Below, in pieces: positions 1 through 64,000 of a stretch of DNA of 64,000 nucleotides. Source of the stretch: an uncultured Pelagibacteraceae bacterium (GTDB lineage: Bacteria; Pseudomonadota; Alphaproteobacteria; Pelagibacterales; Pelagibacteraceae); the NCBI GenBank assembly GCA_902569725.1, contig CACFVG010000001.1:29554-93553 (forward strand). The letters are read 5' to 3'. The first letter of the stretch is position 1; every line of letters begins with the position of its first letter. Position numbers and translations under genes: made by a program. The notes beneath the pieces were generated by a model. It made no database searches. It saw only the letters and a list, made by a program, of their open reading frames with translations, and was not told the DNA's origin.

Positions 1-817
1 CAAACAATGGCATAATTCCAAAAGCAACATATGGACTTATGGCATGCTCAACTTTTATTAATAGCGAAAAGTCCTTTTCTTTCTTTCTATGTGGAATTGT
101 GCAGGCTAATAATACACCTGCTATAGTCGCATGAATTCCAGATTCATGAGTAAAATGCCAAAGTAATATTCCAATAATTAAATAAGGTAAAAATATTTTT
201 ATACCAAATTTGTTTAATGTTAATAGTCCAATGAATGATAAAAGCATTAATAATAAATTAAATACGCTTAGGTCTCCTGTATAAAAAAAGGCAATGATTA
301 CTATGGCTCCAAGATCGTCAATTATTGCTAATGCAGTTAGGAATACTTTTAATGAAATAGGAACTCTAGAACCTAATAATGATAAAACACCGAGTGAAAA
401 AGCTATATCTGTAGCTGAAGGTATGGCCCAACCATTTAAAGTTTCGACATTACCAAAGTTTATATAAATATAAATTAATGCTGGCACTAACATTCCACCT
501 ACTGCTGCTATTATTGGAAGCATTGCTTGTTTAATATTTGAAAGCTCTCCTTGTATAAATTCTCTTTTAATTTCAAGTGTTACAAAGAAAAAAAATATTG
601 CCATTAAAACATCGTTAATCCAATGCAAAACAGATAATTTAAGGCCAAAATTATTTAGACCAATAAAAATATATCGATCAAGGGTTTCAAAATATAATTG
701 TGATATAGAAGAATTGCTAATTACGAGCGCTACTATTGCACTTATTAATAATATCAACCCACTTGCAGCTTCTAGCTTAAAAAACCATTTAAAAGGTGTC
801 GATAAATATCTTAACAT
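1..817 (-). CDS. nhaA: Na+/H+ antiporter NhaA (partial, runs off the left edge)
   Basis: Minus-strand translation MLRYLSTPFKWFFKLEAASGLILLISAIVALVISNSS...GWAIPSATDIAFSLGVLSLLG...LTALAIIDDLGAIVIIAFFYT matches NhaA hallmark motifs. Confidence 0.95.
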   Translation of the reverse strand, partial: MLRYLSTPFKWFFKLEAASGLILLISAIVALVISNSSISQLYFETLDRYIFIGLNNFGLKLSVLHWINDVLMAIFFFFVTLEIKREFIQGELSNIKQAMLPIIAAVGGMLVPALIYIYINFGNVETLNGWAIPSATDIAFSLGVLSLLGSRVPISLKVFLTALAIIDDLGAIVIIAFFYTGDLSVFNLLLMLLSFIGLLTLNKFGIKIFLPYLIIGILLWHFTHESGIHATIAGVLLACTIPHRKKEKDFSLLIKVEHAISPYVAFGIMPLF

Positions 818-820
818 TTT

Positions 821-1249
821 CTATTTAATTAAATCTAGTATGAAAAGTTTTATATCTTCAACTGATTGGTATAAATTATTTAATAAAAATTTGATATCTG
901 GAAACGCAATTATTAACTGGTTTTTAAAAGTATCTAAAATAAGTATACATGCAGCAGCTGATATTATTACAACTAACAAAATATTAAAAAAATTAATATC
1001 TTTTTTTCTTTTTTTATTTTTTATAATAATTTTTTCATTCTCAACACTAATTTTTTTTTCTATGGGTTTATTGATAGGCTGATCGATCTTTTTTATTTTT
1101 ATTTCATCTTCAATCTTTTTTTCAATTTCATTAAATTTAAAAAACCATTTATGATTACAACTGCCGCATTGGAGTAATCTTCCGTTTACAGGTAATAAAT
1201 TCTGATCAATCTCAAATTTTTTATTACAATTAGGACAATCAATAATCAT
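821..1249 (-). CDS. Zinc-ribbon (MJ0042-type) domain membrane protein
   Basis: N-term MIIDCPNCNKKFEIDQNLLPVNGRLLQCGSCNHKWFF (CxxC...CxxC zinc ribbon), later TM helix. Confidence 0.8.
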   Translation of the reverse strand: MIIDCPNCNKKFEIDQNLLPVNGRLLQCGSCNHKWFFKFNEIEKKIEDEIKIKKIDQPINKPIEKKISVENEKIIIKNKKRKKDINFFNILLVVIISAAACILILDTFKNQLIIAFPDIKFLLNNLYQSVEDIKLFILDLIK

Positions 1250-1343
1250 ATCTTATTATATAGCAGATTCTTTAGGATTTCTTGTATTTTTGATATCGTT
1301 TATACTTTGAAATTTACATTATGTGATGTATTAGTATGCCATT

Positions 1344-1420
<77 letters not shown>

Positions 1421-1423
1421 TTT

Positions 1424-1705
1424 ATGAAAAAAGCAAAAATATACAAGCCTTCAAAAAGTGCTATGCAATCAGGTCTTAAAAAATTTGATAAATGGATAAT
1501 TGAATTTATAACAAAAAAACCTGGTATTAATCCGTTAATGGGATGGGAAAGTTCTTCAGACACTTATTCAGAACTAATTCTTGAATTTAAAACAAAAGAA
1601 CTTGCTATAGAGTATGCGAAGAAAAATAAAATAGATTTTGAATTAATCGAACCTAAGACTAGGAAAATTAATAAAAAATCTTATGCTGACAACTTTACTA
1701 ATTAA
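1424..1705 (+). CDS. ETC complex I subunit (NDUFS4-like) family protein
   Basis: 93 aa; [13 protein letters not shown]...W.LEF...[32 protein letters not shown] pattern. Confidence 0.85.
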
Positions 1706-2703
1706 TGTTTAAATTTTTTAATTCAAAAAAATGGTTTTTATGGGCTTGGATAGGTTCATTTATTATTCTTTCGTCACTTTGGGTTCAAGTTGTAATAGAT
1801 GTGAAAATAAACGAATGGTTTGGTGTATTTTATGATATGATTCAGAAAGCACTTGCAGAGCCAAATGCTATTTCAATTGAAGAATACTTTTCAAGTTTGT
1901 TTTCATTTATAACATTGGCAGGTATGTATATTGCTGTTTATGTAGCAATTAGTTTCTTTACAGCACATTTTTTATTTAGATGGAGAACATCAATGGTTGA
2001 ATGGTATCACTCTGTTTATGACAAAGCTCGAAAAATAGAAGGTGCATCACAAAGGGTTCAGGAAGATACAATTAAATTTACAAGAATAATGGAAGGATTA
2101 GGTACAAGTTTAATAGAATCTATAATGATTTTGATCCAATTTGTCCCTATATTATTTGGCTTAAGTATCGGTATTCCTATTTTCTTTTTTGGTGACTGGG
2201 AGTACGGTTTAATAGTAGGTGCCTTGATTTGGACTATTGGCGGAACTGTTTTTTTAATTGTACTTGGTTTAATATTAAGACTTGTAGGTGTTGAGTATGA
2301 TTTGCAAAAACAAGAGGCTGCTTATAGAAAAATCCTCGTAATTGCAGAAGACAATGAAACTATAAGGCCAAAAAGAATTGACGAATTATTTGATGATGTA
2401 CGTAAAATTCATTTTTTAAGTTATTTGAGATATTTATATTTTAATATTGGGCGAATTGCATATTTACAAGCAAACGTTTTATCTGCATACGTTTTTTTAG
2501 CTCCAGCAATTGTTGCAGGAGTAGTTACACTAGGAGTTATGCAACAAATTATAAGAGCATTTGGAAGAGTTGAAGGATCTATGCAATATTTATTAAAAGC
2601 TTGGCCAACAATTATAGAACTTGCAAGTGTATATAAACGTTTAAGAGAATTTGAAGATAAACTAAAATCATCTGAAGAAGATATAACTATTGAATCAAAA
2701 TAG
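1705..2703 (+). CDS. SbmA/BacA-like peptide transporter
   Basis: 332 aa polytopic protein with FLFRWRTSMVEWYHSVYDKARKIEGASQRVQEDTIKF typical of the SbmA/BacA family. Confidence 0.88.
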   Translation: MFKFFNSKKWFLWAWIGSFIILSSLWVQVVIDVKINEWFGVFYDMIQKALAEPNAISIEEYFSSLFSFITLAGMYIAVYVAISFFTAHFLFRWRTSMVEWYHSVYDKARKIEGASQRVQEDTIKFTRIMEGLGTSLIESIMILIQFVPILFGLSIGIPIFFFGDWEYGLIVGALIWTIGGTVFLIVLGLILRLVGVEYDLQKQEAAYRKILVIAEDNETIRPKRIDELFDDVRKIHFLSYLRYLYFNIGRIAYLQANVLSAYVFLAPAIVAGVVTLGVMQQIIRAFGRVEGSMQYLLKAWPTIIELASVYKRLREFEDKLKSSEEDITIESK

Positions 2704-2706
2704 TTT

Positions 2707-3651
2707 ATGAAATTTGAAAAAGATTTTTTAGATAAAATAATTAATATTACATCAAATGCTGCAATTGCATGTTATCCGCACTTAGGGAAAAAAGATAAAG
2801 TATTAGTAGACAAAGCTGCTACAGACGAAATGAGAAAAAATCTTAATCAATTAGATATAAATGGAAAAGTAGTAATAGGTGAGGGAGAACTAGATCAAGC
2901 CCCAATGTTATATATTGGTGAAAAACTAGGTACTGGAAAAGGTCCGTCTATTGATATTGCTGTTGACCCACTTGAGGGTACAAATTTTGCAGCAAATAAT
3001 TTACCAGGTGCTCTTTCGGTACTATCAATAAGCCTGAAAGGAAATTTATTTAATGCTCCAGAGACCTATATGAATAAATTAGCTGTTGGCAAAGATGTTC
3101 CATTTGATGCTACAGATTTAGATTTTTCAGTTGAAAAAAATATTAAAAATATTGCAGATTCTAAAAATAAAGATTTAGATAAAATTACTGTATGTATACT
3201 TGATAGACCAAGACATAAGGAAATAATAGATAAATTAAAAGAATTAAAAGTAAATTTAAAATTATTAACAGATGGTGATATAGCTGGTGCGCTGTTAGTT
3301 ACCGATGAAAAATATAATGTTGATATTTTCTTGGGTATTGGTGGTGGTCCTGAAGGGGTTCTTGCAGCATCTGCATTAGATGCATTCAATTGTAATTTTC
3401 AAGGAAGATTTTTATTTAAAACAGATGAAGATATTAATAGAGCAAATAAAATGGGTATAAAAGATTTAAATAAAAAATATAATTTAAATGAAATAGTTAA
3501 AGGAGATTCTATTTTTTGTGCCACAGGTATTACATCTGGTGATCTAGTCAATGGAGTTAATTTTAGAAATGGAAAATTTAATACAGAAACTTTAGTTACT
3601 CATAAAAACTCTTCAATCAATATTATTAAAAAAGAGGTTACAATTACTTGA
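2707..3651 (+). CDS. glpX: Fructose-1,6-bisphosphatase class II
   Basis: KAATDEMRKNLNQLDINGKVVIGEGELDQAPMLYIGEKLG...DIAVDPLEGT...GIGGGPEGVLAA motifs. Confidence 0.95.
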   Translation: MKFEKDFLDKIINITSNAAIACYPHLGKKDKVLVDKAATDEMRKNLNQLDINGKVVIGEGELDQAPMLYIGEKLGTGKGPSIDIAVDPLEGTNFAANNLPGALSVLSISLKGNLFNAPETYMNKLAVGKDVPFDATDLDFSVEKNIKNIADSKNKDLDKITVCILDRPRHKEIIDKLKELKVNLKLLTDGDIAGALLVTDEKYNVDIFLGIGGGPEGVLAASALDAFNCNFQGRFLFKTDEDINRANKMGIKDLNKKYNLNEIVKGDSIFCATGITSGDLVNGVNFRNGKFNTETLVTHKNSSINIIKKEVTIT

Positions 3652-3686
3652 TTAATCCTATTAATTACAATAAAAGATCCAAATTT

Positions 3687-3761
3687 GGTCCCTTCGTCTA
3701 TCGGTTAGGACACGTGGTTTTCATCCTCGAAAGAGGGGTTCGATTCCCCTAGGGACCGCCA
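3687..3761 (+). tRNA. tRNA-Glu (anticodon TTC)
   Basis: ggtccc...gggacc acceptor, loop with TTC, T arm ggggttcgattcccc, encoded CCA. Confidence 0.95.
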
Positions 3762-3767
3762 TATTTG

Positions 3768-4013
3768 ATGTATTATGTTTACCTATTAACAACCAAAAAC
3801 AAAAATAGAACAATTTCTTATGTAGGTTATACAAATAATATTAATAATAGATTAAAATTACATAATAATTCAAAAGGAGCAAAATTTACTAGAGGTCGAA
3901 AATGGAAATTAGTTTACTATAAAATGTATAATAATAGAAATTTGGCAATGAAGGCTGAATATAAGTTAAAAAAAAACTATAAGTTAAGAAATAAAATTAA
4001 AAAAGGCTTATAA
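3768..4013 (+). CDS. GIY-YIG nuclease family protein (YhbQ/UPF0213-like)
   Basis: YYVYLL...SYVGYTNNINNRLKLHNNSKGAKFTRGRKWKLVYYK; likely ATG at 3768, 3 nt inside the track ORF. Confidence 0.88.
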   Translation: MYYVYLLTTKNKNRTISYVGYTNNINNRLKLHNNSKGAKFTRGRKWKLVYYKMYNNRNLAMKAEYKLKKNYKLRNKIKKGL

Positions 4014-4014
4014 A

Positions 4015-6144
4015 TTGAAAATATCTATATTGTTACCTTTAAAAGAGAATTTTTCACCAAAATATCCTGGTGCTGTTTCTTTGTTCATAAATGATACTTT
4101 AAAAAAAAGTAAATACAAAAATAAAACTATAGTTTATGGAAATACAAATTTTAAAGAAAAATTTAAATTAAAATATAAAAATATAAAAATTGAGAAAAGT
4201 ATATTTAAAAGTCAAAACAGATCATATGCTGAAGAATTTATAAAATTAGAACAAAAAAGAAAATCTGATTTAATTGAAATACATAATAGACCAATATATT
4301 TAAACTATTTATTAAAATCATTAGAAAATAGAAATTACATTATATATTTTCATAATGATCCACTAACAATGAATGGTTCAAGAACTTTATCTGATCGAAT
4401 TTTTTTATTAAAGAATTCTTTTAAAATTATTTTTAATAGTAACTGGTCAAAAAGAAAATTTATTGAAGGGATGAGAAATGATTACATTAATAGCGAAAAG
4501 CTAATAGTTATAAACCAATCAGCAAAAAAGAATAAGGTAAATATTAAATCTAAAAAAAAAATTATTACATTTGTTGGTAAGCTTAATAAGGCGAAAGGAT
4601 ATGATATATTTGGTAATGCTATAACTAAAATTTTAAATAAATATAATGATTGGTCATCAATAGTAGTAGGTGATGAGCCTAGAGATAAAATTAAGTTTAA
4701 TCATGAAAGACTAATTAATTTGGGTTTTATAAAACATGACTCGGTTCTAAATATTTATAAAAAAGCAAGTATTGCGGTTATATGTTCAAGATGGGAGGAA
4801 CCATTCGGTAGAACAAGTTTAGAAGCATCTGCAAATGGGTGCGCAGTAATTATAAGTGATAGAGGAGGTTTAAAAGAAACTATAACTAACGGAGTTATAT
4901 TAAAAAAATTAAATTATTTAAATCTGTATAAAGAAATTGAAAGTTTAATTAAAAATAATAAAAAAAGAGAAAATTTACAAAAATTATCTCTAAAGAATTT
5001 TTATTTAACACATTCATATATAGCAAAATTAATTGACAATGTCAGAGATCAAAAGTTCAAATTAATTAATAAATTTAATGTTAAAAAAAAATTATCTTTA
5101 AGAATTCTTCATGTTACAAATTTTAATGAAAGACATGATGGAAGATTATTTTTTAATACTGGAAGAAGAATAAATAACGGATTTATAAGACTTGGAAATA
5201 GTGTATTAGAATTCAGTGATAGAGATATTCAAAAAAATTATAAAAACTACTCAGATATAACCGGATCAAAATCTTTAAATGAAAAATTAAGAAAAACTTG
5301 TTACAATTTTAAGCCAGATCTTATAGTTTTAGGACATGCAGATTTAATATCACCTGTGATGTTAGGTCAGTTAAAAGACGAATATCCTCACTTAAAAATA
5401 GCACAATGGTTTTTAGATCCTTTAAATATATATGGACCTGATTTCAACAAAAATAAAAAGAGAATTTTAGATAAATCACTACAACTTGATACGAATTTCA
5501 TTACAACTTCTCCAGATGTTTTAAATTTTTTACCAAAAAAAGTGAATAATTTTTTTATTCCTAATCCAACTGATCCATCTATAGAAACTCTAAATAATTT
5601 TAATAAAAATTGCTCTAATGATGTTTTTTTTGCTTTAAGTCATGGTGTTCATAGAGGAAATTTAAAGTATAGAGTTACTGATGAAAGAGAAAAGTTTTTA
5701 AGAAAGTTGATTAAAATTTCAAGAGATATAAAATATGATATTTTTGGACTTGATAATATTCAACCAATTTGGGCTGATCAATATTTTAAAACTATTTCAA
5801 ATTCAAAAATGGGCTTAAATTTAAGTAGAGGCACTCCAATAAAATACTATAGTAGTGATAGAATTACACAGATTGTAGGCAATGGTCTTGTAACATTAAT
5901 TGACGAAAAAACTTGTTATAGAGATTTTTTTAATGATAAAGAAATGGTTTTTTACTCAAATGTTAATGATTTAAGTGAAAAAATATCAAAGATTAGCAAA
6001 GATGAAAAATTAAGAAGATTAATTGGTAAAAAAGGTAAAGATAAATATACAAAGTATTTTAACTCTAATTTAGTTGCTGATTTTATAATTAATAAAACAT
6101 TTGATATTAATATTAAAAAAAAATATTTGTGGCATGATAAATGA
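4015..6144 (+). CDS. Two-domain glycosyltransferase: N-terminal GT4-like domain plus C-terminal CgeB-like domain
   Basis: GKLNKAKGYDIFGNAI, CSRWEEPFGRTSLEASANGCAVIISDRGGLKE (GT4 donor site); C-term half with DLIVLGHAD, IAQWFLDP and LSRGTPIKYYSSDRITQIVGNGLVTL typical of CgeB-type proteins. Confidence 0.8.
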   Translation: MKISILLPLKENFSPKYPGAVSLFINDTLKKSKYKNKTIVYGNTNFKEKFKLKYKNIKIEKSIFKSQNRSYAEEFIKLEQKRKSDLIEIHNRPIYLNYLLKSLENRNYIIYFHNDPLTMNGSRTLSDRIFLLKNSFKIIFNSNWSKRKFIEGMRNDYINSEKLIVINQSAKKNKVNIKSKKKIITFVGKLNKAKGYDIFGNAITKILNKYNDWSSIVVGDEPRDKIKFNHERLINLGFIKHDSVLNIYKKASIAVICSRWEEPFGRTSLEASANGCAVIISDRGGLKETITNGVILKKLNYLNLYKEIESLIKNNKKRENLQKLSLKNFYLTHSYIAKLIDNVRDQKFKLINKFNVKKKLSLRILHVTNFNERHDGRLFFNTGRRINNGFIRLGNSVLEFSDRDIQKNYKNYSDITGSKSLNEKLRKTCYNFKPDLIVLGHADLISPVMLGQLKDEYPHLKIAQWFLDPLNIYGPDFNKNKKRILDKSLQLDTNFITTSPDVLNFLPKKVNNFFIPNPTDPSIETLNNFNKNCSNDVFFALSHGVHRGNLKYRVTDEREKFLRKLIKISRDIKYDIFGLDNIQPIWADQYFKTISNSKMGLNLSRGTPIKYYSSDRITQIVGNGLVTLIDEKTCYRDFFNDKEMVFYSNVNDLSEKISKISKDEKLRRLIGKKGKDKYTKYFNSNLVADFIINKTFDINIKKKYLWHDK

Positions 6145-7034
6145 ACAATTATTTAATATTTCGTACAGACAGAATAGGAGATTTTCTTCTTACTGCTATA
6201 TTAATTAAATCTATTAAAAGAAATGATCCTGATTGTAGTATTTCATTAGTTTCTTCAGAGAAAAATTTTGAATATATCAATACTTTTGAAAATATTGATA
6301 AGGTTTTTTTTTTAAAAAAAGGCCTGATCAATAAATTATTATTATTTTTTTCATTAAATAAGCTTTCATATAATTCTATCATAGTTCATGATGCTAAAAA
6401 TAGATCTAAAATTATTTCTTTTTTTTTAAAATCAAAAAAAAAATATATTCCTAATAATAAAAAACTTGTTTCATATATTGATGAAATTAAATGTATTTTA
6501 AAATATCTTAATTTTAATTTTGATGATGTTGATTTAAATACATTGGGTAATAGGAATATCAATTATTCTAAATTTGATCAAAAAGATTATATTTTATTGC
6601 ATTTTGATGAAAAATGGATTTTCAGTAAATATATTAAATCCTATGTGAATATTGAGCCCACTGAAAAAGATTTAGAATTATTTTTAAATTCCTTGTCCTT
6701 AAAATCTAATAAACATATTATTGTTACAACTGGAGTTGATACTCCTGATATTTTACAAAGTATTTTTAAAAGAAATTTAAATAATAAAATTCAACTAATC
6801 AATAATACAAATTTTATTGATCTTGAATGTCTAATTAATAATTCATCTTTGTTAATATCCTGTCACGGATCTGTTTCTCATGTTGCTTCTGCTAAAAATA
6901 TTAAACAAATTGATATTGTTGACGAAGGCTATAATTATAGTAAATGGACTAAACATTTTAGAAAATACAAATCTATAAATAGAAAACCATTCAATGAATT
7001 ATCATTTGAAATATTAAATCTTAATTTTGTTTAA
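6141..7034 (+). CDS. Glycosyltransferase family 9 (heptosyltransferase-like)
   Basis: FRTDRIGDFLLTAILIKSIKRNDPDCSISLVSSEKN and C-term LLISCHGSVSHVASAKNIKQIDIVD. Confidence 0.78.
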   Translation: MNNYLIFRTDRIGDFLLTAILIKSIKRNDPDCSISLVSSEKNFEYINTFENIDKVFFLKKGLINKLLLFFSLNKLSYNSIIVHDAKNRSKIISFFLKSKKKYIPNNKKLVSYIDEIKCILKYLNFNFDDVDLNTLGNRNINYSKFDQKDYILLHFDEKWIFSKYIKSYVNIEPTEKDLELFLNSLSLKSNKHIIVTTGVDTPDILQSIFKRNLNNKIQLINNTNFIDLECLINNSSLLISCHGSVSHVASAKNIKQIDIVDEGYNYSKWTKHFRKYKSINRKPFNELSFEILNLNFV

Positions 7035-7931
7035 TGCGTTATTTTTAAATAAATTAGCTTCTTGTATATATCTTCTTACCATTTGTGTAGTTTTGTGTCC
7101 TGTCATGGCCATTATATTTCTTTCTTCAGCACCAAATTCTGCTGCTGATGTTGCAAATCCTGATCTTAAACTATGGCCACCGTATTTATTTGGATCTAAG
7201 CCTGAAAGTAATGCGTATTTTTTAATAATAAGAGCTACACTTTTATCTGATATATCAAATACTTTGCCTGATAAAATTTCTGAATAATTAAGCCAATCTT
7301 TTATTTTTGTAACGGGACAGAAAGTTTTATTATCAAAGTAGGGGATCGCTTTTATCATTCCTTCTCCAGATTGATCGGTTTTTGATCTCTTAATGAATAT
7401 TTTAACTCCCTCATTCACAAATTCTAAATCGTCATAATCAATATTTACCAGCTCAGATCTTCTAAAACCTCCTGAAAACCCAATTAGTATAAGTGCTTTA
7501 TCTCTAAATTTCTTTTTTTCAGGCTGTTGTATTTCATCTATTTTATTAATTATGCTCTTTAAATCATTAATTAATATAGGTTTTTTTGCTTTTTGATTTG
7601 TACCCCTAACTCTTTTTATACCATGCAAATTTTCCATAATTATTGGGTGTTTTGTATCCAGGTAATGCCCTTTCATCTTATGAATCACGCTTATAGACGC
7701 TATTCTTCGCTTTAAAGTGCTAAATTTTGAGGTTGATGCTAAGTGGGTTAGGTAGATAGATAGAATTTTAGGTTCTGTAGGCATAGAACTTAATCCGTTT
7801 TTTATACAGAATGTTGAAAAATCCTTAAAATCTGCCTGATAAGCTCTTAATGTATTAGCAGCTTTAGAATTCTTTAAGTTTTTTAAAGTTTCTAATTCAA
7901 GGTTTTTTAAATCAGTTACAAGTTCATTCAT
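7014..7931 (-). CDS. Tyrosine recombinase / site-specific integrase
   Basis: Catalytic set visible: GGFRRSELVN (R), K in FIKRSK, HSLRSGFATSAA (HxxR), MTGHKT, RRYIQEA (Y). Confidence 0.95.
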   Translation of the reverse strand: MNELVTDLKNLELETLKNLKNSKAANTLRAYQADFKDFSTFCIKNGLSSMPTEPKILSIYLTHLASTSKFSTLKRRIASISVIHKMKGHYLDTKHPIIMENLHGIKRVRGTNQKAKKPILINDLKSIINKIDEIQQPEKKKFRDKALILIGFSGGFRRSELVNIDYDDLEFVNEGVKIFIKRSKTDQSGEGMIKAIPYFDNKTFCPVTKIKDWLNYSEILSGKVFDISDKSVALIIKKYALLSGLDPNKYGGHSLRSGFATSAAEFGAEERNIMAMTGHKTTQMVRRYIQEANLFKNNALNKIKI

Positions 7932-7937
7932 AATATT

Positions 7938-7962
7938 TTCCGATAACCATTAATTATCGGAA
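7938..7962. repeat. Perfect inverted repeat TTCCGATAA-(CCATTAA)-TTATCGGAA just upstream of the recombinase start
   Basis: 9-bp perfect arms, 7-nt spacer, read directly from the sequence; 6 nt from the recombinase start codon. Confidence 0.9.
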
Positions 7963-8010
7963 GTTTTATATTAGATGATTTTTATTGTCAATAGTTTAAA
8001 TATATAAATT

Positions 8011-8187
8011 ATGAATTCATTTGATGGAGAAATTCCAGCAGTATGGTTTTTAATAAGCTCAATTGGTTTTCTTATATTAAGTTTAATTCAATACCGAAAT
8101 ACTGGTAAAAGCATAAATACAATATTTTTATTTATTATGACTTCTATTTTCTTTCTAAGTTACATTATTTTGATTATTCCACGCTAA
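8011..8187 (+). CDS. Small membrane protein (58 aa), unknown function
   Basis: ATG..TAA: MNSFDGEIPAVWFLISSIGFLILSLIQYRNTGKSINTIFLFIMTSIFFLSYIILIIPR; two predicted TM stretches; below the size cut-off of the ORF track. Confidence 0.55.
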   Translation: MNSFDGEIPAVWFLISSIGFLILSLIQYRNTGKSINTIFLFIMTSIFFLSYIILIIPR

Positions 8188-8253
8188 ATTTTAAAATAAG
8201 CGGCCTTTTATCTATTGATTATAAGAGATGTAACTAATATCTGTTAGATATAA

Positions 8254-8418
8254 ATGCCAAAATATATATTAATTGGACTTTTAGTAGTAATTGGAACATT
8301 CATGATAATGAATTATTGGCCAAAATTAAAAGATCAAACCAAAAATCGTATTTTAATGCTTATATTTGGTGCATTTTTTATCAGTATTTTTGTATTACTG
8401 ATACTCTTAATGTTTTAG
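8254..8418 (+). CDS. Small membrane protein (54 aa), unknown function
   Basis: ATG..TAG: MPKYILIGLLVVIGTFMIMNYWPKLKDQTKNRILMLIFGAFFISIFVLLILLMF; two TM stretches. Confidence 0.55.
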   Translation: MPKYILIGLLVVIGTFMIMNYWPKLKDQTKNRILMLIFGAFFISIFVLLILLMF

Positions 8419-8490
8419 TTTAACTTTTCCCCACTATTCACAGTTGTGAAAAAATCAGTAAATTCAACAATAAAGTGATACATACAACCT

Positions 8491-8496
8491 TTGACA
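8491..8496 (+). promoter_or_regulatory. Candidate -35 element (TTGACA) for the structured RNA
   Basis: Exact TTGACA; the -10 at 17-nt spacing (tgaatt) is weak. Confidence 0.4.
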
Positions 8497-8517
8497 TCTG
8501 ATAATGTTAAAAATGAA

Positions 8518-8700
8518 TTAAGAGGCAACTCTTAACTGGCCGATTGGGGAAAAGCCGAGAGGTTCAAGCCCAGGGGGCAGAAAGTTCTGCAAAGCAGCGC
8601 TAAACATGCAGGGCAATGGACACGGCGGTAGCGCATAAAACGACGTGTCAAAACTACTGTTCTTTGCACCGTAAAAAGTGCAAGGAAACAGGGTTTTTTC
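8518..8700 (+). ncRNA. Candidate structured RNA or cis-regulatory leader of unrecognised family
   Basis: Helices: 8518-8524/8529-8535 (GCAA loop), 8577-8581/8586-8590, H-type pseudoknot 8597-8602/8629-8634 with 8619-8624/8644-8649, terminator hairpin 8657-8669/8678-8691. Confidence 0.6.
8657..8699 (+). terminator. Rho-independent terminator
   Basis: CTGTTCTTTGCAC / GTGCAAGGAAACAG hairpin (one G.U, one bulge) followed by GGTTTTTT. Confidence 0.8.
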
Positions 8701-8706
8701 TAATAA

Positions 8707-8982
8707 ATGGTCCTAAAAGGCACAAAATTTCAAATAAAAGTCTGGAAGTATCTTATGAAAATACCAAAAGGTAAGGTAAAAACCTACAAAGAGGTTGCTA
8801 TAGGGATAAAAATGCCTAAATCTGTGCGTGCTGTAGCTAATGCATGTGGGAAGAATCCTTATGCACCTAAAGTTCCTTGTCATAGGGTTATAAGATCCGA
8901 TGGTACTCTGGGTGGTTTTTCAGCCCCAGGGGGTATAAAAGTTAAGAAAAAACTACTAAAAAAGGAAGGTTTTTTACTCTAG
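8707..8982 (+). CDS. Methylated-DNA--protein-cysteine methyltransferase, C-terminal domain only
   Basis: GTKFQIKVWKYLMKIPKGKVKTYKEVA...NPYAPKVPCHRVIRSDGTLGGF with PCHR active site. Confidence 0.92.
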   Translation: MVLKGTKFQIKVWKYLMKIPKGKVKTYKEVAIGIKMPKSVRAVANACGKNPYAPKVPCHRVIRSDGTLGGFSAPGGIKVKKKLLKKEGFLL

Positions 8983-9364
8983 AATCCTTAATTACCAACG
9001 TTTTTTAAATATATTAAGGTATTATTCTTATAAATTTATATTTCTCCCTTCAGTTGTACTGTATATGAGTATATCGCAAAATTAACCCCTTCTATGCTCG
9101 ATTAAACACTATATTCGATATATGCATTACTCTGGAATCTAAGCATACCAATGTTTATTTTATCCTTAAAAAGCTTTAATTTTACCTTCATTTATCTTGA
9201 TAATTTGATTAATCTAATCCATCTAAGTTTTTGTGATTTGTCTTAATTAATTTGAGATTGCCTAAAAACCTTGATTTATAAGCATTTCTTAATCTTTAAT
9301 TATATTTATAATCTTTTTTATATTTATTTATCATAATAATATTCTAATAACTTATTTATTATAT

Positions 9365-9428
9365 TTTACTTTAGGTTTATTAAAATATTTAATAATTTCA
9401 ATTATTTAAAATAATAACTTAAAGTAAA
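9365..9428. repeat. Nested inverted repeat that can form a three-way junction
   Basis: Outer arms TTTACTTTAGGTT/AACTTAAAGTAAA enclosing hairpins TTATTAAA-ATA-TTTAATAA and ATTATT-TAA-AATAAT. Confidence 0.6.
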
Positions 9429-9467
9429 TTATTAATATATTAGTACTAATTGTTTACTTTTGAAAAA

Positions 9468-10310
9468 CTAATTATTTCTAAGTTCTCTTCTAAATATATA
9501 AATACCAGAAGATATAATTATAAATAGACCTAAAAAAGTCCATAAATCTGGGAAGTCATTAAAGATATAATAGCCTAATATTATGTTTGTAATGATCTCA
9601 AAATACCCAAAAGGAGCTAATTTAGAGGCATCTGCATATCTTAATGAATAAATTAATAGAATATGTCCTAAACAGGCAAAAATACCCATTATTGCAAGCC
9701 ATAACCACTGTATATTTGTAGGATTAACCCAAACTATTGGTACAAAGAATGTTGCTACAGTAGCCCCTACTATACCGGTTAACAAAAGCGTTAATAATGG
9801 ATTATCTGTTGAGTGAAGTTTTCTAGTGATTATTAAATAAAAACCATAAAGGAAACCTGTGCCTAAAGCAGCTACTGTTGCTAAATTAAATTCTATAAAT
9901 CCAGGTCTTATAACTATTAAAGTTCCTAAAAAACCAACTATTACTGCGGTCCATCTTTTTATTCCAACTTTTTCTCCTAATAAGATTGGAGATAATGCTG
10001 TAGTTACTAAAGGAGCAACAAAAGCAAGTGTTAAAGCTTTGGCCATAGATATTATTGAAATCGAGTAAAAGAAACAAATATTAGCTGAAAAAAGAGTTAA
10101 TCCTCTTAAAATTTGCAATTTAGGATTTTCAGAAAATGTTAAATTTTTTCTAAAAAAAATAAACATAAAAGGAAGCGTCCAAAAAACAGTAAAAAAATAT
10201 CTAGCCCAAGTAATTTGGAAAAAAGATAATTCAGCAGACAAATATTTTGCAATTGTATCCATAAAAGGCAAAATTGCCCATGCTGACAAATTGAGAACAA
10301 TAGCTTTCAT
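9468..10310 (-). CDS. DMT/EamA family transporter
   Basis: 280 aa, 10-TM EamA repeat pattern; ITWARYFFTVFWTLPF, LRGLTLFSANICFFYSI. Confidence 0.88.
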   Translation of the reverse strand: MKAIVLNLSAWAILPFMDTIAKYLSAELSFFQITWARYFFTVFWTLPFMFIFFRKNLTFSENPKLQILRGLTLFSANICFFYSISIISMAKALTLAFVAPLVTTALSPILLGEKVGIKRWTAVIVGFLGTLIVIRPGFIEFNLATVAALGTGFLYGFYLIITRKLHSTDNPLLTLLLTGIVGATVATFFVPIVWVNPTNIQWLWLAIMGIFACLGHILLIYSLRYADASKLAPFGYFEIITNIILGYYIFNDFPDLWTFLGLFIIISSGIYIFRRELRNN

Positions 10311-11209
10311 TAAGAAAAATATTTTAAAGCTATAAAGACTATAATTGGTATGGTTATTAATGACATTAAAGTTGAGACAACAATCATACTTGATATATTA
10401 TCAACAATTTTTTTGGGTGAATACATCGAAGCTATTAGATAAGTCAATATAGCACTTGGCATTGAAGATTGAATTAACAGAACACCAGCTGCATAACCAG
10501 ATAGATTAAATATTTTGATTATAATAAAGCCTATAATTGGACCAATTATTACTCTACCAACTGACGAGATTAACGAACTTTTAAAAGAAAATACTTTCAT
10601 TTGAGTTAATGAAACACCTAAGGACATTAATATTAATACAATCATTGCATAACCTAATAGCATTACTGTATTTAAAACTACTTTTGGCATTTCAAGATCA
10701 AAATATAAAAAAGCTACTGCTATAATTACAGCATATGTAGATGGACTTTTTAAAATAATTTTAATATCAAATTTTTTACTAGCTAAAAAAATATTGGCAG
10801 TAAAATGTAAAAGAACAACCAAGGATGATATTGCTGCAGCGACGCCCATTCCTAAAGATCCATAAGCAAATAAACATATTGGAATTCCCATATTGCCAGT
10901 ATTTGGAAGAAAAAAAGGAGGTAATTCTCTAGAAATATCCTTTTTCATAAAAAATAAAAATATAACACCAGTAATTGCAAAGCAAATAAGTGCTATCACA
11001 GAATATATAAAGTATTCTGAAAATACACTGTAGGTAACTCCAGATGATGTAATAGCAAAAATAAATAGAGCTGGTGCACCAAAATTAGCAGAATAATTTG
11101 TTATAAAAGTAGTATCTATATCTGATTTTTTATTACCTAGAAAATAACCTATACCAACAATAAAAAACACAGGAAATAAAACTTCAAATAACTTAATATA
11201 TATATCCAT
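10310..11209 (-). CDS. AEC (auxin efflux carrier) family transporter
   Basis: NTGNMGIPICLFAYGSLGMGVAAAISSLVVLLHF; SSMPSAILTYLIASMY. Confidence 0.88.
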   Translation of the reverse strand: MDIYIKLFEVLFPVFFIVGIGYFLGNKKSDIDTTFITNYSANFGAPALFIFAITSSGVTYSVFSEYFIYSVIALICFAITGVIFLFFMKKDISRELPPFFLPNTGNMGIPICLFAYGSLGMGVAAAISSLVVLLHFTANIFLASKKFDIKIILKSPSTYAVIIAVAFLYFDLEMPKVVLNTVMLLGYAMIVLILMSLGVSLTQMKVFSFKSSLISSVGRVIIGPIIGFIIIKIFNLSGYAAGVLLIQSSMPSAILTYLIASMYSPKKIVDNISSMIVVSTLMSLITIPIIVFIALKYFS

Positions 11210-12496
11210 TTAGAATAGTCTTATTCTTGTGGGTATTTTTAATATATTTTTATTTGTATTAAATAATTTAAGACACTTGTTAGCATCAAGTTCATTAGTT
11301 TTGTGAGTAATAATAATTATAGAAGCCTTCTTGTTTTTATGATCAGGAATTTGAATAAGTCTTTCAACGGAAATTTTTCTTTTAGCTAAAGATTGAGTAA
11401 TTTGAGAAAGAACACCAGGCTTATCATTTACTTCAAATCTGAGATAAAGAGAATTTGTATATTTATTTAAATCGTAAGAAGAAATAAATTTACGCTTGTT
11501 ATTTGATACACCAAATGGGAACTTAATATTGCCTCTTAGAATAGAAAGAAGGTCTGACATTAAGGCTGAAGAAGTGGCTCCAGGACCCGCTCCCTCACCT
11601 TGCAAAACAGTTTCTCCAACAGGATTTCCATGTAAAATAACAGCATTCATTACACCTGAGACATTTGCTATATAAGAATCTTTTTTTACAAGACATGGAT
11701 GAACTCTTTCAAAAAGTTTATTATTAATTAACTCTGTAATACCCAATAATTTAATCCTAAAATTTAATTGTTCTGCAATTTCAATATCTTTAAATTCAAT
11801 ATTCTCTATTCCTTCCATTAAGCATTTTTGTTTAGATATATTTTTATTAAAAGATAAAGATGATAAAATTCTAATCTTTGCAAAAGCATCATACCCATTT
11901 AAATCAAGTTTGGGGTTACCTGGTTCAGCGTACCCAAGTTTTTGAGCTTTTTTCAATACATTTGAAAACGAGTCTTTTGAATTTTCCATTTCTGATAGAA
12001 TATAATTGCAAGTTCCATTTAATATTCCATAAACTTTATTAATTTTATTTGTTGCTAAACTTTCTTTAATAGTTCTAAGAATTGGTATACCCCCAGCAAC
12101 TGATGCTTCAAATTCTAAATTAACTTTATTTTTTTCTGCTAATTTAGACAAATAATCGCCATGCTTTGAAATCAAAGCTTTGTTAGGTGTTATCACATGA
12201 ATTTTATTTTTTAATGCTGTTTCAACAATTTTTTTTGAAATTCCATCAGATAAACCTATACATTCAAATAAAATATCGACTTTTTTTAATTTAAATATAG
12301 ATAAAGGGTTTCTGTAAAAAATTTTCTTATTTATTCTAAATTTTCTTTTTTTATTAATATGCTTGGCTGAAATTGCCACAACATTAATTTTTTTTCCTGT
12401 TTTAAGTTCAATATCTTTTTTTTTTTTATTTAACTCATTTAATAGATAGTTGCCTATCTGACCTAAACCAATTAGTGCTATATTAATTCTATTCAT
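11210..12496 (-). CDS. hom: Homoserine dehydrogenase
   Basis: IALIGLGQIGNY, NGTCNYILSEM, GYAEPGNPKLDLNGYDAFAKIRIL, C-terminal ACT domain. Confidence 0.94.
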   Translation of the reverse strand: MNRINIALIGLGQIGNYLLNELNKKKKDIELKTGKKINVVAISAKHINKKRKFRINKKIFYRNPLSIFKLKKVDILFECIGLSDGISKKIVETALKNKIHVITPNKALISKHGDYLSKLAEKNKVNLEFEASVAGGIPILRTIKESLATNKINKVYGILNGTCNYILSEMENSKDSFSNVLKKAQKLGYAEPGNPKLDLNGYDAFAKIRILSSLSFNKNISKQKCLMEGIENIEFKDIEIAEQLNFRIKLLGITELINNKLFERVHPCLVKKDSYIANVSGVMNAVILHGNPVGETVLQGEGAGPGATSSALMSDLLSILRGNIKFPFGVSNNKRKFISSYDLNKYTNSLYLRFEVNDKPGVLSQITQSLAKRKISVERLIQIPDHKNKKASIIIITHKTNELDANKCLKLFNTNKNILKIPTRIRLF

Positions 12497-12499
12497 ATA

Positions 12500-12703
12500 T
12501 TAATTTATATCTGGAAACTTACTATTTTTACCATATTCAACTAATAAAGATTTGTATTCTTCGTATGATAAATCATTATTTACATTGCTAAATTTTTGAT
12601 GTGCTAATTTAGCATTTTCAATATTTAAATTTTTACCTGAATCACTTGATGAGCAAGATGACAATAAAAAAAATGATAAGATCATAAAAATTATTTTTTT
12701 CAT
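12500..12703 (-). CDS. Small putative lipoprotein
   Basis: MKKIIFMILSFFLLSSCSSSDSGK lipobox-like signal. Confidence 0.65.
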   Translation of the reverse strand: MKKIIFMILSFFLLSSCSSSDSGKNLNIENAKLAHQKFSNVNNDLSYEEYKSLLVEYGKNSKFPDIN

Positions 12704-13722
12704 ACTAATCCTTTTTTTACATTGAATCCAAAATAATAGTTCAAATTTTGTACAGCTTGCCCGGCTCCTCCTTTTATCAGATTATCTATTGCTGACAAAA
12801 TTATTAATTTATTTTTATATTTAGATTTGCATACTGATATATGACAGTAATTTGTGTTAATTACATCATTTGTGCTAATATGTGAATTAATAGGAAGAAT
12901 CTTAACAAATAAATCTTTTTTATAAAATTTTTTTAAATTAGAATTTATATGTTTTACAGAAATATTTTTATTTAGATCCAAATAAATAGTGCTTAAAATT
13001 CCTCTAAACATTGGACTTAAATGTGGTGTAAAACTAAATTTAATATTTTTTTTTGTATAACTATTTAATTCCTGTTCAATTTCAGAGTTATGTCTATGAG
13101 AACTAACACCGTAAGCACTTAAAGATTCATAAAGATTTTTGTTGGCATATTTTTTATGTACTCCTCTTCCAGCCCCAGAATAACCTGATTTTGAATCAAT
13201 TATAATATTATTAATTTGAATTAGGTTGTTTTTTACCAAAGGAATTAAGGGTAATAGTACTGATGTGGGATAACACCCTGGACATGAAATTATTTTATAA
13301 TTTTTTAACTTTTTTTTTGATAATTCAGGCAATGCATAAATACTTTTCTTAATATTGTTTTTTGAACTATGTTTAATTTTGTACCATTTTAAATATTCTT
13401 TTGCAGACCTAAGTCTAAAATCAGCTGATAAATCAATTAAGATATTTTTTTTTAACAATTTATTAGATATCTTTTGAGCTTGTCCATTAGGTAGAGCAGT
13501 AAAGACTAAATTGGTATCTTCTAATAAATTCTTACTAAACTTAATTATTTTTGGTAATTTTTTTTTTTTAAAAATTTTATCATAATAAGAAATTGATTTA
13601 CCTTTAGATGTGTTGCCACATAAATATTTAATATTTATATTTGGATGTTTTAATAGTAACTTAACTAATTGAATCCCAATATATCCAGTTGATCCAGCGA
13701 TTAAAGCATTTAGCTTAGACAT
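12700..13722 (-). CDS. argC: N-acetyl-gamma-glutamyl-phosphate reductase
   Basis: AGSTGYIGIQLVKLL, SCPGCYPTSVLLPLIPL, SAIDNLIKGGAGQAVQNLN. Confidence 0.95.
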   Translation of the reverse strand: MSKLNALIAGSTGYIGIQLVKLLLKHPNINIKYLCGNTSKGKSISYYDKIFKKKKLPKIIKFSKNLLEDTNLVFTALPNGQAQKISNKLLKKNILIDLSADFRLRSAKEYLKWYKIKHSSKNNIKKSIYALPELSKKKLKNYKIISCPGCYPTSVLLPLIPLVKNNLIQINNIIIDSKSGYSGAGRGVHKKYANKNLYESLSAYGVSSHRHNSEIEQELNSYTKKNIKFSFTPHLSPMFRGILSTIYLDLNKNISVKHINSNLKKFYKKDLFVKILPINSHISTNDVINTNYCHISVCKSKYKNKLIILSAIDNLIKGGAGQAVQNLNYYFGFNVKKGLV

Positions 13723-13755
13723 AATTCAGTATAACAGTTGAATATAAAAAAGAAA

Positions 13756-14187
13756 TTATCTTTTAGAAAATTGGAAACTTCTTCTAGCTTTTCTATGACC
13801 ATATTTCTTTCTTTCAACTGATCTAGAATCTCTAGTGGTAAGTTTTTCTTTTTTTAAGGTTGATTTTAATTCTGTGTCAAACATCAATAATGCTTTGGAA
13901 ATACCATGAACCATAGCACCTACTTGGCCGGTTAACCCACCACCTTTCACATTACATTTGACATCGTAATTTGTAGGTTGGCTTATAATTTCAAAAGGTC
14001 TAAGTAATTGCATTTTATGAGTTGCTCTTTTAAAATAATCTTCATAATTTATGCCGTTAACATAAATTTTTCCAGATCCTTTTTTTAACCAAATTTTTGC
14101 AATAGAAGTTTTTCTTCTTCCTGTAGCATATTTACTATCTTTAAAATCTAATTTTATTTTTTCAGGTTTGTTTGGGGATGCTTCCAT
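13756..14187 (-). CDS. rpsI: 30S ribosomal protein S9
   Basis: YATGRRKTSIAKIWLKKGSGKIYVNG...DSRSVERKKYGHRKARRSFQFSKR. Confidence 0.97.
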   Translation of the reverse strand: MEASPNKPEKIKLDFKDSKYATGRRKTSIAKIWLKKGSGKIYVNGINYEDYFKRATHKMQLLRPFEIISQPTNYDVKCNVKGGGLTGQVGAMVHGISKALLMFDTELKSTLKKEKLTTRDSRSVERKKYGHRKARRSFQFSKR

Positions 14188-14188
14188 A

Positions 14189-14647
14189 TTAAATTCTAGC
14201 TATATTTTTGCTGTTTAGTTTCGATAAATCAATTAATTTAGGATTTTGAGATGAATGAGGGTGATCTGAACCAGAATAAATTTTTAATTTTGTTAATTGT
14301 TTTCTTCCAAGAACTCCTCCTGGCAACATTCTCTTTACAGCAAGCTTCAAAGCTTCGCCTGGTTTTTTTTCATAAAGTTTTTCAGGTGTTGTTTCTTTTA
14401 TTCCACCAGGATATCCAGTATGTCTATAATACTTTTTATTTTGAAATTTTTTTCCAGTAAATTTAATATGTTCAATATTTTTTACTACTACAAAATCACC
14501 ATGATCCATATGAGGAGTATAAGTATTTTTATTTTTACCTCTTATTATCTTTGATATAATTGTTGCTAATCTGCCTACAACCGCATTTTTAGCATCAATT
14601 TCGTACCAATTGCTTTGTATCTCACTATTTTTAACAAATTTTGTCAT
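14189..14647 (-). CDS. rplM: 50S ribosomal protein L13
   Basis: WYEIDAKNAVVGRLATIISKIIRGK...PGGIKETTPEKLYEKKPGEALKLAVKRMLP; internal Met used as the likely start. Confidence 0.95.
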   Translation of the reverse strand: MTKFVKNSEIQSNWYEIDAKNAVVGRLATIISKIIRGKNKNTYTPHMDHGDFVVVKNIEHIKFTGKKFQNKKYYRHTGYPGGIKETTPEKLYEKKPGEALKLAVKRMLPGGVLGRKQLTKLKIYSGSDHPHSSQNPKLIDLSKLNSKNIARI

Positions 14648-14718
14648 GGTTGCGGGATTAATACTTATAAAAGGTAATATTGTCAAATTATATTAATATT
14701 GATAGTAATTATATGGTT

Positions 14719-14749
14719 TAAGTGTGGGGTAAACTAAGTGTGGGTAAAC
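14719..14749. repeat. Tandem direct repeat TAAGTGTGGGGTAAAC|TAAGTGTGGGTAAAC upstream of metY
   Basis: 16-nt and 15-nt abutting copies differing by one G. Confidence 0.9.
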
Positions 14750-14794
14750 AGAGTAAATTTTACTAAATTTATAATAACATAATAGGAGAAATAT

Positions 14795-16129
14795 ATGAGT
14801 GACAAAAATAAAAAAGGGCCTGAAAGTAAAACATATAAATTTGATACTTTAAGTTTGCATGCTGGTTATCAACCTCACAAAAATGCAGGATCAAGACAAG
14901 TGCCAATTTATCAAACTACTTCATATCTTTTCGATGATGTTGATCACGCAGCCGCTCTTTTTAATCTAGAAAGAGGTGGACATATATATAGTAGAATTTC
15001 AAATCCAACTGTTGGTGTTTTAGAAGAAAGAGTTGCATCTCTTGAAGGTGGAACTGCTGCTTTAGCTACGTCATCTGGTATGAGTGCAATATTTTTAACT
15101 GTAATGACTTTGTGTGAAGCTGGAGATCACCTTGTTGTATCATCACAATTATATGGTGGTACTGTAAATTTATTTAGATTAACTTTACCTAAATTTGGTA
15201 TCAAATGTACTTTTGTAAAACCTCGTGACACAGAAGGTTTTAAAAAAGCAATTCAAAAAAACACTAAAGGTATCTTTGGTGAGCTAGTTGGTAATCCTGG
15301 AAATGAACTTATGAATATGCCAGAGGTAGCAAAAATTGCACATGATGCAGGTATTCCGTTAATTGTTGATGCAACATACCAAACTCCTTATCTTTGTAAG
15401 CCATTTGAACATGGCGCAGATATAGTAGTTCATTCTTTAACCAAATGGATGGCTGGACATGGCTCTTCAATGGCTGGTATTTTGGTTGAAGGTGGTAATT
15501 TTGATTGGATGCAAAATGATAAATTTCCGACAATGACAAAACCTTACGAGGGTTATCACGGATTATCTTTTGCTGAAGAATTTGGACCTACAGCTTTTAC
15601 GATGAAAGCAAGAGCCGAGGGTATGAGAGATTTTGGTCCTTGTTTAAGTCCTCAAAATGCTTGGAATGTATTACAAGGTATTGAAACTTTATCTGTAAGA
15701 ATGAAAAAACATTGTTCCAATGCAGAAGAAATGGTTAAGTATTTATTAAATCATGAAAGTGTTGCATGGGTATCACATCCGAGTGTTCCAGATCATCCTG
15801 ATAATGCATTGGCAAAAAAATTATTACCTAATGGTCGTGGTTCGATGATAGCGTTTGGAATTAAAGGTGGAAAAGATGCAGGAGTAGCATTTATAAATAA
15901 TGTTAAACTTGCTTCGCATCTTGCAAATGTTGGTGATACTAGAACTTTGGTTATTCACCCTGCATCAGGAACTCATTCTCAAATGGATGAGGCTACTTTA
16001 AAATTCGCTGGTTTATCTCACGATATGATTAGATTATCTGTTGGTATAGAAGATATAGATGATATTAAAAATGATTTTGAAGTCGGATTCAGAGCAGCAA
16101 GAAAACCAAGACTTGTATCTAATCAATGA
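14795..16129 (+). CDS. O-acetylhomoserine sulfhydrylase-like PLP enzyme (paralog 1)
   Basis: SLHAGYQPHKNAGSRQVPIYQTTSY, ADIVVHSLTKWMAGHGSS (PLP Lys), THSQMDEATLKFAGLSHDMIRLSVGIED; SD aggag. Confidence 0.9.
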   Translation: MSDKNKKGPESKTYKFDTLSLHAGYQPHKNAGSRQVPIYQTTSYLFDDVDHAAALFNLERGGHIYSRISNPTVGVLEERVASLEGGTAALATSSGMSAIFLTVMTLCEAGDHLVVSSQLYGGTVNLFRLTLPKFGIKCTFVKPRDTEGFKKAIQKNTKGIFGELVGNPGNELMNMPEVAKIAHDAGIPLIVDATYQTPYLCKPFEHGADIVVHSLTKWMAGHGSSMAGILVEGGNFDWMQNDKFPTMTKPYEGYHGLSFAEEFGPTAFTMKARAEGMRDFGPCLSPQNAWNVLQGIETLSVRMKKHCSNAEEMVKYLLNHESVAWVSHPSVPDHPDNALAKKLLPNGRGSMIAFGIKGGKDAGVAFINNVKLASHLANVGDTRTLVIHPASGTHSQMDEATLKFAGLSHDMIRLSVGIEDIDDIKNDFEVGFRAARKPRLVSNQ

Positions 16130-16941
16130 AATTTAAAGTAAATGGTGATGAGATATTCGCCTCTACTGGTGGACGTCCGTTTGATAAAAATAAACCTTTA
16201 ATTATTTTTGTTCATGGCAGTGGTTTAACTCACATGACATGGGTTCTTCAAACTAGATATTTTGCTTTTCATGGTTACAGCGTTCTAGCATTAGATTTGC
16301 CCGGTCATGGTCTGTCTGGTGGTAAAAGCTTAAAATCAATTGAAGATATGGCTGACTGGATTAATAGTGTAATTGATGCTGTTGGGTATAAAGAAGCGTC
16401 TTTGGTTGGTCATTCTCAAGGTTGTTTAGTTACAATTGAATGTACAGCTAGATATCCAGATAAAATTAAAACATTAAGTTTAATGGGTGGCGCTGGAGCT
16501 ATACCTATGAACCCAGAACTATTAGCGCTTGCTGAGAATGGAGATCCAAAAGCAGTAGATTTAATGATGGATTGGGCACATGGCCCAGCAGGTCATTTTG
16601 GTGGTCACCCAGTTCCTGGATTATATCATATAAACACTGGTGGTATGTTGGCTAAAACAAGAACTATAAAGGATACTCTTGGTGTAGATTTTCGAGCATG
16701 TGATAATTACAAAAATGGATTTGAGGCGGCAAAAAAAATTAAAATTCCTACTTTATCAATACTCGCTACAGACGATAAAATGTGTCCTGTAAAAGAAGGT
16801 AAAAAATTAGCAGATTTAATTGAAGGAAGTAAAGTTGATATTATTGATAATTGTGGCCATATGATGTTACTTGAAGAAGCGGATAGAGTTTTAAAAGTAT
16901 TAAAATCATTTATTACAACCAATTATCCAACTAAAAATTAA
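16126..16941 (+). CDS. Alpha/beta hydrolase
   Basis: FVHGSGLTHMTW, LVGHSQGCLV nucleophile elbow, NCGHMM. Confidence 0.9.
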   Translation: MKFKVNGDEIFASTGGRPFDKNKPLIIFVHGSGLTHMTWVLQTRYFAFHGYSVLALDLPGHGLSGGKSLKSIEDMADWINSVIDAVGYKEASLVGHSQGCLVTIECTARYPDKIKTLSLMGGAGAIPMNPELLALAENGDPKAVDLMMDWAHGPAGHFGGHPVPGLYHINTGGMLAKTRTIKDTLGVDFRACDNYKNGFEAAKKIKIPTLSILATDDKMCPVKEGKKLADLIEGSKVDIIDNCGHMMLLEEADRVLKVLKSFITTNYPTKN

Positions 16942-17006
16942 TAAATTTTAAGCTTGATTGTAATCCTTACTTAAAGGAGAATATTAAAAAATAAAGGAGG
17001 AGATCA

Positions 17007-18326
17007 ATGAGTAAAAACCCAGAAACTATAGCTTTGCATGGTGGTGACTATAGAAGTGATCCAGCTACTACAGCTGTAGCAGTACCATTGTATAGAACGA
17101 CTTCGTATCAATTTAATGACACAGGTCATGCAGCAAATTTATTTGCACTTAAAGAATTTGGAAACATTTATACAAGAATAATGAATCCAACTAACGATGT
17201 TTTAGAAAAAAGAGTTGCGGCTCTTGAAGGTGGTTTGGCTGCATTAACAGTAGGTTCAGGGCAGGCTGCTTCAACATTTGCTATTATGAATGTATGCCAA
17301 TCTGGTGATAATTTTATAAGTTCAACAGATTTGTATGGAGGAACTGTTAACTTATTTACACACACATTAAAAAAACTAGGTATTGAATGCAGATATGCAG
17401 ACCCAGCTGATCCAAAAAATTTTGAAAAACTTATCGATGAAAAAACAAGATGTTTTTATGCGGAAACATTACCAAATCCTTATCTAAGAGTATTTCCAAT
17501 TAAAGAAGTAGCTGACATTGGTAGAAAGCACAACATACCCTTAATAATGGATAACACGGCATCACCAGTTATTTGTAAGCCATTAGAACATGGCGCAGCA
17601 GTTGTCGTTCATTCATTAACTAAATTTATTGGTGGTCATGGAACTGTAATTGGTGGTTGTTTAGTAGACGGTGGAAACTTTGACTGGACAGCTGATCCAA
17701 AAAGACAACCTCTATTTAACGAACCAGATATGAGTTATGGTGGGGCTAAATGGGGTGAGGTTGTGCCTCAACTAACTGGAGCTAATGTATCTTTTGCTAT
17801 TAGAGCTAGAGTTTGTCTGCTAAGAGATTTAGGGGCACCATTAGCACCAGATAATGCATGGGGTATTATTCAAGGTTTAGAAACTGCTCCATTAAGAATG
17901 AAACAGCATTGTTCAAATGCTGAAAAAGCTGTTGATTTTTTAAAAAAACATAAAAATGTAGATAGAGTAATCTATCCAACTCTTCATGAAGGTGAGATAG
18001 CTGCTAGATCAAAAAAATACTTTAAAGGTGGTAATGGAGCCTTAGTAGGTATTGAGGTTAAAGGGGGTGTTGAAGCAGGTAAAAAATTTATTGAATCATT
18101 AAAAATGTTTTATCATGTTGCGAACATAGGCGACGCTAGAAGTTTAGCAATTCATCCAGCAACAACTACTCATAGCCAATTGACTGAGGAAGAGCTTTTA
18201 GCTGCAGGTGTAACACCTGGTTATGTAAGATTATCTATTGGTATTGAGCATCCTGACGATATTATTGCAGATTTAAATCAAGCTTTGAATCAATCAGGAA
18301 AACCTAACTTGAAAGCTGTTGGTTAG
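17007..18326 (+). CDS. O-acetylhomoserine sulfhydrylase-like PLP enzyme (paralog 2)
   Basis: ETIALHGGDYRSDPATTAVAVPLYRTTSY, MDNTASPVICKPLEHGAAVVVHSLTKFIGGHGT; SD ggagg. Confidence 0.92.
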   Translation: MSKNPETIALHGGDYRSDPATTAVAVPLYRTTSYQFNDTGHAANLFALKEFGNIYTRIMNPTNDVLEKRVAALEGGLAALTVGSGQAASTFAIMNVCQSGDNFISSTDLYGGTVNLFTHTLKKLGIECRYADPADPKNFEKLIDEKTRCFYAETLPNPYLRVFPIKEVADIGRKHNIPLIMDNTASPVICKPLEHGAAVVVHSLTKFIGGHGTVIGGCLVDGGNFDWTADPKRQPLFNEPDMSYGGAKWGEVVPQLTGANVSFAIRARVCLLRDLGAPLAPDNAWGIIQGLETAPLRMKQHCSNAEKAVDFLKKHKNVDRVIYPTLHEGEIAARSKKYFKGGNGALVGIEVKGGVEAGKKFIESLKMFYHVANIGDARSLAIHPATTTHSQLTEEELLAAGVTPGYVRLSIGIEHPDDIIADLNQALNQSGKPNLKAVG

Positions 18327-19329
18327 AATTTAGATAAAGTAGATAAACTGAAGAGCTAACTAAAAATATTGAACTTAATTGGTGCATAGATGCTAAGTAA
18401 ATCTGTGCACCATAAATTAAAGTGAATATACCCAAAATAATTTGAACAAATAAAAAAATTCCAACAACATTTATTGCTAAATATAAATTTGTTAATTTCC
18501 TTCTATAAATGCTAATTATTAAAAAAAGAAAAAATATAAGAATTACATAAGCAAAATTTCTGTGCATGAACTGAACAAGAGATGGGTCGCTAAAAGCAGA
18601 AACTTTAAATAGGTTAACAATATTATTATCATCAGGAAAATAAGATGAACCCATTAATGGCCAAGAATTATAAATTTGCCCTGCATCCATACCTGAAACA
18701 AAAGCACCAATTATAATTTGACAAAAAATAAATAATAAAAAAAATAAAGGTAAAAAAAAATTTATTTTACCATTTGTATTTTTATTAATTTTTAAAGTAA
18801 AATAATTCCATAATATTAAAGATAATATTAAAAAAGCTATTATCAGGTGAATAGATAAACGAAAATGACTTACATCAACTCTGTCAACTAAACCACTAGA
18901 TACCATATACCAGCCAATGAATCCTTGGAAACATATTAAAAAAAAAATAATATATAAATTTAATAATTTTTTAAAACCTTCTTTAAAAGTAAAAAATATT
19001 AATGGTAGTAAAAATAGTATACCTATAAGTCTTCCTAAAAATCTATGTCCCCACTCCCACCAAAAAATTACTTTGAATTCCTTCAAAGTCATATCGTAAT
19101 TTTGCTCGGTAAATTCTGGAATTTTTTTATATAAATCAAAATAATAAATCCAATCATTATTGTTTAAAGGTGGTAAAAATCCAGAAAAAAGTTGCCATTG
19201 TGTTATTGATAGTCCAGAATCGGTTAGCCTAGTCAGGCCACCAACAATAATCATAAATGAAATAATCCAAAACATTAAGCCTAACCAAAAAGAAATATAA
19301 TTTTTTATAATATTATTTTCTATGTACAT
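18304..19329 (-). CDS. ctaA: Heme A synthase (COX15/CtaA)
   Basis: IIVGGLTRLTDSGLSITQWQLFSGFLPPLN, WWEWGHRFLGRLIG, DVSHFRLSIHLIIAF. Confidence 0.95.
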   Translation of the reverse strand: MYIENNIIKNYISFWLGLMFWIISFMIIVGGLTRLTDSGLSITQWQLFSGFLPPLNNNDWIYYFDLYKKIPEFTEQNYDMTLKEFKVIFWWEWGHRFLGRLIGILFLLPLIFFTFKEGFKKLLNLYIIFFLICFQGFIGWYMVSSGLVDRVDVSHFRLSIHLIIAFLILSLILWNYFTLKINKNTNGKINFFLPLFFLLFIFCQIIIGAFVSGMDAGQIYNSWPLMGSSYFPDDNNIVNLFKVSAFSDPSLVQFMHRNFAYVILIFFLFLIISIYRRKLTNLYLAINVVGIFLFVQIILGIFTLIYGAQIYLASMHQLSSIFLVSSSVYLLYLNSNQQLSS

Positions 19330-19372
19330 ATTTAAATAAATATAATAATTATAGACTAATCCAACTGATTAA

Positions 19373-19663
19373 ATGTCGCCAATTAATAAAAAAAAATTAA
19401 TAAAATTAAGAAAACGTTTAGATAATTTAGATAATTCTTTTATAAAATTAGTTAAAAAGAGAACTTCAATAATCAAACAAGTTTTAAAAGTAAAAGAAAG
19501 TAAAAATCAAATTGTTGATAAAAAGAGAATAAAATTTATTCTTAATCAAGTAAGAAAAAAATCCATAAAAAACAAAATAGATCCTATAATTACTAATCGT
19601 ATTTGGAAAAGCATGATTTTATCATATATTGATTATGAAAAAAGAAATTTTAAAAAAAAATAA
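19373..19663 (+). CDS. Chorismate mutase domain protein
   Basis: LIKLRKRLDNLDNSFIKLVKKRTSIIKQVLKVKESKNQIVDKKRI AroQ-type helix pattern. Confidence 0.82.
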   Translation: MSPINKKKLIKLRKRLDNLDNSFIKLVKKRTSIIKQVLKVKESKNQIVDKKRIKFILNQVRKKSIKNKIDPIITNRIWKSMILSYIDYEKRNFKKK

Positions 19664-19855
19664 TTATTTACTATGAGGTGGAAGTTTTTTTTCAACAAAA
19701 GTTTCATGTTTTCTACTTGCTGGATTGTATTTTCTTGCTTTTAATTTAACTTTGGCCTTTTCACCACCAGCAGGTTTTTTTACATAATAAAAAAAAGGAC
19801 TATCAGGTTTTGATTCAGGAACAAGTCTTACTTTAACATGAGTTTTTTTTGCCAT
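19664..19855 (-). CDS. rpmG: 50S ribosomal protein L33
   Basis: MAKKTHVKVRLVPE...FFYYVKK...KARKYNPASRKHETFVEKKL. Confidence 0.9.
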   Translation of the reverse strand: MAKKTHVKVRLVPESKPDSPFFYYVKKPAGGEKAKVKLKARKYNPASRKHETFVEKKLPPHSK

Positions 19856-19856
19856 A

Positions 19857-20237
19857 CTAACCTAACTTTTTAATTTCTTTTGCTAAATTTGAAATTTTTT
19901 CAAGTTTAGATTTCAAATTATCTTTTGAAGTGTTTATAGATCTATTAGAATTTTCGTCAAGATTAAAAGAACTTTCATTTATTAAAAATTTCTTAACACC
20001 ATTTATAGTAAGCCCCTTCTCTTTTAATAAAAATCTAATTTTCTTTATCAATTCTATTGATTTTTTATCATAATATCTTCTTTTACCTGCAAAAATCTTA
20101 GGTTTGATCTGTTTAAATTCTTTTTCCCAATATCTTATAGTGTGTGTATTTAATTTTCCAGTTTTTGGATTTATTAAATTGAGATCCTTGGCTACCTCTC
20201 CTATCGATTTATAAGCATTATCATGTTTCTGACTCAT
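19857..20237 (-). CDS. MerR family transcriptional regulator
   Basis: YKSIGEVAKDLNL...THTIRYWEKEFKQIKPKIFAGKRRYYDKKSIELIKKIRFLLKEKGLTI. Confidence 0.92.
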   Translation of the reverse strand: MSQKHDNAYKSIGEVAKDLNLINPKTGKLNTHTIRYWEKEFKQIKPKIFAGKRRYYDKKSIELIKKIRFLLKEKGLTINGVKKFLINESSFNLDENSNRSINTSKDNLKSKLEKISNLAKEIKKLG

Positions 20238-20526
20238 AATTTTTGTTAATTGTTTTTTTTAATTCTTTTGAAGCTTTAAATAAAATAACTTTCCTTTGTG
20301 ATATAATTTTTTTTTCCTTTGTTTTGGGGTTTCTACCAATTCTACTTTTTTTAACTCTCACATGGAAAGTTCCAAATTTTGCAATTTTTACTTTATTACT
20401 TTTTTTTAAATTACTAAAAATAATCTCAAAAAAATCTTCTAAAATATTTTCTGAAATTTTTTTTGAATAACCTATTTGCATATATATTGAATTAATAATT
20501 TCTTCTTTTGTTAAGTTGATTCTCAT
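20221..20526 (-). CDS. ihfA: Integration host factor alpha subunit
   Basis: HU/IHF fold: KVKIAKFGTFHVRVKKSRIGRNPKTKEKKIISQRKVILFKASKELK. Confidence 0.88.
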   Translation of the reverse strand: MRINLTKEEIINSIYMQIGYSKKISENILEDFFEIIFSNLKKSNKVKIAKFGTFHVRVKKSRIGRNPKTKEKKIISQRKVILFKASKELKKTINKNYESET

Positions 20527-20529
20527 ATA

Positions 20530-21537
20530 TTAATTTATACTATTTTTTATTTTATCAATTAAGTTGTTTTTGACAATTTTTTCACATACAGATAATGAAT
20601 TAGCAAAGCCAACAAAATCAGTTCCACCATGGCTTTTAATAACTGGGGAATCTAAACCTAATAAAATTGCACCATTGTATAATCTGGGGTCTAATTTTTT
20701 TTTAAATTTTTTCAAACTATTTGCAGAGATTAATGATCCTAATTTTCCTAATACAGAACTTTTCATAGCATCTTTTAATTCACTTGTTATAAAATTTGCT
20801 GTCCCCTCAGCAGTTTTTAAAGCTACATTACCAGTAAAACCATCTGCAACAACTACATTTACATTTCCATCCATTATATGATTTCCTTCTATGAATCCTT
20901 TAAATTCAAAATCTTCATAAATAATTTGATTCAATTTTTGATACGTTTCTTTAATTACATCATTACCTTTAAGTTCTTCAGATCCAATGTTTAATAAAGC
21001 AACTTTAGCTCGTTCTTCCGGAAATAAGGATTTAAATAATGATGAGCCCATTATAGCAAAATCAATTAAATTTTTGTCACTACATTCAATATTTGCACCT
21101 AGATCAAGTACTACACTCATACCTTTTTTACTAGGCCATAAACCCGATAGTGCGGGTTTATCTATATTTTCAATCATTTTTAAATTTAATTTTGCAATCA
21201 CTAAAAGAGCTGCAGTGTTGCCCGCTGAAATTACTATATCTGATGATTTATTTTTTACACTTTCTATAGCTAGCCACATACTTGTTTTCTTACCTCTCTT
21301 CGCAGCAGTGAAAGCACTATCTTCACCTTTGATTTTTTCATTTGTATGAATTACTTCGATAAAATTTTTGTCTATAGACTTTTTTTTTATCAAAGGATCG
21401 ATAATATTTTTATCTCCAAATAATTTATAAAAAACATTATTATCTTTTTTGTGATGAAGCTCTATACCATCAATAATTTTATAAGGTGCATTATCGCCAC
21501 CCATTGCATCGACTGCAATTGTAATGAATTTTTTCAT
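20530..21537 (-). CDS. plsX: Phosphate acyltransferase PlsX
   Basis: ITIAVDAMGGDNAP, SAGNTAALL, LGANIECSDKNLIDFAIMG, HGGTDFVGFANSL. Confidence 0.96.
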   Translation of the reverse strand: MKKFITIAVDAMGGDNAPYKIIDGIELHHKKDNNVFYKLFGDKNIIDPLIKKKSIDKNFIEVIHTNEKIKGEDSAFTAAKRGKKTSMWLAIESVKNKSSDIVISAGNTAALLVIAKLNLKMIENIDKPALSGLWPSKKGMSVVLDLGANIECSDKNLIDFAIMGSSLFKSLFPEERAKVALLNIGSEELKGNDVIKETYQKLNQIIYEDFEFKGFIEGNHIMDGNVNVVVADGFTGNVALKTAEGTANFITSELKDAMKSSVLGKLGSLISANSLKKFKKKLDPRLYNGAILLGLDSPVIKSHGGTDFVGFANSLSVCEKIVKNNLIDKIKNSIN

Positions 21538-21544
21538 TAAAAAA

Positions 21545-21724
21545 TTATTCTTTCGGGTCTATTACTTGTCGCCCTTTATAAAAACCAGTTTTTAGATCCA
21601 TATGATGGGATAAACGATACTCTCCAGATTTTTTATCTTCAATAATATTTTTTGAAGAAAATTTAATGTGAGATCTTCTCTTGCCCGCTCTTGATCTAGT
21701 TGTTTTACGTTTTGGTACAGCCAT
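21545..21724 (-). CDS. rpmF: 50S ribosomal protein L32
   Basis: Minus-strand translation [59 protein letters not shown]; 59 aa, missing from the ORF track. Confidence 0.93.
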
Positions 21725-21726
21725 AA

Positions 21727-22200
21727 TTAAAATTTAAGACTTATTACCTCTTTTGTAAAATAATTAAAAGAGTTTTTTGTTAAATACAATATATATTTAT
21801 CAAAATAACTTACAAAAAATGACGATTCTTTATTAACATCAATAAAATTGGAAAAGATTTTGTTTTTTGATCTTAAATCTAGATTTTCCCATAATTCAAC
21901 TTTATTAATTAATGTATGCATTAAATTTACATATTCTTTCATTTTTTTATTTACAGAGGCATCGCCATAGCCAATTTCTCTTATACTTAGCTCTATTTGC
22001 TTAAATATATAATCATATAAATTTTGAAGGTTTTCTTTTGAGCTTTGATTTTTGTATAATTTTAAAAAGAATGCAAAATGAAAGAAAAATATTATTAATC
22101 TATCAGAAAAACTTTCATTGTTAGGTATATTTTTATATAGTGTTTTATTTCTAGTTAATTTTATTAAATTATTGTAAATATTCAGAAAGTTATTTTTCAT
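21727..22200 (-). CDS. Ubiquinol-cytochrome c chaperone family protein
   Basis: [27 protein letters not shown] motif. Confidence 0.75.
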
Positions 22201-22662
22201 ATGAAATATATATTAATATTATTACTTTTTTTTACATTAAGTTGTTCAGTAAATAAAGTTAAGAATAATCACGGTGTTTTATCATTAGAAAACAAAATCA
22301 ATAAAATTATAATAAATAAATCAAATACAAATGATATTGTTAGTATATTTGGTCCTCCTTCAACAAAAAGCTCTTTTGATAATAATGTTTGGATATATAT
22401 AGAAAGAAAAAAAGCAAATCGCTCTATTTTTAGATTAGGAAATAAAAAAATAGTAAAAAATAATGTTGCTATATTGGAAATAGATAATAAGGGTATATTA
22501 AAAAAAAAAAAAATTTATGATTTAAATAAAATGAATAAATATAAATTTTCAAAAAATACTACAGAAAATACTTATAAAAAAGATTCTTATATTTATGGTG
22601 TACTGACGAGTTTAAGAGAAAAAATAAACGCTCCAGCTAAAAGAAAAAAAGTTTCTAAATAA
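22201..22662 (+). CDS. Outer membrane assembly lipoprotein BamE/SmpA-OmlA family
   Basis: Lipobox LLFFTLSCS; VSIFGPPSTKSSFDNNVWIYIERKK typical SmpA/OmlA pattern. Confidence 0.82.
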   Translation: MKYILILLLFFTLSCSVNKVKNNHGVLSLENKINKIIINKSNTNDIVSIFGPPSTKSSFDNNVWIYIERKKANRSIFRLGNKKIVKNNVAILEIDNKGILKKKKIYDLNKMNKYKFSKNTTENTYKKDSYIYGVLTSLREKINAPAKRKKVSK

Positions 22663-22664
22663 AA

Positions 22665-24770
22665 TTATCCTGCAATAACTGCCAAAAGTAATAATGCAAC
22701 AATATTAGTAATTTTTATCATAGGGTTTACTGCTGGGCCCGCTGTATCTTTATAAGGATCTCCAACAGTATCTCCAGTTACTGCAGCTTTGTGAGCTTCC
22801 GAACCTTTTCCTCCATAATTACCATCTTCAATATATTTTTTTGCATTATCCCAAGCTCCACCTCCAGCTGTCATCGATATGGCAACAAATAGTCCTGTAA
22901 TAATTACTCCTAATAGCATAGCTCCAACAGAGGATAATGCTGCTACCTGACCACCTATAGGTAAAATAAATAAATATAAAACAATTGGAGATAACACTGG
23001 TAGTAAAGAAGGAATTATCATTTCCTTTATTGCAGCCTTTGTCAGTAAATCAACCAATTTTCCATAATCAGGTTTTGCTTTTCTTTTCATTATACCTGGA
23101 ATTTTTTTAAATTGTCTTCTAACTTCAACTACAACAGCACCACCTGCTCTACCAACAGCTTGCATTCCCATTGAACCAAACAAATATGGAAGCATACCAC
23201 CAACTAATAATCCAACGACAACAAAAGGGTTGGATAAGTCAAATGTTACAACAATTCCTTCTAACTTTGATCCTGCAACTTTTGAAAAATGTTTAATATC
23301 TTCTGTGTAAGCAGCAAATAATACTAAAGCTCCTAAACCTGCTGATCCGATTGCATAACCTTTCGTAACAGCTTTAGTTGTATTTCCTACAGCATCTAAT
23401 GCGTCAGTAGTTTTCCTAACGTTTTTTGGTAAATTAGACATTTCAGCTATTCCTCCTGCATTATCTGTTACAGGTCCATATGCGTCTAGAGCAACTACCA
23501 TTCCAGCCAGTGCTAGCATTGTTGTTACAGCGATTGCTATACCAAAAAGTCCAGCAATATAATTTGTTAATAATATTCCACCGACAATAATTAAAGCTGG
23601 AATTGCTGTAGCTTCCATAGAAACAGCTAAACCTTGAATTACATTTGTACCATGGCCTGTTGTAGAAGATGAAGCAACACTTTTTACTGGCCTATAATTT
23701 GTACCAGTATAGTATTCAGTTACCCATATTAATAATCCTGTTATAACCAAACCTATTACACCACATATATATAAACTCATTCCTGTAAATGATTTATTAG
23801 AAATTGCGTAGGTATTTTCTAATCCTAAAACATAATCTGTAATTGGATATAAAATTATTAGTGATGTTAGAGCTGTAACAATAAAACCTTTATATAATGC
23901 AGCCATAATATTTTTTGATTTACCCAATTTAACAAAAAATGTTCCAATGATGGATGTTAATATGCAAGCACCACCAATAGATAATGGATAAACCATCATA
24001 TTAAGATCACCATGAAAAAATATTGAAGATAAAACCATAGTAGCAACTATTGTAACTGCGTAAGTTTCAAATAAATCAGCTGCCATACCAGCACAATCAC
24101 CTACATTGTCGCCTACGTTATCTGCTATAACTGCAGGATTTCTTGGATCATCTTCTGGAATACCTGCTTCTACTTTTCCAACTAAATCAGCGCCTACATC
24201 TGCTCCTTTAGTAAATATACCACCTCCAAGTCTTGCAAAAATAGAAATTAATGAAGCACCAAAACCTAGCGCAACTAAAGCATTTACTATTTCTCTTTCA
24301 TCAACACCATATGATAATAATAAATAATAATAAACGGCAATTGATAAAAGAGCTAAACCAGCAACCAACATTCCTGTTACAGCTCCAGATTTAAATGCAA
24401 TTGAAAGACCTTGTGATAATCCTTTTCTTGATGCTTCTGCAGTTCTTACGTTTGCTTGGACTGATACAAGCATTCCTACATATCCAGCAATTCCTGATAA
24501 TGTTGCACCAATTAAATAACCTAGGCCTACTAAAATACTAAATGAAAAACTAATTATAACTAAAACAACCACACCAACGATCGCAATAGTTTTATATTGT
24601 CTGTTTAAATATGCTTTAGCTCCAATTTGTATTGCAGATGCTATTTCTTGCATCTTATTATTACCGGCACTAGCACTTAAAATATTTTTACCTGTGAAAA
24701 AGCCATAAATGATTGATAATAAACCTGCTAATATAATAAGTTGAAGTATATTTGATGCTGAAGCTTCCAT
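22665..24770 (-). CDS. hppA: Membrane-bound proton-translocating pyrophosphatase
   Basis: [66 protein letters not shown]. Confidence 0.97.
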
Positions 24771-24854
24771 AATTCCTTTAATTGTTAGTTAAAATTAGTA
24801 AATATTAAAAATCGGACATTACAAAAAAAGAAATAAAAGGCAATATTTAACTTA

Positions 24855-25814
24855 TCAAAACTTATGTGAATAACCTTTAAATTTGCTAAGATTTATAGGC
24901 TTATTGTCCAGTTTTATCAAATTTTTTTTATAACCATTATTTATTTTACCTATTATTGTGAATTTTTGATTCATTCTTTTCTCAACTGACCTAATTAATA
25001 ATCGCTTTTTTTGAGGAGCTGTGAATAATATTTGATAGTCATCACCATTAAATAGATGTTGTGATTTTAATTTTTTATACTTTTTTAAATAAAATTCTAA
25101 GTTTTTAGATATTGGAATTTTATTGACATTGATATCAAATGACAATTTTTGCTTATTAATAAGTTTATTCATATCAACAATTAAACCATCTGAAATATCC
25201 ATAGATGTATTAGCAAAATTATGCATTTCGTTATAAATTTTATAAGGCAAATTTGGACAATAAAATTGATTAACAAAATATTTTTTTAATTTCGAGCTAA
25301 TTTTAATATTATTTTTAATTATATTAAGTCCAATAAAACTATCTCCTATATTTCCCGTAACATATATATCATCATTTAATCTCGCTTTATTTCTTTCAAT
25401 AATTTTGTTTGAAAAACCAATACTTGTTATAGAAAATGAAACTTTATTAGAATTAGTAGTGTCGCCACCTGATAATTTTAAATTATATTTTCTTTGTTCT
25501 TGATTTAATGATTTTGAAATCATTTTTAGATTTTTTTTTGTAAATTGACTTTTACTCCCACTACCCGAAATAAAATAGTATTCAGGTTTAACGCCTTTTG
25601 CTATTAAGTCAGAAATTGAAGATCTAATAATTTTTTTTATAACTAAGTTTGGATATTTAAAGTTAGGAAAATGCACACCTTCATTATAAGTGTCGATTGA
25701 TACTACTAACTTATTTTTCTTATCAAAAAAAACATCATCATTTAACTTTTTAGCGTTGGGATTATTATTAGAGATTTTTTGAAAATATTTTTTTATTAGT
25801 TCAAATTCATCCAT
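24855..25814 (-). CDS. thiL: Thiamine-monophosphate kinase
   Basis: SISDLIAKGVKPEYYF, GGDTTNSNKVSFSITSIG, SMDISDGLIVDMNKL, HLFNGDDYQILFTAP. Confidence 0.9.
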   Translation of the reverse strand: MDEFELIKKYFQKISNNNPNAKKLNDDVFFDKKNKLVVSIDTYNEGVHFPNFKYPNLVIKKIIRSSISDLIAKGVKPEYYFISGSGSKSQFTKKNLKMISKSLNQEQRKYNLKLSGGDTTNSNKVSFSITSIGFSNKIIERNKARLNDDIYVTGNIGDSFIGLNIIKNNIKISSKLKKYFVNQFYCPNLPYKIYNEMHNFANTSMDISDGLIVDMNKLINKQKLSFDINVNKIPISKNLEFYLKKYKKLKSQHLFNGDDYQILFTAPQKKRLLIRSVEKRMNQKFTIIGKINNGYKKNLIKLDNKPINLSKFKGYSHKF

Positions 25815-26211
25815 TAGAATTTCTTATTTTCTTTGATATTTTGTCTAATAAAGCATTTAAATATTTAGTTTGACCGTCTTCTATAAAAAAATTAGAAGCT
25901 CTTAAGTATTCATTTATAATAATTTTTGAAGATATTTTTGGTTTATATAAAAATTCAAATATTGCACTTTTAACTATTACTTGGAAAACTTTATCTAATT
26001 TTTTTAAATCTAAATCTGTATTAAGATGATTTGATATTTCATCATTGATTACATCATCTCTTTCAATAGTTCCATTAACTACATCTTTAATAAATTTTTT
26101 AAATCTATGTTTTGGAAAAGTTAAATTTTCATCTTCATTAAAATATTTTCCATAAAGTTTTTGGATTACTATTACTCTAGGGTTATTTTTTGGAGTATAT
26201 TGTAATGTCAT
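25807..26211 (-). CDS. nusB: Transcription antitermination protein NusB
   Basis: Position between thiL and ribH; C-term KSAIFEFLYKPKISSKIIINEYLRASNFF.. Confidence 0.8.
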   Translation of the reverse strand: MTLQYTPKNNPRVIVIQKLYGKYFNEDENLTFPKHRFKKFIKDVVNGTIERDDVINDEISNHLNTDLDLKKLDKVFQVIVKSAIFEFLYKPKISSKIIINEYLRASNFFIEDGQTKYLNALLDKISKKIRNSNG

Positions 26212-26212
26212 A

Positions 26213-26593
26213 TTATTGAGATAGTATTGAAATTACTGCTTTAGCTGCTTCTTTTCCTTTTTTTCCTCTAGCCTTAGCTTGTTTCATATTTAGACAAGTT
26301 ATAATTCCATTACCTATTGGTTTTTTACTATCTATAGATAAACTCATTATCGCTTGGGTTGATGCGCTTGAAATAAAATCAAAATGGGGAGTTTCACCTT
26401 TAATAACACAACCTAATGCAATAAATGCATCATATTTTTTAATATTTTTTGAAATAGTTATAGGAATTTCAAAAACTCCAGGAACTCTGATTATCCTTAC
26501 TGAAAAGTTATTTAAGTTATTTTTTGCACTTTTTAACAATAATGAAGAAATATCTTCATAATAATCTGCTAATACAATTAATATTTTTTTCAT
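26213..26593 (-). CDS. ribH: 6,7-dimethyl-8-ribityllumazine synthase
   Basis: RVPGVFEIPITISKNIKKYDAFIALGCVIKGETPHFDFISSASTQAIM, PIGNGIITC. Confidence 0.93.
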   Translation of the reverse strand: MKKILIVLADYYEDISSLLLKSAKNNLNNFSVRIIRVPGVFEIPITISKNIKKYDAFIALGCVIKGETPHFDFISSASTQAIMSLSIDSKKPIGNGIITCLNMKQAKARGKKGKEAAKAVISILSQ

Positions 26594-27693
26594 TTAATTA
26601 TTTCTTGTTTGGTTATTTTAATTCCATAGCCATCTAAACCAACTACTTTTTTTTTAGATCTAGTTACTAATATCATATTTTTTATATGTAAAGATTTAAT
26701 AATCTGAGCACCAATACCATAATTCTTTATTAATTTATCCTTACCTTTTTTATAAAAATCTTTACTTTTATAGTCACGTAATGTCTGAGTAACAGATTTT
26801 AAATTAGTATCTCTTATAAATATAAGAACACAATTATTGAATTTTTTGAAATGATTTAGAGTGTTGTTAAAAGAATTTGGTAAATTTTGATTTAACAAGT
26901 AATTTTGAACAACATTTGAAGAAATAACTCTAACGCGTGGTACTATTCCTTTTCTAATTTTTCCTTTTATAAGTGCAAAATGTTCAGAACCATCTAATAA
27001 ATTTTCATATATTCTTATTAAATATTTTTTTTCTTTAACTTCAATATTAGATTTTTTTTTAAGTTTAATTAACTTTTCTTTCTTTAATCTATAAGCAATA
27101 AGGTCATCAATTCTACCAATTTTTAACTTATGTTTTTTTGCAAAATTATGTAATTTTTCACCACGGGCCATAGTTCCATCTTCATCCATAATTTCACAAA
27201 TTACTGCAGAAGTATTTTTTTTAGCCAATTTAGAGATGTCAACAGATGCTTCTGTATGACCTGCCCTAACTAAGACTCCACCGTCTTTTGAAATTATAGG
27301 AAAAACATGACCAGGTGATACAATATCTTTTTTTAAAACATTTTTATTTGTGGCAACTTTAATTGTCCTTGACCTGTCTTGAGCCGATATACCAGTTGTT
27401 ACACCCTTCTTCGCTTCGATGGAAATTGTAAATGCAGTCTGATTTCTAGACTCGTTAACAGGAGACATATATGATAATCCTAATTTTTTTGCTTGAACAC
27501 TATCTAGAGTTAAACAAATCAAACCTCTTCCATATTTTGCCATAAAATTAATTTTTTTTGGATTAACATCTGATGAACAAAAAACTAAATCACCTTCGTT
27601 TTCTCTATTTTCATCATCAACTAAAATGTACATACCACCCTTTTTTGCTATTTTAATTATAGATTCTATTGAGCTAAATTTTTTATTTTTCAT
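26590..27693 (-). CDS. ribB: 3,4-dihydroxy-2-butanone-4-phosphate synthase fused to a degenerate GTP cyclohydrolase II-like domain (RibBX type)
   Basis: DDENRENEGDLVFCSSDV, GHVFPIISKDGGVLVRAGHTEASVD; C-half lacks the RibA Cys cluster. Confidence 0.9.
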   Translation of the reverse strand: MKNKKFSSIESIIKIAKKGGMYILVDDENRENEGDLVFCSSDVNPKKINFMAKYGRGLICLTLDSVQAKKLGLSYMSPVNESRNQTAFTISIEAKKGVTTGISAQDRSRTIKVATNKNVLKKDIVSPGHVFPIISKDGGVLVRAGHTEASVDISKLAKKNTSAVICEIMDEDGTMARGEKLHNFAKKHKLKIGRIDDLIAYRLKKEKLIKLKKKSNIEVKEKKYLIRIYENLLDGSEHFALIKGKIRKGIVPRVRVISSNVVQNYLLNQNLPNSFNNTLNHFKKFNNCVLIFIRDTNLKSVTQTLRDYKSKDFYKKGKDKLIKNYGIGAQIIKSLHIKNMILVTRSKKKVVGLDGYGIKITKQEIIK

Positions 27694-28273
27694 TAAAATA
27701 TTTTTTTACATATTTTGATAAAATATCAATTTCGATATTTACCAAACTATTCATTTTTAATTTAGATAGATTTGTTAATTTATATGTATGAGGGATTATC
27801 CATACTTCAAAACCATTTTTAGTAATTTTGGAAATTGTTAAAGATACACCGTTAATTAAAATAGATGCTTTTTCAATTAAGTTTTTTTTTTGTTTACTAT
27901 TTGCTGAAAATTCCATCTGATAGGATTTATCAATTAATTTAATTTTTTTAACTTTCGAAACATAATCTACATGACCTTGGCATATATGACCTGATATATT
28001 TTGACCCTTTTTAAGTGGAAGTTCTAAATTAACATTATCTCCCTTGGTAATTTTTTTAAATTTACTTCTATTAAGGGTTTCACTTGATAAGTAAAATTCT
28101 AAAATATTATTTTTCTTTGATATTAGAGTTAAGCAAACACCGTCACATGAAATAGAAATACCTAAGTCTTTAGATCTTACTGGGAGACTTGATTTAACAA
28201 ATAAATTAATACCTTTTTTTCTTTTAGATAATTTATATACTTTTCCTTGGTTAAATATAATTCCATTAAACAT
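27683..28273 (-). CDS. ribE: Riboflavin synthase alpha chain
   Basis: MFNGIIFNQGKV, SISCDGVCLTLISK, GHICQGHVDYV, ILINGVSLTIS. Confidence 0.93.
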   Translation of the reverse strand: MFNGIIFNQGKVYKLSKRKKGINLFVKSSLPVRSKDLGISISCDGVCLTLISKKNNILEFYLSSETLNRSKFKKITKGDNVNLELPLKKGQNISGHICQGHVDYVSKVKKIKLIDKSYQMEFSANSKQKKNLIEKASILINGVSLTISKITKNGFEVWIIPHTYKLTNLSKLKMNSLVNIEIDILSKYVKKYFNEK

Positions 28274-28274
28274 T

Positions 28275-29378
28275 TTAATAATACCTTATTATTTTATCAC
28301 CATCTAAAAAAGTTTCGATATTTTCTTTCCTTTTAAAAAAATTAATTTTTTTTTTGAAATTTGAAAATTTGTTTTTTCCTAAATTTCCTAATTTATTTTT
28401 ACTTTTAAATAAATAAAATTCATTTATCAATTTGTCTTTTAAAACACTTTTAGTCAATGCCTTTCCACCTTCAATTATAATTGATCCAATTCCAAATCTA
28501 TAAGCTTTTAAAAAAACTTTCTTTAAGTCAATATTATTGTTGGTATCTAGGTTTGTATAACTGAGTCTGATACCTCTTAATTTGAAATATCTTAATTTTT
28601 TTTTATCTTTGGTTGAATGAAAGATAATAGTGTTTTTTTTGTTTTTATCAGTGATTACAGGTGACTTTTTATTAATTTTTAAATTTTTATCAATAATCAA
28701 TCTTTTTGGAGAAAATTTTTCTAAACCATTAATTCTACAAGATAATTTTGAATTATCAGAATTAGCAGTTTTAGATGAAATTAAAATTGAGTCAAAATTA
28801 TACCTTAGAATATGTGATACATCTCTTGAATGCTGGTTGGTTATAAATTTATTATTTGTTGACATATAATAATCGCTCGAACAAGCTATTTTAGCAGCAA
28901 TAAAAGGTTTTTTGTTATTTTTGTGTTTAAAATAATTTTTATAAATTTTTTTACTTTCAGATTTTAATAATCCTTTTTTAACTTTAATTTTATTTGAGAT
29001 TAAAAGTGAGTATGCTTTGTTAGAGGTTCTTTTGTCTATATCGTTAGATGAATAAATTACTCTTTTAATTTTTGATTTAACAATTTCATTTGTACATGGT
29101 GGAGTCTTTCCATAATGAGTACATGGTTCCATTGTAATATAAATTGAAGAATCTTTAAGTTCATTCATTTTACATTTATTTATAGCGACAGTTTCTGCAT
29201 GTGGTCTTCCACTAAATCCTGTTTGACCAAAAGATATAATTTTTTTATTTTTTACTATTACGCATCCAACAGATGGATTTAATCCAGTTAAACCAATTCT
29301 TTCTTTAGCTAAATTCATGGCAATACCCATGAAATACTTATCTAAATTGTTTGATTTAACTTTTTTTGAAGACATCAA
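28275..29378 (-). CDS. ribD: Bifunctional riboflavin biosynthesis deaminase/reductase RibD
   Basis: [48 protein letters not shown]. Confidence 0.94.
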
Positions 29379-29814
29379 TTTTATCTACGAATTGAATAAA
29401 ATCTTTTTCTTCTCTAAAATTTCGATAAACTGATGCAAATCTAACGTAGGCTACAGGATCTAAATTTTTTAAACCATCCATAACCATTGTGCCGATAGTA
29501 TTTGAAGCTATTTCACTTTGACCCAATTCCTCTAATGATCGAGATATATTTGTTATAAATTTTTCAACTGTATCAGTATCTATTGGTCTTTTCTTAAGTG
29601 CAATGTATATAGATTTCGACAATTTTTCTCTATCAAAAGGTGATTTTCTTCCATTTTTTTTAACCACCATCATTTCTCTAAATTGAACTCTTTCAAAGGT
29701 AGTAAATCTTTCGCCACAAACACATAATCTTCTTCTTCTAATTGCTGTGCCGTCTTCAGTAGGTCTTGAGTCTACAACTGAAGTTTCTCCTTTTTTGCAT
29801 ATTGGGCAAATCAT
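29356..29814 (-). CDS. nrdR: Transcriptional repressor NrdR
   Basis: [41 protein letters not shown] zinc ribbon plus ATP-cone. Confidence 0.97.
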
Positions 29815-31124
29815 TTTCTTAAATTCTTATATATTGGAAATGATGAACAAAGTGAAACAACTTCTTTTCTAACTACATCTTCAACTTTACTGTTATCATC
29901 TGGGTTTTTGGACAATCCATCAATTACTTTTGTTATTAGCCTCCCTACTAATTCAAATTCCTTTAATCCAAAACCTCTTGTTGTAGCTGCTTGAGATCCA
30001 AGTCTAATACCAGATGTAATCATTGGACTTTCTGAATCAAAGGGAATGCCATTTTTATTACATGTTATATTTGCTCTAGATAAACTTTCTGCAGCTAGAT
30101 TTCCTTTAACATTAAAAGGTCTTAAATCTACTAACATTAAATGAGTATCTGTACCTCCAGAATAAATTTTAAAACCATTATTTTTTAAAGTTTCAGATAA
30201 AATTTTTGCATTAGCTAACACTGATTTTATATAATCCTTAAACTCAGGCCTTAGTGCTTCTAGGAAACCTGCAGCTTTTGCTGCAATAATATGCATTAAA
30301 GGTCCGCCTTGGTAACCAGGAAAAACTGCAGTATTAATTTTTTTAGCTATATCTTCATGATTTGTTAAAATAATACCACCTCTTGCACTTCTAAAAACTT
30401 TATGTGTAGTTGAAGTTACAACATGTGCATATTCGCATGGATTAGGATAGCCCTTTCCAGCAACTAAACCTGAAAAATGGGCCATATCGACCATAAGATA
30501 TGCTCCGACTTTGTCAGATATTTCTCTAAATCTTTTAAAATCTATAACTCTTGAATATGCACTTCCACCAGCTATTATAAGCTTAGGTTTATACTCTAAT
30601 GCTAATTTTTCAACATGATCATAATCAATAAGTTCAGATTCTTTATCAACATCATAACCTATAGGATTAAACCATTTTCCTGACATTGATATTTTTAATC
30701 CATGAGTTATATGACCACCAGAATTTAAACTCATACCCATAAAAGTATCACCAGGTTTAAGTAGGGCTAAAAATGTAGCACCATTGGCTTGAGCTCCTGA
30801 ATGAGGTTGTGAATTTGCAAACTTACAATTAAATAATTTTTTTAATCTTTCATTGGCTAGATTTTCTGCAACATCAACGTGTTCACATCCATTATAGTAT
30901 CTTTTGCCAGAATAACCTTCGGCATATTTATTTGTTAATACAGAACCTTGAGCTTCTAATACAGCCTGAGAAACAATATTCTCAGAAGCAATTAATTCAA
31001 TATGCTCTTGCTGTCTTTGCAACTCATCGTTAATAGCTTTATACAAATCTGGATCAGTTTTTGATAAACTATCTTCGAAAAAACTTTTATATTGGTCATT
31101 TAAATATTTACTCTCACTAGACAT
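29811..31124 (-). CDS. glyA: Serine hydroxymethyltransferase
   Basis: [58 protein letters not shown]. Confidence 0.98.
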
Positions 31125-31126
31125 AA

Positions 31127-31546
31127 TTAAATTTTTCTAACTCTTCTTAAGTGTCTTCCGCCTTCAAATTTTGTACTTAAAAAAATTTTTATTAGACTGA
31201 TAGCTTTATTTTTATTAATCAATCTTTCTCCCAATGTAATGATGTTTGCATTATTATGCAATCGAGATAATTTAGTATTTTTCTTGCTGTAGCATAGAGC
31301 TGCCCTCGCATTCTTGGTTCGATTTGCTGCCATAGACATACCCATACCAGACCCACATACAAGAATACCAAAATTTAGTTTATTGGAGGCGACTTTTTTC
31401 GATAACTTTTTAGCAAAGATTGGATAATCAACAGATCGATCTGTTTTTGGACCTAAATCAATAACTTTATTTGATTTTGATAATTTTAAAACAATATATT
31501 TTTTTAAATTAAACCCAGCGTGATCTGATGCAATAAAAATTTTCAA
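31127..31546 (-). CDS. rpiB: Ribose-5-phosphate isomerase B
   Basis: [52 protein letters not shown]. Confidence 0.95.
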
Positions 31547-31567
31547 TATTGCTATTATAAACTAAAT

Positions 31568-32191
31568 TTAGTTAAATTTGTAGTCCAAAACACAAGCTAC
31601 TAAATGAACTCTATTTTCTTCACCTCCATTAAAAGCATTGTGGTATTTAAGATTATTTGTAACCCAAACTGAACCATCTGCTGGCATGTGGTGAGCTCTT
31701 TTATCTATTACCATTATTGCTCCTGGATTTGTATATATTGGGATATGTAGTCTTGGCTCTGGATCTCTGTGCCAGCTTAAAGTTGACCTAGGTTCTTTTA
31801 ATAAAAGTCTAACTCTACCTAATTTATATTTTTTAGATAATTGTTCATAAACTTCTTTGAAGTAAGTATGTTCAAAATCTTTAACAAACTCTGTATATTT
31901 ACTCTCGTCGATCTTTACATCTCTTGATACTTCAACACCAGTCGAGTCGGGTTTTGTCCAATAGACACCTCTTACTTTGCTCCCTTTAATAGAATCAGGA
32001 TCGCCTGGTATTTGATTTAAAGAAATAGCTGCAAAATGCGGAATTCCTAGGCTTGTATCAAAGCCTTTTATTTTTAAAACTTCATTGCATGCGTTTCTGA
32101 GTTTATCTACATCGAAATTAATATCTTGCTTTTGAAAATCGCCTGATAATTTAGCAGATTTTATTTCAGTTAGTGATGTAACGTTATTCAT
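31568..32191 (-). CDS. Aspartyl/asparaginyl beta-hydroxylase-like oxygenase
   Basis: LSWHRDPEPRLHIPIYTNPGAIMVIDKRAHHMPADGSVWVTNNLKYHNAFNGGEENRVHLVACVLD. Confidence 0.75.
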   Translation of the reverse strand: MNNVTSLTEIKSAKLSGDFQKQDINFDVDKLRNACNEVLKIKGFDTSLGIPHFAAISLNQIPGDPDSIKGSKVRGVYWTKPDSTGVEVSRDVKIDESKYTEFVKDFEHTYFKEVYEQLSKKYKLGRVRLLLKEPRSTLSWHRDPEPRLHIPIYTNPGAIMVIDKRAHHMPADGSVWVTNNLKYHNAFNGGEENRVHLVACVLDYKFN

Positions 32192-32256
32192 ATGCTTAAA
32201 TAAGTACTTTATTTATAATTATAATACATATAACTTTTGTCGCATATAAAAATTTA

Positions 32257-33255
32257 TTGAGAATGATTATCACAGGAAAATATCCCAATTTGAGACTTAG
32301 AAGAAACAGAAACTCAGATTGGTCACGAAGATTGGTTAGAGAAAACACTTTATCTGTTAATGATTTGATTCTTCCAATATTCCTTGTCGAAGGTAAAAAT
32401 AAAAAACAATCTATTAAATCAATGCCTGAAATATATAGATACAGTATTGATAGACTTTCAGAGGTTGTGGATAAAGCTGTATCAAACAGAATTCCTATGG
32501 TCGCACTATTTCCTTATACTAACTCAAAATTAAAAAACAATAATGGAACAGAATCGCTAAATGAAGATAATTTAGTTTGTAGAGCTATTCAATATATTAA
32601 AAAAAAATATAAAAACTCAATTGGTATTATGTGTGATGTGGCTCTTGATCCTTATACATCTCACGGTCATGATGGATTGTTACATAAAGGTAAAATATTA
32701 AATGATGAAACTGTTGAAATTTTAGTTAAACAATCTTTACTTCAGGCACAAATGGGTTGTGATGTGATTTCACCATCAGATATGATGGATGGAAGGATTG
32801 GGGAAATAAGAAAAAGTTTAGATAAAAATAAATTTAAAAATGTTCAAATATTATCTTATGCAGTAAAATTTGCTTCAAGTTTTTATGGTCCTTTTAGAAA
32901 TGCAGTAGGATCCAATAGTTTGCTTAAAGGAGATAAAAAAACCTACCAAATGGATTATAGTAATAATTTAGAATCTTTAAGAGAAGTAGCATTAGATATA
33001 AAAGAAGGTGCAGATATGGTGATGGTAAAACCTGGAATGCCCTATCTGGATATTATTAGAATGGTAAAAGATAATTTTAAAATTCCAGTTTTGGCATATC
33101 AAGTTTCTGGAGAGTATAGTCTAATTTGTAACGGAATAAACAAAGGTATAGTCGATAAAAGTACTATAATTGAAATATTAACTGGATTTAAAAGAGCTGG
33201 TGCTAATGCAGTAGTAACATACTTTGCAAATAAAATTGCAAAAAATCTAAAATAA
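32257..33255 (+). CDS. hemB: Delta-aminolevulinic acid dehydratase (porphobilinogen synthase)
   Basis: LILPIFLVEGKNKKQSIKSMPEIYRYSID; CDVALDPYTSHGHDGLL; MVKPGMPYLDIIR. Confidence 0.96.
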   Translation: MRMIITGKYPNLRLRRNRNSDWSRRLVRENTLSVNDLILPIFLVEGKNKKQSIKSMPEIYRYSIDRLSEVVDKAVSNRIPMVALFPYTNSKLKNNNGTESLNEDNLVCRAIQYIKKKYKNSIGIMCDVALDPYTSHGHDGLLHKGKILNDETVEILVKQSLLQAQMGCDVISPSDMMDGRIGEIRKSLDKNKFKNVQILSYAVKFASSFYGPFRNAVGSNSLLKGDKKTYQMDYSNNLESLREVALDIKEGADMVMVKPGMPYLDIIRMVKDNFKIPVLAYQVSGEYSLICNGINKGIVDKSTIIEILTGFKRAGANAVVTYFANKIAKNLK

Positions 33256-33260
33256 CAAAA

Positions 33261-33944
33261 TTATTCTTTTATTGAATTCAAAAACTCAATTCTAGATTTT
33301 GGATGAGGCATATTGTTTGGCTTTAATATAGACTTGTCTAAATAATCACTAACTAACTTCAAACCTTTAAATATTTGATTAAAATCGGTAACTTCATTAT
33401 TTTTCTCAACTAGGAAATTTGGTATATATTTTTTTTCATTGTTGCTTGAAACAAAGTAAAATTTTTTATCATCAATAAACTCTTTATTAACGATATTTTT
33501 TAACTCAAGGTCGTAACCTATTAATTTTAATAACTCTAATTCCCAGAAGATTAATTTATTAATCCAATTTTTATCTTCTAAAAAATTATAAAAATTTTCT
33601 ATAAGTTTAAATATTTTTACGTTAACTTGATTATCTACTGTTAACAATTTGATTAAACTCATAGAAGATACTATGCATGAAAGTTTCTTTTTATCTTCAA
33701 AAAATAAAGGTGTTAAAATTCTTTCAATTTCTACATTTAAATAACCTAACTTATTTTCATTCTTAAAATTGTAATTAATATGAAACTTATTTCCTATTTG
33801 TAGATAATTTTTAATTTTTTTTGATGTTGCTCCATAGATCACTCCAGAAATTTTTCCATAATTTTCAGTAAAAAATTCAGCAATTACAGAATTTTCTCCA
33901 AATTTAATTTTAGACAATAAATATCCACAATCAGACCAAATCAT
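33261..33944 (-). CDS. recO: DNA repair protein RecO
   Basis: GYLLSKIKFGENSVIAEFFTENYGKISGVIYGA; position next to rnc. Confidence 0.85.
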   Translation of the reverse strand: MIWSDCGYLLSKIKFGENSVIAEFFTENYGKISGVIYGATSKKIKNYLQIGNKFHINYNFKNENKLGYLNVEIERILTPLFFEDKKKLSCIVSSMSLIKLLTVDNQVNVKIFKLIENFYNFLEDKNWINKLIFWELELLKLIGYDLELKNIVNKEFIDDKKFYFVSSNNEKKYIPNFLVEKNNEVTDFNQIFKGLKLVSDYLDKSILKPNNMPHPKSRIEFLNSIKE

Positions 33945-34600
33945 TTTATGTTATCTAATAATTTTTTTGCAGCGTTTTGTTCAGCTTTTTTTTTTGAATC
34001 ACCTGAACCTTCATATAGCTTTGTATCTTTTAATCTTACTGATATTAAAAATTTGGGTTTATGTCTAGGTCCTGAACTTGATACAAGTTTATAAATTGGT
34101 AGAGATTTAAATTTCTTTAATGAATATTCTTGAAGCTTAGTTTTAGAATCAATTATAGTTTCTTCTGACAAGTTGATAAAATTTTTCCACATATTTAAAA
34201 TAAATTTTTCAGAAATCTCAAAACCTTTATCATAATAGATGGCACCAATTAGAGCTTCAATTGAGTCTGCAATTATTTTATTTTCTACTTTAGTGTTTGA
34301 GCTTTTGTTACCAAGTAATATAAATTTTTCCAAACCTATAAACTTGGCAACTTCTAAACATTTATTTTTATTTACTAATGAAGCTAATTTTTTATCTAGT
34401 ATTCCTTCTTTTTTATCTGGGTATAATTCTATCAGTTTTTTTGAAATTACAAATCCTAATATTCTATCACCCAAAAATTCCAATTTTTCATAATTATTAT
34501 ATGGATCATAACTTTTATGTGTTATTGATTTTTTCAGATAATTTAAATCTTTAAATTTAATGTTTATTTTTTTTTGTAAAATATTAAGCTTATCACTCAT
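33941..34600 (-). CDS. rnc: Ribonuclease III
   Basis: NYEKLEFLGDRILGFVISKKL, DSIEALIGAIYYDKGF, C-term dsRBD KKKAEQNAAKKLL. Confidence 0.95.
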   Translation of the reverse strand: MSDKLNILQKKINIKFKDLNYLKKSITHKSYDPYNNYEKLEFLGDRILGFVISKKLIELYPDKKEGILDKKLASLVNKNKCLEVAKFIGLEKFILLGNKSSNTKVENKIIADSIEALIGAIYYDKGFEISEKFILNMWKNFINLSEETIIDSKTKLQEYSLKKFKSLPIYKLVSSSGPRHKPKFLISVRLKDTKLYEGSGDSKKKAEQNAAKKLLDNIK

Positions 34601-35334
34601 TAATTAATTTTTTTAAAAAATCTATTAAATCGAATTATTTCTTTCCATTTCCAAAATTTAAATATGCTTCCTATTCTATAGTCTGATGAAAAAAATAAAA
34701 ATTGTGCTTTTCCAATTAAATTATCTTGATGAACATAGCCAACAGCAGATAAAAATCTACTATCTTTAGAGCAATCTCTATTGTCACCAAGGAAAAAATA
34801 ATGATTTTCTGGAACTAAAAATTTGTCTGAATTTTGAAAACTTATGTCAGATCTATATGCTGCCTTAAAAACTTTTCCATTAGGTAGTTTTTCTTTAAAA
34901 AGATTTACTTTAATTTTTTCATTTCCACAAAAAATATAACCATTTGATTTAATTGAGGTTTTAAATATTTGGTTATTATTAATATATAAATCACCATCTA
35001 TGAATTGTATTTCATCACCTGGTAAGCCAATTAATCTTTTAATATAATCTGTTCTATTATCTGCTGGAGTTTTAAATACAACAACATCACCCATTTTTGG
35101 TTTTGAAGATAAAATTCTTCCATTGAAAATATTTGGACTAAATGGAAAAGAATGCCTACTATAACCGTAAGAATATTTGGTTACAAAAAGTCTGTCACCA
35201 ACTAGTAAATTTGGTTCCATTGACGAGGATGGTATATAAAAAGGTTGTAATAATAAAGATCTAATTATTATGGCAATTATCAAAGCATAAAATAATGTTT
35301 TAAAATTATCAATTATTGAGCTTTTATTAATCAT
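34600..35334 (-). CDS. lepB: Signal peptidase I
   Basis: QPFYIPSSSMEPNLLVGDRLFVTKYSYG, DYIKRLIGLPGDEI, FLGDNRDCSKDSR. Confidence 0.96.
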   Translation of the reverse strand: MINKSSIIDNFKTLFYALIIAIIIRSLLLQPFYIPSSSMEPNLLVGDRLFVTKYSYGYSRHSFPFSPNIFNGRILSSKPKMGDVVVFKTPADNRTDYIKRLIGLPGDEIQFIDGDLYINNNQIFKTSIKSNGYIFCGNEKIKVNLFKEKLPNGKVFKAAYRSDISFQNSDKFLVPENHYFFLGDNRDCSKDSRFLSAVGYVHQDNLIGKAQFLFFSSDYRIGSIFKFWKWKEIIRFNRFFKKIN

Positions 35335-35714
35335 TTATGAATCACCGAAAAAGCAATAGAATATTTTTTTTCATCAGCTAAAGATAGGGAAATTTTAATT
35401 TTTTTAACTTTAAATTTAGAATAAATAAGTTTTTTTATCTTATTATTTAATTCGTAATGTGGTTTACCGTATTTATCATTAACAATCGAAATATCGTTAA
35501 AATTTAGACCTTTTCTAAAACCTGTTCCTATGGCTTTAGATAATGATTCTTTAGCAGCAAATCTTTTTGAAAAATAATTTGTTTTATCTTTAAATTTTTG
35601 TGATTGAGTAATTTCTTTTTTTGAGAAGATTCGTAAAATAAAATTTTTATTTTTAATTAATTTTTTTACTCTTTTATTGTCAATGATATCAACACCAACT
35701 CCAATTATTTTCAT
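35331..35714 (-). CDS. acpS: Holo-[acyl-carrier-protein] synthase
   Basis: IGVGVDIIDNKRVKK, FAAKESLSKAIGTGF, SLSLADEKKYSIAF. Confidence 0.93.
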   Translation of the reverse strand: MKIIGVGVDIIDNKRVKKLIKNKNFILRIFSKKEITQSQKFKDKTNYFSKRFAAKESLSKAIGTGFRKGLNFNDISIVNDKYGKPHYELNNKIKKLIYSKFKVKKIKISLSLADEKKYSIAFSVIHK

Positions 35715-36430
35715 TATTTTTTAATAAACATATTAATTTTTTTAATAACATTTTTTAAACCAATAGATACGGATTCTCCAATAATGAAATGTCCTATATT
35801 AAACTCTTTAATCTCCTTAATTTTTGATAAAATTTTAATTGTCTTGTAATCCATGCCATGGCCAGCATGAACTTCCATTCCTAAAGAATTTGCATATTTA
35901 GCGCATTTTTTAATTTTTCTTAATTCCTTTGTATAATTTTTTTTATTTTTAACTAAATTAGATATTTTTCCTGTATGTATTTCTATACAATTTGTATTAA
36001 TTTTTTTTGAAAATATAACATCTTTTATTATTGGGTTTATAAAAAGACACGTTCTAATTTTCTTGCTATTTAACTTGCTTACAATAAATTTGATTTTTCT
36101 ATAATATTTAATTACATTTAAACCACCTTCTGTTGTTAATTCATTTCTTTTTTCAGGTACTAGACAAACATAATTAGGATTATTCCTTATTGCAATTTTT
36201 ACCATTTTATAGTTAGAAGCTATTTCTAAATTTAGCGGAATTTTTAATTTAGATAATTTCTTAAGGTCGTTATCTTTTATATGTCTTCGATCTTCACGTA
36301 AATGTATTGTAATAGAATCAGCTCCAAGAGAAATTGCATACTTTGCAAAATTAATTGGATTTGGATGTTCACCACTTCTTACATTTCTTAATGTTGCTAT
36401 ATGATCAATATTTACTCCTAAACGTTTCAT
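35714..36430 (-). CDS. pdxJ: Pyridoxine 5'-phosphate synthase
   Basis: LGVNIDHIATLRNVRSGEHPNPINFA, ADSITIHLREDRRHI, EVHAGHGMDY, FNIGHFIIGESV. Confidence 0.96.
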   Translation of the reverse strand: MKRLGVNIDHIATLRNVRSGEHPNPINFAKYAISLGADSITIHLREDRRHIKDNDLKKLSKLKIPLNLEIASNYKMVKIAIRNNPNYVCLVPEKRNELTTEGGLNVIKYYRKIKFIVSKLNSKKIRTCLFINPIIKDVIFSKKINTNCIEIHTGKISNLVKNKKNYTKELRKIKKCAKYANSLGMEVHAGHGMDYKTIKILSKIKEIKEFNIGHFIIGESVSIGLKNVIKKINMFIKK

Positions 36431-37014
36431 TTTAGATGTCTGCTACCAGGTTTTGTTATTGGAATATTTTTTAAACTATTTGGCAATTCATTTTTTTTGA
36501 ATGTTGGTATATTTAATTTAATCTGCGATATTATTTTTTTTTTTATTTTTAAACTTTTCTTATCAGATCTATCAATTATACATGCAAAGCCAATAAGTTT
36601 TGCTTTTGATTTTCTGATTAGTTTTACACACTCTAAACTAGATTTTCCTGTAGTTATTACATCTTCGATAATAATTACCCTTGAATTTTTTTTAATCTTA
36701 AATCCTCTTCTTAATTGAAATTTACCTGATACTCTTTCACAAAAGATCGTTTCTTTTTTTAATAGTTTTCCAATCTCATATCCAATTATTATACCACCCA
36801 TTGCTGGTGATAATATTAGATCTATTTTTTTAAATTTTTTTTTAATTTTTTTACTGAGTGATAAACAAATTTTTGAAGCTAGATGCGGCTGACTTAATAA
36901 TTTAGCACATTGAATATAATTATATGAATGTAAGCCTGATGATAAAACAAAGTGTCCTTCTAATAGAGCATTAGTTCTTTTTAAAACCGCTAAAGAGTTT
37001 TTTAATGAAAGCAT
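36427..37014 (-). CDS. pyrE: Orotate phosphoribosyltransferase
   Basis: GHFVLSSGLHSYNYIQCAKLL, PAMGGIIIGYEIGKLL, VIIIEDVITTGKSSLE. Confidence 0.93.
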   Translation of the reverse strand: MLSLKNSLAVLKRTNALLEGHFVLSSGLHSYNYIQCAKLLSQPHLASKICLSLSKKIKKKFKKIDLILSPAMGGIIIGYEIGKLLKKETIFCERVSGKFQLRRGFKIKKNSRVIIIEDVITTGKSSLECVKLIRKSKAKLIGFACIIDRSDKKSLKIKKKIISQIKLNIPTFKKNELPNSLKNIPITKPGSRHLK

Positions 37015-38716
37015 ATTTTTTATTTTTGTGTCTTATAATTTTGAAGTTATATTCTTTTTGTTTTAGCTCACTAATAAGTTTTGTAAAGTTTTTCAAATCA
37101 TGAATTATGAGATTAAATCTAAAATTGATAGCTTTTTCAGTTTTTTCAACCATTTCTACACTTGAAATATTAACATTATTTTCTCCTATCATTGTGGTTA
37201 CATCACCAAGTTTTCCAGGTTGATCAATTAGAGAAATCCACAATGTTGTATTATATTCTTTTGATTTAAGTACTTGAGCATCATCTTTATTTTGCCAATA
37301 TCTTTTAATTGAAGCTCTTGCTTTTCCTGTTTTTGTTGTTGTTAACCAATGCAAAGATGGTGTGGCTTTCTTTGATGTTAATATTTTTACTACATCTCCA
37401 TTAATTAAAATACTTTGTAATGGACTATCTTTTCCATTTATTTCACAGCCTATCGCAGCATCACCGATTTTTGTATGAACTGCATATGCAAAATCTATTG
37501 GTGTAGCTGCCTTGGGTAATTTTATAATCATACCTTTTGGAGTGAAGCAAAAAACATTTTCCTGGAACATTTGTAGTTTTGTATACTCAAAATAATGCTC
37601 GGGATTTTCGTTTCTATCAATAATCTCAACTAAATCTTTTAACCAATCATATTCTTTCCAGGTTAAAGAATTAAATTTTTCTGATGATTTGTATTTCCAA
37701 TGTGATGCTATACCTCTTTCTGCAAATTCATGCATAGGTTTAGTCCTAATTTGAATTTCAATTGGTCTTTTATTTGGTCCAATTATTGCTGTGTGTATAG
37801 ATTGATAATTATTTATTTTAGGTGATGAAATATAATCTTTAAATTTACCAGGTATACAATTATATTTTGAATGAAAAACTCCTAAAGCTTTATAACAATC
37901 ATCAATACTATCTAAAATAATTCTAAAACCAATAATGTCAGTTATTTGTTCAAGTGAAACTCTTTTTTTTTGTACTTTTCTCCAGATTGAAAAAGGAGTT
38001 TTTTCTCTTCCTATAATCTCAGATTTTAAGTTATGTTGATTTAAAATATCCGTAAATTCAAAAGATACATTTTTAAAACTTGTGGACATGTTTTCTTTTA
38101 TTTCATCAAGTCTTTTTTTGATCAATTCTCTAGCTTCAAGATTTAACACTTGAAATGAAAGATCTTCCAACTCATCTCTTATCCTGTTCATTCCCATTCT
38201 ATCAGCTAAGGGAGCGTATATTTCCATTGTTTCTTTTGCTTTACGTATTTGTTTTTCATTATTTGTAACAAACTTAATTGTTCTCATATTATGTAATCTG
38301 TCCGCAAGTTTTACGAGAAGAACTCTAATATCTTTTGATGTGGCTAAAATTAATTTCCTAAAATTTTCAGCTTTTGAATTTGACATAGCTTGATTTTCAA
38401 ACTCTGAAATTTTTGTGACACCATCTACTAAGTCGGCAACTTCTAAACCAAATTCATCTTTAATAGTCTGATATGTAGCATATGTATCTTCAATAGTGTC
38501 ATGGAGAAGACCGGTTGCTATGGTCGCGCTATCTAGTTTTAATTCTGTTAGAATATTAGCTACAGCAACAGGATGAATAATGTATGGGGAACCTTCATCT
38601 CTTTTTTGCTTTTCATGTGCTTTTAAAGCAAAATTATAAGCTTTTGTTAAAGTTTCGGGATTTAAAAACCTATTATAAGATTTAACTTTGGTTATTAATT
38701 CTTCTGAATTTAGCAT
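36971..38716 (-). CDS. Bifunctional (p)ppGpp synthetase/hydrolase of the RelA/SpoT (RSH) family
   Basis: HPVAVANILTELKLDSATIATGLLHDTIEDT (HD), RIILDSIDDCYKALGVFHSKYNCIPGKFKDYISSPKINNYQSIHT (synthetase), TGS, ACT. Confidence 0.95.
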   Translation of the reverse strand: MLNSEELITKVKSYNRFLNPETLTKAYNFALKAHEKQKRDEGSPYIIHPVAVANILTELKLDSATIATGLLHDTIEDTYATYQTIKDEFGLEVADLVDGVTKISEFENQAMSNSKAENFRKLILATSKDIRVLLVKLADRLHNMRTIKFVTNNEKQIRKAKETMEIYAPLADRMGMNRIRDELEDLSFQVLNLEARELIKKRLDEIKENMSTSFKNVSFEFTDILNQHNLKSEIIGREKTPFSIWRKVQKKRVSLEQITDIIGFRIILDSIDDCYKALGVFHSKYNCIPGKFKDYISSPKINNYQSIHTAIIGPNKRPIEIQIRTKPMHEFAERGIASHWKYKSSEKFNSLTWKEYDWLKDLVEIIDRNENPEHYFEYTKLQMFQENVFCFTPKGMIIKLPKAATPIDFAYAVHTKIGDAAIGCEINGKDSPLQSILINGDVVKILTSKKATPSLHWLTTTKTGKARASIKRYWQNKDDAQVLKSKEYNTTLWISLIDQPGKLGDVTTMIGENNVNISSVEMVEKTEKAINFRFNLIIHDLKNFTKLISELKQKEYNFKIIRHKNKKYAFIKKLFSGFKKN

Positions 38717-38736
38717 TAATAAATTATATCATTTAT

Positions 38737-39264
38737 TTAAATTTGTTTAATAGAGTAAAAACAAGAATCTTCTAATTTTACTATCAAATCCTTAATTTTT
38801 GTTTTTTTTATTGGATGTTTCCAATTTTTTTCAATCTCAAACAAAGGAAATAAAACAAAATTTCTATTATGAAGTCTTGGATGGGGTATTATAATCTTAC
38901 CATTATTAGCATATAATTTGTAAATTCTACCTTTGTAGTCAAGAATATCAATATCACAAGTTCTTGGACTATTGCGCAAAGTTTTTTTTCTTCCAAGTTT
39001 TTTTTCAATATCTTTTATTATAGAAAATAAATTTATTGGTTTTAATTTTGTAATAATTTTAATTACCACATTATAGAATTTTGGATCATTTTTGTTAGGC
39101 CATGCATAAGTTTCATAAATACTAGAACTTTTTACAATTTTTACTGAATTTTTTTCTAAAAAATATTTAGTATTTTCAATATTTCTTTTTTTATTACCCA
39201 CATTGGATCCAATACTTAAATAAACTACATTAGCTTGATTTTCTGAAATATCTTGCTTTATCAC
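38737..39264 (-). CDS. folK: HPPK (folate biosynthesis pyrophosphokinase)
   Basis: [53 protein letters not shown] at 39264 proposed because the track ORF overlaps smpB by 101 nt. Confidence 0.9.
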
Positions 39265-39700
39265 GATTCCAATCTCTATTTTTTTTTGTTTGTCTTTTAT
39301 CGTATTGTTTTTTTCCTTTTGCAACCGCAATTTCGATTTTTGCTTTGCCTTTTTTAAAATACATTTTTGTAGGCACCAAGGTAAATCCTTCAGTGTTTAT
39401 TTTGCCTGCAAGTTTATTAATTTCTTTTTTTTTAAATAGAAGTTTTCGTTCATCTGTTGGATTATGATTTGAATAACTGGCTTGTTTATATGAAGAAATG
39501 TGAGAATTAATTAAATAAATTTCACCATTTTTTTCTATCGCATAAGAATCAGCAATATTAACTTTTCCAGATCTAATTGATTTAATTTCCGACCCTTTCA
39601 AAACAATACCTGCTTCAATTAACTCATGAAAAAAATAATTAAAGCTTGCTTTTCGATTTAAACAAATAATTTTTAAACCAGGGTTGGTTTTTTTTTTCAT
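39230..39700 (-). CDS. smpB: SsrA-binding protein
   Basis: [62 protein letters not shown]. Confidence 0.95.
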
Positions 39701-40584
39701 TAACTAATAAGTTTAGCTGATGATAAAGCTTTTTTAACTTCTTCTTGAGTTTCTTTTTTAATTTTTACTAATGGAAGTCTAATTTCATCATCACATAATC
39801 CTAAAAGTTTAGCTGCATATTTAACTGGTGCTGGATTGCTCTCAATAAATAGAGATTTATGTAATGGTTGTAGTATTTGATCTATTCTTTCTGCTTCTTT
39901 TATCTCATTATCAGATTTTGATTTTGAATATTTTTGCATATCTGAACATAATTTTGGAGCAATGTTAGCTGTTACGGAAATAATTCCTACTCCTCCTCTT
40001 TTGTTAAATTTAAATGCTAACCCATCCTCACCAGTCAGCTGTATGAATTCGGGACCTAATTTTTTTATTGTGTCGTCAAGTCGATTTAAATCACCAGTAG
40101 CATCTTTTACTCCAGCAATATTCTTAAGCTCAAATAACCTTGCCATGGTATCAACCGACATATCAATTACACATCTACTAGGTATATTATAAATTATAAT
40201 TGGAAGACTTGTGTTATCATTTATGGTTTTGTAATGTTGGTATAAACCTTCTTGTGTAGGTTTGTTATAATATGGAGTAACAACTAGTGCTCCATCTGCT
40301 CCGGCTTTTTCAGCATGTTTTGTTAATGCGACGGCTTCCTCTGTTGAATTAGATCCTGTGCCAGCTATTACAGGAATCTTGCCTTTAGCCTCTTTAATAC
40401 ATAATTCGATTACTTTTTCATGCTCCCTATGATTTAATGTTGGAGATTCTCCAGTTGTTCCTGCTGGAACTAAGCCATTAGTATTGTTTTCTAAATGAAA
40501 ATTAATTAATTTAATATAACTTTCTTCATCTAGATTATTATCTTTGAATGGTGTTATAAGAGCTACATTTGAACCTTTAAACAT
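39700..40584 (-). CDS. dapA: 4-hydroxy-tetrahydrodipicolinate synthase
   Basis: [52 protein letters not shown]. Confidence 0.97.
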
Positions 40585-40627
40585 GAGATCTTATAACATA
40601 AATTATTAATGATTCATTAAATTTATT

Positions 40628-42835
40628 ATGAAAAAAAAGCTTTTAAAATTTACAATAATTATTTTTATCTTCTTAAATGGTGCTTTTACTGTACATGCCA
40701 ATGAGAAAATTATTCTTCCAGAAAAAAAACCAGTTGTAACTAAAGATCAAACCCTAAATAAAGTAGCAAATTATTTAATTCCAACGAAAAAACCTATTTT
40801 AAATATAAAAAAAACCGAACCAAAAAAAGTTGAAAAATTAATTGTGGATGGTGAAATAATACCTCCAAACAAACCATTGTTTGTCAAAAAAGAAAAGTCA
40901 GTTAGAGCAAAAAAATCTAAATATTATTCAAAAAAAGATTATGAAATAGCAAAAGTGGCTATTAGAAATATGGAACAAAGAAAATGGACATCGGCTGAAA
41001 AAACTGCAAAAAAAGCAAGGGATAAATCAATATATAACTTTATAAGATGGAAACATCTTTTAACTACAGGAAATCAATTAGCCTTTTATGAATACAAAAG
41101 ATTTATTGAATTAAATCCAAAATATCCAAGAATAAATAGAATAAAATATTTAGCTGAACACAAAATGTCTGTGAATGATTTATCTCCTAATTTTATTATT
41201 GGGTGGTTCCAAAAAAATCAACCTTTAAGTGGATTTGGCAAAATTATTTTAGGCCAAGCACATCTATCAAAAGGTAAATCTACTGAAGGAATTAAATTAA
41301 TTAAAGAAGGATGGATCACCGCAGATTTGACTAGAAATGATATGAAGTTTTTTAGAAAAAAATTCAAGAAAATTTTAAATTCTAATGACTATATTAAAAG
41401 AGCTGATTATTTAGCTTATGAAAACAAATATTGGGATTTAAAAAGAATGCTAAGATATCTGCCAAAAGACTACCAGCTTCTTTATACAGCAAGACAACTA
41501 TTAATGAGTAGATCGTATGGTGTAGATTCTGCAATAAGCAAAGTCCCAAAAAAATTTAAAAACGATCATGGTTTAAATTATGACAGATTAAAATGGAGAA
41601 GAAAAAGAGGAAGAGTTGATGGTTCACTCGAAATTTTGCTTAAAATCAAAAATACTAAAGAATATATGGTAAGACCTGATAAATGGTGGGTAGAAAGAGG
41701 AATAATAGGAAGATCATTAATTTATAAAAAAAAATATGAAACTGCATATAAAATAGTGAGTAATCATGCACTAACAGAAGGTTCAGAATATGCAGAGGCT
41801 GAATGGATGAGTGGATGGATTGCATTAAGTTTTTTAAAAGATCCTATTTTAGCTGAAAATCATTTTTTAAATTTCTATAACAATGTTGGTTACCCAATAA
41901 GTTTGTCTAGAGGTGCTTATTGGTTAGGCAAAACTTATGAAAAAATTGGCAAAAAAGATTTAGCTGTACAATGGTATGGGGAATCCTCTAAATTTTTAAC
42001 TACTTATTATGGTCAGCTTTCACATTTAAAAATTAAACCGAATAAAGAAATAGAATTAAACAAACTTATGGAAGTTGACAAAGAATATGCAGAAAAATTT
42101 TATAAGAAAGGTATAGTTAAAGTAATTCATTTATTAGATGAATTAAATAAAGACAAATATACCAAGCATCTTTTAAGAGGCCTGGCTAATGATAATATTT
42201 CTTTAGGTAGTGAAGTTTTGGCTGCAAAGCTGGCCTCAGATATATCAAGATTTGATTTTGCAGTTCAAATCTCAAAAATTGCATCCTATGAAAAAAGATT
42301 TCATAATAAGTATAATTATCCAGTAATAAGTACACCAAAAATTATTAATGGAAGAAAAATTCCTGAGTCTGCATTTATATTATCTATTATAAGACAAGAA
42401 AGTGAATTTGATACAAGCGCTCATAGTCATGCTGGTGCTCAAGGACTAATGCAATTAATGACCTACACTGCTAAAGTTGTTGCAAAACAAGCAAAATTGC
42501 CCTACTCAAAATCTAGATTAACTTCAGACCCAGAATATAATGTTAACTTGGGTTCTCATTATATAGCAGGATTAATTCTTGAATATGATGGTTCATATCC
42601 TTTTGCAATAGCTGCATACAACGCTGGGCCCAAAAGAGTTAGATACTGGAAAAAAATTAATAAAAACCCACAAAAAAAACAAATTGATTATGTTGACTGG
42701 ATCGAATTAATTAAATTTAAAGAAACTAGAAACTATGTTCAGAGAGTTTTAGAAAATTATAATGTTTACAGATATATACTAGAACAAAAACCAATAAAAC
42801 TGAAAGATTTTTTCAAAAACGATCCTTTGTATTAA
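40628..42835 (+). CDS. Lytic murein transglycosylase (Slt type)
   Basis: C-term ILSIIRQESEFDTSAHSHAGAQGLMQLMTYTAKVVAKQ...LGSHYIAGLI...AIAAYNAGPKRV. Confidence 0.95.
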   Translation: MKKKLLKFTIIIFIFLNGAFTVHANEKIILPEKKPVVTKDQTLNKVANYLIPTKKPILNIKKTEPKKVEKLIVDGEIIPPNKPLFVKKEKSVRAKKSKYYSKKDYEIAKVAIRNMEQRKWTSAEKTAKKARDKSIYNFIRWKHLLTTGNQLAFYEYKRFIELNPKYPRINRIKYLAEHKMSVNDLSPNFIIGWFQKNQPLSGFGKIILGQAHLSKGKSTEGIKLIKEGWITADLTRNDMKFFRKKFKKILNSNDYIKRADYLAYENKYWDLKRMLRYLPKDYQLLYTARQLLMSRSYGVDSAISKVPKKFKNDHGLNYDRLKWRRKRGRVDGSLEILLKIKNTKEYMVRPDKWWVERGIIGRSLIYKKKYETAYKIVSNHALTEGSEYAEAEWMSGWIALSFLKDPILAENHFLNFYNNVGYPISLSRGAYWLGKTYEKIGKKDLAVQWYGESSKFLTTYYGQLSHLKIKPNKEIELNKLMEVDKEYAEKFYKKGIVKVIHLLDELNKDKYTKHLLRGLANDNISLGSEVLAAKLASDISRFDFAVQISKIASYEKRFHNKYNYPVISTPKIINGRKIPESAFILSIIRQESEFDTSAHSHAGAQGLMQLMTYTAKVVAKQAKLPYSKSRLTSDPEYNVNLGSHYIAGLILEYDGSYPFAIAAYNAGPKRVRYWKKINKNPQKKQIDYVDWIELIKFKETRNYVQRVLENYNVYRYILEQKPIKLKDFFKNDPLY

Positions 42836-43392
42836 TCTTTTAAAGCTACCCACTTTATCTTCATTTCTTTAACTACATTATTATATTTTTTTATGTGTTC
42901 TTGTAATTCATTTTGGTCAATTTCATTATTATTAAGTAATTTTACATAATTATTTTCTAATACAAAATTAACATCTTTTATAATGAAGTTAACCCCATGT
43001 ATTAATGCTAAAGGTGTATTGGCTGCATTCATCTTTTCCCATTTTTCATTTAAGTTTTTATCGTATAGTTGAAGACCAAGTATGGTGATTGGTCTTACGT
43101 GGGTAGGGTCAGATATAAAATCATCATGTCTTGGATGAGGAACTCTAATATCAACAATAGAATTGTTTTTGCAAATTCTATAAAGTTCTTTAATTATGTT
43201 ATTGAAGACATCTGGATTTTGACCAATATGTTCTAAAACATGTGACAATAATATTTCATCTACAGAATTATCCTCAAAAGGATATGGAAATTTTTCTAGA
43301 TTGTGAACTATATCAGGATTATAATATTGAAATTTATCAACATTAACATAGCCTTTTAATATCTTTGAGCCGCTTCCTAAATTTAGTTTCAT
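42832..43392 (-). CDS. SAM-dependent methyltransferase
   Basis: MKLNLGSGSKILKGYVNVDKFQYYNPDIVHNLEKFPYPFEDNSVDEILLSHVLEHI; start set at 43392, since the track ORF reads into the tRNA. Confidence 0.88.
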   Translation of the reverse strand: MKLNLGSGSKILKGYVNVDKFQYYNPDIVHNLEKFPYPFEDNSVDEILLSHVLEHIGQNPDVFNNIIKELYRICKNNSIVDIRVPHPRHDDFISDPTHVRPITILGLQLYDKNLNEKWEKMNAANTPLALIHGVNFIIKDVNFVLENNYVKLLNNNEIDQNELQEHIKKYNNVVKEMKIKWVALKD

Positions 43393-43401
43393 ATATAAAT
43401 G

Positions 43402-43494
43402 TGGCGGAAAGGGAGGGATTCGAACCCTCGGTACATCTTTCGACGCACGACGAGTTAGCAACCCGTTGGTTTAAACCAGCTCACCCACCTTTCC
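43402..43494 (-). tRNA. tRNA-Ser (anticodon GCT)
   Basis: Minus strand GGAAAGG...CCTTTCCGCCA, anticodon loop TTGCTAA, long variable arm. Confidence 0.94.
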
Positions 43495-43519
43495 GTTGAT
43501 TACTGTGTAACTTGAAATC

Positions 43520-43533
43520 ATTGAATATTCAAT
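43520..43533. promoter_or_regulatory. Perfect palindrome ATTGAATATTCAAT upstream of sox genes
   Basis: 14-nt perfect palindrome, about 27 nt upstream of the likely soxB start. Confidence 0.5.
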
Positions 43534-43559
43534 ATTTATAAAGTAATTTTGTGCAAAAT

Positions 43560-44813
43560 ATGAAAAACAAATACTCAATATTTTCACTAATTAAGAATGC
43601 TTTTAGCTATCATGAAAACTGGCAAAGAGCGTGGAGAGACCCTGAGCCAAAAAAGGAATATGATGCAATAATTATTGGTGGCGGTGGTCATGGTTTGGCA
43701 ACAGCATTTTATTTAGCCAAAAAACATAATATGACAAATATTGCTGTTGTAGAAAAAGGTTGGATTGGTGGTGGAAATACTGGAAGAAATACTACTATTA
43801 TACGTTCAAATTATTTATGGGATGCTAGTGCAGGATTATACGACCACGCTTTAAAAATTTGGGAAGGACTATCTCAAGAGTTAAATTATAACGTAATGTT
43901 TAGTCAAAGAGGAGTTATGAATTTAGCTCATAATCTTCAAGACGTAAGAGATTTAAAAAGAAGAACTCATGCTAATAGATTAAATGGTATTGACGCTGTA
44001 TGGTTAAATACTGAAGAAGTAAAAAAATTCTGCCCAATTATTAATACTTCACCTGACATTAGATATCCTGTTTTAGGAGGAACTTTACAAAAAAGAGCTG
44101 GAACCGCTAGACATGATGCCGTTGCATGGGGTTATGCTAGAGGGGCTGATGCTATGGGTGTAGATATTATTCAAAATTGCGAAGTAAAAGGTATTAAAAG
44201 AAATGGAAATAGAGTTGAGGGTATAGAAACAACAAGAGGATTCATTAAAGCAAAAAAAATTGGAGTAGTTGCTGCTGGTCATTCTAGTGTTATTGCGAAT
44301 ATGGTTGATTTAAAATTACCTCTTGAAAGTAAACCTCTTCAAGCATTAGTGTCAGAACCGGTCAAACCCATTATAGATACCGTAGTAATGTCTAATGCAG
44401 TTCACGCTTATGTAAGTCAATCAGACAAAGGAGAGTTAGTTATTGGTGCAGGAACTGATGCTTATGTTTCATATACACAAAGGGGAAGTCATGACGTTGT
44501 CGAAGGAACTTTAAAAGCAATATTAGAGCTCTACCCTATCTTCAGTAGAATGAAAATGTTGAGACAATGGGGTGGAATTGTAGATATTTGTCCAGATGCT
44601 AGCCCAATAATTAGTAAAACACATATTAAAGGTTTATATTTTAATTGTGGTTGGGGAACAGGAGGATTTAAAGCAACACCAGGTTCGGGTGATTTATTTG
44701 CACATACTATTGCTAACGACGAACCTCATAAATTAAATGCAGATTTTAATATAAATAGATTTGTAAGCGGTGATCTAGTTGATGAACATGGAGCAGCTGC
44801 TGTAGCACACTAA
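43560..44813 (+). CDS. soxB: Sarcosine oxidase beta subunit
   Basis: [54 protein letters not shown] at 43560 preferred over the GTG at 43551. Confidence 0.95.
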
Positions 44814-45088
44814 TGTTTTTAATTAATTGTCCTTATTGCGGTGAAAGAGATCAAAGTGAGTTTACTGCTGGTGGTGAAGCTCATATCGTAAGACCAAAAC
44901 AACCTACTGAATTAAGTGATAATCAATGGGCAGAGTTCCTATTTATGAGAAAGAATATAAAAGGCGTTCAGTTTGAAAGATGGAACCATACTCATGGATG
45001 TAGAAAATGGTTTAATATGGTTAGGGATACATCAAATGATAAAATTTATGCTGTTTACAAAATGGGTGAAAAACCTCCAATAAAATAA
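44813..45088 (+). CDS. soxD: Sarcosine oxidase delta subunit
   Basis: INCPYCGERDQSEFTAGGEAHI...WNHTHGCRKWFNMVRDT. Confidence 0.95.
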   Translation: MFLINCPYCGERDQSEFTAGGEAHIVRPKQPTELSDNQWAEFLFMRKNIKGVQFERWNHTHGCRKWFNMVRDTSNDKIYAVYKMGEKPPIK

Positions 45089-48000
45089 TGAATAAAAATT
45101 TAAGAATAGCAAATAATAAGTTTATTGATCAAACAACTAGAATATCTTTTAAGTTTGACGGAAAAACTCTATATGGTTTTAAAGGTGATACCTTGGCATC
45201 AGCATTATTAGCAAACAATATTCACCTTGTTGGAAGAAGTTTTAAATATCATCGCCCAAGAGGAATAATGGGATGTGGTTCTGAGGAACCTAATGCAATT
45301 GTACAAGTTGGAAATGATGCTTCAATGACAGAACCAAATTCAAGAGCAACTGAAATAGAGTTATATGAGGGTTTAGAAGTATCAAGCCAGAACTGCTGGC
45401 CAAGTGTTAATTTTGACGTGGGTGCTGTAAATAATTTTTTCTCTCCTCTTATACCGGCAGCTTTCTATTATAAAACATTTATGTGGCCTACAAATTTTTG
45501 GAAATTATATGAATTCTTTATAAGAAAATCTGCAGGTCTAGGTAAATCACCTACTGAACCGGATAAAGATATCTATGATCATAGATATTTGCACTGCGAA
45601 GTTTTAGTTGTTGGAGGAGGTATATCTGGAATAATGGCTGCCAAAACAGCAGCTAAAAATAGCTTAAATACTGTATTAATAGATGATAAAAATATCTTAG
45701 GTGGCACAACTCTTTTTCAAGAAAATGAATGCTTTAAAATAAATAATTCTTACTCAAATGATTGGTTAAAAAAAGAAATTGAAAGTCTAAAATCACTTAA
45801 GAATTTAACTATAAAAAAAAGAACATCTTTAGCTGCTTATCATAGCTACAATTATCTTTTAGCAAGAGAAAATTTAACAGACCATTTAGATTTGAATGAA
45901 AAAAAAGATAAAATTCGTCAAAGACTTTGGAAAATAAGGGCAAAAAAAGTAATTATAGCTACAGGGGCTATGGAAAGACCATTAATTTTCAATAATAATG
46001 ATAGACCTGGAATTATTCTTTCATATTCTGTCAAAAAGTACATAGATTACTACGGAGTTAAATGTGGTCAAAAAGTATCTTTATTTACAAATAATGACAC
46101 AGCTTATGAAACTGCCATCTCATTGAGTAATAGTGGAGTAAGTGTTAATTCAGTGGTTGATATAAGAGATAAAACTAATTCGTTAATAGTTAAACAAGCT
46201 GAAAAATTAGGTATTAAAATACATTGGAAGTCTTCAGTTGTTAATACAAATGGTTACAAAAAAATCAATTCTATTGAAATTATGAAATTGTCTGACGATG
46301 GCACTGCTGTTGTAGAGAAAAAAATAAAAGAAAAATGTGACTGCTTAGGTATTTCTGGGGGATGGACACCAAGAGTACATTTATTTACTCAGTCTGGTGG
46401 TAAACTTAAATTCAGAGATGAGGGTAATGTTTTTTTACCAGATAAAACAGAGTTGGATCAAATAAGTATCGGATCTTGTAATGGTGATTTCGAGCTTGAT
46501 GAAGTAATAAAAAATTCAATCAATTTAACAAACAAATTTTTAAAAGTTAGTAATAATGACTATGAAAATTTAGAAATTGTTTCTTCAAAAGAAATTGATA
46601 AAAAAAATATTTGGCTTCTACCATCTGATAAACCTTTTGGAAAAACTAAAGCATTTTTAGATTTTCAAAATGACTCTACTGCAAATGATATAAAATTAGC
46701 TTTAAGGGAAGGTTTTAAATCAATTGAGCATGTAAAAAGATACACAACAACGGGTATGGCTACCGATCAAGGAAAATTGTCCAATATGCATGCACTAGGA
46801 ATTATAGCTGAAACTACTGGTGTTAAAATAGGTAAATTGGGAACAACTACATTTAGACCTCCTTATACTCCATTAACATTTGGAACAATTGTTGGAAGAA
46901 ATGTTGGTGAATTTTTTGATGTTATAAGAAAAACTCCAATGCATGACTGGCATATAGAAAATAAAGCTGAATTTGAAAATGTTGGACAGTGGAAGAGAGC
47001 TTGGTACTATCCAATAAACAATGAAAATATGCATGAAGCTGTGCAAAGAGAAAGTAAAGCTGCTAGAGATAGTGCTGGTATCTTAGACGCATCAACGCTT
47101 GGAAAGATTGATATTCAAGGTAGTGATTCATCTGAATTTTTAAATAGAGTTTATACAAATGCATGGTCAAAATTAGATATAGGAAAATGCAGATATGGAC
47201 TTATGCTCAATGAAGATGGAATGGTTTATGATGATGGAGTTACAACTAGATTGTCAGAAAACCATTATTTAATGACTACAACAACAGGTGGTGCTGCTAA
47301 TGTTCTTTCAAAACTAGAAGATTACTTACAAACAGAATGGCCTGAATTAGATGTGTATTTAACTTCAGTTACTGATCACTACGGCACTGTAAGTATCTGC
47401 GGACCTAATTCAAAAAAAATTCTTTCAAAAGTAATTCCTAATCTAGATCTGTCTAATAAAGAATTTCCACATATGTCTTTCAAAAACGCATTAATCGATA
47501 ATATAAGATGTAGAGTAATGCGTATTAGTTTTACTGGTGAACATAGTTATGAAATAAATATTCAGTCATCATTTGCTAAATCTGTTTGGGAAAAATGCTT
47601 TGAAGCAGGAAAAGAATTTAATATCACACCTTATGGAACTGAAACGATGCACTTACTTAGAGCAGAAAAAGGATTTATAATCGCTGGTCAAGACACAGAT
47701 GGAACAATGACTCCTGTAGATTTACAAATGGACTGGATAATCAGTAAAAAGAAATATGATTTTATTGGTAAAAGATCTTTATACAGAAGTGACACAATAA
47801 GAGAAGATAGAAAGCAGCTTGTTGGGTTACTAACTGAAGATCCTAAAGAAATTTTAGAAGAAGGTGCGCAAATCGTTGCTGAACCAAATAAACAGCCAAT
47901 AGAAATGCTTGGTCATGTTACTTCAAGTTATTTTAGTCCAAATTTAAATAAATCAATTGCAATTGCTGTTGTAAAAAATGGTAAGAAATTGAAGGGTCAA

Positions 48001-48093
48001 AAAATGTTTGTTCCAATGCGAAACAAAACAATTAATGTTACTATAACAGATACAGTTTTTTTAGATAAAGAAAATAAGAGGTTAAATGCTTAA
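45088..48093 (+). CDS. soxA: Sarcosine oxidase alpha subunit
   Basis: FKFDGKTLYGFKGDTLASALLANNIHLVGRSFKYHRPRG; FAD and GcvT-like domains. Confidence 0.96.
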   Translation: MNKNLRIANNKFIDQTTRISFKFDGKTLYGFKGDTLASALLANNIHLVGRSFKYHRPRGIMGCGSEEPNAIVQVGNDASMTEPNSRATEIELYEGLEVSSQNCWPSVNFDVGAVNNFFSPLIPAAFYYKTFMWPTNFWKLYEFFIRKSAGLGKSPTEPDKDIYDHRYLHCEVLVVGGGISGIMAAKTAAKNSLNTVLIDDKNILGGTTLFQENECFKINNSYSNDWLKKEIESLKSLKNLTIKKRTSLAAYHSYNYLLARENLTDHLDLNEKKDKIRQRLWKIRAKKVIIATGAMERPLIFNNNDRPGIILSYSVKKYIDYYGVKCGQKVSLFTNNDTAYETAISLSNSGVSVNSVVDIRDKTNSLIVKQAEKLGIKIHWKSSVVNTNGYKKINSIEIMKLSDDGTAVVEKKIKEKCDCLGISGGWTPRVHLFTQSGGKLKFRDEGNVFLPDKTELDQISIGSCNGDFELDEVIKNSINLTNKFLKVSNNDYENLEIVSSKEIDKKNIWLLPSDKPFGKTKAFLDFQNDSTANDIKLALREGFKSIEHVKRYTTTGMATDQGKLSNMHALGIIAETTGVKIGKLGTTTFRPPYTPLTFGTIVGRNVGEFFDVIRKTPMHDWHIENKAEFENVGQWKRAWYYPINNENMHEAVQRESKAARDSAGILDASTLGKIDIQGSDSSEFLNRVYTNAWSKLDIGKCRYGLMLNEDGMVYDDGVTTRLSENHYLMTTTTGGAANVLSKLEDYLQTEWPELDVYLTSVTDHYGTVSICGPNSKKILSKVIPNLDLSNKEFPHMSFKNALIDNIRCRVMRISFTGEHSYEINIQSSFAKSVWEKCFEAGKEFNITPYGTETMHLLRAEKGFIIAGQDTDGTMTPVDLQMDWIISKKKYDFIGKRSLYRSDTIREDRKQLVGLLTEDPKEILEEGAQIVAEPNKQPIEMLGHVTSSYFSPNLNKSIAIAVVKNGKKLKGQKMFVPMRNKTINVTITDTVFLDKENKRLNA

Positions 48094-48646
48094 TTTTAAT
48101 ACTCCAATTATTGGTACTAAAGAATATTCTGAAATAAAAATTTCTGAGATTGAGCCTATTCTTAAAATAAACTTGAGAGGAAAAAATAGGAATTTTATAA
48201 CTAAAATTGGAAAAGAATTATCTATAATTACTCCTGTTGACCCTAATACATCATCAAGTAACGAAAGATTAAATCTTCTTTGGTTGAGTCCAGATGAATG
48301 GTTTCTTTACTCAAATGATAAGATTGACTTAAAAGATGCTAATTTATTAGAGGATAAACTTTTTAATGAAATTTCTAAACCAAAACTAGGTTCTGTTACA
48401 AATATTTCTGATCATTGGATAATGATTAACTTAAATGGTGCAAAAGTTTTTGAATTATTATCAGCTGGTTGTCCATTTAATTTTAATAATTTTAAAAACT
48501 CAAAAGGAACTGTAACGCAAACTTTGCTAAATCATATAGATGTGATTATTCACAATAAAAATTTTAATGATTTAAATTTATTTGTTAGAAGGTCTTTTTC
48601 AGCACATTTATGGTCATGGCTGAACGACAGCGCTAGATTTATTTAA
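48086..48646 (+). CDS. soxG: Sarcosine oxidase gamma subunit
   Basis: LLWLSPDEWFLYS...VTNISDHWIMINLNGAKVFELLSAGCPFNF; operon position. Confidence 0.9.
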   Translation: MLNFNTPIIGTKEYSEIKISEIEPILKINLRGKNRNFITKIGKELSIITPVDPNTSSSNERLNLLWLSPDEWFLYSNDKIDLKDANLLEDKLFNEISKPKLGSVTNISDHWIMINLNGAKVFELLSAGCPFNFNNFKNSKGTVTQTLLNHIDVIIHNKNFNDLNLFVRRSFSAHLWSWLNDSARFI

Positions 48647-49969
48647 TTTAAGCTTAAAATAATAAATTATTATTAAAAAATAAGAAATTGAGAAAAACCA
48701 ATTAATACCTACCCATAACCAGAAGAAAGTTTCAAAGCTCGCATTTATATATTTGGCAATATAAAATACTGCAATTGGGTTGAGAACATTTCTAAAAAAG
48801 TTAGAAATCATTGCATTTTCTGACTTTTTTAGGGCCATAAAAAAACCGTTTGATAGAAAAAAAACAGGGTAAGCAGGTAATACAAAAGCTGAAATTTTTA
48901 AATATCTTTTTCCATATTCAATTACTTCTGGGTCACTTGAAAAAAAACTTGTAATTACACTTGCGGATAAAAAAACCAAAGCTCCAGCTGTAACCATTAT
49001 AATAAAAGCATATTTAATAGCGGTAAAATAAGTTTCTTTGATTCTAACAAGATTATTAGCTCCATAATTTTGGGCTATTATAGATATTATAGCTGTATTA
49101 ATTCCTAGTATTGGAAGTAGAACAACTTGCTCTATACGTGTGCCAACACCGTAGCCTGCAACAGCATATTCACCAGATTGACCTACGTAAGTAAAAATTA
49201 TTGCAGCGGCTAGAGCATAACCACATATTGATACAGAGATAGGCATAGACTGAAAAAAGATATTTTTAAAAAATAAAAATTTTGGAACTAAATATTCATT
49301 TGTAATATTTCTTACTCTTTCATTTTTAAAAACTTTAAATAAAATAATCAAAAAAGATACTAATTGAGAAATAATTGTAGCAATACCTATGCCCTTAACT
49401 CCAAAAGCAGGTATAAATAAAAAACCAAATATTAAAATAGGATTTAATATTACATTTAAAAGAAATGATAAAACTAAAACATTACGATAGGTTTTCGTAT
49501 CACCTTCAGCATGAAGTAAAGAGTTTAAAGAAACAACTAAAATAAATAAAAAAGAACCTGAATAAATAATATTTGTATATTCAAGACCTAAATAAGCAAC
49601 TTCTTCAGTTGATCCCATTAAAAAAAATACTCGCTCAGATAAATATAAACCTAGAAAAGTAATAAAAATAGAGATTAAAATTCCATAATAAATAATATGA
49701 GAAAAATAATTTAAAGTTTTTTTATTATCTTTTTCACCAATACTGTTTCCTATTAAAGATGTTCCAGCAACAGTCACTCCTATAGATGTGGCAATGATAA
49801 TAAAATATATTGGAAAAGATTTACTTAAAGCCGATAGTGCTTCAGGAGATATTTTTCCTGCAAAAAAAGTATCAACAACATTATAAAGAGTTTGAAATAA
49901 AGTTCCTACCATAGCAGGAACAGCGAGTTTTCTTACTAGCTTAGGTATATTATCTTTTAGCAAATCCAT
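48614..49969 (-). CDS. MATE family efflux transporter
   Basis: PAMVGTLFQTLYNVVDTFFAGKISPEALSALSKSFPI; 12-TM pattern. Confidence 0.95.
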   Translation of the reverse strand: MDLLKDNIPKLVRKLAVPAMVGTLFQTLYNVVDTFFAGKISPEALSALSKSFPIYFIIIATSIGVTVAGTSLIGNSIGEKDNKKTLNYFSHIIYYGILISIFITFLGLYLSERVFFLMGSTEEVAYLGLEYTNIIYSGSFLFILVVSLNSLLHAEGDTKTYRNVLVLSFLLNVILNPILIFGFLFIPAFGVKGIGIATIISQLVSFLIILFKVFKNERVRNITNEYLVPKFLFFKNIFFQSMPISVSICGYALAAAIIFTYVGQSGEYAVAGYGVGTRIEQVVLLPILGINTAIISIIAQNYGANNLVRIKETYFTAIKYAFIIMVTAGALVFLSASVITSFFSSDPEVIEYGKRYLKISAFVLPAYPVFFLSNGFFMALKKSENAMISNFFRNVLNPIAVFYIAKYINASFETFFWLWVGINWFFSISYFLIIIYYFKLKLNKSSAVVQP

Positions 49970-49971
49970 AT

Positions 49972-50871
49972 TTAAAATTCTTTTTGGAATATATGTTTTC
50001 TTCCAAGTTTTTTTGCAACATTTATTTGCTTTTGTCTCATTCTAAATCTTTCTTTTTGTGAGTTTGTTTGAGTATCGTGACAATTTGGACATGAAACACC
50101 CTCTTCATACTTAAGTGATTTTTTATCTTTAATCGATATCGGCTTTCTACATCCACTGCACATAGAGTAAGTACCAACAGCCAAGCCGTGCTTCAAAGAA
50201 ATTCTATTGTCAAAAACATAACATTCGCCTTTCCACAAACTTTTGTTTTTTTTAATTTTTTTTAGGTAATTTATTATTCCACCCTTTAATTGAAATACGT
50301 TATTAAAACCTTTTTTTGCTAGATATATGCTAGCTTTTTCACATCTTATTCCACCAGTGCAAAACATAGCTATAGTTTTTTTTTTATCTAATTTTTTAAG
50401 ATAATCTGGAAATTCTCTAAATTTATCAATTTCTGGATTAATCGAACCTTTAAATGTACCAACTTTATATTCAAATTTTTTTCTAGCATCAATCAATACT
50501 GTTTTTTTATTACTAATAAGTTTATTCCATTCACTTGGTTCTAGATGATTTTTTGTTTGTCTTTTTGATATTTTTATTCCCATAGGAACTACCTCATTTT
50601 TTATTTTAACTTTGCCTCTATGAAATATTTGAAATTTACTTTTAGATAAATTATGACTATCGAAGTTTACAAAATTAAAAGTTTTTTTAATCTTATTTAA
50701 CACTAGATCTAAATTTTTTTTGGTAGATGATATTGTTCCATTAACACCTTCGTATGAAATGATTATTGTTCCCCTTACATTATATTTGCTGAAAATATCA
50801 CTTAATAATTTTTTATTTTTTGTGATTTTATGAATTTTTTTAAACTTATAGAAACCAGAAATATAATACAT
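49972..50871 (-). CDS. Rhodanese-related protein (TrhO/YceA type)
   Basis: GTIIISYEGVNGTIS, VPMGIKISKRQTKNHLEPSEWN, MFCTGGIRCEKAS. Confidence 0.93.
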   Translation of the reverse strand: MYYISGFYKFKKIHKITKNKKLLSDIFSKYNVRGTIIISYEGVNGTISSTKKNLDLVLNKIKKTFNFVNFDSHNLSKSKFQIFHRGKVKIKNEVVPMGIKISKRQTKNHLEPSEWNKLISNKKTVLIDARKKFEYKVGTFKGSINPEIDKFREFPDYLKKLDKKKTIAMFCTGGIRCEKASIYLAKKGFNNVFQLKGGIINYLKKIKKNKSLWKGECYVFDNRISLKHGLAVGTYSMCSGCRKPISIKDKKSLKYEEGVSCPNCHDTQTNSQKERFRMRQKQINVAKKLGRKHIFQKEF

Positions 50872-51527
50872 TATAATTTTCTACAAACAGTTAGGCCATC
50901 ACCTAAAGGAATAATTAAATTTTCAACTCTTTTATCTTTATTAACATAAGAATTAAATTCTCTTATACTTGCAGTTAACCTATCCTGTTTATTATTATCA
51001 ACAACTTCACCATGCCATAAAACGTTATCTATTACAATTAATCCATCTTTGTTAATTAAATCTACTGAATGATTAAAATAATTTATATAATTTTCTTTAT
51101 CGGCATCAATAAATACTAAATCAAATTTTTTCTTTTGATCATTTAAACTATTTAAACTTTCCAATGCTGGTGCAATAATTAATTTTATTTTATTCTCTTG
51201 AGCAGCTTTTTTAAAAAAATTTACTGCTGTCTTGCTAGTTTCTTTATTTTTATCTAACGCTATTACAGATCCGTCTTCTGGTAAAGCTAAGGCCATAGAT
51301 AATGCACTTAATCCAGTAAAAGTACCGATTTCTAAAATTTTTTTTATTTTAGAAGATTTAATTATTAAATGTAAAAAATGACATTGCGATAATGAGATTT
51401 GCATTCTTTTAATATCTCCTAGTCCTTCATTATGTGTTATTATTTCTTTTTGAATGGGATGAAGTTTTGTTGAATTATTATTTATATATTCTTCAATTTC
51501 TCTATTAACTGTAAGATTTGAACCCAT
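50871..51527 (-). CDS. O-methyltransferase (CCoAOMT-like)
   Basis: ILEIGTFTGLSALSMALALPEDGSVIALDKN, FDLVFIDADKENYINYF. Confidence 0.93.
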   Translation of the reverse strand: MGSNLTVNREIEEYINNNSTKLHPIQKEIITHNEGLGDIKRMQISLSQCHFLHLIIKSSKIKKILEIGTFTGLSALSMALALPEDGSVIALDKNKETSKTAVNFFKKAAQENKIKLIIAPALESLNSLNDQKKKFDLVFIDADKENYINYFNHSVDLINKDGLIVIDNVLWHGEVVDNNKQDRLTASIREFNSYVNKDKRVENLIIPLGDGLTVCRKL

Positions 51528-51528
51528 T

Positions 51529-52986
51529 CTACTTAAGTTTCTTTTTCAATATCTCATTAACAAGTTGAGGGTTAGCCTTACCTCCAGAAACTTTCATTAC
51601 TTGACCAACAAAAAAACCAAATAGTTTTTCTTTTCCAGATTTATACTCTTTAACTTTATCTTGATTTTGATTTATTACTTTTTCTACAAGTTTTTCTAAC
51701 TCCTTAGGGTCACTTTGTTGTTTAAGACCTTTTTCTTTGACTATATCTATAGGATTTTTATCTCCCTCAGCCATCATTTCAAAAACTGTTTTGCCAATTT
51801 TACCTGAAATTGTCCCATCTTTTATTAAATTGATTAATTTAGATAGATTTTTTGCGGTTATTGGGCTTTCTGTAATTTCTAAGTTTTTTTCATTTAATAA
51901 GGCAAATAATTCACCTGTAATCCAATTTGATGCAAGTTTAACATCAGAATTTTCTATTACAGTTTCAAAATATTTTGATGTATCTAAATCTGATACTAAA
52001 ATATTTGCTTCATAAGAGCTTAAATTAAATTTTTCAATAAAACGTGATTTTTTTTGATCAGGAAGTTCTGGAATTTCTTTTTTAATACTTTCAACATAAT
52101 CGTTGTCAAATTCAAGTGGCAATAGATCAGGATCAGGAAAATATCTGTAATCGTGTGCATCTTCTTTAGATCTCATTGATCTAGTTTCATTTTTTTTTGT
52201 ATCAAAAAGTCTTGTTTCTTGATTAATTTTTCCACCCTCTTCCAAAATATCAACTTGTCTATTTGCTTCGTGCTCAATGGCCATTTGCATAAACTTAATT
52301 GAATTTACATTTTTAATCTCACATCTAGTTCCATATTTATCATCACCTTGTTTTCTAACAGATACGTTAACATCAGCTCTGAGCGATCCTTCCTGCATAT
52401 TCCCATCACAAGTTCCCAAATATCTCATTATTGATCTTAATTTTTTTATATAAACATTAACTTCATCTGGTGATCTTAGATCTGGTTTACTTACAATTTC
52501 CATTAAAGCTACACCTGATCTATTTAAATCAACAAGTGTATTTTTTGGATCAATATCATGAATACTTTTTCCGGCATCTTGTTCTAAATGTAATCTCTCA
52601 ATTCCAACAGTTTTTGATCCAGATGCTAAATCAAGAACAACAGACCCTTCTCCTACGATTGGGTCTTTATATTGAGATATTTGATATCCTTGTGGTAAGT
52701 CTGCATAAAAATAATTTTTTCTATCAAAAATAGATTTATTGTTTATTTTAGCATTTAATCCAATTCCAGTTTTTATAGCTTGTTTAATGCAGAATTCATT
52801 AATTACTGGTAGCATTCCAGGAAATGCGGCGTCAACTAAACTTACTTGTGTATTTGGTTCGCTACCAAACTTAGTAGGTGATGTAGAAAATAATTTTGAT
52901 TTTGATAGTACTTGAGCATGAACTTCAAGCCCAATTACTACTTCATATTTTTTTCCATTTCTATCAATCAAAAAATCTTTACTCAT
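51529..52986 (-). CDS. gatB: Asp-tRNA(Asn)/Glu-tRNA(Gln) amidotransferase subunit B
   Basis: [50 protein letters not shown]. Confidence 0.98.
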
Positions 52987-54439
52987 TCATCCACCACTCT
53001 TTTAAATTAAATTTAAAATTTATTTTATCTTCCATGGAATAAGCTATATTTAAAATATTTTGTTCATCGAAGGATTTACCAATTATTTGTATACCTAGCG
53101 GATAACCTTTTTTATCTAACCCAGCAGGGATTGAAATTCCAGGTAAGCCAGCAAGGTTTACAGGAACTGTAAATATATCGTTTAGATACATAGAAACAGG
53201 ATCGTTAGATTTTTCTCCAATTTTGAATGCAGAAGAAGGTGTTGAGGGCGTTAGTATTGCATCAACTTTTTGAAATACATTATTGAAATCGTTTTTAATT
53301 AATCTTCTAACTTTTTGTGCTTTCAAATAATATGCATCATAATAACCTGATGATAGAACATAGGTACCGATCATAATTCTTCTCTTTACTTCGTCGCCAA
53401 ATCCTGCAGATCTAGTTTTTTCGTACATATCGATTAAATTATCACCTTCAGTTCTAAAACCATATTTTACACCATCATACCTTGCAAGATTAGATGAGGC
53501 TTCAGCTGGAGCAACAATATAATAAGTTGGTAATGCAAATTTTGTGTGTGGAAGCGATACATCAATGATTTCTGCGCCACAATCTTTTAAATATTTTTTT
53601 CCATCTTCCCATAGTTTTTCAATTTCTTCAGACATACCTTCAACCCTATACTCTTTTGGAATTCCGATTTTTTTACCTTTAATATTTTTCGATAAATCAT
53701 TTGAATACATAGGTCTTTTAAAATCTACTGAAGTTGAATCATTATTATCAAAAGAACTCATTACTTCTAATAGTAGAGCTGCATCTTTAACATTTCTTGT
53801 CATTGGTCCTGCTTGGTCCAATGATGATGCAAACGCAACTATTCCGTATCTAGAACAACTTCCATACGTAGGTTTTAGTCCAACTGTTCCTGTAAATGAT
53901 GCGGGCTGTCTTATTGATCCTCCTGTATCAGTACCTATGGTTGCTGGAGTTAATTTTGCTGCTAAGGCCGAAGCAGAACCTCCTGAAGATCCTCCTGGAA
54001 CCAAATCTTTATCAATTGGACTAATTACATTTCCAAAATAACTTGTTTCATTTGATGAACCCATCGCAAATTCATCACAGTTTAATTTACCTAGAAGAAT
54101 TGCACCATCATTCCATAAATTTTTAGTAACCGTTGACTCATATGTTGGAATAAAATTATTTAGTATTTTACTACTTGCTGTAGTTTTTACATTTTTTGTA
54201 CAAAATAAATCTTTTACAGCAATTGGTACACCAGGAAGTTTTTTATTTAAATCAGGTTTTGAGTCAAACTCAGTAGATTTTTTTAAGGCACTATCGAATG
54301 TTTCTTCATTATATGCGTTTAAACTTCTAGATTTTTTTGATCGTTCAACATATGCTGATGTTGCTTCATTAGAGGAAATTTTTTTATTTTTTATATTTGA
54401 AACTAATTCTGATAAGCTTAGATCAATAATATTTGACAT
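52979..54439 (-). CDS. gatA: Asp-tRNA(Asn)/Glu-tRNA(Gln) amidotransferase subunit A
   Basis: [42 protein letters not shown]. Confidence 0.98.
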
Positions 54440-54726
54440 TATTCAACTACCTTTGGAACAACAAAAAAATCTTTATTTTCATCAGGTGAATTTTTAAGAA
54501 TTTCTTCTCTTATATTTTTAGATTTGATTTCATCTTTTCTAAGTCTTAGTTTTGCTTCAACTATAGAGCTTAAAGGTTCTATATTTTCAGTTTTTAGTTC
54601 ATTAAGTTGTTCAATCCACTTAAATATAGAATTTAAATCACTCTCTAATTTCTTAGCTTTTTCTTCATCTAATGAAATTCTTGATAATTTAGATATATGT
54701 TTAACTGTTTTAAGATCTATGCTCAT
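54439..54726 (-). CDS. gatC: Asp-tRNA(Asn)/Glu-tRNA(Gln) amidotransferase subunit C
   Basis: [41 protein letters not shown]. Confidence 0.95.
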
Positions 54727-54778
54727 ATGATATTTAAATTAAGGGCAAATTATCATTAAATATAGAAATTACAATATG

Positions 54779-55231
54779 ATGAACATTAGCGATATAAAGA
54801 AGCATATTAATAACAAATCTAGACTAATAGGAGTTGATATAGGTTCTAAAAGAGTCGGTATATCAATTTCTGATGAAAATAGAAAAATTGCTACTGCTCT
54901 AAAAACAATAAATTATGAAAATATTCAAATCTTAATCGATGAGTTAGAAAAAATAATTAATGAAAATAACGTTCATGCTATTATATTTGGAAATCCTAAA
55001 AATATGGATGGTTCAGAGGGCAGTTCATCCCAATCAGTAAAGGATAAAGTAAAATTAATATCGGAAAAAATTAAAATACCAGTATTTTTGTGGGACGAGA
55101 GACTTTCGACAATTGGAGCGTTCAATTTATCTAGTCAGCTAGATGTAAATGTTACAAAAAGAGTAAAAAATATAGATGAAAATGCTGCTGCCTTTATACT
55201 TCAAGGAGTTTTGGATTTTTTAAACAATTAA
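54779..55231 (+). CDS. ruvX: Holliday junction resolvase-like RuvX (YqgF)
   Basis: LIGVDIGSKRVGISISDENRKIATALKTI, FGNPKNMDGSEG, WDERLSTIGA. Confidence 0.93.
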   Translation: MNISDIKKHINNKSRLIGVDIGSKRVGISISDENRKIATALKTINYENIQILIDELEKIINENNVHAIIFGNPKNMDGSEGSSSQSVKDKVKLISEKIKIPVFLWDERLSTIGAFNLSSQLDVNVTKRVKNIDENAAAFILQGVLDFLNN

Positions 55232-55272
55232 GCTTGCATTATTGATGCTCTATAGTTATAGAGTTGGTTTTA

Positions 55273-56211
55273 ATGGCAAATGTAAAAAAAGCTATTAAAA
55301 TCTCACAAAAACACCTACTAGGTATCCAGGATCTATCGATAACTGATGTTAATTTTATTTTATCTGAAGCAAAGCAATTTATTGCTCTAAATAAAAGTAA
55401 AAACAAAAAATTAGATGTTTTAAGAGGAAAAACTCAAATAAATTTATTTTTTGAACCATCAACACGTACGCAAAGTTCATTTGAATTGGCCGGCAAAAGA
55501 TTAGGTGCGGACGTTATGTCAATGAATTTGAATAATTCTGCCATAAAAAAAGGAGAAACATTAATAGATACAGCAATGACTCTTAACGCGATGCACCCTG
55601 ATATAATAGTAGTCAGACACCAGGACTCAGGAGCATCAAATTTATTATCCCAGAAAGTTAAATGTGCTGTACTTAATGCAGGAGATGGAAGAAGAGAACA
55701 TCCAACTCAAGCATTGTTAGATGCGTTAACTATTATCGATAGAAAAAAAAAAATTGAAGGATTAAAAATTGCAATATGTGGAGATATAGTTCATTCAAGG
55801 GTAGCAAGGTCAAATATTTATCTACTAAATATGCTGGGTGCTGAAGTTAATATAATTGCCCCTTCAAATCTAATGCCAAAGGATATTGAAAAGCTCGGTG
55901 TTAACAGTTTTTCAAATATGAAAAAAGGCTTAAAAGATTGTGATATAGTTATGATGCTTAGACTACAAAATGAAAGAATGACTAGTTCTTTTCTTTCATC
56001 AAATAGAGAATACTATGAATATTACGGATTAACTCCAGATAAATTAAATTATGCTAAAGATGATGCATTAATAATGCACCCTGGTCCAATGAATAGAGGT
56101 ATAGAAATCGATACTAAATTAGCTGATGACATAAATAAAAGTGTAATAAAAGAACAAGTCGAACTTGGTGTAGCAGTAAGAATGGCATGTCTTAAAATAT
56201 TTTGTGAATGA
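55273..56211 (+). CDS. pyrB: Aspartate carbamoyltransferase catalytic subunit
   Basis: [51 protein letters not shown] 55273 preferred. Confidence 0.97.
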
Positions 56212-57497
56212 TGAAAAAAAAATACTTTTTAAATGCAAATATAATCGACCCTCAAAACTCTATAGATGAAGTTGGTGGCTTAATAATTGATGAAAATGGA
56301 TTAATCGAGGCTGTCGGTAAAAAAGTAAATACAATTAATATACCTTCTAGAGAAAAATACATTGATTTAAAAGGTAAACATATAATCCCAGGAATTGTTG
56401 ATATGAGAGTTTTTGTTGGTGAACCTGGTTTCGAATATAAAGAAAATTTTAGAACATTAAGTGAAGCTTCCTTGTCAGGTGGGGTAACATCTGTAGTAAC
56501 AATGCCCAATACAAATCCTATTATTGATAATGTTTCAATAGTTGATTTTTTAAAAAGAAGGGGAAGAGATAAAGCTAAAATTAATATATATCCAACTGCA
56601 TCTTTAACAAAAAACCTAGAAGGTACAAATATGACTGAATTTGGACTTCTGCAAGCTAAAGGAATTGTAGGGTTTACTGATGGATATAAAACAATTCAAA
56701 ACACAAGATTGATGTCAAGAATTATGAGATCAGCATATGATTTGAATTGTTTGATTATGCAGCACGTTGAAGATAAAGAACTAGCAAAAGATGGAATGGT
56801 AAATGATGGAATTATTTCAACAAAACTAGGTCTACAAGGTATTTCTGATTTAGCAGAAAAAATTATTATTGAGAGAGATTTAACCTTATTGGAAGATTTT
56901 AATTGCAGATATCATATATCTCAAATTTCATCACAAAAATCTCTAGACGTAATCAAAAGAAGAAAAGAAAATGTTGAATTCACATGTGGCGTTTCAATAA
57001 ACAATTTGTCATTAAACGAAAATGATATAGGTGACTTTAGGACATTTTTAAAATTATCTCCACCGCTGAGAACAGAGGATGACAGATTAGCCTTAATCAA
57101 AGGAATAAATAACGATTTGATTGATGTAATAGTTTCAGACCATAAACCTGAAGACGAGGAGCAAAAAAGACTAACATTTGCTCAGGCTTCAACTGGTGCT
57201 TCAGGAATTGAAACACTTCTGCCTTTGGCCCTAGAGCTCTATCATAACGAATCTATAAAACTAAATAAAATAATTAAAGCATTAACATGCAATCCAGCTA
57301 AAATTTTAAAAATAAATAAAGGAAATTTAAGCACTGGTAATAATGCTGATTTTTGCATACTTGATATAAATAAACCTTGGGTAGTTAAAAAAGAAAATTT
57401 AATATCAAAATCTAAAAATACTTCTATTGAAGGAAGAAAATTGCAAGGCAAAGTAACAAATACATTTGTAAAGGGAGAAGAGTTGTTTAAAAATTAA
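56208..57497 (+). CDS. pyrC: Dihydroorotase
   Basis: [58 protein letters not shown]. Confidence 0.92.
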
Positions 57498-57499
57498 TT

Positions 57500-58078
57500 A
57501 TGGAATTAGTTCTAATTATTTCAATTTCCTACATAATGGGATCTATTCCTTTTGGCCTAATATTAACAAAAATTTTTTTGAATAAAGATATTAGGGAAAT
57601 TGGTTCAGGAAACATAGGAGCAACAAATGTTTTAAGAACTGGCAATAAAGTAATTGGATATTTAACTTTAATATTAGATATTTTAAAAGCTGTGCTTCCA
57701 GTGTTATATATAAAGTTTAATTTTTCAGAATTAATTTATATTACATCGTTATCAGTGTTCATAGGACATGTATTTCCCGTTTGGCTTATGTTCAAAGGAG
57801 GAAAAGGTGTAGCTACATATGTTGGTATATTGATCTCTATTAATTATATATTTGGAATAGTTTTTGTTTTTTCATGGTTTTTAATTTTTTTTATTTCAAA
57901 ATATTCTTCACTTTGCTCAATAATAGCAAGTTTAGTAATTCCAATTTTTGTTTTTTTAAATCCAAATTATGGAAATGAATATTTTTTTATAATAATGTTT
58001 GTTCTAATTTTATATACTCATAAAAAAAATGTTAAACGACTGATAAATAAAGAAGAATCTAAGACTAAAATTTATTAA
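57500..58078 (+). CDS. plsY: Glycerol-3-phosphate acyltransferase PlsY
   Basis: YIMGSIPFGLILTKIF, DIREIGSGNIGATNVLRTGNK, GHVFPVWLMFKGGKGVAT. Confidence 0.95.
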   Translation: MELVLIISISYIMGSIPFGLILTKIFLNKDIREIGSGNIGATNVLRTGNKVIGYLTLILDILKAVLPVLYIKFNFSELIYITSLSVFIGHVFPVWLMFKGGKGVATYVGILISINYIFGIVFVFSWFLIFFISKYSSLCSIIASLVIPIFVFLNPNYGNEYFFIIMFVLILYTHKKNVKRLINKEESKTKIY

Positions 58079-58117
58079 TTTGACTATTCATCTATTTTTT
58101 GTGTAGTTTCACTAATT

Positions 58118-60676
58118 ATGAATCTTGTCATAGTAGAAAGCCCAGCAAAAGCTAAAACAATCAACAAATATTTAGGTGGTGATTATACCGTTTTAGCAAG
58201 CTATGGGCACATAAGAGATCTTCCATCAAAAAATGGATCTGTAGATCCTGAAGATAAATTTAAAATGATATGGGAAGTTGACAGTTTCTCAAAAAAATAT
58301 TTAAAAGAAATTGCTGATGCTGCAAAGAAATCAGAAAAAATTATTCTTGCAACAGACCCTGATAGAGAAGGTGAAGCCATTGCATGGCATGTTAAAGAGT
58401 ATTTAAAAGAAAAAAAACTTTTAAAGGATAAAAAAATTGAAAGAGTTGTTTTTAATGAAATCACCAAAAAAGCAGTTAATAACGGAATCGATAATCCAAG
58501 AAGTATAGAGGCCAATTTAGTTGATGCTTATATGGCAAGAAGAGCTTTGGATTATTTGGTTGGATTTAATATTTCACCTATCTTGTGGACAAAACTTCCT
58601 GGTTCTAAATCAGCGGGTAGAGTTCAATCTGTTGCATTAAGATTACTAACTGAAAGAGAGCATGAAATAGAACAATTTAAACCTGATGAGTTTTGGACTT
58701 TAAATATAAATTTTAAATCATCGAAAGGGGAAATATTAAATTCAAATGTTGTATTGCTTAATAATTCCAAAATTGAAAAATTCTCATTTAAAAACAAAGA
58801 AGATATAAATAATGCTATAGAATTAATTAAAAAATCAAAATACAAAATTTCAGATATAAGCTCTAAAATATATACAAGAAATCCTCTTGGACCGTTTACC
58901 ACATCTACACTTCAACAAACCTCTTCTAGTAAATTAGGATTCGGAGCTTCAAGAACAATGCAAATTGCGCAAAGATTATATCAAGGTATAGATATTGAGG
59001 GTGATACAGTTGGATTAATAACATATATGAGAACTGATGGTACAAATATATCAAATGATGCGGTTAATGATTTTAGAAATTTTATAAAAGATTCTTATGG
59101 TGATAGTTATTTGCCTAAAGAACCTAATAATTATTCTGGTAAAAAAGCTAAAAATGCCCAAGAAGCACATGAGGCTATTAGACCTACTGATGTTACTAGA
59201 ACACCAGAGTTGATGAAAAAATTCTTAAGTACAGATCAACTTAAACTATATGATTTAATTTGGTCTAGAGCGCTATCATCACAAATGGAACCTGCTAAAT
59301 TTGATAGAAAAACTATTACAATATTATCAAATGATAACTTAAACCAATTTAAATGTTCTGGATCAACTATTAAATTTGATGGATTTTTAAAACTTACAAG
59401 AATTGATGAAAATGATGATGAAAAGATTCTACCAGATGTTATTAAAGAAGAAGTTACAATAAATGAATATATTGATGAACAACACTTTACTCAACCACCT
59501 CCTCGATATTCTGAAGCAAGTCTAGTAAAAAAACTTGAAGAATTAGGAATTGGAAGACCCTCAACATACGCAAGTATTATTTCAGTAATTTCAAATAGAG
59601 GTTATGCAGATGTTATTAATAAAAGATTTTTTCCTACTGATAGAGGAAAATTGTTATCAGCATTCTTAGAAAAACTATTTTCTAAGTATGTAGATTATGG
59701 TTTTACAGCTGGCTTAGAAGATCAACTTGACAATATTACTACTGGTAAAGAAGAATGGATCAAAGTTCTTGATAATTTTTGGAAGGATTTCAATATAAAT
59801 GTATCAAATGTTAAGGAAAAAAGAACACGAGAAGTATTGGATTTATTAAATGAAAGCCTTGGTGAATTAATTTTTGAGTCTGATGAAAATGGAAAAATCA
59901 ATAGAAAATGTAAATTATGCAATATTGGAGAATTAAGTTTAAAGAATAGTTTTAGAGGTGGAGCATTTATAGGTTGTTCTAATTATCCAGAATGTAAATT
60001 TACAAGACCTTTATCTAAGTCTAAAGCAAATGATCAGTTCGCACTTGCTGAACCTAAGTTCATTGGTCAAAATGAAAATGGTAAAGATATATATTTAAAA
60101 AACGGTAGATTTGGACCTTATCTACAATATCAAATGTTAGAAGATGAAACATCAGCCAAAAAGAAAAAGAAGAAGAAGAAAGAAAATGATAATTTAAAAA
60201 ATGTATCTATACCTAAAGGAATAAACATAGATCAAATCGATTTGGAAAAAGCAAAATATTTATGTTCGTTGCCAAAAGTTATAGGTCAACATCCTGATAA
60301 CGGCAAAGATATAACAATAAATTCAGGTAGATTCGGTCCTTATTTAAAATGTGAAAATAAATCTGCAAGATTAGAAAATATTGAAGAATTATTTACTATT
60401 GGTTTAAATAGAGCAATAATATTGATAGCAGAGGCAAAACCTGGAAGAATATCATCATCACTGATAAAAGATTTGGGAGAACATCCTGATGATAAAAAAC
60501 CAATACGAATCATGAAAGGCCAATATGGTCCCTATATCAAGTATAAATCTTTAAACGCAACAATACCTGAGGAAAAAGACCCTTTAGAAATAAATGTGGA
60601 AGATGCATTAATATTAATTGAGAAAAGAAAAGAATACGATAGAAATAAAAAGAATAATAAAAAAAGGAAAAAATGA
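58118..60676 (+). CDS. topA: DNA topoisomerase I
   Basis: LVIVESPAKAKTINKYLG, ILATDPDREGEAIAWH, GLITYMRTDGTNIS, C-term zinc and repeat domains. Confidence 0.98.
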   Translation: MNLVIVESPAKAKTINKYLGGDYTVLASYGHIRDLPSKNGSVDPEDKFKMIWEVDSFSKKYLKEIADAAKKSEKIILATDPDREGEAIAWHVKEYLKEKKLLKDKKIERVVFNEITKKAVNNGIDNPRSIEANLVDAYMARRALDYLVGFNISPILWTKLPGSKSAGRVQSVALRLLTEREHEIEQFKPDEFWTLNINFKSSKGEILNSNVVLLNNSKIEKFSFKNKEDINNAIELIKKSKYKISDISSKIYTRNPLGPFTTSTLQQTSSSKLGFGASRTMQIAQRLYQGIDIEGDTVGLITYMRTDGTNISNDAVNDFRNFIKDSYGDSYLPKEPNNYSGKKAKNAQEAHEAIRPTDVTRTPELMKKFLSTDQLKLYDLIWSRALSSQMEPAKFDRKTITILSNDNLNQFKCSGSTIKFDGFLKLTRIDENDDEKILPDVIKEEVTINEYIDEQHFTQPPPRYSEASLVKKLEELGIGRPSTYASIISVISNRGYADVINKRFFPTDRGKLLSAFLEKLFSKYVDYGFTAGLEDQLDNITTGKEEWIKVLDNFWKDFNINVSNVKEKRTREVLDLLNESLGELIFESDENGKINRKCKLCNIGELSLKNSFRGGAFIGCSNYPECKFTRPLSKSKANDQFALAEPKFIGQNENGKDIYLKNGRFGPYLQYQMLEDETSAKKKKKKKKENDNLKNVSIPKGINIDQIDLEKAKYLCSLPKVIGQHPDNGKDITINSGRFGPYLKCENKSARLENIEELFTIGLNRAIILIAEAKPGRISSSLIKDLGEHPDDKKPIRIMKGQYGPYIKYKSLNATIPEEKDPLEINVEDALILIEKRKEYDRNKKNNKKRKK

Positions 60677-60837
60677 TAAAAAAATTTGTATTTATATTCT
60701 TGCTTCTGAGTTTGGCCTCATGTGCAACAGTAAAGGAAAAAACTAGTGGTATGAAAGAAATGGGTAATATTGGAAAAGAATGCCCACCAAAAGATGAAAG
60801 AACTTTAAAACATATTTTTTGTAAAGAACCAAAATAA
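60673..60837 (+). CDS. Small putative lipoprotein (54 aa)
   Basis: MIKKFVFIFLLLSLASCATVKEKTSGMKEMGNIGKECPPKDERTLKHIFCKEPK; lipobox LASC; ATGA overlap with topA; absent from the ORF track. Confidence 0.7.
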   Translation: MIKKFVFIFLLLSLASCATVKEKTSGMKEMGNIGKECPPKDERTLKHIFCKEPK

Positions 60838-60855
60838 AATCCTTTAGTTTGAAAT

Positions 60856-61317
60856 ATGTCATTTGAAAGCAAAATAAAAGAACTAGGTATAGTTTTACCT
60901 AAGGCAGCAGCACCTGTGGGTTCATACGTAGCTACAAAAATAGTTGATAAGCTATTATATATATCTGGACAAATTTCAATTGATGAAAATGGTGAATTAA
61001 TTAAAGGAAAAATTGGAAAAGAATTAAACACTGAGGACGGATACAAAGCTGCTCAAAGATGTGCCTTGAACATTACAGCTCAAGCAAAAAAAGCATGCAA
61101 TGATGATCTATCAAAAATTAAATCTTGTGTTAAATTAACTGGATTTGTAAATTCATCCGATAATTTTGTTGATCAACCTAAAGTCATTAATGGAGCATCT
61201 GACACTATAGTGAAAATTTTTGGTGATAAAGGAATGCATACGAGAGCTGCAGTAAGTTCAAATAGTCTTCCTTTAGGTGTAGCGGTTGAAGTTGATGCAA
61301 TTTTTGAATTGAACTAA
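60856..61317 (+). CDS. RidA (YjgF/YER057c/UK114) family protein
   Basis: PVGSYVATKIVDKLLYISGQISIDENGELIKGKIG; GMHTRAAVSSNSLPLGVAVEVDAIFEL. Confidence 0.93.
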   Translation: MSFESKIKELGIVLPKAAAPVGSYVATKIVDKLLYISGQISIDENGELIKGKIGKELNTEDGYKAAQRCALNITAQAKKACNDDLSKIKSCVKLTGFVNSSDNFVDQPKVINGASDTIVKIFGDKGMHTRAAVSSNSLPLGVAVEVDAIFELN

Positions 61318-61318
61318 A

Positions 61319-62617
61319 TTATCTTCCGATACTGTAATAATTAATTTTATCTTTTTTAATTTTTTGAGGTGAATAAATATTTCTCATATCATAAATTGCA
61401 AACTTATTTTTTTTAACAATTTTTTTAAAATTAAGTAGTTTAAATTCATTCCACTCAGTGTGAATAATAATAAGATCACTTTTAAAACATGCTGAAGATA
61501 TACTGTTATAAAATTTAACATTTTTAAATTTATCAAAATCTTTTTTCCTTCCTGATGGATCAAAATATTTTATATTAGCTCCTTTCTTATGTAACTTTGG
61601 TATCATATATAAACTAGATGCTTCTCTCATATCGTCAGTATTAGGTTTAAATGTAACACCTAAAAAAGTAATGTTTTTATTTTTAATTTTGTTATTTAAT
61701 ATTTTTTCAACTCGTTTTGTTAATAATAACTTTCTTTCATTGTTAGATTTTATAACACTTTTTATTATTGAAAGATTAGTATTAAAGTTATTAGCTGTAT
61801 CAACAATAGCTCTTGTATCTTTAGGGAAACAAGATCCACCGTAAGCAGGCCCTGCACGCAAAAACCTATCACCTATACGTTGGTCCAAACCCATACCCAC
61901 AGATACATCTTTTACATTAACGCCAGTTTTTTCGCATAAATTTGCAAGCTCATTAATATAAGAAATTTTTGTAGCTAAAAATGCATTTGATGCATATTTA
62001 ATTAGTTCGGCACCTCTTCTAGATGTATTAAAAAACCTACTAGTTTTTTTAACAATCGGTAAGTACAAAGATTTAAGTATTTTAATAGCTCTCTTACTAT
62101 CTGTTCCAACTACTACTCTATCAGGATAAATAAAATCTCTAATAGCTTCACCCTCTCTTAGGAACTCTGGATTTGATACTACATCGACAAGTTTTCTTTT
62201 TTTTAGATTTTTAAGGATTTTTTCTATTTTATCACCCGTAGAAACCGGAACTGTAGATTTTGTAATTATAATTTTATATTTTTTTATAGATTTTTTTAAC
62301 TCTTTAGCAACCTGAAAAACATATTTTAAATCTGCTGAGTAGCCATTTTTTTTTGTGGGCGTTCCAACACATATAAATATAATATCAGAATTTGATACTG
62401 CATATTTTAGGTCTGATGTGAAGATTAATCTTTTTTGTTTATAATTTTTCTTTAATATTTCTTCTAAACCAGGTTCATAGATTGGAACTTCTCCTGAATT
62501 TAAAGAATTAATTTTTTTTTTATTATTATCTACACAATAAACAGTATTGCCTAAGTCAGAAAAACATACGCCGCTCACAAGCCCAACGTAGCCAGTACCT
62601 ACCATACAAAGTTTCAT
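61319..62617 (-). CDS. UDP-glucose 6-dehydrogenase
   Basis: MKLCMVGTGYVGLVSGVCFSDLGNTVYCVDNN; GPAYGGSCFPKDTRAI; start at 62617 gives a 4-nt overlap with the upstream gene. Confidence 0.95.
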   Translation of the reverse strand: MKLCMVGTGYVGLVSGVCFSDLGNTVYCVDNNKKKINSLNSGEVPIYEPGLEEILKKNYKQKRLIFTSDLKYAVSNSDIIFICVGTPTKKNGYSADLKYVFQVAKELKKSIKKYKIIITKSTVPVSTGDKIEKILKNLKKRKLVDVVSNPEFLREGEAIRDFIYPDRVVVGTDSKRAIKILKSLYLPIVKKTSRFFNTSRRGAELIKYASNAFLATKISYINELANLCEKTGVNVKDVSVGMGLDQRIGDRFLRAGPAYGGSCFPKDTRAIVDTANNFNTNLSIIKSVIKSNNERKLLLTKRVEKILNNKIKNKNITFLGVTFKPNTDDMREASSLYMIPKLHKKGANIKYFDPSGRKKDFDKFKNVKFYNSISSACFKSDLIIIHTEWNEFKLLNFKKIVKKNKFAIYDMRNIYSPQKIKKDKINYYSIGR

Positions 62618-63429
62618 ATTTTTGAGATCTCGATTGATGATTTTATATAACCTTCGAATGTCCCACAATCTAAGTACTTCCCTTTAAAATTATGACCAAC
62701 AAAAACTTCACCATCATATATTAATCTTCTTATTGAATCGGTGATATGTATTTCTCCACCTTTGCCTCTTTTTTGATTTTGCAATTTTTTAAATATTTTC
62801 TTTGGCAATATATACCGGCCGATAACTGCATTATTAGAAGGTGCTGATTTAATATTTGGTTTTTCAACAACATCATTAATATAAAAATTATTTTTATTTA
62901 TATTATTTTTTTTTGAATATATACCCCATCTATCAACGGTCTTTTTTTTTATTCTCATACTAGCCATTACTGAACATTTTTTTTTTTTATGTATTAGAAT
63001 CATATCTTTTGAGCAATTTTTCTTTATTATTAAATCATCTGGCAACAACATTAAAAAATATTTATCTTTTATTAAATTTTTTGTCTTTAATACAGCATCA
63101 CCAGTTCCTTTCGGATTATTTTGGTAAACAAATTTTATTATTTTTTTATATTTTTTAATTTTCTTATACTCACTAATAATTCTTAAATCTTTTTTTTTTT
63201 TAATTATTTTTTTATAAAAACTATCGTTATAAAAATATTTCTTTATGATTCCTTTTTTTTTTGAGATTATAAAAATTATCTCTTTTATGCCGGCATCTAT
63301 ACATTCATCAATTATATACTCAAGACCTACTTTACCATTTATTGGTAAAAGTTCTTTAGCATAAACACTTGTTAAAGGTAGTAATCTTGTCCCTAATCCT
63401 GCTAGTGGTATTATTGCTTGTCTTATCAT
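62614..63429 (-). CDS. galU: UTP--glucose-1-phosphate uridylyltransferase
   Basis: IRQAIIPLAGLGTRLLPLTSVYAKELLPINGKVGLEYIIDECIDAGI. Confidence 0.95.
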   Translation of the reverse strand: MIRQAIIPLAGLGTRLLPLTSVYAKELLPINGKVGLEYIIDECIDAGIKEIIFIISKKKGIIKKYFYNDSFYKKIIKKKKDLRIISEYKKIKKYKKIIKFVYQNNPKGTGDAVLKTKNLIKDKYFLMLLPDDLIIKKNCSKDMILIHKKKKCSVMASMRIKKKTVDRWGIYSKKNNINKNNFYINDVVEKPNIKSAPSNNAVIGRYILPKKIFKKLQNQKRGKGGEIHITDSIRRLIYDGEVFVGHNFKGKYLDCGTFEGYIKSSIEISKI

Positions 63430-63460
63430 TAGAATGTATTAATTAAATGAAGTACCATAA

Positions 63461-64000
63461 ATGATAATTTTTAAAAGTATAAATAAATTAAACAAAGAAG
63501 TTAATTTTAAGGCAAACATAGGTTTTGTGCCAACAATGGGCTCATTACATAATGGTCATATTTCACTTATTAAATCATCAAAAAAAAACTGCAAAAAGAC
63601 CTTAGTGAGTATTTTCATAAACCCCTCACAGTTCAATAAAAAAAGTGACCTTCAAAATTATCCAAGAAATTTAAAAAAAGATATTAAGATTCTTAAAAAA
63701 CTTAAAGTTGATTATTTATTAATTCCAAGAATAAAAGAAATTTACAAAAATAATAAGGATAAAAAAATTAAATTAAGTAAAAAAGACAAAATATTATGTG
63801 CATTGTATAGACCAGGACATTTTGAAGGTGTCTTGGCGGTAATTAATCAGTTTTTAAGAAAAATTATACCTAGCGTCATTTTTTTAGGTGAGAAGGATTA
63901 TCAGCAGTTATTTTTAATTAAAAAATTTATTAAAAAAAAATTTAAAGTAAAAGTTTTTTCTTGCAAAACCATTCGTAATAAAAATAAAATTGCTCTATCT
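63461..64000 (+). CDS. panC: Pantoate--beta-alanine ligase (partial, runs off the right edge)
   Basis: Translation MIIFKSINKLNKEVNFKANIGFVPTMGSLHNGHISLIKSSKKNCKKTLVSIFINPSQF; HIGH-like motif and PTMGxLHxGH. Confidence 0.95.
   Translation, partial: MIIFKSINKLNKEVNFKANIGFVPTMGSLHNGHISLIKSSKKNCKKTLVSIFINPSQFNKKSDLQNYPRNLKKDIKILKKLKVDYLLIPRIKEIYKNNKDKKIKLSKKDKILCALYRPGHFEGVLAVINQFLRKIIPSVIFLGEKDYQQLFLIKKFIKKKFKVKVFSCKTIRNKNKIALS

Follow-up and report, generated by a model that had tools for sequence, protein, structure and literature searches.

The 25-bp inverted repeat that precedes a tyrosine recombinase gene in a 64,000-nucleotide stretch of an uncultured Pelagibacteraceae genome (the window) very probably serves SAR11 (Pelagibacteraceae) as the dif site of a single-recombinase system for resolving chromosome dimers, one that would have replaced XerCD; we place this reading, made from sequence comparison, at a probability of roughly 0.88. 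It draws on the conservation and uniqueness of the site, its position at the replication terminus, its co-occurrence with the recombinase gene, the covariation of protein and site, and the absence of XerC/XerD. The first-pass annotation had read the repeat as a core site of the Xer/dif type belonging to the single recombinase beside it, with an autoregulatory operator as a further option, and conservation, position at the skew switch and XerCD absence all support the core-site proposal. The features concerned are as follows.

7014..7931, minus strand: single tyrosine recombinase, 305 aa, PF00589, with invariant R157/R158, K184, H253, R256, H279 and Y288.
7938..7962, no strand: proposed SAR11 dif core site, with 9-bp arms and a 7-bp asymmetric spacer; on the gene strand TTCCGATAA-TTAATGG-TTATCGGAA.
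7938..7946, no strand: gene-proximal arm TTCCGATAA, putatively recombinase-binding; arms at 99.7% column identity in 79 orthologs.
7947..7953: central region, putative crossover, CCATTAA on the plus strand and TTAATGG on the gene strand; 99.1% column identity in 79 orthologs.
7954..7962, no strand: promoter-proximal arm TTATCGGAA, putatively recombinase-binding, from column identity among orthologs.
7963..7970, minus strand: -10 region TATAAAAC, abutting the site, a motif match only; TATAAY in most orthologs.
7986..7991, minus strand: -35 hexamer TTGACA, a motif match only; TTGAC at the same place in the orthologs read.

The repeat at 7938-7962 is separated by 6 nt (7932-7937) from the recombinase ATG (7931, minus strand), and its 9-bp perfect arms, 7-nt spacer and distance from the gene were all as the first-pass annotation had described them. 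Its further statement that the window holds no second perfect copy was upheld even when up to three mismatches were allowed, and the whole draft genome contains a single copy. Read from the window alone, the repeat would be compatible with a chance palindrome in AT-rich DNA, as perfect 9-bp repeats of this spacing are equally common in shuffled sequence (six with 6-8 nt spacers in the window and 5.1 in dinucleotide shuffles; two versus 0.5 when each arm has at least three G/C). The repeat is significant because it is conserved, its geometry alone being within chance. Among 79 SAR11 orthologs with upstream sequence (74-95% protein identity), all 79 had the site beside the recombinase gene, and its 25 columns showed a mean identity of 99.5%, with 22 invariant, against 53% (-60 to -41) and 75% (-40 to -1, promoter), 66% (the 6-nt gap to the ATG) and 75% (start of the coding region) in the flanks. 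This conservation, which the first-pass annotation had expected next to orthologous recombinases, together with the co-occurrence of site and gene across the whole family, rules out chance, to which we assign almost no weight. The other GC-containing perfect inverted repeat of the window (21138-21161, ATAAACCCG-ATAGTG-CGGGTTTAT) is probably a terminator.

In the 79 orthologs the gene-strand site TTCCGATAATTAATGGTTATCGGAA is placed between a TTGACA/TATAAT-like promoter and the ATG, close to both (2-20 nt from the ATG in the orthologs read). At the corresponding position, more distant orthologs carry TTACTAAYGATAA-TTAATTG-TTATCRATAGTAA; we refer to sites with TTCCGATAA/TTATCGGAA arms as A-type and those with TTACTAAYGATAA/TTATCRATAGTAA arms as B-type. 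The inner GATAA/TTATC is common to both arm types while the outer arms differ, and spacers in other lineages are TTAATTG, TTTATGG, TTTATTG and TTAATGA. A patchy accessory site, considered because 5/61 genomes of the genus had it at three mismatches, was dropped once B-type arms were found at the orthologs.

A survey of 197 genomes of the order found the recombinase in 127 of the 144 Pelagibacteraceae members and in none of the sister family. The core GATAATTAANNGTTATC was present in 276/344 family genomes, in one copy each save a few, and in 1/53 sister-family genomes; a reversed control pattern of this core gave no matches. It occurred in 122 of the 127 gene-bearing genomes, the other five having variant spacers at the same place (TTTATGG once, TTTATTG three times, TTAATGA once), and in none of the 17 gene-less family members. 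As these 17 high-completeness drafts (one 99% complete in 20 contigs) have neither gene nor site, universality in the family is not proven. The extra core copies (G444, G557, G573, G541, G104) were considered as prophage junctions and rejected, being in or beside ordinary genes and having no symmetric arms; the sister-family copy is likewise in or beside an ordinary gene and has no symmetric arms. The SAR11 site is unique per chromosome, non-coding, palindromic and about 25-33 bp long.

The recombinase keeps the R-K-H-R-H-Y catalytic set and is the sole PF00589 protein in the draft genome, as it is in the complete genome G012. XerC/XerD/dif proper was rejected as a classification, since the protein scored at most 71.6 bits against Xer family models with cut-offs of 220-335 and is one divergent protein instead of two canonical ones. 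XerS or XerH proper was also rejected, with a score of 56 bits against the XerS model (cut-off 267) and a weak PDB match to XerH (E 6e-5). When seven complete or near-complete Pelagibacteraceae genomes were searched with the XerD model TIGR02225, the divergent recombinase alone was recovered (60-82 bits), plus an unrelated integrase in G061. A canonical xerC/xerD pair elsewhere, which the first-pass annotation held would speak against a dif role, was absent from these seven genomes; each of three sister-family genomes gave two canonical matches (244-322 bits), as did most other Alphaproteobacteria sampled. FtsK with its gamma domain was present in 4/4 genomes. In a recombinase tree made by a quick method, with weak deeper forks, the SAR11 protein stood apart from XerC/XerD (SH-aLRT 100) and joined viral and mobile-element recombinases. 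An AlphaFold model, built on a shallow alignment, had a pLDDT of 69.7 and was left out of the evidence.

The first-pass annotation had proposed looking for the site at the GC-skew switch, and it was found there, at the proposed replication terminus, in three genera. In the complete G012 chromosome (1,343,202 bp) the site lies at 617,610; the cumulative maximum of GC skew (616,051) is 1.6 kb away (two-sided chance of such closeness about 0.2%), that of AT skew (620,848) 3.2 kb and that of gene orientation (615,806) 1.8 kb; the GC-skew minimum is at 1,231,116 and dnaA at 1,198,936. These values are to be read with the caveat that SAR11 GC skew follows gene orientation: intergenic-only GC skew in G012 (75 kb) peaks 61 kb away, intergenic AT skew disagrees, and fourfold-site skew by strand showed no clear replication strand bias. 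In 20-kb stretches sampled from two other genera (G061, G213), both skew and gene orientation switch over at the site, and in the 93.5-kb contig that holds the window, cumulative skew peaks 3 kb (AT) and 10 kb (GC) from it. The gene blocks flanking the site have swapped sides between genera and the site is still at the switch: window genes at +20 to +24 kb are at -1 to -5 kb in G061, G067 and G213, and those at -14 to -22 kb are at +6 to +14 kb in G213. Inherited gene order alone therefore does not explain its position. A search for a KOPS motif gave no convincing candidate, as skewed octamers track coding bias.

Several other elements lie near the site. An IMES-2 RNA (RF02035; 8511-8651, 151 bits), one of the structured RNAs of marine bacteria, is about 550 bp from the proposed dif site and <1 kb from the proposed terminus. 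A short ORF (8707-8982) encoding an O6-methylguanine methyltransferase DNA-binding domain alone is retained next to the site in a different lineage and also in a different genus. Elsewhere in the window, an ORF with a GIY-YIG domain (3687-4013, 82 aa) immediately follows a tRNA gene.

Compared by description, the proposed system resembles XerL/dif of Legionellales (PMC9765430): a lone tyrosine recombinase, present throughout a lineage, escaped homology searches, the inverted-repeat arms are long and uninterrupted (10-12 bp in Legionellales, 9-14 bp in SAR11), and the site is at the skew maximum. The replacement of XerCD and the hijacking by a mobile element that carries a dif mimic, both seen in Legionellales, would have counterparts in SAR11. 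Unlike Legionella xerL and dif, which are >400 kb apart, the SAR11 site abuts the promoter of its gene. In this respect it is like XerS/difSL of streptococci and lactococci and XerH/difH of Helicobacter and Campylobacter, where one recombinase has its site beside the gene at the terminus; these are the precedent for a site beside its own gene (PMC5357621), and their gene and site are considered to be passed on together as a module (PMC2731167, PMC5357621). The difSL and difH arms, unlike those of SAR11, are imperfect and have other spacers (11 bp; 6-10 bp), and XerS/XerH are about 355 aa against about 305-318 aa for the SAR11 recombinase. With XerC/XerD/dif, used by most proteobacteria including the sister family, the SAR11 site shares inner ATAA...TTAT arm ends, the terminus position and FtsK gamma, whereas that system has two recombinases and a 28-bp asymmetric site.

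The origin of the module was approached through viral sequences. The exact clade-A site had no match in IMG/VR, and relaxing the spacer (TTCCGATAA-N6-8-TTATCGGAA) gave >120 contigs, of which at least 10 had a related recombinase starting 2-50 nt (in one case 211 nt) downstream of the site. Many of the recombinase-bearing contigs listed have a GC content near 0.6, and they have other spacers. The arms are conserved and the spacers free, as expected of a recombinase core site, suggesting that gene and site travel together. In an alphaproteobacterial relative, GTCCGATAA-TTCTCAC-TTATCGGAC overlaps the predicted recombinase start. Viral recombinases of GC-richer hosts (L343, L346, L350, L352, L359, L369, L370, L371, L400, L408, L409) have TTCCGATAA-N7-TTATCGGAA just upstream, and these proteins with their sites appear to constitute a wider recombinase-site family. 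In viral contigs L437-L445, with a recombinase 36-38% identical to that of SAR11, no perfect palindrome with arms of at least 8 bp was present upstream.

Within SAR11, A-type sites always accompany a short loop (46-51 residues between FCPV and GHSLR, 91 distinct proteins) and B-type sites always a long one (60 residues, 67 distinct proteins), with no exceptions among 158 proteins. Site type and loop length each change once on the recombinase tree, so this covariation is not independent replication. Both types are present in genera g1, g2, g5 and g6, indicating that gene and site were exchanged between genera as a pair. A phage or other mobile element was probably the source of the pair, which would have come in as a single module and displaced the ancestral XerC/XerD/dif; the replacement would have run from XerCD to the single recombinase.

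The same observations could be taken to mean that an integrase-encoding element, still mobile, uses the repeat for attachment and lies near the terminus by chance: the recombinases closest to the SAR11 one are viral and have the same site upstream, and the module has moved between genera. Such an element would not be expected in one copy per genome in nearly all family members and, in every genome tested, at the terminus, and neither element boundaries nor a second attachment site were found, nor phage genes within about 3 kb at 80 loci. We consider this explanation improbable and favour a resident dif site.

Sites of the SAR11 type also occur in phages. Among the IMG/VR matches listed, 57 recombinase-free contigs had an A-type site with a TTAA spacer; 51 of them encode proteins related to isolate pelagiphages, and whole-contig searches with three returned matches to Pelagibacter phages only. 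In the 43 listed contigs with TerL the site was 442-1,280 bp from it (≤710 bp in 41/43), and a B-type palindrome was located ≤90 bp from the A-type site in 12 of the 57 listed contigs and in none of the control stretches. Three isolates, with no annotated integrase, have comparable intergenic sites near the terminase end.

HTVC035P (L450), 35,830-35,887: B-type and A-type sites in tandem.
HTVC106P (L448), 35,376-35,435: B-type and A-type sites in tandem.
HTVC100P (L449), 34,320-34,377: B-type site and a degenerate A-type site.

BLAST with the HTVC106P tandem recovered no further isolates, and HTVC010P and HTVC034P had no convincing site. Dif-like palindromes near terL, often a B-type and an A-type one in tandem, were observed in IMG/VR contigs L314-L316, L329, L372, L380, L384 and L410, which have no annotated integrase. 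In holding a host-type site at a fixed place, integrase-less pelagiphages are like IMEX phages (CTXphi, VGJphi) with their attP; unlike in those phages, no integrated copy flanked by hybrid dif sites was found in the genomes searched. The host recombinase may use the phage site. The position near terL also recalls P1, whose loxP lies near pac. With lower confidence than the dif role, and at about even odds, we propose that SAR11 has a phage-derived recombinase/dif module with A and B alleles swapped between genera, and that integrase-less pelagiphages exploit it: an A-type site, sometimes with a tandem B-type, beside the terminase would let the host recombinase integrate, circularise or resolve phage genomes in hosts of either allele.

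The location of the repeat, directly after a TTGACA/TATAAT-type promoter and 2-20 nt before the ATG in the orthologs read, would also suit an operator and nothing else, with the recombinase binding a palindrome over its own promoter and no recombination taking place. An operator need not remain at the terminus switch through exchanges of the flanking genes, nor be copied into phages without the recombinase, and this account leaves the family without any dimer-resolution site; we think it has little chance of being right. Autoregulation alongside a dif role is compatible with the data: self-repression is proposed because the site directly adjoins the -10 box and the transcription start probably falls within the site. 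In the dif mechanism that we favour, one recombinase protomer would bind each arm, the two copies of the site on a chromosome dimer would synapse at the septum, and cleavage and strand exchange across the 7-bp spacer would yield monomers. FtsK, via its gamma domain, would probably deliver and activate the complex, and the recombinase would probably also repress its own gene.

No bacterial lineage of the surface ocean is more abundant than SAR11. Phages of the HTVC010P type have been described, in part, as strictly lytic. Pelagibacter ubique was stated to be without dif/Xer, which was interpreted as Xer having been given up in genome streamlining (Carnoy and Roten 2009; PMC2731167), and among the papers searched none linked SAR11 or pelagiphages to Xer/dif beyond that statement of absence. 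For Legionellales, the XerL study showed that divergent single-recombinase systems with long perfect arms can lie behind gaps of this kind (PMC9765430). A lineage-wide, phage-type recombinase-site replacement would fill the P. ubique gap, and its 25-33 bp motif would mark the replication terminus where genome skew is weak. The module also gives a testable reason for SAR11 phages carrying sites of both host alleles; if true, phages described as strictly lytic would depend on the chromosome-dimer-resolution machinery of their host.
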